Positions 1 through 34,557 of a DNA stretch of 34,557 nt are shown here, piece by piece. The number at the start of each line of letters is the position of its first letter. The first letter of the stretch is position 1. The notes beneath the pieces were generated by a model. It had not been told where the DNA came from, ran no database searches, and saw only the letters and a program-made list of their open reading frames with translations. The stretch spans positions 1-34,557 of the forward strand of contig CAKZOI010000040.1 of NCBI GenBank assembly GCA_937136395.1, given 5' to 3'. A program made the position numbers and the translations under genes. Origin of the DNA: an uncultured Opitutia bacterium. GTDB lineage: Bacteria > Verrucomicrobiota > Verrucomicrobiia > Opitutales > Coraliomargaritaceae.

Positions 1-186
1 CAGAAGGCACTCGGCGCTCGGGCAAATCTCACCGCTGCAATTTTTGCAGCTTTACACAAAGCAACAAAACAAACATCTAAACTAAATTACACAAAAAAGG
101 TGTCCAGATTCTTGGGGCAAGACCATCCGGGTGGATGCGAGACTTTGATGACCGTCGCGCGGAATATTACATTTAAGTTTTACTAA
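1..186 (+). CDS. C-terminal tail of an unidentified protein (partial at window edge)
   Basis: Frame 1 is open from the first base to a TAA at 184-186, giving 61 residues that begin QKALGARANLTAAI. The first 20 residues read like the end of a LuxR-type helix-turn-helix (compare the KLGA-x-x-R/L-T-x-A pattern of that family), but the following Lys-rich stretch does not help and the DNA-binding helices would lie outside the window. It could also be a chance opening. No function is assigned. Confidence 0.35.
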   Translation, partial: QKALGARANLTAAIFAALHKATKQTSKLNYTKKVSRFLGQDHPGGCETLMTVARNITFKFY

Positions 187-505
187 TTCAATGTTTATCC
201 TTAATTAGTAAATCTTAAAATGTTTTTTTTCATTGCAAGCCAAAAACCGAAAAAGAATTTCACAGGTGCGGAATTTCACTCTTTCAGTAAAGCCCCAGCC
301 TGTTTCGGTTTCCAGGCTTTGCTTGTCGGGGCTTCAATGCTGAAGATCGCAGGGCTCTGGTTCCCAAAAACGAGGCTGCAAGAGAATGCTAAGGAGCAAG
401 CATTATAGAAAACGGTAGTAGGCCTCTGCACGGCGGCCTTCATTAATGAAGCCTCTACGATCAACCGTCGAAGAAAGCTTGAAAAGCACTCAAAGCAGAC
501 GCGTC
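187..505. other. Intergenic region with two hairpins, no credible gene
   Basis: AT-rich for the first 70 bases, with no protein-like ORF. It contains a two-tier hairpin at 290-334, in which AAGCCCC pairs with GGGGCTT and encloses an inner AGCCTG/CAGGCT stem. A near-perfect 20-base palindrome centred on ATTAAT lies at 435-454, about 50 bases past the yqgE stop on the minus strand. Neither hairpin is followed by a clear U-tract, so neither is a confident terminator. Confidence 0.5.
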
Positions 506-1090
506 TTAATTCAGCGAGGGGTCATCCGGCTCATCGGCGAGAAGCCCCATTTGCGGACTATCGCGATGAAGCATTAGGCGCCAGACTGCATCGCCTCCGA
601 GCGATTCAATTTCTGGCATCAATGCAGAAGTCACCCATGCACCCTCTTCGATCTCAGCGTCTAGCTGGCCCTCGGTCCAACCAGAATGACCAATGAATCC
701 GCGAAGCTGAAAACCCGAGTCTTCTGCCTGCAAGAGACGTGCTTTCTCTTCATCGATTCCGAAATACAGTTTAAAGCTGCCCTCTTCAGGCGTCCATTTC
801 CATGCAACAAGAATCAATTTATCATCTGAAACAGGCCCACCTTGATATAAGGGAACTGCTGCGAGATCTGAACCGCTAAGCTTCAAGTCGAACTCCCCAA
901 GTGTTTGTCCTAATGGGCGGTTGACGACAATACCCAACGAACCTTCATCGGAATGTGCCGTCAACAAGATCACCGAGCGCTTAAAGTTCGGGTCGAGAAG
1001 CGAGGGATGCGCCACCAACAAAGATCCCGCAAACGGTAAAGCCGCTTCGGTAAATTCACTGTGTCGATCCATTCGCATTGGGTAGCGCAT
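506..1090 (-). CDS. YqgE/AlgH family protein (UPF0301)
   Basis: A 194-residue protein, the usual length for the YqgE/AlgH family. Family landmarks are visible in order: G-S-L-L-V-A-H-P near residues 22-29, F-x-x-S-V-I-L-L near 36-43, G-I-V-V-N-R-P near 53-59, Y-Q-G-G-P-V near 82-87 and G-H-S-G-W-x-x-G-Q-L near 134-143. The biochemical role of the family is unsettled; AlgH was named from an alginate regulatory phenotype in Pseudomonas. Its ATG shares one base with the TAA of the upstream deaminase gene (TAATG), so translation is probably coupled. No terminator with a U-tract follows it. The family call is firm; the function is not. Confidence 0.93.
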   Translation of the reverse strand: MRYPMRMDRHSEFTEAALPFAGSLLVAHPSLLDPNFKRSVILLTAHSDEGSLGIVVNRPLGQTLGEFDLKLSGSDLAAVPLYQGGPVSDDKLILVAWKWTPEEGSFKLYFGIDEEKARLLQAEDSGFQLRGFIGHSGWTEGQLDAEIEEGAWVTSALMPEIESLGGDAVWRLMLHRDSPQMGLLADEPDDPSLN

Positions 1091-1596
1091 TACAAGTGTT
1101 CAATCAACACCCCAGCTTCGTTCAAGAGTTCTTTGACCAATTCGTCGTTTTTATAATCGCGGTAATATTTGATAGCGCTCACCCCTGCAGCCGCTAAGAT
1201 CTTAGCGCAATTGATACATGGAAAGTGAGTGATATAAACCGTCGAACCTTCGAGTGACACACCACGACGAGCCGCATCGCTCACGGCATTCTGCTCGGCA
1301 TGCACAGTCGCTTGCTCATGCCCATCACTCACCCGTGATTTGTGCGGTGCACCAGGCAAAAAACCATTATAACCAGCCGCCACAATACGGTTTTTCTGTA
1401 ATCCACCGGAAACAATAACACAGCCAACATGAAGCCGTTCGCAGCTTGAACGTGAGGCCATCAACAGAGCGGTTGCCATAAAGTAAGCATCCCAGCTGGG
1501 ACGCCCCTCCCACGACTCGGTCAAGGATTCCAATTGCTTAAGCATGGCCGCATCATCCAAAACGGGCGAACTGCATGGCTGAGTTTCAATTTGCAT
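1090..1596 (-). CDS. dCMP deaminase-type cytidine/deoxycytidylate deaminase (ComEB-like)
   Basis: A 168-residue zinc-dependent deaminase. R-P-S-W-D-x-Y-F-M near residue 32 is typical of dCMP deaminases. The catalytic H-A-E motif is at 99-101 and the second zinc half-site P-C-x-x-C at 126-130. Known family chemistry is deamination of dCMP to dUMP, feeding thymidylate synthesis. The Y-N-G-F-L-P-G-A-P segment near 75-83 fits the substrate loop of this family, though it has PG where many members have SG. It lies 72 bases downstream of the TonB-like gene and overlaps yqgE by one base. The class is clear; the exact substrate is inferred from resemblance to ComEB and other bacterial dCMP deaminases. 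Confidence 0.9.
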   Translation of the reverse strand: MQIETQPCSSPVLDDAAMLKQLESLTESWEGRPSWDAYFMATALLMASRSSCERLHVGCVIVSGGLQKNRIVAAGYNGFLPGAPHKSRVSDGHEQATVHAEQNAVSDAARRGVSLEGSTVYITHFPCINCAKILAAAGVSAIKYYRDYKNDELVKELLNEAGVLIEHL

Positions 1597-1668
1597 ACTA
1601 GAACTTATTCCTAGTCCGAAGCTCCCCGCAACCGAGAAGTGTAAAAACTACAACGCCACTACCCACTC

Positions 1669-2433
1669 CTACGGATACACCGTAATCGATAAATAGCCTG
1701 CGGGCAATTGACCAATCGTCTCAGCTCTGAGCAACCACTCTTGGGCGGCGCGATCAAATGCAGGATTCCCCGAACTTTGCGACACAACTGGCTCACTCAA
1801 AGTCTGGCCACCGCCAGAAATACGAAAAAAGAGTCCGACAGGTTCAGGCACTGCGCTTGTGTCGGTAAACAGCAGTGGGCTCTCCATCGTCTGTGCCGCC
1901 TCTGCGCGTCCCAAGACTACAATTTCAGCATAATGACCGACTGCAGGAAAAGGGTCGATGACTTCGGAGGCCTGTGCGAAACCCTCGAAAAAAGACCAAT
2001 AGCGTGACTTCAACAAATCACCTGGCGCCTGTATCATACTGGAATTACCCATAGGGAGATTCGACGAATGAAGCGCATTAATGAGATTAATTTCTGGCTC
2101 AAATTCAGGAAAGCGTTCCCCCACTCGGTCCCGATGCATAAGCGAAACATTTTGCGCCGCATTCCACTCTGTAGGCACGAACAGAGGCGCCGAATCAAAC
2201 AACTGCACATGCTCTTCCAAGGAACGATCGCCTTCCATCGAACTCGCCGAGACGTAGCGAACAAAGGCACTCGCTTCATCACTTGTAGGCAGCGGGTTCG
2301 ACTTCACACGAAAGATCAAAAAGCCTGCAAGGTGCACAAGCACGCCAGCCAATAAAGCACCAAGCAATACGGGCGACATGAAGCGCACACTCGACGCTCC
2401 ATCCTCACGCATGTTCTCACTCGGCAAACTCAT
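1669..2433 (-). CDS. TonB-like protein of an ExbB/ExbD operon
   Basis: A 254-residue protein with a short cytoplasmic head, one transmembrane helix at about residues 20-42 and a long extracytoplasmic part. The last 40 residues (S-S-G-N-P-A-F-D-R-A-A-Q-E-W-L followed by L-P-A-G-Y-L-S-I-T-V-Y-P) resemble the TonB C-terminal domain, where a conserved SSG-x-P-x-LD-x-AA segment precedes a final beta strand. The middle lacks the Pro/Lys-rich spacer of classical TonB. Its ATG overlaps the exbD stop by one base (TAATG). Position and C-terminus together suggest it passes the energy of the ExbB/ExbD channel to an outer-membrane partner. The role is inferred; the protein could instead be a divergent accessory subunit. 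Confidence 0.7.
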   Translation of the reverse strand: MSLPSENMREDGASSVRFMSPVLLGALLAGVLVHLAGFLIFRVKSNPLPTSDEASAFVRYVSASSMEGDRSLEEHVQLFDSAPLFVPTEWNAAQNVSLMHRDRVGERFPEFEPEINLINALHSSNLPMGNSSMIQAPGDLLKSRYWSFFEGFAQASEVIDPFPAVGHYAEIVVLGRAEAAQTMESPLLFTDTSAVPEPVGLFFRISGGGQTLSEPVVSQSSGNPAFDRAAQEWLLRAETIGQLPAGYLSITVYP

Positions 2434-2987
2434 TACATTACTGGAACCGTAAACTGCTGGCTCTCACGTATCGATTCAGTTGGCACCAATTCAGAACGCA
2501 CTGGTTGCTTCTCACCCGCTATTTGCACCTGCGCAAAACCTGCTTCCTGCGCCATACGACACAAATCCAAAAAGACTTGCAAAGGCATCGTGCCCTCAGC
2601 TTTGAGTAACAACACTGAACCGCCGCCACTCTCATGCTGCTTATCAATATGTTGCTTAAATGCCCGTGCGATAGAGCCCTGCTCATACACACTACCATCA
2701 AAATAAAGCATCCCCTTGTTCCCAATCGTCAAAACGGCAACCGATGAGTCATGGTGCGGCATCCTCAAATCCGAATCTGGCAAATCGATGCGGACACCAG
2801 GAACCATCACAAATCGGGTAAATAACAGGCTCATCAATAAACCGATCGTCAACAAATCTAATACTGGCACCAAGTCCAACTTCATCTTAGGGCGGTGCAA
2901 GTGCTCCACCAAACCAAAAGGTGCTGTAAACCCTGCCATAGATTGCGGCAATGGCTCGTCGGCGATTCTCTGTGGCGTCGGATTCAT
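2433..2987 (-). CDS. ExbD/TolR-type biopolymer transport protein
   Basis: A 184-residue protein with a cytoplasmic N-terminus of about 37 residues, one transmembrane helix at about 38-60 and a periplasmic domain. The helix starts L-D-L-V-P-V-L-D-L-L-T and carries Asp44, matching the single proton-responsive Asp in the ExbD/TolR helix. The periplasmic part has the expected V-x-L-P-x-S-x-x and K-A-E-G-x-x-P-L-Q segments. In known systems ExbD sits inside an ExbB pentamer and couples proton flow to work on the outer membrane. It overlaps exbB by ATGA and the TonB-like gene by TAATG, so the three are almost certainly co-translated. A 25-residue C-terminal tail extends past the usual domain end. 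Confidence 0.92.
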   Translation of the reverse strand: MNPTPQRIADEPLPQSMAGFTAPFGLVEHLHRPKMKLDLVPVLDLLTIGLLMSLLFTRFVMVPGVRIDLPDSDLRMPHHDSSVAVLTIGNKGMLYFDGSVYEQGSIARAFKQHIDKQHESGGGSVLLLKAEGTMPLQVFLDLCRMAQEAGFAQVQIAGEKQPVRSELVPTESIRESQQFTVPVM

Positions 2988-3646
2988 TCTACAGATGGAT
3001 TTTTTTCTTCAGCACTCGCCTCGCCATGGGTCGCCGGAGTCGTTGTCAGAAATTCATGGATACTATGCCCCACCCACTCAAAGTCATGCACCAAGGAGCG
3101 CACCCGACCATATAGAAAATGGTGAGCGACCGTTGCCATCACACCGATCGCCAAACCGGTCGCCGAGGTAATCAACGCCTCTGAAAGCAAGCGGCTAAAC
3201 TCACCACTATCTCCATTCGATCCTTCTAGGGCATACAAGGCCTGCACCGCTGCAACGAGTGTGCCTAAAAAACCAAGTAATGGCGCGATACGCGCAATCG
3301 CGGCAATCGTGCCAATTCGACGCTCCAATGCGGGAATTTCTACAAGTGCTGCCGCTTGAATCGCACTGCGGACCTGCTCGCGTGATTCACCAAAATGCAA
3401 TAGCGCCGATTTCACAATACGCGCCATCGGCCCTGGCGTATCTTCGCACAGTGTCAGCGCCTCTACCAAGCGCTTCTTATTCACAAGATTCTTAATACCG
3501 CTCAAAAAATCTTCCGTGCCGATCTGCCCCTTATGCAAAAATAGCGCACGCTCGATAAACATTACGAACCCGAGCAAGCTCACGAAGAGTAGCGGATACA
3601 TGACGGGGCCACCTTGGAGTATGAATGTGTCCTTAAAAAATTCCAT
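2984..3646 (-). CDS. MotA/TolQ/ExbB proton channel family protein
   Basis: A 220-residue inner-membrane protein with three predicted helices at about 13-32, 107-135 and 153-178, the ExbB/TolQ topology. The G-F-L-G-T-L-V-A segment in helix 2 and the T-S-A-T-G-L-A-I-G segment in helix 3 are family signatures that line the proton path. The C-terminal tail is Glu/Lys-rich. It starts 22 bases after the upstream TPR gene and overlaps exbD by ATGA, so a TPR-exbB-exbD-tonB-like operon is clear. The operon gives no proof whether this set is Ton-like or Tol-like; the TonB-like fourth gene favours Ton-like. Confidence 0.93.
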   Translation of the reverse strand: MEFFKDTFILQGGPVMYPLLFVSLLGFVMFIERALFLHKGQIGTEDFLSGIKNLVNKKRLVEALTLCEDTPGPMARIVKSALLHFGESREQVRSAIQAAALVEIPALERRIGTIAAIARIAPLLGFLGTLVAAVQALYALEGSNGDSGEFSRLLSEALITSATGLAIGVMATVAHHFLYGRVRSLVHDFEWVGHSIHEFLTTTPATHGEASAEEKNPSVE

Positions 3647-3667
3647 ATATAATAATCACTTTAAAAT

Positions 3668-6346
3668 TTACTGGGCAGCGGGCTCTTCCACCACCTGAAT
3701 CGTATTAGCCCGATCAAGCGCCAAATTACGTCCCGGCAAGTTGAAGGCGACCATCTTACGATACACTCTGCGCGCCTCAACAAGCTCGTCAGACGCTTCC
3801 AAAATACGCCCTAAAGATAACAAAGCTCGGGACATCCAATAACGTCCCGAAGGTCCCAACTGAACCACCTGCTCACTATCTAGGAGAAAACTAGTAGAGA
3901 TTAACAAGAAGACCTCTTTCGCTTGCTCAGGTAGATCGCGCTTCATTAAGGCAAAGCCCCACTTGAAACCGACCTCCGCTTGAAAATCGACTGGCAAGTT
4001 TGGAATATCCATCAAGCGCTCGAGCGAGAGCACGACATCGCTCAACTGCTCATCATTATTCTTTGCCAGCGCCAACATACAATCCACACGCGACAACTCT
4101 GGGATATAGCGGCGCGGATGCGTCGGTGCTTCATTGATTAAATTCTCATAGATAATCTGTGCACCTGCAAAGTCGTTCATCTTACGCAGCAAATCTCCTT
4201 GCTTCAAGCGAGCCGAATAGACCAATGCATCACTGGAATAGTTCTCTGCTATTTGATTATGCAACAACACTGCTTGCTCGTAAAACTCTACACCCCGACG
4301 CTCGCAGTATATCGCCGCCTCAAAGAGCGCCTGCGGTGCGAGCACACTTTGCGGATAGGTCGTCGCTAGAGTCGTGAGGGTTTCCTGGGCTGCAGCAAAG
4401 TCATTGATCGATGCATGATAGTCCGCTTCAGTCAGGTAAGAACGTTGCGCTGCTGAACTGTCCGCATAGCCGACACGTAAACGCTCCAGCTCTTGCACAC
4501 CCTCATTGGCAGCTCCTAAGCGAATCAAAACCTGAGCCTTCAATAATAGAATTTCGGTGATTAAAAGCTTCGCCTCCGCTTCATCAAAAGTGCCTACGGG
4601 AAAGGACTCCACTCGTGCCAACAAATCAGTCACACGCTCAGACAGGCCTTCTTGATCGCCTGATAAAAAGGACAAATAGGCCTCCAGCCAACGCAAGCGA
4701 ATATCCAAGGCAGTCGGCACGGCGCTCGATTCGTCTCCTCCGAGCAATAAGCTCACACGCGCCAAGGCTACCTCCAGCTGGCCTTTCGATTTCAATGCAT
4801 GCACCACATTCCACTCGGCACGCCAACGATCCGAAATCGTCACTTTACCGCTAAAATCAGCCTCATCGATATGCTGCATGGCAGATTCAAGCTGCCCCGC
4901 ACGCACTTCCGCCGTAATCAATCGCAAAAACAAACCCTCATCCTCAGCGCCATCAATTGAGCGCGCATACGCGGCTTGATAGAAATCCACCGCGTTATTG
5001 TAGTCACGATTCAAAAAATAACAGTCACCAATCAAACGATTGAGCTTTGCACGCTCACTCATCCTCTCAGTCTGATCGCGTAATTGGATCAAGAAATCGG
5101 CCGCGGCACGATAGCGAGGCGGCGTGCGCTGCAGCGCGGCATATGCCAACAAACGATATACATTAGTGATTTGCTGCAAACCAGGGAACTGCTCCAACAA
5201 AAATGCCGCATCCTTCTCCGCGCTCGCTGTCTCCGCACGCGCCAACTCGAGGTTTGGACTGTCTCCCTCCAATGCTTTTTCAGCACGTGCCAAAGCAAGC
5301 TGACTGCGGATGTAATAAATCTCACCCAACAAGGGGTGTGGTGCTGCGAGTGCCACCATTTGATTCAAGAATTCCGTCAACCCACTGTTTGCCGCATTTG
5401 GAGCGCCTGCAAGTAGCTGCAAAGCCACACGCATCACATCCAGTGTTTTGCCATTCCTCACCAATTGCTGCAGCGCTTCAATACCACGCAAAGAATCCGA
5501 ACCCGCAATCACCGCTTTCAATAACAACAATTGCTCACGCTGCACAATCGTCAGCTCCTTATTATTCAGACGCTGCTCATCGATCACATTGATCGCCTCC
5601 TCGGCACGCCCCAAATTATACAAGATCACAGCATACTGACGCGCATAGGTATACGCCGCCGCCTGTGTCGCCAACTGCTCTAATTGAACCCGTATCTCTG
5701 CAGCAAGGGCCTCATCCGATGGAGTCTCCAACAACTTTTGGCGAAACACTAAACTGCTGAAAAATGCCCGCTGCTCCTGAGACTGGGCCGCCTCGACCGC
5801 TCTCTCGAAAGCGGGCATGATTCGTTCCGGCTGAGTCAAGAGCTCTGCCCGCAAGCCATTCGCAAGGTGCCACCAAGGCCGGTCAAAGGCATTCAATTGA
5901 ACCGGCTCCACTTGCGTCATCGCATTCAAAAACGCCTCACGCTCAAGCTGCCTACCGTCACCATACTCTGACACCGCAGAATATAAAAAATACTGGCTGT
6001 CGCGACCCTTCACACTCACCGTATCCAGCGCCTCACGCGCCGCCACATATCGCTGCTGCACAATCAATGCCGCCGCCAAGTGCACACGAATCGAATCAGC
6101 ACGATCCGGGCTCAGAGTTTGCGTCTTCAGTGCCGCTCGATAACCACTCTCCGCCAGGCCAACAAGCCCAGAGCGTAAGGCACGATCCGCGGCATCGACC
6201 CGCCAGTCCAACGCAATGACCTCCGCCGCCTCAGGCGGCAGCACTTGATCTGTAACCAAAGGTGCTTGTCCATTCAGCACCCCAGCCCCCGAACCAACAA
6301 GGCACAGAGCAAAACAACGAAACAAGATATAAAGGTTCAACCGCAT
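3668..6346 (-). CDS. Large secreted TPR protein, first gene of the ExbB/ExbD operon
   Basis: An 892-residue protein when started at the ATG at 6346. That start gives a clean signal peptide (M-R-L-N-L-Y-I-L-F-R-C-F-A-L-C-L-V-G-S-G-A-G); a longer frame to 6415 adds a non-signal-like extension and is less likely. The rest is almost all alpha-helical tetratricopeptide-like repeats, for example L-I-G-D-C-Y-F-L-N-R-D-Y-N-N-A-V-D-F-Y-Q-A-A-Y and the A-L-F-E-A-A-I-Y-C repeats. TPR proteins mediate protein-protein contacts. Sitting 22 bases upstream of exbB, it is probably a periplasmic partner of the proton-driven complex. No catalytic motif is visible. The gene is certain; the role is inferred from context. 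Confidence 0.88.
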   Translation of the reverse strand: MRLNLYILFRCFALCLVGSGAGVLNGQAPLVTDQVLPPEAAEVIALDWRVDAADRALRSGLVGLAESGYRAALKTQTLSPDRADSIRVHLAAALIVQQRYVAAREALDTVSVKGRDSQYFLYSAVSEYGDGRQLEREAFLNAMTQVEPVQLNAFDRPWWHLANGLRAELLTQPERIMPAFERAVEAAQSQEQRAFFSSLVFRQKLLETPSDEALAAEIRVQLEQLATQAAAYTYARQYAVILYNLGRAEEAINVIDEQRLNNKELTIVQREQLLLLKAVIAGSDSLRGIEALQQLVRNGKTLDVMRVALQLLAGAPNAANSGLTEFLNQMVALAAPHPLLGEIYYIRSQLALARAEKALEGDSPNLELARAETASAEKDAAFLLEQFPGLQQITNVYRLLAYAALQRTPPRYRAAADFLIQLRDQTERMSERAKLNRLIGDCYFLNRDYNNAVDFYQAAYARSIDGAEDEGLFLRLITAEVRAGQLESAMQHIDEADFSGKVTISDRWRAEWNVVHALKSKGQLEVALARVSLLLGGDESSAVPTALDIRLRWLEAYLSFLSGDQEGLSERVTDLLARVESFPVGTFDEAEAKLLITEILLLKAQVLIRLGAANEGVQELERLRVGYADSSAAQRSYLTEADYHASINDFAAAQETLTTLATTYPQSVLAPQALFEAAIYCERRGVEFYEQAVLLHNQIAENYSSDALVYSARLKQGDLLRKMNDFAGAQIIYENLINEAPTHPRRYIPELSRVDCMLALAKNNDEQLSDVVLSLERLMDIPNLPVDFQAEVGFKWGFALMKRDLPEQAKEVFLLISTSFLLDSEQVVQLGPSGRYWMSRALLSLGRILEASDELVEARRVYRKMVAFNLPGRNLALDRANTIQVVEEPAAQ

Positions 6347-6430
6347 GAGTATCGATACATGACAAGCGCTCTCCCCACAGGTTGCAAAGCGAATTTTACG
6401 CTTTTGATACAACACTGTCTTTCTCCCTGC

Positions 6431-6494
6431 AGCCGTTCAGTGTTTCAACCTTTCAACTTTTCAGAATTTCAGCTTTTCAGCTTTTCAGCTTTTC
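6431..6494. repeat. Pyrimidine-rich TTTCAGC-type degenerate tandem array (copy 1)
   Basis: Built from CTTTTCAG-like units; three nearly perfect units run from about 6470 to 6492, after more degenerate TTTCAACC and TTTCAACT units. It lies just past the 3' end of tRNA-Arg. A related array at 22735-22797 shares the order TTCAACCTTTCA then CTTTTCAG and ends in the same TTTCCAA. Confidence 0.7.
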
Positions 6495-6501
6495 CAAAAA
6501 G

Positions 6502-6576
6502 TGGTATCCCCGCTGGGAATCGAACCCAGATCGACTATTTAGGAAACAGTTGTTCTATCCGTTGAACTACAGGGAC
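6502..6576 (-). tRNA. tRNA-Arg (anticodon CCT)
   Basis: The minus strand folds as a full cloverleaf. The acceptor stem GTCCCTG pairs with CGGGGAT. The D-arm stem is GTTC/GAAC, and the anticodon stem ACTGT/ATAGT encloses the loop TTCCTAA. The T-arm is TGGG-TTCGATT-CCCA. Loop position 33 is U and the anticodon is CCT, which reads AGG (Arg). The terminal CCA is encoded at 6502-6504. Confidence 0.95.
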
Positions 6577-6606
6577 TGAGGCCAGTAAATAAGCGGATTA
6601 AAGAGG

Positions 6607-6635
6607 ATTATAGTGCCAAAATTTACACGCCAAAA
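6607..6635 (-). promoter_or_regulatory. Putative promoter of tRNA-Arg
   Basis: On the minus strand a perfect TATAAT (-10) occupies 6612-6607, about 30 bases upstream of the tRNA 5' end. A weak -35 candidate (TTTTGG) lies 17 bases further upstream at 6635-6630. The -10 match is exact; the -35 is poor. Confidence 0.5.
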
Positions 6636-7181
6636 TAGTTTAATAAAGACACATTTGGGAGGGTTTCGGACATAGTTTAGTCACAAATTAGTCACACTTT
6701 TCTACTTAGACAAGGGAGGGGGCGGTCACCAACTCCACTCGCCACTTTTATTATTAATAGATAAGCGACCGCCAAGAAAAATCTACCTTACACGAGGAAC
6801 CATCGTTTATGCATTGCTTAAAAAATGTGAATACATATACTATTAACTAAGATATGGAGAGCTACCAAGAGAGTCAGCAGACTGTCCTTTCGCTCCGATG
6901 GCGATTATCTCGCCGCTTGGCGGCAGGGGGAAGCCCCCACCTCCATGGGGGCGCGTGGCAGGATCGGAAGAAGAACTCCCCGTGGCAGGCAAGCGAGGCA
7001 AGCATGACGCAACGTAGACGGACTTAAACGGCACAGGCGGGATCGTATGCCTAATGCCAAGGGCGGGCGCGGGGCTACTAACTATAGGCTCCGAGCGAAG
7101 CGAGCTGACCGAAGGGAAGGAAGTGCCGTCCTGCGGAGTGTGTAGCGGATAGACAGGCATCCTGGACATGGGGAGTCGCAG

Positions 7182-7262
7182 TGCACAATCTCCGTTATGT
7201 CGCAATAAGTGAAACGTGAGTGATAACTAGCAACTCTATTCGGCATAATGCGAGATTGTGCG
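7182..7262. repeat. Long imperfect inverted repeat inside the gene-poor region
   Basis: The arm at 7182-7202 and the arm at 7241-7262 are complementary over about 20 positions with a few mismatches; both contain GCACAATCTC or its complement. The loop is about 38 bases. As RNA or single-stranded DNA this would form the strongest stem in the region. Confidence 0.65.
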
Positions 7263-7872
7263 CAAGACTCGGAACCATGTTTAGGATGACTGGCTAGGAG
7301 CGGAGCACGTAGCAGGGCTTTGGGGCTAGTGGAGAGTATCTGAATCAGATACAAACGCGGAAGCATTGCGGCAGGCGCAGACGGCATCGGGTCTCGTAGC
7401 GAAGCGGAGTGACTCGTGGGCGGCAAGCCGTTGGGTAGTGGCTAAGGTTGGAACTGAGTCTAGCAGTCGGTGAGGACTGGGAGCGTGCGAAGTGCTGTTG
7501 CTACGAAGTAGCTAAGGCACGTAGAGCGCGGACAGACCGCAAGCGTCTGCGGGTGGAGTCTCAGAGGCTAAGAAGTGCGCGTTAGCGTATTCCCCAAGCG
7601 AGCGAAGCGAGCGCAGGGGTAGGTAGTTATAGATTATTCATAATCTAAGTAGTTGGAGGCAGATGGTGAATGTGTATTGGCCTCCGCCACTTCCAACTCC
7701 ATCGCCTGATCCTTATTACTTATCCTTCTGCCTACACCATCTCCTACACCATCTCCACCTACTACTCCATTTCCTATGCCTCCTCTTAAACCGTCTCTGT
7801 CTCCTACACATATGCGAGGGTCGCGGACCAAAAGCTTACGCTTTCGGCTACAAATAAATCACCGGGAACCAC

Positions 7873-7904
7873 AAAAAAGGGCGCACCTTGCAGCACGCCC
7901 TTTG
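7873..7904 (-). terminator. Rho-independent terminator of glycogen phosphorylase
   Basis: Reading the minus strand, AAAGGGCG pairs with CGCCCTTT, with GTGC and GTGC-complement bases extending the stem; a run of six T follows directly. It starts about 20 bases after the glgP stop codon. Confidence 0.88.
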
Positions 7905-7925
7905 ATTCAAACTATATTGGATTGA

Positions 7926-10472
7926 TTACTTGCCTACCTTCACTGGCTTCAGCTTCCAGATGTGTTTAGCATATTCGCTGATCGTGCGATCAGATGAGAA
8001 CTTACCGACACGCGCGGTGTTCATGATCGCCATCTTCGCCCAGCGCTTTTTGTCACTGAATGCTTTATCCACTTCTTCTTGCACACGAATATAGGATGCG
8101 TAATCGGCTAGGCAGAGATATGGATCGCCACCTTCGAGCCAGCTGCTGCAGAGTGGCGCAAAGGCATCCTGCTCACCAGGTGTGAAATAATCGGAACGCA
8201 ACCAATCGATGACAGCTTTGAGCTCCCAATTACTATTGTAGTAATCGTATGGATTGTAACCCTTGGCTTTAATCTCTTCGACTTGCTCAACGGTGTTACC
8301 GAAGATGAAGATATTGTCGTCGCCGACTTCCTCACCGATTTCAACGTTGGCTCCGTCAAGTGTGCCGATCGTCAAGGCGCCATTGAGCGCGAGCTTCATG
8401 TTACCGGTGCCAGAAGCCTCCTTACCAGCAGTCGAAATTTGCTCAGAAAGGTCGGATGCTGGAATCATCTTCTCAGCCATCGTGATGCGATAGTTTTGCG
8501 GGAAGACGACCTTAAGTTTACCATTAATACGCGAGTCATTATTGATCTTTTCACCGACCTTGTTGATCGCGCGAATGATGTTCTTCGCTAAGGCATAGCC
8601 TGGTGCAGCCTTTGCGCCGAAAATGAATACGCGTGGATTCATTTCGTAGTCTGGGTCGTTTAAGAGACGACGATACAGCGTCAAGATGTGCAGTAAGTTC
8701 AAGTGTTGACGTTTGTATTCGTGAAGACGCTTGATTTGCACATCGAAGAGCGCATCTGGGCTGATTTCGGTGCCAGAATCCGCGAGCACGAAGTCCGCGA
8801 AAGCTTGCTTATTCGCACGCTTGATATCCATGAAGCGCTTTTGGAATTTCGCATCATCCGCAAGCTTCGAAATGCTTTGTAGCTTATCGAGATCCTTCGG
8901 CCAATCAGCGCCGACTTTTTCAGTAATCAATTCACTAAGGCCTGGATTACACGCAAGTAGCCAACGACGTGGTGTGATACCATTGGTCATGTTGATCAAC
9001 TTGTTCGGATACAACTCGTGGAAGGTGGCGAAGAGGTTCTTTTTCAGCAATTCAGTGTGCAATGCTGCAACACCATTGACCTTTGTCGAACCAACGACTG
9101 ATAGGTATGCCATACGAACCATCTTAGGATTACCTTCCTCGATGATAGAAAGCTCAGACTTCTTCGCATTGTCGCCCGGCCACTTTGCTTCAACTTCGTC
9201 TTGCAAGAAACGCGAGTTGATCTCGTAAATGATTTCCAAGTGGCGTGGAAGCACTTTTTCAAAGAGAGGCACGCTCCACTTCTCTAACGCCTCTGGCAGT
9301 AAGGTGTGATTCGTGTAGTTACACGCTTTGCGTGTAATTTCCCATGCAGCATCCCATTCGAGGCCGTTTTCGTCGATGAGTAAGCGCATCAATTCAGGAA
9401 GCGCGATGGCTGGGTGCGTATCATTGAGTTGCAATGCATTGTAGTCAGAAAACTCAGACCAACCGTCATGGCTTTTTTGAAAACGACGAATGATATCCTT
9501 AAGCGAGCAAGTCACGAAGAAATACTGTTGGATCAGGCGAAGCTCCTTACCATTTTCAGTAGAGTCATTCGGATAAAGCACTTTGGAGATGGTTTCACCC
9601 ATTGCCTTTTCACGGACCGCTTCTACGTAACCGCCATCATTGAACACATCTAAATCAAACTCCTTGGTAGACTTCGAATCCCAAAGGCGAAGGAAATTTA
9701 CTGTTTCACCACCGTATCCAACGATACCAATGTCGAAAGGAACCCCTTCAATGGTCTTATAATCGACCCACTTTGGCTTGAATACGCCTTTACTATCCAT
9801 CTGGTGTTCAACGCGACCAAAAAGCTGAACTTCTTGCGCATAGTTTGGGCGCATGACTTCCCAAGGGCAGCCCTTCTCCATCCATACGTCTGGATGCTCA
9901 ATCTGGTAACCATCCTTAAACTCTTGGCGGAAAAGGCCGAATTCGTAGTGAATTCCGTAACCGATTGCTGGCAGATCCAATGTTGCTAATGAATCTAGGA
10001 AACATGCAGCCAATCGACCGAGGCCACCATTACCGAGCCCCATATCTGCTTCTTCGTCTGCGATTACGTTGAAATCTTGACCGAGATCCGCGAGTGCATC
10101 GCGTGTTTGCTCAAACATCCCCGCATTATGGACATTATTTACCAGCAAACGGCCCATCAAATACTCCAAGCTCAAGTAGTATGCACGACGCACCTTCTTT
10201 TCACTATGCACTTTTTGCGTCTTCATGAAACGATCTAGAAGGCGGTCACGCACTGCGTAACAGGTCGCCGTCCACCATTCATCCTTGGTCGCACTTTCTG
10301 GGTGACGCGCTAAGGTGTAGCGCAAGTGGTTTAAAATCGAGATTTTCATCGATTCTTTTGTCGAATCGACTTCAAAGCGAAAGGATTTCGCTGCGCTCTT
10401 CGAAGCAGGTGCTTTCTTCGAAGCGGTCTTCTTAGCTGCTGTTTTCTTAGGCTTAGTCGCTGTTTGTGTCAT
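7926..10472 (-). CDS. glgP: Glycogen/maltodextrin phosphorylase
   Basis: An 848-residue family GT35 phosphorylase that releases glucose-1-phosphate from alpha-1,4-glucans using pyridoxal phosphate. The PLP site [12 protein letters not shown] places the lysine at about residue 693. Other family segments are [14 protein letters not shown] near 145, Q-L-N-D-T-H-P-A near 345 and [10 protein letters not shown] near 490. The first 30 residues are an unusual Lys/Ala/Ser/Thr-rich tail ([10 protein letters not shown] type) that is absent from most phosphorylases; such tails bind nucleic acid or polyanions in other proteins, but its role here is unknown. It is monocistronic: a terminator follows and 210 bases separate it from the gene upstream. 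Confidence 0.96.
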
Positions 10473-10682
10473 AATAAATCTATGTAATCAGTTAGTTCTC
10501 GATGTCAGGGGATCCCATCAGAAGCGAATAGGCATACTGTTTTCTCCACCCTAGGGAAGCAGAAAGCATGAATGACACCGATTCGTCATAAAAATACCAT
10601 CATTTAACTGTTGAGCACTCAATTTACCCAAAGTAATGCAGACACTCAGGCAACTAAGGCACATCCAAACGCAATATCTGAC

Positions 10683-12116
10683 TTAGGCTGAAGCCACACA
10701 GGGAACCAGAGCTGCATCCTTCATTCCATGGATAATTTTCTTATCTGCAGGACACAAAGTCGCCAAAACCCCATGCAGGGTAGCTTGCTGCATCTTTTCA
10801 TCGACAAAATAATAAGGACATAGGCGCATACGGCCTTCCATCGAGTAGGTTTCCTCACCTCCAGGGGTATAGACTGGATGGCGCAAACGCTTCGGCTTTT
10901 CGTAAACCTGTAAAATGTGCAAGTATTGACCTGCCATCGACATCGCTTGTTCAATCGCGGTCTCCCAATCGAGCTTGGAAGAGTCACTCCCCAAGGTCAC
11001 ACTACGCGCTCCCCAAGCGCTCTCGTGAAACCCGCTGATCTTTATAATTAAGTTACGCTCCCTCTTACTTGCATCGATCAAAGCCGACCAACTCGTAATT
11101 GGCTTCCCTCCAACATATGGTGCATCCAGCACCGCGCTTGGTGGCAAGTCCACGGGATCCATAATCCATGTTTTTGGTATCACTTTTTTCAATACACGCA
11201 ATGAATTTCTCGGCAAGCTCTCCTTCCAGTAGTCTTCCAGTGCATGATGATGAAATAAGGCTAGACTTAACTTCTCCTCCTGAAATGGACGCATCGGCGG
11301 CGTCAAACTCAGTTGCGCTTCGACGCGCGCCTTGAGTAGGCATTTCGCAATCGATACATTTGCTAGGTCAAACAATTCCCAGAAACGATACATCACATCC
11401 ACCTGCTGAGGATCACCATCTGTGCCCACACAAATCGTATCCCCCAAGGGCATCACATCATCCGGATGAAATACATGCACACGCCTGCCACGCATGCGCA
11501 ACTGAGCCGCGAGCCACTCCATCTCCGGACGATAGGTCGCGGCCTCATCGCTCACCACTAGGGCAACATAAGGCGCCGTCATCGTTGGCGCACGCGTGCA
11601 GAGCGCCGCATAAAATGCTTCGATCATATCTTCTTCACCTGCACCGATCAAAGCATCACCGTGTATCGGAGTGTAGAGACGATTAAGAAATGCAGTCAGC
11701 CCAATGCCACCGGGGACCGAATCGATCTCAGTCATCGCAAAACCATCATCCGTGATCAATAGATCTGGACGAATCACCATTGGCGTCGTGCCACGCAACG
11801 CCTTTGAGCGAGCATGTTCAATCAAAGCCTGAGGTTTACCACGGTCCAAATACTCTGCGACCCACGGCGCTTTCAGCTCACGATTCCGGAGTAAGTTCTT
11901 CCCTTCGAATGATTTCAAATAAAGCGACTCCAAAGAACGATAAAAGTCGTAACAAGCCTGACCGATCAAACCGATTTCTTCCACTTGCTTCGCAGACAGC
12001 GCAAAGGCCTCTGGCGAATAACGCCATGTCTTATTCTCAAACAAACTTTGATCAGAAAATGCCTTCAAGGCATCCTCGTAGCTAAGTCCATTTGCACTGT
12101 TGATCGTTTCACTCAT
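10683..12116 (-). CDS. Uncharacterised ATP-grasp-like protein
   Basis: A 477-residue soluble protein. The segment V-I-R-P-D-L-L-I-T-D-D-G-F-A-M-T-E-I-D-S-V-P-G-G near residues 117-140 resembles the R-x-D-x-L-x-x-D-x-G-x-x-x-x-E-I-N part of circularly permuted ATP-grasp enzymes such as glutathionylspermidine synthase-like proteins. Near 356-375, L-I-I-K-I-S-G-F-H-E-S-A-W-G-A-R-S-V fits a Lys-bearing nucleotide-binding strand and glycine loop. S-M-E-G-R-M-R-L-C-P-Y-Y-F-V follows near 425, like the R-x-x-P-x-Y-x-V end strand of such folds. No substrate can be proposed. It has no signal peptide and stands alone between repeat-bearing gaps. The fold call is an inference from short motifs. Confidence 0.75.
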   Translation of the reverse strand: MSETINSANGLSYEDALKAFSDQSLFENKTWRYSPEAFALSAKQVEEIGLIGQACYDFYRSLESLYLKSFEGKNLLRNRELKAPWVAEYLDRGKPQALIEHARSKALRGTTPMVIRPDLLITDDGFAMTEIDSVPGGIGLTAFLNRLYTPIHGDALIGAGEEDMIEAFYAALCTRAPTMTAPYVALVVSDEAATYRPEMEWLAAQLRMRGRRVHVFHPDDVMPLGDTICVGTDGDPQQVDVMYRFWELFDLANVSIAKCLLKARVEAQLSLTPPMRPFQEEKLSLALFHHHALEDYWKESLPRNSLRVLKKVIPKTWIMDPVDLPPSAVLDAPYVGGKPITSWSALIDASKRERNLIIKISGFHESAWGARSVTLGSDSSKLDWETAIEQAMSMAGQYLHILQVYEKPKRLRHPVYTPGGEETYSMEGRMRLCPYYFVDEKMQQATLHGVLATLCPADKKIIHGMKDAALVPCVASA

Positions 12117-12369
12117 TTGCTGTGCGAATAGATATCGTAGAAGACCTACAGTGCGTCAAGGCAGCGCAAGTGATTGTTGAAATTCTGTGACGTGCGAGTT
12201 CCCCATGCACCACAAAAAAAGGACTTCCACAACGAAGCCCGCGCAAGCGCGGACGCCACAAGCCCGAAGCCAAGCCTTGACTAAAGAGGGTCTGAGCAAG
12301 CTCAGACGCCACTGTGAATCCGAAGCAATTCAAAATTGGACGTTCAATGTTGAATGTTCGACGTTCGCC
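12117..12369. other. Intergenic region carrying palindromic and GAAC-type repeats
   Basis: It holds two hairpins, each followed by ACGCCAC (12239-12259 and 12290-12314), and a GTTCAATGTTGAATGTTC-type array at about 12336-12367 adjoining the prfB stop. No gene is credible; a 74-codon minus ORF here is a translation of the repeats. Confidence 0.6.
12239..12314. repeat. Two REP-like hairpins with a common ACGCCAC tail
   Basis: CCGCGC-AA-GCGCGG (12239-12252) and GTCTGAGC-AA-GCTCAGAC (12290-12307) are perfect hairpins with an AA loop but different stems. Both are followed at once by the same ACGCCAC. The stem sequence varies while the fold and tail are kept, as expected for REP-like palindromic units. 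Confidence 0.7.
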
Positions 12370-13522
12370 CTACTCCTCGCGATCCGCTGCCGATTGTCTC
12401 GAAGTCGGACCACCCGCGCGAAGCCATGCGTGGATAAAAGGATCCAAATCACCATCCATCACGGCTTGAACATTACCCGTCTCATGCCCGGTGCGAAGGT
12501 CCTTCACCATTTGATACGGTTGGAATACGTAGGAGCGAATCTGATTGCCCCAAGCAATGTCGCCCTTCTCGCCATAAAACTTCTCCATCTCGCTACGTTT
12601 CTCATCTTCCTGCTTCTCATAGAGACGGGATTTTAAAGTCTTCATCGCCGTCGCTTTATTCTTTATTTGCGAACGATCATTTTGACAAGTCACCACAATA
12701 CCCGTCGGAATATGCGTCAAACGCACGGCAGACTCAGTCCGGTTCACGTGTTGCCCGCCCTTTCCGCTCGCACGATACACATCGGTGCGAATCTCGGATG
12801 AATCGATCTCAATATCTACGTCATCCTCAATCTCGGCAATCACATCAACCGAACAAAAAGAGGTATGACGCCGGGCATTGGAATCAAACGGGCTGATACG
12901 CACCAAGCGATGCACTCCGCGTTCCGCCTTTGCATAGCCGAAGGCATTGGCACCTTCAATTCGTATCGTCGCCGAACTGATACCTGCTTCTTCACCGGGC
13001 ATGATATCCAACACTTCCGCCTTGAAGCCAGCACTCTCCGCCCAGCGGGTATACATACGAAACAACATATCCGCCCAATCACAGGACTCCGTGCCACCCG
13101 CACCGGAATTCACCGTCAGCAAGGCATTACAGCCATCATTCGGCCCGCTCAAGAAAGAAGCCAACTCCAGCTTGTCCAACTTCGGTTGCAAACGACTCAA
13201 CGTGTCCAACACCTCCTGCTGATAGCTCTCTTGATCTGGATCGCCATCCATCTCATCGACCAACTCGATCATCGCCACCATATCGGCGATCTCGGCATTA
13301 AAATCTGCCGATGGATTAACTGTATTCTTCAAGCGATTCACCTCGCCGATGACTTTTTGAGCCGTATTCTGATCATCCCAGAAACTAGGCTCCGCCATCT
13401 GAGCTTCTAGCTCAGCAATACGGGTTTTCTTAGTATCTCCGTCAAAGATACCTCCAAATATGACCTGCGCGCTGCGTCAGTTCTTCGATTTGAGAACGGA
13501 TTTCTGGGGTTAGTAAATTCAT
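12370..13522 (-). CDS. prfB: Peptide chain release factor 2, expressed by programmed +1 frameshift
   Basis: RF2 recognises UGA and UAA stop codons. The gene is split into two frames. A 26-codon first ORF starts at 13522 ([10 protein letters not shown]) and ends C-T-T-T-G-A at 13447-13442; the main frame continues with GAC at 13443 after skipping T13444. The slippery CTTTGAC and a GGAGG three bases upstream of CTT (13455-13451) match the known autoregulatory site, where RF2 shortage lets ribosomes shift frame. The joined protein is 383 residues. The tripeptide SPF that reads the stop codon is at about 210-212 and the catalytic GGQ at about 255-257. Annotation that begins at the internal ATG (13398) would lose 41 residues. 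Confidence 0.96.
13441..13455 (-). promoter_or_regulatory. Programmed +1 frameshift site of prfB
   Basis: The minus strand reads GGAGG-TAT-CTT-TGA-C. A Shine-Dalgarno-like GGAGG, CTT in the P site and the UGA recognised by RF2 itself make the classical autoregulatory frameshift signal. The upstream 0 frame (from 13522) and the downstream +1 frame (to 12370) meet exactly here. Confidence 0.95.
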
Positions 13523-13534
13523 GATCACATAAGA

Positions 13535-13566
13535 ACATCGAACATCAAACGTTCAACATCGAATAT
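13535..13566. repeat. GAACATCGAA-type array upstream of prfB
   Basis: A tandem of degenerate 7-8 base units (GAACATC, GAACATC, AAACGTTC, AACATCG). The same motif family occurs at about 12336-12367 and 17933-17963. It sits 13 bases upstream of the prfB start, within the probable 5' leader. Confidence 0.6.
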
Positions 13567-13579
13567 TATATCAACGTAG

Positions 13580-13645
13580 GTTAGGCACTCTTGCCTGACC
13601 TATTTTTAACGACCATTCATGAAGAGTCAGACAAGAGTGTCTAAC
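13580..13645. repeat. Inverted pair of mini-hairpins with compensatory changes
   Basis: The arm at 13580-13601 and the arm at 13624-13645 are reverse complements at 18 of 22 positions. Each arm is itself a hairpin: AGGC-actctt-GCCT in the first, and AGAC-actctt-GTCT when the second is read on the opposite strand. The differences change both sides of the small stem together. The second arm ends directly at the ribE stop codon, so the structure may act as a terminator or mRNA stabiliser, though no long U-tract is present on the minus strand. Confidence 0.7.
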
Positions 13646-14233
13646 TTACCGCGCAAACAGCTTTTCCACATACTTCGCAATCAAATCGTATTCCAAATTC
13701 ACCACGTCTCCCACCTTCTTGGTATGCAGGTTCGTCACTTCCATCGTATGCGGGATCAGCCAGATCGCAAAGCCGGATTCATCCACCTCAGAAACCGTCA
13801 GTGAAATACCATCCACAGTGATGCACCCCTTGCTCACGATATACTTTAACTTGTCTGCATCCGGCTTAATACGAAAAAAGAAATCCTTACCACGCGGCTC
13901 AATTGCTTCAATCACGCCTGTGCCATCGACATGCCCCGAAACAAAATGTCCCCCCATACGCGTCGTAGGTAAGAGCGCCCGCTCAAGATTCACCTTACCG
14001 CTAGGGCCCACACCATCAATCGAAGTGAGACGCTTCGTTTCACCCAGTAAATCAAACTCAACTTGCGAATCCGTAAACGCCACCGCCGTGAGACAGCAAC
14101 CGTTGACGGCAACACTATCGCCTAGCTGTAAATCCTTCGTGACGACCTGTGCCGCCAACACCAGGCGCCAACTATTTGCTTGCTCCTCAAAGGAAACAAC
14201 CGTCCCCGTTTCTTCAACTATTCCAGTAAACAT
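13646..14233 (-). CDS. ribE: Riboflavin synthase alpha chain
   Basis: A 195-residue protein made of two tandem lumazine-binding domains of about 97 residues, the normal architecture. It converts two 6,7-dimethyl-8-ribityllumazine molecules to riboflavin plus a pyrimidine. The N-terminal [12 protein letters not shown] is diagnostic, and the repeat pairs [13 protein letters not shown] and [12 protein letters not shown] mark the two half-sites. [12 protein letters not shown] segment joins them. No other riboflavin biosynthesis gene flanks it, and the 240-base upstream gap shows no FMN riboswitch signature that I can recognise. Confidence 0.96.
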
Positions 14234-14362
14234 ATCACCAATAGAAGCTATTCTCCGCAGAAAGTGAAACGCTAAACACTATTTTCCAATAAGAACATAA
14301 GGCGTTAGCAGGCACCAAAGTAGACCTTGAAGATTCGGCAACTATAACGATTCCAGCCAATA

Positions 14363-14384
14363 CGGCACAGAGTGCCGCGGCTAC
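14363..14384. repeat. REP-like hairpin followed by CGGCTAC
   Basis: CGGCAC-AGA-GTGCCG is a perfect 6-bp hairpin at 14363-14377, followed by CGGCTAC. It resembles in layout, but not in sequence, the hairpin-plus-tail units at 12239-12314. Confidence 0.5.
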
Positions 14385-14431
14385 ATCTCTCCGAGGCAGT
14401 TCAAAGGTGCCCCTCAGAAAAATTCGAACAT

Positions 14432-14460
14432 AAAAAGCCCCCGAATTACTTCGAAGGCTT
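14432..14460 (-). terminator. Rho-independent terminator of tRNA-Met
   Basis: On the minus strand AAGCCTTCGAA pairs with TTCGGGGGCTT (11 pairs, two of them G-U) around a GTAA loop, and TTTTT runs from the end of the stem. It begins 11 bases after the tRNA CCA end. Confidence 0.85.
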
Positions 14461-14471
14461 AATTATGAAAA

Positions 14472-14546
<75 letters not shown>

Positions 14547-14560
14547 GAAAGGAAAACGGG

Positions 14561-14589
14561 TAGAAAACAACTGGTATCCCACAAGTCAA
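14561..14589 (-). promoter_or_regulatory. Putative promoter of tRNA-Met
   Basis: TTGACT at 14589-14584 on the minus strand is a good -35. The best-spaced -10 (17 bases) is TTTCTA at 14566-14561, a weak match, about 15 bases from the tRNA 5' end. Confidence 0.35.
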
Positions 14590-14693
14590 GCGAAGATCCG
14601 TGCAAGTTCAACCCAAACAATGTAAACGCGTTTTCGATTTATGAGGATTACCAGCTAAATTAATAGTGCCTAAATAGACCTCGGCGGTGCGGG

Positions 14694-15647
14694 CTAAACG
14701 TTATTGGCCCGACTCCATTCGAGCGCGCGTTCACGATCTTTCGAAATCTGGGCGACCAAGGCATCTATAGAAGCAAATTTCTGTTCGGCGCGAATGAACT
14801 GTAGCCATTCGACTTCAATCTGGCTGCCTTCACCCAGTGAGCAATCCCCTAATGCATGCGTCTCTAGGACGGGCGATTGCGGCGTATCATCGACAGTGGG
14901 CTTCACTCCATAGTTCGCCACACCTGCTTGCCAGGCGGTATGCCCGATCTCTCGATAACGAACATAATACACGCCGTATCGTGGTCGGCATTCGGGGTCC
15001 CAGGGGAGATTCAGTGTCGGAAAACCAATTTCTCGACCAAATTTCGCACCTCCGACTACGACCCCGCTAACACTATAATTGTAGCCGAGTAAATCATTGG
15101 CAGGGCCGATTTCACCTGCTTCCAGCTCCTTGCGAATTCGGGTGCTGCTAATGGCTTCACCATTGTGCTGTATACGATCGATACTAAATACATCGATTCC
15201 CAATGCCTTGCCCGATTGCACGAGCGTCGCGACATCACCGAGGCGCTTCTGACCAAAACGGAAATTTTGACCGATATAAATCGACTTCAAACTCGGCAAC
15301 TCAGTCTTTAAATGCGCGAGAAACGCATCTGCTGGAATACTGGCAAATGGGTGATCAAATTGCTTACAAATCACCACGTCGACGCCAAGCTGATGCAACA
15401 TCGCTACTTTCGAGGGCATATTCATCATCAACTCGGTCGCCGCATCGGGACGAAACAATCGGCTGGGATGCGGATCAAAGGTCAGCACTGCGCTCACACC
15501 TTCGGAACCACGAGCTGAAAAAACAGCAGATTCGATGACCGCCTTGTGCCCGAGATGCACTCCATCAAAGACACCAATCGCCAAGTGCAACTCTCCATGC
15601 ACACCGGAGAGCTCTTCGAAACGTTGAACGCATATAGGAAATTGCAT
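14694..15647 (-). CDS. ribF: Bifunctional riboflavin kinase / FAD synthetase
   Basis: A 317-residue enzyme that phosphorylates riboflavin to FMN and adenylylates it to FAD. The N-terminal nucleotidyltransferase domain begins with [10 protein letters not shown] near residues 27-36, the nucleotide-binding H-x-G-H motif, and has S-S-T-R-I-R-K near 167-173. The C-terminal flavokinase domain shows G[14 protein letters not shown] near 199-214 and Y-G-V-Y-Y-V near 225. It is the last gene of the nusA-infB-rbfA-nrnA-truB cluster, 56 bases after truB, its common position in many bacteria. Confidence 0.95.
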
Positions 15648-15703
15648 GATCGTGCGAATACAGTAGCGCTAAAAATACCCGATTCTGAGCAGTTGGTCCA
15701 AAC

Positions 15704-16432
15704 CTATAAGACGTGACTCGGCACGGCTTGATTTACTGGGATTAACTTACGTCGTAATACGGATTGAGACATCTCTTGCAGCTCTTCGATTGTATTCGCA
15801 TCTTCGATACGAAACTTACCTACGGCAGTGCGACGCAACTCACAGAGATGAGCGCCGCATCCGATTTTCTGACCGAGGTCGTGTGCCAATGTGCGGATAT
15901 AGGTCCCTTTACCACAACCGACCAAAAAGGAAACCTTAGGCAGCTCAAAGTGAGTCATCTCATACTTGCTGATGTGAATGACACGAGCTTCACGCGCAAT
16001 CGTCTTACCTTGGCGGGCCAACTTATACAAGGCCTGCCCATTCACCTTCTTTGCAGAATACATAGGTGGCGTTTGATACTGATCCCCCATAAAGGTTTTC
16101 ATTTCAGCCAAGACAGCTTCCTGAGAGAGTTCAGGAACTGGCTTTTCGGCGACAATCTCGCCTTCAGCATCCTGCGAATCGGTTTCAATCCCAAGGAGTG
16201 CGGTGCCGGTATATTCCTTATCATTACTCATCAAGTATTGGGAGACTTTGGTCGCCTTACCGATCATAATCAACAAGAGTCCTGTAGCCATAGGATCGAG
16301 TGTGCCTGCGTGGCCGACTTTCTTAATCCGAAAGAGCTTACGCATACGAGAAACGACATCGTGCGAGGTAATCCCTTGTGGTTTATCAACAAGGAGGACT
16401 CCCTCTGGAACATCTGTGAGTGGTTGAGACAT
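15704..16432 (-). CDS. truB: tRNA pseudouridine(55) synthase
   Basis: A 242-residue protein that makes pseudouridine 55 in the T-loop of tRNAs. The catalytic motif [12 protein letters not shown] places the Asp at residue 46, preceded by [10 protein letters not shown] near 16-25. Y-S-A-K-K-V-N-G near 123-130 and [12 protein letters not shown] near 175-186 complete the family pattern. The C-terminus is short: no PUA domain can be recognised after the catalytic core, which is common outside the enterobacteria. It lies 86 bases downstream of nrnA in the translation cluster. Confidence 0.95.
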
Positions 16433-16518
16433 ACTTAAAATGGTTGAATCGGACGACTAAGCTTAACTCAATCCGCAGCCATCGCTAAGAGATTAAGCAT
16501 TAAAAATTCAGACAGGGA

Positions 16519-17535
16519 TTACTCAGGCTTGCCCAGTGTTTCGAGGTGTGCGCCGATAGCCTGCATAAGCTGCGGATAAAATTCTTTGATCGAGCTGTCC
16601 TCAACATTGAGTCCTGCAGCACAGGCGTGACCGCCACCGCCAAACACCTTGGCCACTTGATCGACACGGAAGAATGGATCTTTTGCGCGGAGGCTGCCCT
16701 TGATCGCTCCATCGCGATTTTCAATCAACACACCGACATCGACCCCTTCGATTGAGCGCGCGTAATCAACTAAGCCCTCGGAGTCGTCAATCGTTGCACC
16801 GGTTTCAGCATAAACGCCGTCCTCAATCAGCCCAACACAGACTCGGTTATCAAATTCCATGGTGAGGGAATCGAGAAAGTTCTGGAGTAGTTTAATCTTA
16901 GAAAAGCTTTCCCGTTCGTAGAGCTCATGAGCCGCTTCGGCTGGACGTGCGCCACATTCACAAAGACGGCGAGCAATTTCAAAAGTCTCTGGTGTCGTCG
17001 ACGGAAAGCGGAACTGCCCAGTGTCGGTAGCAATACCGACATAGAGTGCTTGTGCAGTAACGGCATCGATCTCGTAGCCTAGATCCAGATAAAATCCCGC
17101 TAGGATCTCTGCGGTGGCCGATGCGGTAGCAATGACAATATTTTCTGCCGCATATTCACGATTCGAGATGTGGTGATCTACATTGAGCGCGACTTCAGGG
17201 AAGAGCTCATTGAGTCGATCGCCTACACGACGGAAGTCGGCGGAGTCGACCGTGACTGCAACATGACCATCCGGAGTGAACTCATCTGCCTTGAAAAGCG
17301 GTGTGTCGCCAACAAATGATTCTAAGGTATTAGGCACATCGTCGCGATTTAAACCCACTGCTTCGATGCCGTGGCTTTTGAGCATGCGAACCACCGCTAC
17401 GATTGAACCGATACAGTCACCATCCGGACGCTGGTGCCCAAGCACGGCGACTTTCTTATCTTTTAGGTTTTCGATAGATTGCGCAAAAATCACGCTTTGT
17501 TCAGGATAGAATTTTAAGTCAGTGGTCATAATCAA
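16519..17535 (-). CDS. nrnA: DHH/DHHA1 phosphoesterase, NrnA-type oligoribonuclease / pAp phosphatase
   Basis: A 338-residue phosphoesterase with the metal-binding motifs of the DHH family in order: H-Q-R-P-D-G-D near 34-40, V-D-S-A-D near 96-100, N-V-D-H-H near 118-122, and the DHHA1 [10 protein letters not shown] near 299-308. NrnA proteins degrade 2-5 nucleotide RNAs and dephosphorylate pAp. The gene sits 3 bases after rbfA, a frequent linkage. The second ATG (two codons in) may be the true start. The specific NrnA call rests on size, domain pair and neighbourhood. Confidence 0.9.
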
Positions 17536-17538
17536 AAA

Positions 17539-17901
17539 TTATTCAGTAGGTTCTGAGCTGCCGCTTTCACGCTCAAGTTCGTCAAGGAGATCTAAAATCT
17601 CGGCACCACGCTCAAGCGATGGATCATAGGTAAAGACAAGTTTCGGGAAATACTTCATCGTGATCACTTTGCTCACACGTTGGCGCAAATCATTACCGAC
17701 CTTTCGAAAAAAGACTTTCGCTTCGTGGATGGCGCCGTCGTCGCCAAGCACTGAATAATACACGGTCGCATTACGCAGATCCACAGATGTGGAGACATCA
17801 CTAATCGTGATCGGTGCAGCCTCGGAACGGTAGTAACGACGCATCTGCTCGCTAATTTCACGCTGAAGCAGTTCGTTAACTCTAGAGATACGTTTAGACA
17901 T
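17539..17901 (-). CDS. rbfA: Ribosome-binding factor A
   Basis: A 120-residue KH-fold protein that helps mature the 5' end of 16S rRNA in the 30S subunit. Family features are R-I-x-R-V-N-E-L-L-Q-R-E-I-S near 4-17, an I-T-I-S-D-V-S-T-S-V-D-L-R-N-A-T-V-Y segment near 32-49, and K-Y-F-P-K-L-V-F-T-Y-D near 83-93. It lies between infB and nrnA, in the expected order. Confidence 0.95.
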   Translation of the reverse strand: MSKRISRVNELLQREISEQMRRYYRSEAAPITISDVSTSVDLRNATVYYSVLGDDGAIHEAKVFFRKVGNDLRQRVSKVITMKYFPKLVFTYDPSLERGAEILDLLDELERESGSSEPTE

Positions 17902-17932
17902 GATTGAAAGGGATGGGACCTAGCTATCGGAG

Positions 17933-17963
17933 ATTGAACATTGAATGCTCAACACCGAATGAT
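17933..17963. repeat. GAACATTGAA-type array between rbfA and infB
   Basis: TTGAACATTGAATGCTCAAC followed by ACCGAATG, a third member of the degenerate family also seen at about 12336 and 13535. It interrupts an otherwise tight operon (79-base gap between the infB stop and the rbfA start). Confidence 0.6.
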
Positions 17964-17980
17964 GAAATGTGACTGTGTAA

Positions 17981-20461
17981 TTAACGAAGCGATGGACGAA
18001 GCTCTTCAACCTCGAAGCACTCGATCGTATCGCCCTCTTCATATCCTTCATAGCCAGAGACGTGAACACCACACTCGTAGCCAGCACGCACATCTTTGAC
18101 GTCGTCCTTAAAGCGCTTGAGAGTATCGATTTTGCTTTCGTGGAGAAGTGTTTCACCGCGATATACGCGAGCGATGCACTTACGTTTGATGGAACCTTCG
18201 GTGACCATACAACCCGCAACGGCATTGCCCTTGCCCACCGAGAACACCTGACGAACCTCGGCAGCACCGAGTTTCTTCTCGCTGTATTCTGGCTCGAGTA
18301 GATCGGCCATACACTCTTCGACTTGATCGATGAGTTCGTAAATAATTTCGTGTTGGATAATCCGTATATCGTGATGCTTTGCAAGGCTCTGCACACCATT
18401 GTCGAGTTTCACATTGAAACCAACGACGGTAGCGCCACCAGCGCTTGCCAATGTGATATCGTTCTTAGTAATGTGCCCAACACCTTTGCTGATGACTTCG
18501 AGATCAACTTTATCGCTTTCGATATTTTTGAGTGCATTGACTAAAGCCTCAGTTGAACCGTGCACATCGGACTTAACGATCACACGTAGGCTCTTCTTTT
18601 GCTGGTTTTCGATTGCAGCAAAGAGGTCTTCAATTGTAGCAGCGCCACCTTCCTTATCGGCAGCTTCCTTCGCATTGGCATCTTCGCGTTTACGCTCAGA
18701 AATACGATCTTCAGCGGCACGCTTGGCGGTCTTCTCGTTTTTCTCTGTCGAGAAACGGTCGCCAGAAGCCGGCACATCCGACCAACCAATTACTTTTACA
18801 GGTGTGGACGGTGGTGCGGTTTTGACGAGATTGCCATCGGCATCCGTCATGCTCTTCACCTTACAATAGGTTTCACCGCAAAGTAAGGCATCGCCTTTCT
18901 TGAGTGTTCCGCGCTCGACGATAACAGTCGCAGTGGCACCACGGCCTTGCTCGATTTGCGACTCAACTACGATACCCGAGGACGGGCAATCTGGGTTGGC
19001 TTGCAATTCGAGAACTTCCGCTTGAAGCAGAATCATATCAAGCAGATCGCTGATGTTGGTGCCATTGAGTGCGGATACTTCGACAGCAATCGTCTCACCT
19101 CCCCAGTCTTCTGGAGCGATCCCTTTTTCCTGCATTTGCTGTTTCACGCGGTCAACATTCGCACCCTTTGAATCGATCTTATTGATCGCAACAATGATGG
19201 AGTTGTTGGCCTCTTTAGCAAACTTGAGCGCTTCATCGGTCTGCGGTTTGAAGGAATCGTCCGCGGCAATCACGAGAATCGCAATGTCGGTAACATTTGC
19301 ACCACGCTCACGCATGAGCGAGAAAGCGGCGTGACCGGGAGTATCGAGGAAAGAAATCTTATGGTCGTTGTGCTCGATTTGGTAAGCACCGATGTGCTGA
19401 GTGATGCCACCTGCTTCGCCACCTACGACATTCGCCTTGCGGATCGAATCAAGCAAAGTGGTTTTACCGTGATCCACGTGACCGAGGATACACACAACTG
19501 GAGGACGTGGCTTGAGGAAACGAGGATCATCGTCGGAAGGTTTTGCCTTCTTCTTTTTCTCGTTTTTGTCGGCCTGTGTCTCACCACGGTGGTGGATCTC
19601 TAGCTCGAAACCATGACGTGTAGCGATTTGCTTCGCAATCGGTTCCTCGATGGTCTGATTCATGGAGGCGAAGATGCCCATTTCCATGAGTTCGGAGATC
19701 AGTTTGAAAGGCTTGAGTCCGATATCGCCCGCGAAGTCACGAACAACAATCGGTGGTTTGACATGAACGAGCTTGGGTGCAGCGGATTCTTCAGCTATCG
19801 CCTCACCCTCGCCTGCAACTGCTTCTGTCTCTGGAGCTACCGGAGCCGCAGCCGATGGCGGTTTTGGTGGGCCTGCTGGACTGGGTGCTGTAGGTACAGG
19901 CGCTGGTGGCGTTGTTTTTGGCGCTGGTGGTGGGACAGAGCCCGCAGCGGGGATGCTTGCACCGGCTGGAATTCTGGCGGCTGGCGGCGCTTTGGGCGCA
20001 GCGGGCGGAACCTTTGCCACTGGTGGCGCTTTCGGTGCGGCTGGTGGAATTTTAGGCGCGGCTGGTGGAGCCTTAGAAGGCGCTGGAGGAGCTTTCGGTG
20101 CAGGGGTCGGCTCGGCCACTGCTTTTGGCTTTGGCTTTGGCTTTGCCGCTTCTTCCTCTGCGAGCTTTGCCGCCTCACGTTCTTCTCGCTCACGCTGAAT
20201 GTCCTGCGCACTCTTGACGAATGCGCCTGCCGGTAAGACGGGCGCTTTGGGTGCTTCAGGCTCAGGGCTTGCTTCCGTTTCGGCAGCTGGTGCTTCAGCT
20301 TCCTTCTTGGCGGCAAACTCCTCTACGAGAGATTCGGCGGAAATATTATCAATCGTACTGGAAGCGCTCTTCACTTCGAAGCCACGACTTTTTAGGAGCT
20401 CAATTAGCTCCTTATTTTCCATTCCGATTTGTTTGGAAAGCTGGTGTATACGAACACTCAT
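17981..20461 (-). CDS. infB: Translation initiation factor IF-2
   Basis: An 826-residue GTPase that places initiator tRNA on the 30S subunit. Residues 1-50 are an IF2 N-terminal domain ([12 protein letters not shown]). Residues about 57-215 are a low-complexity Ala/Pro/Lys linker with repeated A-A-P-K-A-P-P units. The G-domain starts at G-H-V-D-H-G-K-T (327-334), with D-T-P-G-H (G3) and N-K-I-D (G4) downstream, followed by domains II-IV ending E-C-F-E-V-E-E-L. The DNA of the linker is GC-rich and repetitive and gives long Trp- and Gly-rich ORFs on the other strand that are artefacts. Confidence 0.97.
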
Positions 20462-20517
20462 AAATGAGTTTTTTCTTTAAGTCTTAAGTTGGGCGAAATT
20501 CTACAGGTATGGACGAA

Positions 20518-21768
20518 CTATGCGTTTTGTTGCAAGTAAGCGTCGACTTTAGAAAGGATGTCTGTGGCTTCTTCTTCTGAGAACCCTGCATCCACGAGGT
20601 CGGCAGCGGTCACGCCTTCAAATACCTCGGGGCTAGAGAAACCGATGGAAACCAAGCGAACCGCGTGCTCTGGATCGAGCCCAGCGATAGCGCTAAGGCC
20701 TTCAGTCGCTTTCGCAATTTTCTCATCAAATCCGACGGCTTCTTTCTCTTCCTTGCCAATGTCGAGCTTCCAACCTAACAGGCGGGACGTCAGCTTGGCG
20801 TTGAAACCGCGGCGGCCAATTGCGATAGAGAGGTCATCTTCGGCGACTTCAAAGTGGATACGGCGATCACTCTCGTTCACTTTGATGTTGCGAGGCACTG
20901 CTGGCTTGAGGGCTTCCTCGAGTAGTTGCAGCGGATCTTGGAAGTGACGGATGATATCGATCTTTTCACCACCGAGCTCACGAACGATCGTCTTCACTCG
21001 AGCGCCACGAGCGCCGACACAAGCACCGACAGGGTCGACCTTTGGATCTGAGCTATTTACAGCGATCTTTGTGCGGTAGCCCGCTTCACGTGCCATCGCT
21101 TCGATAGTCACAGTGCCATCAGCGATTTCAGTGACTTCGAGTTCGAAGAGGCGACGCACAAAATTAATATTTGAACGGGAGAGGATAATATCTGGACCGC
21201 GGTTTGTTTGCTCAATTTTTAGCAGCAAACAACGAATGCTTTCGCCGGGTGCATAATCTTCACCCGGGACACGCTCGCGAGGAGGCAAAATCGCTTCGGC
21301 TTTACCTAGATCGATAATCAAATCACCGCGCTCGCGACGACGGACTGTGCCTGTAACGATATCGCCAACAGTGTCTTTGTAATCGTCATAGATGCGATCT
21401 TTCTCAAATTGGCGGATACGCTGCATGATCGCTTGGCGAGCTGTTTGCGCAGCAATGCGGCCGAGATATGCAGGGTCGACTTCGACTTCAAGGACTTCAT
21501 CAAGTTGTGCATCCGGCTTGATCTTGCGCGCCTTTTCGATATGAATCTCAAGGGCAGCATCACCAACAGAGTCAACAACTTGCAAAATACTCCAAGCTTT
21601 CAAAGCACCCGTCTTCGGATTGATTTCAACACGCAGGTCTTGCCCCGCACTGTCCCCCTTTTGGGCAGCGCCAATAATCGCAGAGGAAATGGCTTCGATC
21701 ATGTCTGGACGACTGATCCCCTTTTCCTTCTCCATGTATTCTAAAACTGAAAGTATTTCGTGACTCAT
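20518..21768 (-). CDS. nusA: Transcription termination/antitermination factor NusA
   Basis: A 416-residue protein with the NusA architecture: an N-terminal RNA-polymerase-binding domain (about 1-130), an S1 domain ([15 protein letters not shown] near 134-148) and two KH domains, the first with [11 protein letters not shown] near 248-258 and the second with [12 protein letters not shown] near 316-327. A single helix-hairpin-helix-like domain ends the protein. It is the first visible gene of the cluster. The usual upstream partner rimP is absent, since the next gene (queC) is divergent. Confidence 0.96.
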
Positions 21769-21977
21769 TGATGCTATAAATAGAAAAAGCGGACTAGCGC
21801 CCGCTTAAAGATGATGCTGGGTTTATTTGTGAAGGACGCAAAGTAAAGGGCTCGCGGTCCTTGTCAAGAGTCAGTGTAGCTGTCCGAGCGGATAGTTTTT
21901 GCTACTCATCCAAAGCAAATCGCACGGTTTTTTCGGCTTGCGCCATCAGTAGAAGCACGCACCTTACCGAATCCACT

Positions 21978-22001
21978 CCCCTGCTAAGGAATTCCCAGGG
22001 G
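21978..22001. promoter_or_regulatory. Hairpin in the queC leader
   Basis: CCCCTG (21978-21983) pairs with CAGGGG (21996-22001) around a 12-base loop, 28 bases before the queC ATG. It could influence queC expression. It does not match the preQ1 riboswitch pattern as I know it. Confidence 0.3.
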
Positions 22002-22029
22002 TCGCTGCTGACAGCCAACAACTGAATTC

Positions 22030-22734
22030 ATGAAAATCGTCCTTATCTATTCTGGCGGACTCGACTCGACGGTCTTACTTTACCAACTACATGCTGCTGG
22101 GCACGAATTACATGCTCTATCTGTAAACTACGGTCAACGCCATAGCTGCGAACTCATCAGCGCCGCCAAGATTTGCGCACAATTAGGCATTCCAAATACG
22201 GTCGCCGACCTTTCCTCGATCCAACCACTCTTAGCTGGAAGCAGTCTGACCTCTCCTGAAATCGATGTCGCCGAAGGGCACTACACCGAAGAGAATATGA
22301 AGAGCACCGTGGTGCCCAACCGCAACATGATCTTACTGTCGATCGCAACGGGGCACGCACTTTCCATTGGCGCAGAGCAAGTTGCCTATGCGGCACATAG
22401 CGGCGACCACGCCATCTATCCAGACTGCCGAAACGAGTTTGCCGATGCGATGGCAACTGCAATCGGTCTCTGCGACTGGAACAAAGTCGAACTGATCCGA
22501 CCCTTTGTCGACTGGACGAAGGCTGATATTGTGCGCCGTGGAGCCGAACTCGACCTCCCCTTTGCTATGACTTGGTCCTGCTACAAAGGCGGCAAGTTGC
22601 ATTGCGGACGCTGCGGCACTTGCATCGAACGCCGCGAAGCCTTCGATCTAGCAAATATACCAGACCCGACACCTTACCGTGAAGACGCGCACTCAGTAGA
22701 CACACTCCGCGCCAACAACTGGCGTTTAAGCTAA
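22030..22734 (+). CDS. queC: 7-cyano-7-deazaguanine synthase
   Basis: A 234-residue ATP-dependent enzyme that converts 7-carboxy-7-deazaguanine to preQ0. The PP-loop S-G-G-L-D-S is at residues 8-13 and binds [15 protein letters not shown] near 125-136 is a substrate segment. The C-terminal zinc site has four cysteines in [15 protein letters not shown] near 180-194. It starts a queC-queD-queE run on the plus strand, divergent from nusA. No Shine-Dalgarno sequence is visible upstream of the ATG. Confidence 0.96.
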
Positions 22735-22797
22735 ACCAGCATTCCAGCCTTCCAGCCTGTCAGTTTTTCAACCTTTCAGCTTTTCAGCCTTTCCAAG
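22735..22797. repeat. Pyrimidine-rich TTTCAGC-type array (copy 2) between queC and queD
   Basis: Degenerate units CCAGCCTT, CCAGCCTG, TCAGTTTT, TCAACCTT, TCAGCTTT, TCAGCCTT fill the whole queC-queD gap and end two bases before the queD ATG. Related to the array at 6431-6494. It leaves no room for a Shine-Dalgarno sequence before queD. Confidence 0.7.
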
Positions 22798-22798
22798 C

Positions 22799-23227
22799 AT
22801 GCTCACCTGTAAAAAAACATATCGCGACATCCCGTTCGCCCACCGCCAGCACAATCACGACGGCCACTGCGCGCTCATACATGGGCACAATTGGGGCATC
22901 ACCTTAACCTTTGCTTGCAGCGAGACCGACAAGAACGGCTTTGTAGTAGATTTTGGTAAACTCAAATACCTCAAGCAATGGATCGATGAGCACCTCGACC
23001 ATGCCTGTCTCTTCAACGAATCCGACCCTGAGAAGGACGCCCTACTCGCTGCCGCTGGACACCTCTTCAAGCCATACGTCTTGCCCAACAGTTCCTGCGA
23101 AGGCTTGGCGCAACACATCCACACAGTTTTCGACCCAATGGTTCGGAAACAAACAAACAACCGCGTCTGGATCGTTGAAGTCGAGATCATCGAAGACTCT
23201 AAGAACTCCGCCAATTACCGCCCATAG
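22799..23227 (+). CDS. queD: 6-carboxy-5,6,7,8-tetrahydropterin synthase
   Basis: A 142-residue enzyme of the PTPS fold that makes 6-carboxytetrahydropterin from dihydroneopterin triphosphate. The zinc ligands are His15 (F-A-H) and the H-G-H at 28-30. The catalytic Cys is at 24, in [17 protein letters not shown] near 48-55 and the late E-G-L-A-Q-H-I near 101-107 are family landmarks. It lies between queC and queE; the preceding gap is filled by a repeat array rather than a ribosome-binding site. Confidence 0.95.
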
Positions 23228-23265
23228 CCACCCGAGCCGAACGATTCAGCCCCGCCGCACTGACC

Positions 23266-23946
23266 ATGCTACCCATTCACGAACAATTTTATACCTTTCA
23301 AGGAGAAGGTGCACATGCAGGGCGAGCGGCTTACTTTATACGAACATTCGGTTGCCCAGTGCATTGCCCATGGTGCGATTCCGCAGGCACCTGGCATCCC
23401 GACTACATTCCTAAAAAAATCCAACGCTTGAGCGCGAGCGAACTCGCTGAGCAAGTCGCCCAGACAGCAGCAGAGTTTGTCGTCATAACTGGAGGCGAGC
23501 CAGCGATCCACGACCTCGGGCGACTCACAGAGGCGCTACACACAATCGCTCGCCCAGTGCACCTTGAAACCAGTGGCGCCTTTCAGATACAAGGAGCCAT
23601 CGATTGGATCACACTCAGCCCAAAGCGCTGGAAACACCCACTGGCTGAAAATGTTCAGCGCGCCAACGAATTTAAAATCATCGTCGATAAACCAGAGGCG
23701 ATTGAAGAATACAGCCAAATGCTCACGAAGCTCGGCGCGCACTCAGACACGCCCATTTGGCTACACCCGGAGTGGTCGCAACACGCCAACCAAGCAGTCC
23801 TCGACGCAATCACGGAATGGGTCAAAAACAAGGGTGCGCCCTACCGCGCTGGTTGGCAGATGCACAAAAACTACGCAGCAGACCTGACCGATCCGCGCAG
23901 CGCACCGGCGGCCCCTCTCGGCGGCAAACCGGAACTCGGGTTTTAA
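23266..23946 (+). CDS. queE: 7-carboxy-7-deazaguanine synthase (radical SAM)
   Basis: A 226-residue radical SAM enzyme that rearranges 6-carboxytetrahydropterin to 7-carboxy-7-deazaguanine. The 4Fe-4S cluster motif C-x3-C-x2-C is at Cys30, Cys34 and Cys37 ([11 protein letters not shown]). F-Q-G-E-G precedes it near 11-15 and T-G-G-E-P near 75-79 binds SAM. Third gene of the queC-D-E run, 38 bases after queD. Later queuosine genes (queF, tgt, queA) are not in the window. Confidence 0.95.
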
Positions 23947-23947
23947 T

Positions 23948-23971
23948 GGCCAAATCTTAAAAGAATTGGCC
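23948..23971. terminator. Hairpin after queE, possible weak terminator
   Basis: GGCCAA pairs with TTGGCC and TCTT pairs with AAGA inside, with one A-A mismatch, two bases after the queE stop codon. No U-tract follows on the plus strand, so intrinsic termination is doubtful; 3'-end protection is an alternative. Confidence 0.35.
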
Positions 23972-24027
23972 TAAAAACAGAAAAAGTCTCTGGAGGGTCT
24001 TACACCATTTCTAGTATTATTTGTTCC

Positions 24028-24112
24028 GGTAGCGCAGGCGTGTCTCACGCCGCACGAAAGTTTGTGGTGCCTCGCAAGTGTCTATGCGCACCGAGGACGG
24101 TGCTGCGCTACC
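24028..24112. repeat. 85-bp structured intergenic repeat, copy 1
   Basis: It begins GGTAGCGCAG and ends with the exact inverse CTGCGCTACC. Inside it has GGCGTG-tct-CACGCC and a CCTCG/CGAGG pairing. Copy 2 (25885-25969) differs at only two positions. It lies between the convergent genes queE and the FKBP gene. Confidence 0.92.
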
Positions 24113-24129
24113 TTGTAAGTGAGCCGATC

Positions 24130-24149
24130 TATCGTTTTTCGAAACGATA
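24130..24149. repeat. Perfect 8-bp hairpin with TTCG loop
   Basis: TATCGTTT-TTCG-AAACGATA. It stands between the 85-bp repeat and the FKBP terminator. No U-tract adjoins it. Confidence 0.5.
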
Positions 24150-24172
24150 TTACCTAAACACCATTCACGATG

Positions 24173-24212
24173 GGTCCAAAAAAGCCCGCAAACTGAACAG
24201 CTTGCGGGCTTT
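24173..24212 (-). terminator. Rho-independent terminator of the FKBP gene
   Basis: On the minus strand AAAGCCCGCAAG pairs with TTGCGGGCTTT and TTTTTT closes the stem, about 20 bases after the FKBP stop codon. Confidence 0.88.
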
Positions 24213-24231
24213 AGAAAGAATGAAACAGTGC

Positions 24232-24996
24232 TTAGCTACCTGGATTCACTTCAATCAATTCACATTCGAAGATCAAAGTGTCACCGGGCTTGATTGCACC
24301 ACCTGGACGAGGGTTGTTGCCGTAGCCCAGTTCGCTCGGGATGTAGAGAATGATTTTACCACCTGGCGCCACTTTCGTGAGTCCTTCGCCAAAGCCTGGG
24401 ACCACACCATTTAGAGGGAACGTCGCAGGCTGACCACGATCATAAGAGCTATCAAACTGCGTGCCGTCGATCAATGTGCCTTTATAGTGCACTAGAACAG
24501 TGTCTTCCATCGTTGGCTTGTCACCTTCGCCTGGCTCAAGCACCTTGAAGTGGAGACCCGACTCGGAAGACTCAACTCCTTCTTGGCCTTTTAGCTCTGC
24601 GAAGAATTCCTCCGCGGCGGCGATGTTACCCGCAGCCGCTTTTTCAGCTTCTGCTGCAGCTGCAGCTTGTGCCTTTTCAGCACGTGCTTGAATGAATTCT
24701 TGGAATGCAGGCATCTTGGCCAACATAGCTTGATCCGGCTGATCATCAGCGAGTCCACGTGCGATTCCCTTAGCAATTGCTGGCGCATCATCCGCAGTAA
24801 AACCGAGCTCTTTCATGCCGGACTGAAAAACTGTCAAGTAGCCAAGCATTTCAACCAACTCATCATTAGACACTGCTGGAGCAGCTGGAGCTGGCTCTGG
24901 AGCAGCCGCAGTTTCGTCCTGTGCAAATACAGGTGTGAGAGAGGCGCCCGCAAGCGTCATTAACGCAACGGAAGTAAGAAGATTCTTTTTAATCAT
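24232..24996 (-). CDS. Secreted FKBP-type peptidyl-prolyl cis-trans isomerase
   Basis: A 254-residue protein. A signal peptide with cleavage after V-F-A (residue 25) sends it to the periplasm or envelope. Residues about 40-140 form a helical, Ala/Glu-rich dimerisation-type domain as in FkpA/Mip. Residues about 150-254 are the FKBP domain, with [33 protein letters not shown] and I-P-S-E-L-G-Y-G, which carry the isomerase pocket (Tyr, Phe, Asp, Val, Trp-equivalent and Tyr positions). It is monocistronic with its own terminator. TATAAT lies only a few bases before the ATG, so a leaderless transcript is possible. Confidence 0.93.
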
Positions 24997-25166
24997 AAAT
25001 TATAATTGATGAGTTTAGATAACAAAGGCGACAAAAGTTAACGAAGCCGATGAAAGGTCAACCTTTGAAGTCACTATCTAAGCGACTTGGTTCCTCATTT
25101 TATAAATTTGTGACGAAACACTTCATATTTGCGCCTTAGGCAAAAGTAGGCAGCGTTTCTACAATC

Positions 25167-25874
25167 ATGCCTGCACCTACTACATCTGGAACGCTCACTC
25201 TTATCGCAGCGCCTATTGGCAACCTCTCCGACATGACGCCTCGCGCAATCGAAGCCTTGGCATCGGCGACCTGTATCGCATGCGAAGATACTCGTGTGAC
25301 AGGAAAACTCCTTAATAAACTGGAGATTGCCTACGAAGCAAAATTGATTTCCTATCGCGAAGAAAATGAGAGCTACATGGCCAGCGAACTCGCTGACCGC
25401 ATGGCAGCGGGCGAAGACATCGCCTTGATCGCCGATGCGGGCACCCCTGCAATTAGCGACCCGGGATTTCGCCTTGTGCGCGAATGTCGCAAACGCGGCC
25501 TCCCCGTCACAACGGCACCTGGCGTCAGTGCAGTCATCACAGCACTCTCACTCTCAGGGCTGCCCAGCGACGGCTTTCTTTACGTCGGCTTCCTCCCTCC
25601 CAAAAGTGCGGCACGAAAACGCTTCTTCGATGCGCATCAAGATTTTGGATACACGATTATAATCTATGAATCCTGCCACCGCATCGGAAAATTTTTGAAC
25701 GACCTTGTCGCCACGCTCGGCCCTGATCGCTGCATCTCGGTCTGCCGCGAACTGACGAAGCTACACGAAACGGTGCACACTGGACCCGCGGGAGATGTCC
25801 GTGACCGCGTCGCGAAAGGTAGCCAGAAAGGCGAGTTCGTCGTCGTGATAGCGAAGGACGGTTTTGAACTTTAG
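25167..25874 (+). CDS. rsmI: 16S rRNA (cytidine(1402)-2'-O)-methyltransferase
   Basis: A 235-residue methyltransferase of the tetrapyrrole methylase fold that 2'-O-methylates C1402 in the ribosomal P site. P-I-G-N-L near residues 16-20, A-C-E-D-T-R near 38-43 and A-D-A-G-T-P-A-I-S-D-P-G near 88-99 are the SAM- and substrate-binding motifs. V-C-R-E-L-T-K-L-H-E near 190-199 is the RsmI-specific end of the core. The protein stops soon after, without the C-terminal extension of longer homologues. Its stop is 10 bases from copy 2 of the 85-bp repeat. Confidence 0.95.
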   Translation: MPAPTTSGTLTLIAAPIGNLSDMTPRAIEALASATCIACEDTRVTGKLLNKLEIAYEAKLISYREENESYMASELADRMAAGEDIALIADAGTPAISDPGFRLVRECRKRGLPVTTAPGVSAVITALSLSGLPSDGFLYVGFLPPKSAARKRFFDAHQDFGYTIIIYESCHRIGKFLNDLVATLGPDRCISVCRELTKLHETVHTGPAGDVRDRVAKGSQKGEFVVVIAKDGFEL

Positions 25875-25884
25875 AAACAATTAA

Positions 25885-25969
25885 GGTAGCGCAGGCGTGT
25901 CTCACGCCGCACGAAAGTTTGTGGTGCCTCGCAAGTGTCTATGCGCACCGAGGACGGTGCCGCGCTAAC
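25885..25969. repeat. 85-bp structured intergenic repeat, copy 2
   Basis: 83 of 85 bases equal copy 1, in the same orientation, 1,857 bases away. It fills the gap between the convergent genes rsmI (stop at 25874) and rnd (stop at 25973) almost exactly. The last three bases of the closing palindrome carry one change (AAC for ACC). Confidence 0.92.
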
Positions 25970-25972
25970 TAC

Positions 25973-27136
25973 CTAATCGTGAAACTCGGGCAACTTCGTT
26001 TCGGAATTTATCGTGATCGAGCCATTGCCCTGTAAAATCGACAGTAAGTGATTGCCACAGAATTCCCCGCGCCAGCCGCGCAGTAAACGATGTCGCTCGG
26101 CAGTCGCATTGTCTGCCTCTAAAACCAAGGCGGTCACCTCAGCACGATTCCCAATCAAAGCAGGGTCGATCTTCGCCGCAAGACACGTGCCCTTAATAAA
26201 CGCTAAGGACAAGTCCACACGCGCCTCGTAGCCATCATCCGGAGCGGAGCCGTTGTGGCGACCATTCGGCAAGTCGGGCAAGTCCCCACTACGACCGCGC
26301 TCAATCGCAGCCCATAGATGTTTACGGTTACGTTCCAAAGCGCGATCGCTCAAACCCTTCATCGGACGGATGTCGTTTGGCGACTCAGGCGGACGCTTTA
26401 TCAGCGAGACAATCGCATCGTCGGATAAAATAAAATTGCGTGGCAAATTACGCTGACGTGCCTTTGTTTCACGCCAAGAGCCGAGCGCCCGCATAATATT
26501 GCGCTGTTGATTCGTCAAAGATCCGCTCCCCCGCACACGCGGCATTTCTGCATCAGGATCCGATTCGCCATAGAGCGACTCCACCTCATACATTTTCATC
26601 TCATCGAGGATCCACTCTTTGCGCCCAAGTTTCTCGGCACGCTCCATAATTTTCACCATTAGACGGGTTGAATAGCGCACATCATCCTCAGCATATTCAA
26701 TCTGCGCATCGGTCAATGGGCGCGCCAACCAATTCGAACGTGTCTCTGACTTATCAAGTCGCACCTTCTGCAAAGTCCGCAACAACTCACTCAGCGAGAT
26801 CGTGGAAGACAAGCCAGCAAACCCAGCAGAGCGTTGTGTATCGAAAATGTTCTTTGGATAGCCGCCACAAGCACGATATAGGATCGTCAAGTCTTGCTGT
26901 GCGTCGTGTAAAATCTTCACGACACTTTCGTCTGACATCAAATCCGCAAATGGTGACCAATCTTCAATTTCTGGAGCATCCACCAATACGCAACGGCCAT
27001 CCGGATATCCGATTTGCACCAAACCTAGTGTCGGATAATAGGTGCGATCCCAAATAAACTCCGTATCAATACCCACCGCGCCAGCCTCTTTGGCAGCACG
27101 CACCGCTTCTGCAAGCGCTTCTGTAGTCGTAATCAT
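25973..27136 (-). CDS. rnd: Ribonuclease D
   Basis: A 387-residue 3'-5' exonuclease for tRNA and small RNA 3' ends. The DEDD catalytic set is visible: D-T-E at 24-26, H-D-A-Q-Q-D near 77-82 and Y-A-E-D-D-V-R-Y near 148-155. Two HRDC-type helical regions follow (about 210-290 and 310-380), with R-N-F-I-L-S-D-D near 235. RNase D normally has two HRDC domains, so the length is typical. It lies 54 bases downstream of ppnP and its stop abuts the 85-bp repeat. Confidence 0.93.
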   Translation of the reverse strand: MITTTEALAEAVRAAKEAGAVGIDTEFIWDRTYYPTLGLVQIGYPDGRCVLVDAPEIEDWSPFADLMSDESVVKILHDAQQDLTILYRACGGYPKNIFDTQRSAGFAGLSSTISLSELLRTLQKVRLDKSETRSNWLARPLTDAQIEYAEDDVRYSTRLMVKIMERAEKLGRKEWILDEMKMYEVESLYGESDPDAEMPRVRGSGSLTNQQRNIMRALGSWRETKARQRNLPRNFILSDDAIVSLIKRPPESPNDIRPMKGLSDRALERNRKHLWAAIERGRSGDLPDLPNGRHNGSAPDDGYEARVDLSLAFIKGTCLAAKIDPALIGNRAEVTALVLEADNATAERHRLLRGWRGEFCGNHLLSILQGNGSITINSETKLPEFHD

Positions 27137-27190
27137 ATGTTCTCCAAAGTCGCTAAAATCATCGCGAATGGGAAGGAGAATCTTTACTAC

Positions 27191-27511
27191 TTAAGAAAGG
27201 TAGCTGCAGCAATAGTCTGCACCAGCTGATTTGACTTTGAGCGCGAACTTAGAATTGGCAGGCACATTGAAGGATTCGCCCTCTTTATAAGTCAACCACT
27301 CATCAGCACCGGCAAGCTTCACGTCCATTTCACCACCAAGCATTTCCATCAGCTCTGCGGCTTCCGTTCCAAATTCATAATCACCGGCTTGCATGAAGCC
27401 CAAGGTTTTCTTGCTGCCATCAGCGAAGACAACGGTGCGACTAGTCACTTGGCCGTCGAAGTAGACATTGGCCTTTTTAATGACGGATACGTTTTCAAAT
27501 GTTTCAGACAT
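27191..27511 (-). CDS. ppnP: Pyrimidine/purine nucleoside phosphorylase (DUF1255 family)
   Basis: A 106-residue single-cupin protein when started at 27511 ([10 protein letters not shown]). That start matches the roughly 95-105 residue family, whereas the open frame up to 27607 adds a Cys/Arg-rich stretch without family character. Landmarks are [13 protein letters not shown] near 16-28, [13 protein letters not shown] near 36-48 and F-N-V-P-A-N-S-K-F near 81-89. PpnP cleaves several nucleosides with phosphate. It is probably co-transcribed with rnd. Confidence 0.88.
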
Positions 27512-27731
27512 ACAGACCGTGATGACGATTCGGATCAAACATGCAACCCGATTTAACCTGAAAAAGCAGTCAGGATTCAGGAGTCGGAATACAGGATTCA
27601 TAATCACCCGATTGCAGAATTATACGCTTCGCAAATTTGGCGAAGCTCTCTTTGCTTGTAAGTTTCTCAGTATAAACTACTGACTCCTGTATCTAGATTT
27701 AATGCAGACTTAGACAATACCAACGTCGTGC

Positions 27732-28274
27732 TCAGCCAAATCCGAAGAGGCGTTTAAAGAAGCTAAAGATACTGGGCTTCGGCGGAGGCGGTGCGCCAAT
27801 GCCCCCAGCAGGATCACTCACCTCTGAGGCATCTGTGCTTGGCGTATTTGCCGCAGGTGCTTGCGGCTCATAGCTCAACTCTAAGCGATAATCTTTGATC
27901 GTGGGACGCTGATCCACTGCTTCACTAACAGTCAATTTCAGCTGTTGGTAATAATCTTTCCCTGTGGATTCTAGCAGGATCGGCCCAAAGTAATAACTCA
28001 ATGATTCGTGCTCATAAATCACATACCAACCAGGATCAAGCGCTGCGGCATCCGATAGAATCTCCCCCGGGTAGCGTTGGTCAAAGTCTGCTTTCGATAG
28101 AAAACTGGTGAAAGGAATCGCTTCCTCTTCGATCACGCGAATGCCTGAAGCGACTTGCGCATGCGCGAAAAATGGACAGGCCGCAAAACAAACGAGCCAA
28201 TACGCCTGGCTTACTTGAAGCTGAACGCGAGAGCCCGTTCCCATGCGAGGATACATTGTAGTGAGCGATCTCAT
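27732..28274 (-). CDS. Secreted protein of unknown function
   Basis: An 180-residue frame; Met7 or Met11 could be the real start. A hydrophobic stretch ending F-A-H-A-Q near residue 40 looks like a signal peptide. The mature part starts V-A-S-G-I-R-V-I-E-E-E and has a compact region rich in Tyr (W-Y-V-I-Y-E-H-E-S-L-S-Y-Y-F-G-P). A Pro/Ala/Thr linker and a basic tail F-F-K-R-L-F-G-F-G end the protein. The ATG at 28274 overlaps the preceding stop by four bases (ATGA). Last gene of a three-gene operon. I recognise no family. Confidence 0.75.
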   Translation of the reverse strand: MRSLTTMYPRMGTGSRVQLQVSQAYWLVCFAACPFFAHAQVASGIRVIEEEAIPFTSFLSKADFDQRYPGEILSDAAALDPGWYVIYEHESLSYYFGPILLESTGKDYYQQLKLTVSEAVDQRPTIKDYRLELSYEPQAPAANTPSTDASEVSDPAGGIGAPPPPKPSIFSFFKRLFGFG

Positions 28275-28984
28275 AATCCGGAAGGAAGGTTGGCGCCATA
28301 GTCGCCACTGCCACCTTGCCCCGTTTGGGATCCACCAGTGGACGTTTGCCCAGTGCCTTCGGTTGCTGGAGGCGGGGTATCTGTTGCGGTGCCCGTCGAA
28401 GTCGACCCCGTGCTGGACGACGTGGTTTCAGTGCCAGTCTGCCCAGTGCTTTTTGATCGATTCACTTCAACCGTCTTATCAGGTCCGGCTCCACCGAAAC
28501 CAAAATCATCAAAGCTACGCGTTTCACTCGAGGGATCGCCACCCGATCCGCCACCAGTGCCTTCAGTAAGTGCGCCACCGGTGCCACTGCCTCCAACACC
28601 ATTACCGTCACCTTGCGAGTCAGTCGGCTGGCCTGCACCACCACCGCCAGTGTCAGTCTCTGGAGGAGTTGGTGGCTCATCGCCCTCAGTGCCTGCTTCG
28701 CCGGGCGCCGTCTTAGACTCCACCCCATCGACTCGCTGGCCACCACCGATCGTGCCGATTGCATCAAAATCTCGTTCATTCGAGCCCGCCGATGATTGCT
28801 CACCACCACCTTGGGTTTCAGCTGCAGGCTCCTGGCCAGTGCTGCCTTCAGCACCTGAACGCTCCGAGTTTTGAGCGGGCGGCGGTGCCACGCGACCATC
28901 AAATAAATTAGGGTCTGGTGCGGCGATTGCCGAAGACACCAGCATAAGTGCGATGCTCGAAAAGCTTATCGTTTGTCGGTGCAT
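28271..28984 (-). CDS. Gly/Ser/Thr-rich secreted protein of unknown function
   Basis: A 237-residue protein with a clear signal peptide (M-H-R-Q-T-I-S-F-S-S-I-A-L-M-L-V-S-S-A-I-A-A). The remainder is low complexity: Gly-, Ser-, Thr-, Gln- and Glu-rich blocks such as T-G-G-G-S-G-G-D and G-S-T-S-T-G-T-A-T-D-T, with no Cys in the mature part. Such chains are usually disordered spacers or surface polymers. It overlaps the upstream TPR gene by 19 bases and the downstream gene by four. Long Pro-rich frames on the other strand are artefacts of this composition. Confidence 0.72.
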   Translation of the reverse strand: MHRQTISFSSIALMLVSSAIAAPDPNLFDGRVAPPPAQNSERSGAEGSTGQEPAAETQGGGEQSSAGSNERDFDAIGTIGGGQRVDGVESKTAPGEAGTEGDEPPTPPETDTGGGGAGQPTDSQGDGNGVGGSGTGGALTEGTGGGSGGDPSSETRSFDDFGFGGAGPDKTVEVNRSKSTGQTGTETTSSSTGSTSTGTATDTPPPATEGTGQTSTGGSQTGQGGSGDYGANLPSGL

Positions 28985-30570
28985 TCGACGGTGATGGTTT
29001 GATTTGGTTTTGTGGCGTCGACTTTCAATACAATTTCTACAGTCTCATAACCACTACGTGTGCCTTTCACAATATAGACATCCGGATACAGATTTAGATC
29101 CATCTCTTTAAAGCGGTCTGGTGGCAATACACCGATAATGCTCACAAAAGTGCGCTTATCTGACTCGATACTCACAGAGACCTTCTCCGCCTGGGCATCC
29201 AGAGCCGCACGGGTACGTTTTTCCTCAGTTAATTGAGCAGGAGGCACCTTGCTCGGACGACTGCGCATCGCATCGTTAAAGAACTTAGCCGCCAGAGGGA
29301 AACGGCCCTCTTTAATGTATTTCTCGGCATTCGCGATGTTCTGACTGTAACGGATATTGGCGAGATACAGACTTGAAGCTTTTTCCAAACCAGTGCGGGC
29401 TTCTTTAGAGTTTACATCCAGCGCGACGGCTTCCTTGTAAAGATCACGGGCGGCCTCATAGCGCCCAGCCTTCAAGGCATCGTAGCCAGTTGCTAGTAAC
29501 TCCTCGAGGCGAATCGCTGTATAGTTCGCTTTCAGCTCGGCGAGGCGAGCTTCCTGTTCGGCTGTAGGTTTGAGTGCAATCGCCGCTTCGAGTGCTTTGA
29601 TTGCCGCAGGATAGTCGGCGCTTGCCTCTGCCGCAGCAGCTTGCGCGAGCAAGCCCGCATAATCACGCTCGAGAATTTTAGCTTCAATCGCCTTACGCTG
29701 ATTACGGATAAATGGGTTATTCGGATTTTCTGCAGATAAGGCATCCAATTCCTTCAGTGCCGCCTCGTATTGCTCCGCAACTTCAAGAGCTTTGATCTCC
29801 TTCACCTCGTCCGCAATTCCCTCCAATGCTTGCACCATGGCCAAACCATCAGTGGCATCAGGATTCGCCGAGTCGATACGCAACACTTCTTCATAGGCAG
29901 ATTTCGCTGCAGGCAATCGATAGGCTTCAAGGGCAATTTTGGCCGCTTCAAGGATGCTACCGATTTGTTGAATCGAGCGGGCTTCTAAATCTCCTAATAT
30001 CGCACCAGTCATTTCATAATCATTCACACTGACTTCGAAATCGCCCGCGTTGAGCGCACGTAGTGCGGAGTTATACGTTTCGACGGCTTCACGATAGGTG
30101 TTGACAAAGGCATCTTTCAAAAACTCCAAGCGTTTCAGTTCCGCGTAAGTTGAATCGTTTAGCGCGCGTGCTTTATCCGCCAAAGCCAAGGTCTCTAATT
30201 GAGCCTCAATCGACTGCAAAACTGCTCGATATGATTTTTCCGCACGATCCAATTTACCAGAATTGATCGCCGAGCGCGCCTTATCAGTATCGCGATTCAG
30301 CGCCGCCATAAATTCAAGAGGAATATCTCCCTGACGCACCGCCTCAGCAATATCGCTAGCCAATAGCGACTCGACTTTATCAGCGAGCTTTCGTAATTCA
30401 AAATCGGCGACTTCAGTATCTCCACGTCCCGAAACAGTAACACCATCCGCACCAGATGCATGCGTCGAATCACCGCCTGCTCGCGAGAGCATCAAAATGA
30501 CCAGAGGTAAAATAATCAATGCCCCTAAGGCGATTGCAACGAGGATGACCGGTTTTTGATTTCGAGACAT
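28966..30570 (-). CDS. Membrane-anchored TPR protein with PEGA-like C-terminus
   Basis: A 534-residue protein from the ATG at 30570 (M-S-R-N-Q-K-P-V-I-L-V). That start puts a single transmembrane helix at residues 8-29; the frame to 30666 adds an unlikely 32-residue leader. Residues about 60-440 are helical TPR-like repeats (L-N-A-G-D-F-E-V-S-V-N-D-Y, A-Y-R-L-P-A-A-K-S-A-Y-E-E-V-L, A-G-R-Y-E-A-A-R-D-L-Y-K-E-A-V). The last 70 residues (P-P-D-R-F-K-E-M-D-L-N-L-Y-P-D-V-Y, G-T-R-S-G-Y-E) resemble a PEGA beta-domain. It heads an operon with two secreted proteins; an envelope scaffold role is inferred. Confidence 0.82.
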   Translation of the reverse strand: MSRNQKPVILVAIALGALIILPLVILMLSRAGGDSTHASGADGVTVSGRGDTEVADFELRKLADKVESLLASDIAEAVRQGDIPLEFMAALNRDTDKARSAINSGKLDRAEKSYRAVLQSIEAQLETLALADKARALNDSTYAELKRLEFLKDAFVNTYREAVETYNSALRALNAGDFEVSVNDYEMTGAILGDLEARSIQQIGSILEAAKIALEAYRLPAAKSAYEEVLRIDSANPDATDGLAMVQALEGIADEVKEIKALEVAEQYEAALKELDALSAENPNNPFIRNQRKAIEAKILERDYAGLLAQAAAAEASADYPAAIKALEAAIALKPTAEQEARLAELKANYTAIRLEELLATGYDALKAGRYEAARDLYKEAVALDVNSKEARTGLEKASSLYLANIRYSQNIANAEKYIKEGRFPLAAKFFNDAMRSRPSKVPPAQLTEEKRTRAALDAQAEKVSVSIESDKRTFVSIIGVLPPDRFKEMDLNLYPDVYIVKGTRSGYETVEIVLKVDATKPNQTITVECTDKR

Positions 30571-30839
30571 AATTAATCTAAGAGATATACCGTACCATTT
30601 AACAATAAAAGCGTGTAATTGACGAAGTAAAAACGACGAATTAGAATGCAGGGCGGGCCTTAACATGGAATTCGATCAAGAATCCCGAATCTGCGGCACG
30701 GCTAATAAGCGAAAAGATAAAATAAAAAAATCAATTTGTAGAACTAGGCGGAGCAACCAACGCCTAACGGCGCGCCTGTCCTTCACGTTCGAGAAAGAAA
30801 TGTACGGCGAAAAGGGGTCAAACGCAAAATATAAAGATT

Positions 30840-30890
30840 CAACCCTCACCCCGGCCGGCTACCGCCGCCGAAAAGCAAATTCCTATCAGT
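30840..30890 (+). repeat. 51-bp direct repeat, copy A
   Basis: 50 of 51 bases equal copy B (32065-32115), same orientation. Both contain a GGCGG-cta-CCGCC type hairpin and end in AAATTCCTATCAGT. The two copies bracket the truncated tRNA and the PEP-CTERM gene. Confidence 0.9.
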
Positions 30891-30933
30891 TGAAACGAAC
30901 AAATACGGTGATAATGTAGAGCCGGGGATATAA

Positions 30934-30979
30934 TGGTGCTCCCGGGCAGATTCGAACTGCCATTTGCGGCTTCATAGAC
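30934..30979 (-). pseudogene. Truncated tRNA: T-arm, 3' acceptor strand and CCA, without the 5' half
   Basis: On the minus strand GGCAG-TTCGAAT-CTGCC is a perfect T-arm, followed by CGGGAGC, the discriminator A and CCA at 30936-30934. Upstream there is only a weak anticodon-arm-like stem with loop CTATGAA; the D-arm and the pairing acceptor strand (GCTCCCG expected) are missing. The T-arm equals that of tRNA-Met at 14472 except for one base. It is most likely a tRNA 3' end left by integration or by decay. Confidence 0.65.
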
Positions 30980-30998
30980 CGTAAAGGAAGCTTTATTC

Positions 30999-31028
30999 TT
31001 GTAATGTTTAAAAGCGTATAGCTAAAAT
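30999..31028 (+). promoter_or_regulatory. Putative promoter of the PEP-CTERM gene
   Basis: TTGTAA (30999-31004) and TAAAAT (31023-31028), 18 bases apart, lie upstream of the ATG at 31041. The predicted transcript would have almost no leader, which fits the absence of a Shine-Dalgarno sequence, but the match is moderate. Confidence 0.35.
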
Positions 31029-31040
31029 ACTGACACACTC

Positions 31041-31970
31041 ATGAAAGTAACTAAATTCACTCTGCTCGCGGCTGGCCTGCTGACTGCTTCTACTGCTTCA
31101 GCGGTGATCAACATCGTCACCATTCAGGTGGGCAACGCAGGCAACGCAGGCAACGCGGGCAAGGGTGGCGTGGGCTACGACTACCATATCGGCGCCTATG
31201 AGGTGACGAACAGCCAATACACGGCCTTCCTGAACGCGACGGCGGCGACGGACACGCACGGGCTCTACTCGTCCAATATGAGCTCCAGCACGCATGGCGG
31301 CATCACACGCGCAGGCAACTCCGGGAGCTACACCTACAGCGTGAAGAGCGACTTCGGCGACAAGCCGGTGAACTATGTGAGCTTCTGGGATGCGGCGCGC
31401 TTCAGTAACTGGCTGACGACAGGCGGCACTGAGAGTGGTGTTTACAATCTGAACGGAACGACGGCTCCGACCAACAACACGATCACGCGCGACGCGACGG
31501 CCTGGAGCAACGGCGGCGTCGCCATAGCAAGCGAGAACGAATGGTATAAGGCAGCCTATTACGATGGAAACGACGGCTATACTTTGTATCCTTCGCAGAG
31601 CAACAGCATCGCCACAGCCGACGCGAATTACAACAACAGCGTGGGCACGGTGACCGACATAGGTACCTATGCCGCAGACCCGAGCTACTACGGCACCTTC
31701 GACCAAGGGGGCAATGTGTGGGAGTGGAATGATACTATTGTAGGCGACGTTTCCCGCGGGCGGCGGGGCGGCTCGTTCAACAGCGGCGACGCCAACCTGC
31801 AGTCCTCGTTCCGTAGTTACGGCGGCAATCCGGCGCTCGAGGGCAACTACCTCGGATTCCGCGTCTCCAGCCTCGCGCCTATTCCTGAACCGTCCACCTA
31901 CGCTGCGATCTTTGGCAGCCTAGCGCTGGCGATTGCAATCGTGCGCCGCAAAGGGCGCGGCACCCTTTAA
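31041..31970 (+). CDS. SUMF1-like PEP-CTERM surface protein
   Basis: A 309-residue protein. Residues 1-21 are a signal peptide (ends A-S-A). Residues about 45-285 have the formylglycine-generating enzyme fold signature: Y-E-V-T-N-S-Q-Y near 53-60, P-V-N-Y-V-S-F-W-D-A near 109-118, L-x-S-E-x-E-W-Y-K-A-A-Y-like A-S-E-N-E-W-Y-K-A-A-Y near 163-173, G-N-V-W-E-W near 223-228, R-G-G-S-F near 240-244 and Y-L-G-F-R near 271-275. The end P-E-P-S-T-Y, a hydrophobic helix and R-R-K is a PEP-CTERM sorting tail. There is no cysteine at all, so the copper-binding Cys pair of true FGE enzymes is missing; a structural or binding role is more likely. A Gly-Asn-Ala repeat lies at residues 31-40. Confidence 0.9.
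   Translation: MKVTKFTLLAAGLLTASTASAVINIVTIQVGNAGNAGNAGKGGVGYDYHIGAYEVTNSQYTAFLNATAATDTHGLYSSNMSSSTHGGITRAGNSGSYTYSVKSDFGDKPVNYVSFWDAARFSNWLTTGGTESGVYNLNGTTAPTNNTITRDATAWSNGGVAIASENEWYKAAYYDGNDGYTLYPSQSNSIATADANYNNSVGTVTDIGTYAADPSYYGTFDQGGNVWEWNDTIVGDVSRGRRGGSFNSGDANLQSSFRSYGGNPALEGNYLGFRVSSLAPIPEPSTYAAIFGSLALAIAIVRRKGRGTL
31131..31160 (+). repeat. 9-bp tandem repeat inside the PEP-CTERM gene
   Basis: GGCAACGCA, GGCAACGCA, GGCAACGCG then GGC, encoding Gly-Asn-Ala three times just after the signal peptide. Copy number could change in frame by slippage. Confidence 0.8.
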
Positions 31971-31976
31971 TCTTTT
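31950..31976 (+). terminator. Terminator overlapping the stop codon of the PEP-CTERM gene
   Basis: AAAGGG pairs with CCCTTT around a 7-base loop (31950-31968). The last T of the stem is the first base of the TAA stop, and AATCTTTTTC follows. Confidence 0.65.
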
Positions 31977-32064
31977 TCTCATTTATCCTTTATCGCCCAC
32001 TCGCTACTACTTGTAGCATACTTTCTCAGTGTACAGGCTAGGGTTGCACACGAAGCTAACAGAT

Positions 32065-32115
32065 CAACCCTCACCCCGGGCGGCTACCGCCGCCGAAAAG
32101 CAAATTCCTATCAGT
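32065..32115 (+). repeat. 51-bp direct repeat, copy B
   Basis: Differs from copy A (30840-30890) at one position (GGGC for GGCC). It lies about 95 bases after the PEP-CTERM stop. Together the copies define a 1.28 kb segment. Confidence 0.9.
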
Positions 32116-32146
32116 GGGGCATATCAAGACGCTGTAGTCAATTCCA

Positions 32147-32179
32147 CTCGTGCCTCGCTCCATGACTACGCTCCACGTT
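32147..32179 (+). repeat. CTCGT-CCTCGCTC...CTCCACGTT segment, copy 1
   Basis: Shares CTCGT, CCTCGCTC, ACTACGC and CTCCACGTT in order with 32963-32999, with short indels between the blocks. Each copy stands just before an accessory ORF. Confidence 0.55.
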
Positions 32180-32338
32180 GAACCGATTCCAGGTAAATTA
32201 ATGAAGGGGAGAGCCGACGAGTTTTACTATGACGATGAAGTCGTAGCCTATTTGAAGTCCAAGCTCGAACCAGTCGATCCAGCGAATGCGAGTGATGCCG
32301 CCAGTGTTAATCTAGATCAGTCGGCTCGCATCCGCTGA
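32150..32338 (+). CDS. Doubtful small ORF
   Basis: A 62-codon frame, or 58 codons from the second ATG at 32162. Its first 10 codons fall inside the repeated segment 32147-32179, so the beginning is not independent coding sequence. The remainder (G-R-A-D-E-F-Y-Y-D-D-E-V-V-A-Y-L-K-S-K-L) is protein-like and could be a small helical protein or the remnant of a longer gene. No family is recognised. Confidence 0.25.
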   Translation: MPRSMTTLHVEPIPGKLMKGRADEFYYDDEVVAYLKSKLEPVDPANASDAASVNLDQSARIR

Positions 32339-32366
32339 TCTCCACGATGGAGAAAGAAAAGCCAGC

Positions 32367-32391
32367 TTGACTTGTGTGGCATATGCAACAC
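32367..32391 (+). promoter_or_regulatory. Promoter -35 and palindromic operator of the toxin-antitoxin pair
   Basis: TTGACT (32367-32372) is a good -35. Directly after it, GTGTGGCATATGCAACAC (32374-32391) is a palindrome with one mismatched pair in 18 bases. Ribbon-helix-helix antitoxins of the DinJ type repress their own operon by binding such palindromes. No strong -10 is visible. Confidence 0.55.
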
Positions 32392-32402
32392 ATTCTGAAG
32401 GT

Positions 32403-32657
32403 ATGAAAACAGCAGCTATACACAGTCGTATCGACCCGGAGACGAAGGAAAAAGCGGAAACAATTCTTCATCGTCTTGGCATGAGCCCCACCGAAGCCAT
32501 TCGGATGTTTTACACGCAGATCACTCTACGGAACGGCCTACCTTTTACTGTGGAAATCCCGAATGAAGAAACAGAAAGGGCTTTGGAGGACTCGCGTTTG
32601 GGGCGCAATCTGGAGCGTTTCAAAAGCGCCGATGCCCTGATTGACAGCTGGAAATAA
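32403..32657 (+). CDS. dinJ: RelB/DinJ family antitoxin
   Basis: An 84-residue protein. The start at 32403 is preceded by GAAGG and gives M-K-T-A-A-I-H-S-R-I-D-P-E-T-K-E-K-A-E-T-I-L, the DinJ ribbon-helix-helix pattern; an upstream Met at 32367 lies in the promoter and is rejected. The segment L-G-M-S-P-T-E-A-I-R-M-F-Y near 25-37 continues the DNA-binding fold. The C-terminal half (E-E-T-E-R-A-L-E-D-S-R and on) would wrap the toxin. Its TAA is directly followed by the toxin ATG. It should neutralise the toxin and repress the operon. Confidence 0.92.
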   Translation: MKTAAIHSRIDPETKEKAETILHRLGMSPTEAIRMFYTQITLRNGLPFTVEIPNEETERALEDSRLGRNLERFKSADALIDSWK

Positions 32658-32930
32658 ATGAAGCCGGTCATCCAAACCAGCCAGTTTAAGAAGGATATTA
32701 GACGCCTGAAGAAAAGAGGAAAGGATCTCGAAAAGCTGGGAGATGTCGTTCGACTACTCGCAGCGGATGAGCCTCTCGAAGAAAAGCACCGCGATCATGC
32801 TTTGATTGGCAGGTGGGTTGGCTCCAGGGATTGTCACGTCGAGCCTGACTGGATACTAATTTATCGAAATGAGTCCGAATCATTATACTTGGAACGTTCT
32901 GGAAGTCACAGTGACCTCTTCAAAAAATAG
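32658..32930 (+). CDS. yafQ: YafQ-type mRNA interferase toxin
   Basis: A 90-residue RelE-superfamily toxin that cuts mRNA on the ribosome. The catalytic set of E. coli YafQ (His50, His63, Asp67, His87, Phe91) appears here with a constant shift of three: His47, His60, Asp64, His84 and Phe88, in D-H-A-L, R-D-C-H-V-E-P-D-W and G-S-H-S-D-L-F. All key residues are present, so it should be active. It follows the antitoxin without a gap. The stop codon lies in a hairpin (ATAGCTCC/GGAGCTAT, 32927-32950) whose T-run is on the minus strand. Confidence 0.94.
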   Translation: MKPVIQTSQFKKDIRRLKKRGKDLEKLGDVVRLLAADEPLEEKHRDHALIGRWVGSRDCHVEPDWILIYRNESESLYLERSGSHSDLFKK

Positions 32931-32962
32931 CTCCATCCAGACGGAGCTATCAACTCCGTTCG

Positions 32963-32999
32963 CTCGTCCCTCGCTCACTACGCGATAGTCCTCCACGTT
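32963..32999 (+). repeat. CTCGT-CCTCGCTC...CTCCACGTT segment, copy 2
   Basis: Partner of 32147-32179. It sits between the toxin and the lipoprotein gene. Confidence 0.55.
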
Positions 33000-33104
33000 C
33001 TCCATAAAATGGCCCAAGCACCCGAAAGTGAATTCGAGATGATCGCCTCACTCATCGAAACCAGATTTTTCTTACGCGGCAAGATGCCTAGTCTCATTCC
33101 AATC

Positions 33105-33713
33105 ATGCCCAAGTCGCCCAGATTGTTGCACCTTGTGGCTGCTGTTCTCGTCGTTCTTGTTCTTTCCGGCTGTTCATCTCTGGAAATTCCAGAAGAGCTG
33201 AAAATGGACGAGCTGCGCTACGATGCGTCCACCAGCCATTCTGTGGGATCCGCCGGATTGAACAAGGGATTCAAGGTCTACGAACTTGACGACGATGTTG
33301 CCGATCTCGTGAATTCGCGCGGTCTGGAGTTCCTGAACACGATGCCGTCCGCGCTGAGTTACAAGCCGGTGAAGAGCAAGCCAGGATATGAAGGTAGCAT
33401 TGATCGGTATTCGTTCACCGAATGGCAAAGCCTGCCGGTCCCGCAAGATGCGCGCTGGAATTACAACTCGTCGTATCCCAAATTTGATCGAGAGCGGCCT
33501 GTTCTTGCGGATTACTATGGTGGTCACCCGCGCTTGGTTGGCGCCGATCCGGCATCCAACTTTCATGAGGCCATCGATCCTGCGCAACGGGAACGCTTTC
33601 AGCGCGTGATTCTCGGAAAGGGGGGCTACTTTTCCTACGGTGGGTTCCGCAACAAGGAATTGATCGTCATCGACCTGGATGGAAACAAGATCTACCACTT
33701 GTATGTGCGATGA
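33105..33713 (+). CDS. Lipoprotein of unknown function
   Basis: A 202-residue protein from the ATG at 33105 (M-P-K-S-P-R-L-L-H-L), which gives a short lipoprotein signal: hydrophobic A-A-V-L-V-V-L-V-L and the lipobox L-S-G-C with the acylated Cys at residue 23. ATGs at 33084 and further upstream are possible but lengthen the head. The mature protein is Tyr- and Arg-rich (Y-S-F-T-E-W-Q-S-L-P-V-P, F-S-Y-G-G-F-R-N-K-E-L-I-V-I-D-L-D-G-N-K-I-Y-H-L-Y-V-R) without cysteines after the lipobox. I recognise no family. GC content is higher than in the next gene. Confidence 0.8.
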   Translation: MPKSPRLLHLVAAVLVVLVLSGCSSLEIPEELKMDELRYDASTSHSVGSAGLNKGFKVYELDDDVADLVNSRGLEFLNTMPSALSYKPVKSKPGYEGSIDRYSFTEWQSLPVPQDARWNYNSSYPKFDRERPVLADYYGGHPRLVGADPASNFHEAIDPAQRERFQRVILGKGGYFSYGGFRNKELIVIDLDGNKIYHLYVR

Positions 33714-33981
33714 TGGGTGTTTAGCCTACCACAGGAAAAGATAGCTTTGATTTTTGGTGTTTTCGCGCAGCCAAACGATCCCACCACTTGCCACTCACTC
33801 CATCCATACCTATTAATCCGGCTTTGAAGTATTAGCGTTTTCAAAAATAGGAGAACAAGGCGTCGCTCTCAACACCTGCCCCGCCACGAGTTCAATCCGC
33901 CATGCCAATTCCACCTTCAACCCACAGTCGAATCCGCGCCCACGGGCAGGTGTGAGGGGACTTCGACGTTCTGCGAAAGAA
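33714..33981. other. Intergenic region with a 10-bp inverted repeat
   Basis: ACACCTGCCC (33872-33881) and GGGCAGGTGT (33944-33953) are perfect inverted arms 62 bases apart, ending 28 bases before the next start codon. No gene or terminator is recognised. Confidence 0.5.
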
Positions 33982-34428
33982 ATGGATGTAATCGAACAAA
34001 GCTTAATCGATAGCACAGAGAACTTCGAGTGCCGAGAATGCAGAAAAAGAATCTGCAACAGGAGCAACATGATTCCAGAAGCAGTTGCAGATGTCTTGTA
34101 TTCAAAGGAAGAAAGAGTCTTTCAGTTTACGGATGAAGCAGGAGAGAAAGCCATCGAACACCTGAGAGGATGCTCTGACTGCCAGTCTTGGTTTCGAAGC
34201 ATCATCCCCGAAGAAATAATTGAAAGAAATGAAAGAGCTTCCCACTACTGCTGTATGTCCATGTATTGTGCTATGGAAGAGTATGGAGAAATGGATATAC
34301 CGAGAATCTCTTTTAGAATGTATCGCGGAGAAGATCCGCTGTGGTGCATAAATGGAAAGATGATGTCAGCATTCAGATTCTGCCCTTGGTGTGCCAAACC
34401 GATGCCCGACAAACCCTTTACAGAATAA
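33982..34428 (+). CDS. Cys-rich orphan protein, probably metal-binding
   Basis: A 148-residue protein from the ATG at 33982, chosen because an A-rich GAAAGAA precedes it and the 10 residues before it look non-coding. It has eleven cysteines, with C-x-x-C pairs at 17/20, 64/67 and 134/137, an H-Y-C-C-M-S-M-Y-C cluster at 88-96 and a final F-C-P-W-C. Such spacing suggests one or two zinc sites. There is no signal peptide, so it is cytoplasmic. The gene is more AT-rich than its surroundings and its stop is directly followed by an attC-like hairpin. The function is unknown. Confidence 0.78.
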   Translation: MDVIEQSLIDSTENFECRECRKRICNRSNMIPEAVADVLYSKEERVFQFTDEAGEKAIEHLRGCSDCQSWFRSIIPEEIIERNERASHYCCMSMYCAMEEYGEMDIPRISFRMYRGEDPLWCINGKMMSAFRFCPWCAKPMPDKPFTE

Positions 34429-34491
34429 GCCGAACAATAAACGTTCTAGCCGAGCTGAGGGACGAAGCTCGGACTTGAACGATGGTTGAAC
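34429..34491 (+). other. Integron attC-like recombination site (candidate)
   Basis: Starting at the base after the stop codon: GCCGAAC (R''-like, one mismatch to RYYYAAC), a spacer, GTTCTAGCCGAGCT (L''-like), a 9-base loop, AGCTCGGACTTGAAC (L'-like), a spacer and GTTGAAC (exact GTTRRRY). The inner arms pair over CGTTC/GAACG and CCGAGCT/AGCTCGG with a mismatch and one extra base, as attC extrahelical bases require. Spacer lengths (about 7 and 4) differ from the usual 5 and 6. No integrase or second attC is visible, so a plain hairpin is the alternative. Confidence 0.4.
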
Positions 34492-34557
34492 AAGCCGCGT
34501 AGCGCCTGTTGACTCAGACTGGCTTTAATGCGTTTTCTTTTTTGTCCGTAGTGCTCC
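34492..34557. other. Right edge, nothing recognised
   Basis: Sixty-six bases after the attC-like site, with a T-rich run near 34530-34540. There is no start of a credible gene before the window ends. Confidence 0.4.

Follow-up and report, generated by a model that had tools for sequence, protein, structure and literature searches.

A probable solitary copy of a giant structured RNA family of phage-like integrative elements in an Opitutia genome

The intergenic stretch between glgP and tRNA-Arg

The window is the whole stretch of DNA that was analysed, 34,557 nucleotides of contig CAKZOI010000040.1 from an uncultured Opitutia bacterium. Within it, positions 6840-7620 had been described in an initial annotation as hairpin-dense, GC-rich sequence without a gene, located between a strong glgP terminator and tRNA-Arg. 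Both flanking features were present, at distances that are refined in Table 1, and the description of the stretch as lacking a protein-like gene was borne out, as the longest ORFs of the element were 120 and 114 aa, both antisense and neither convincing. Similarity to the family of elements described below spans ~6914 to 7620.

The heptamer GCGAAGC is located at 7095, 7399 and 7602 and CTACGAAGTAG at 7501, as had been annotated. Three copies of GCGAAGC in 781 nt compare with 0.21 expected (P ~0.0015, 2000 dinucleotide shuffles). The accompanying claim of many small perfect hairpins held for those with a stem of 5 and a loop of 3-6 (nine vs 2.9 expected, a number reached in 0/500 shuffles) but not for those with a stem of 4 and a loop of 3-4, which were within chance (nine vs 5.9 expected, P 0.15). 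The imperfect inverted repeat was also recovered, with arms at ~7181-7202 and 7241-7263. A gap-free, exact-seed repeat finder listed no inverted repeat in 6700-8000, because the arms contain bulges and mismatches and this finder extends its seeds ungapped. The folding energy of 6840-7620 gave a z of -4.6 on the + strand and -1.5 on the - strand (60 shuffles each), and that of the hairpin at 7170-7275 gave -6.3 on + and -3.1 on -.

Table 1. Features of the window copy and its surroundings, and location of the anti-phage cargo of carriers
Feature	Position	Strand	Remarks
glgP end	7926
glgP terminator	7876-7903		~255 bases beyond the element
tRNA-Arg(CCT)	6502-6576		264 bases before 6840, ~340 bases from the element copy
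Conserved core	6914..7274	+	profile positions 58-416 of ~417; leader and 5' 57 positions missing
Long-range closing helix	6924-6927 with 7276-7279	+	98.2% of its cells pair in A3 (RNAalifold)
Helix 7, GC-rich hairpin GCCCCC...GGGGGC	6933..6952	+	100% of cells paired
Junction helix 7087-7091/7123-7127 around two mini-hairpins	7087..7127	+
GAGCGAAGCGAG: tandem G-A, 2 bp and GNA-triloop mini-hairpin	7093..7104	+	contains GCGAAGC at 7095
Helix 12, second tandem G-A/GNA mini-hairpin CTGACCGAAGGGAAG	7105..7119	+
Main hairpin (20-bp inverted repeat of the initial annotation)	7181..7263	+	covariation in A2
Variable 3' domain	7275..7575	+	patchy similarity only; shorter than in mobile-element copies
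7-bp hairpin GTATCTG-AAT-CAGATAC in 3' domain	7336..7352	+	A4, eight copies
Conserved 3' end, terminal hairpin CCCC-AAGCGAGCGAAGCGAGCGCA-GGGG	7576..7620	+	GCGAAGC at 7602, third tandem G-A motif at 7600
Anti-phage cargo	L160:594-10809 and L162:2428-11756

A family of elements beside small-terminase genes

A family of structured non-coding elements of ~0.7-1.8 kb was found at 21 distinct places, three in the genome of the window, three in other genomes of the same family, ten on IMG/VR contigs and five, as diverged copies, in another family. The initial annotation had named a lack of homologous sequence together with a missing transcript as counting against its proposal; homologues were found in the window's own genome, in family genomes and in IMG/VR. 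Nineteen of the 21 elements are located on the 5' side of the small-terminase (TerS) gene of a phage-like element; the window copy is not. The two further copies in the same genome are on contigs C62 and C21, and a DNA search of 43 family genomes added copies in G033, G017 and G032, the covariance model returning the same four genomes, the window's own included. Seven of the 11 DNA-matched family genomes were not counted, their match being only to a GAAAGTGAAAG-like simple repeat inside the C21 element. L046 (a near-duplicate of L045) and L118 (the same record as L032) were kept outside the alignments and the 21, while L039 and L041 were counted separately although they are 96.5% identical over the element. 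A fragment in G033:C7, comprising the 3' end only, is also not among the 21. This locus (L034:5028-6561) represents a degraded carrier with the element 3' end, an HTH gene and part of an integrase, this remnant being at 6950-7597, beside a tRNA-Asp at 7657.

With the C21 TerS as bait, 14 IMG/VR loci were recovered at 57-81% TerS identity, among 80 listed of 90 matches. Thirteen of these loci have a contig that extends far enough upstream of TerS, and 11 carry the element there, whereas it was not found in L050 and L051; L043 begins within TerS, so that its upstream side lies outside its contig. Similarity to the element by blastn was absent in the other 66 loci among the 80 listed of 90. When 372 genomes of the order were searched with a TerS profile, 12 TerS loci were located in 10 genomes, and eight of these loci have the element, as three near and five diverged copies (G548, G256, two in G175, G114). 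The diverged copies all come from another family of the order and are ~60% identical to the C21 core (blastn E 3e-8 to 3e-5). All five have the string AAAACGCGCGT beside TerS, and UUAUGUC/GGCAUAA is exact in four of them, G256 having GGUAUAA. Only one (G548) was recognised by the nhmmer core profile; all five matched the covariance model with rough E-values of 0.0002-0.002, and in diverged copies the model also matched the reverse strand of the palindrome (E 0.003-0.02). No element was detected in the 4-kb stretches of the other four order TerS loci (G151, G430, G017:C93 and G444), and the G430 stretch has the leader string despite this.

Outside the family, the covariance model yielded no convincing hit among 286 genomes of the class, 372 of the order and 387 of the phylum, which are overlapping sets scanned with strict filters that missed the five diverged copies. 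In the class search with model R1, L128 (27.6 bits), whose listed ORFs include no terminase or phage gene, was regarded as a chance palindrome, and L129 also scored, at 23.1 bits. Six viral contigs (L138-L143) obtained with the pattern GCTAGGAATACGACGC were chance matches, the best R1 hit in them spanning 21 bases and scoring 10 bits. Two further sequence patterns returned only contigs already known, and DNA searches of the phage and plasmid collections gave no match.

The mobile-element copies sit between an excisionase-like HTH gene (phrog_66) and TerS, behind a conserved leader, and the element strand was opposite to both genes in all 10 element-bearing loci in which both were found by tblastn. 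In C62, C21 and G33C9 the element occupies the space between its flanking genes without overlap. The leader, between TerS and the element, is common to 12 of the 13 aligned copies (L040 was left out of this alignment) and contains TTCACT, which recurs more loosely 10 bases on as a TTNACT-like sequence, and two boxes, one GATATAGGCGCGG-like and one AAAAACGCGCGTA-like; the L049 leader keeps the later boxes. The leader probably holds the promoter together with the RNA 5' end, and could also serve the divergent TerS operon. Consensus scans placed no promoters or terminators at the element ends in more than chance numbers. In the window, a single promoter-like site was called, within the main hairpin (expected 1.0), and the sole terminator was the glgP one. 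In C21 there was no promoter-like site, and none of four terminator-like sites (expected 1.8, sd 1.7) was at the element 3' end. In L044 ~2.5 kb with other ORFs (L044:3100-5900) separates leader and core, and the RNA would therefore be interrupted there; in L040 ~0.3 kb lies between the leader beside TerS and the core. BspA-type leucine-rich-repeat genes, called by Pfam for L037 and by a similar start only for L034, were observed between the element 3' end and the HTH gene (L037:1648-2940, L034:5598-6275).

The C21 carrier is prophage-like (G000:C21 ~138,390-158,800; L035, L010, L036) and encodes an integrase, a major head protein, a protease, a Mu-type portal and both terminase subunits, together with a family-A DNA polymerase, AAA/primase proteins and an exonuclease. 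One tRNA-Leu adjoins the integrase (L035), and an attR was not found for this element. No tail gene was detected between capsid and integrase among the ORFs searched in C21 and in the 33.5-kb L048 contig (L161:1569-2228 excluded). Anti-phage systems adjoin the repressor in the two contigs inspected (L048, L041; L160-L163), one carrier having type I restriction-modification with a PtuA-like ATPase, DUF3800 and PDC-S02 and the other HmaA/HmaB/HmaC. The carriers possibly represent a new kind of seemingly tail-less, capsid-coding satellite in Opitutia. The C21 carrier also encodes, at L036:6909-9032, a 707-aa protein whose QueC-like domain (Pfam QueC, phrog_1550) points to a possible part in DNA modification or defence. 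The G032:C304 copy (L033) has no TerS match in 8 kb and a D5-type primase/helicase gene (Pfam D5_N) nearby, and therefore the RNA may ride other mobile elements too.

Conserved fold of the element

An alignment of homologues had been proposed with the initial annotation as a check for covariation. Judged against shuffled and slid controls, the outcome was strongly positive; the structures were derived from the same alignments used for counting, which favours them. In the main hairpin (alignment A2, 15 copies) 95.6% of cells were paired, with both-side change at 10 of 26 pairs (31 cells), the pairs having been named by the analyst after inspection of the columns. All five measures lay beyond every one of 500 shuffles, and the pairing was lost when the partner was slid. 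The window row of A2 is misaligned by one base in a small apical stem and was scored as unpaired there. For the rest of the core (A3, 14 copies) RNAalifold supplied 42 pairs, in which 97.5% of cells were paired, with both-side change at 15 of 42 pairs (40 cells), and again 0/500 shuffles matched on all five measures. The partial G32 copy is included in A2 and left out of A3; L049 was omitted from both because a different long hairpin, read by eye, replaces its main hairpin at the same position. The hairpin at 7336-7352 (A4), in eight copies picked by a pattern that already required four of its seven pairs, had 98.2% of cells paired and both-side change in nine cells; its covariation was weaker, two of the five measures lying within the shuffles (38/500 and 220/500).

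Among the non-Watson-Crick cells of the main hairpin, read on the + strand, there were 31 G-U, four A-C and 13 other mismatches. The excess of G-U over A-C identifies the + strand as the folded strand. RNAalifold of the core gave -195.7 on + and -160.2 on -, and the + strand is purine-rich (G 0.41 / C 0.23 in C62 and C21), as folded RNA usually is.

Compensatory change was also evident in single helices. Both sides had changed at one of the four pairs of the closing helix 6924-6927/7276-7279 and, over 14 copies, at three of the five pairs of the junction helix 7087..7127; at one pair of helix 7 G-C was swapped for C-G in 5/14 copies. In helix 12 CC-GNA-GG alternates with GC-GNA-GC, the outer pair being changed on both sides in 5/14 copies, and pairs outside the G-A step covary too (six and three copies). 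GAGCGAAGCGAG and GACCGAAGGGAG are variants of one motif, in which a tandem G-A step is followed by two base pairs and a GNA triloop; sheared G-A pairs and GNA loops are stable. This motif occurs at three sites in the window copy (7093, 7107 and 7600) vs 0.01 expected and 0-5 times in each of nine other copies; the - strands of these ten copies have none. The annotated GCGAAGC at 7095 and 7602 belong to motif sites, and the one at 7399 does not. GNA triloops in general were enriched only in some copies (L038, L039 and L047, uncorrected) and not in the window copy.

A profile of ~417 positions matched all 17 copies scored, G32 and L049 in part only; the profile was iterated over the same copies, so these matches show consistency. 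The window core matched the family profile with an nhmmer E of 2.1e-59 (the iterated set includes the window copy), and plain blastn gave 4e-22 against C62 and 3e-11 against C21. Covariance model R1, which was built with the window copy included, scored 98.2 bits at 7158-7282. The 5' core is the better conserved region and the 3' part varies strongly between copies. In L032 (G17), L039 and L041 the 3' part gave repeated ~80-90-base blastn matches, which suggests an internal tandem repeat in their variable 3' domain. The 3' end at 7576-7620 is 91% identical to G000:C62 1558-1602 and 93% identical to the C21 copy over 28 bases.

Descent from a decayed protein gene, which the initial annotation had named as a result that would speak against it, is clearly contradicted by the gap lengths and stops. 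Of 1145 internal pairwise gap lengths in the core alignment (counted over copy pairs, which are not independent events), 143 were divisible by 3; 14 copies give 84 frames, 83 of them with stops, and reading frames were not conserved. None of 4227 Rfam families, including GOLLD and ROOL, matched in the stretches scanned with cmscan, which were window 6000-8500 (E<=5), L009 (gathering score), L047 (E<=1) and L010 (once with each of the latter two cut-offs). Besides tRNA, the relaxed scan gave five hits, all far below gathering scores. Introns, OMEGA/HEARO and riboswitches were judged through these Rfam scans alone. Comparison of the copies thus demonstrates, on the + strand, a conserved, covarying, non-coding fold beside packaging genes of phage-like elements.

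Interpretation and known giant RNAs

The window stretch is, with a probability of roughly 75%, a solitary, shortened chromosomal copy of a new giant structured RNA family of phage-like integrative elements in Opitutia. That the family consists of structured RNA of mobile-element origin is highly probable, and two readings offered by the initial annotation, a large structured noncoding RNA and a remnant of a mobile element, are supported together. The element is probably transcribed independently; the RNA would be produced from a promoter in the leader upon induction of the mobile element. More tentatively, and by analogy, it may act as a structural machine or scaffold in the manner of GOLLD and ROOL, perhaps as a homo-oligomer. 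The window copy would then be a stranded one, which left its element recently or was kept for its fold.

Compatible with this reading is the proposal that the window copy is a dead, unexpressed remnant and that only the mobile-element copies matter, for which the chances appear even. Missing from the window copy, which begins inside the core at 6914, are the leader, the start of the core and a large share of the 3' domain; the 3' hairpin of the family is retained. Eight mobile-element proteins gave no match in the window. The element was also not found behind glgP in ~3-kb stretches of seven relatives. The window flanks match there only the glgP end (6/7) and, in G009, the tRNA, and therefore absence is seen and insertion is not thereby shown; short repeats of the tRNA-Arg ends were not found near the element. 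Against a dead remnant, the window copy, compared in turn with 13 other copies, keeps 43-47 of 45-49 standard pairs although 15-27 changes fall in paired columns. An equal number of random changes leaves 29-38 pairs on average and never reached the observed value (2000 trials each). Pair retention, which is silent on whether selection preceded or followed exit from the mobile element, is consistent with a copy that was either recently stranded or still under constraint.

The structured RNA has to be weighed against a DNA element, a pac/cos site or replication origin of which one strand folds when single-stranded and is bound by terminase or replication proteins. Such a site would suit a position with the replication module on one side and the terminase genes on the other; packaging sites and replication origins commonly have inverted repeats, and the GCGAAGC mini-hairpin is stable as DNA. 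We nevertheless regard it as improbable in view of a structure of several covarying helices, in which one strand shows G-U exchanges and few A-C ones, of the purine-rich composition of that strand, and of L049, which has swapped its main hairpin for another long hairpin in the same place. The folded single-stranded DNA suggested at the outset is likewise less economical than a structured RNA. As the element adjoins TerS, a DNA role in packaging or replication could add to its conservation.

Slightly less probable again is a long antisense or regulatory RNA that pairs with the terminase or HTH/replication operon and in which the fold is secondary. The strand opposite to TerS and HTH in 10/10 loci and the closeness of the leader to the TerS 5' end would accord with such a role, but the element does not overlap its neighbours in C62, C21 and G33C9 and the paired structure is what is conserved. 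A decayed protein gene or GC-rich low-complexity repeat, to which the long antisense ORFs of several copies and the recurrence of GAGCGAAGCGAG-like units might point, is very improbable given the gap lengths, stops and compensatory changes. The preferred reading of a structured RNA can be extended to a scenario that we hold to be unlikely. Mobile elements that are seemingly tail-less and can carry anti-phage defence would depend on a giant RNA of their own (<= ~1.8 kb), encoded against the terminase and forming an RNA-only particle or a packaging scaffold, and the host would keep an orphan copy, which might be directed at the element as a decoy or interference RNA.

Among satellites, the carriers resemble the cf-PICIs, which are capsid-forming phage satellites (PMC10690885), in having an integrase, major head protein, protease, portal and both terminase subunits. 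They differ in also having DNA polymerase and primase genes, the comparison being made by description and on genes only. Noncoding RNAs are the most abundant transcripts of phage ICP1 (~800 nt) and of PLE satellites (IIR) (PMC7567579). The element is similar to these as a gene-less stretch of ~1 kb in a phage, or as the noncoding RNA of a phage satellite; unlike it, they were found by RNA-seq, and the parts of PMC7567579 drawn on here describe no conserved fold. With respect to ICP1-type likeness, blastn alone gave no match of the element in the phage collection. In openly licensed literature, no title or abstract start among the matches listed dealt with such an RNA in Opitutia or Verrucomicrobiota.

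The element is like ROOL in being a large multi-helix RNA of mobile elements and unlike it in having no Rfam match in the scanned stretches and a different position. The 520-nt RNA of Lactobacillus salivarius is presumably ROOL. The full copies in C62, C21 and G33C9 are, at ~1.4-1.8 kb, larger than this RNA, which exceeds 16S rRNA in abundance (PMC5643018), and the upper size of ~1.8 kb is above the GOLLD and ROOL sizes in the portions of PMC12286853 and PMC5643018 used here. GOLLD is a large RNA (many >800 nt) of ornate structure and unknown function in prophages and phages, with one conserved and one variable region, and forms a 14-mer RNA nanocage (PMC12286853). The element shares with it the large size, carriage by phages and the division into a conserved and a variable region. 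It differs in its hosts, in having no Rfam match in the scanned stretches and in that its 5' core is the better conserved part, whereas the 3' region is the conserved one in GOLLD (PMC12286853). GOLLD often, not obligatorily, lies near tRNA islands, whereas no tRNA island was present beside the copies scanned. According to ARAGORN, nine IMG/VR loci as well as L031, L033, L036 and L037 are free of tRNAs, and L034, a 3' fragment, has three.

The element would be a further case of a giant RNA carried by mobile elements, and going by Rfam it is unrelated to the ones already described. Where GC-rich sequence without a gene separates housekeeping genes, the gap can be an identifiable relic of such an element, and the place beside packaging genes leads to a directly testable hypothesis. 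GOLLD and ROOL are both phage-borne and assemble into cages made of RNA alone, whose use is unknown (PMC12286853). A family with a similar habit, unmatched in Rfam, in another phylum, at a fixed place by the terminase, with a conserved leader and in at least two families of an order, would offer an independent comparison, which can tell which features of such RNAs matter: size, oligomerisation or phage timing.
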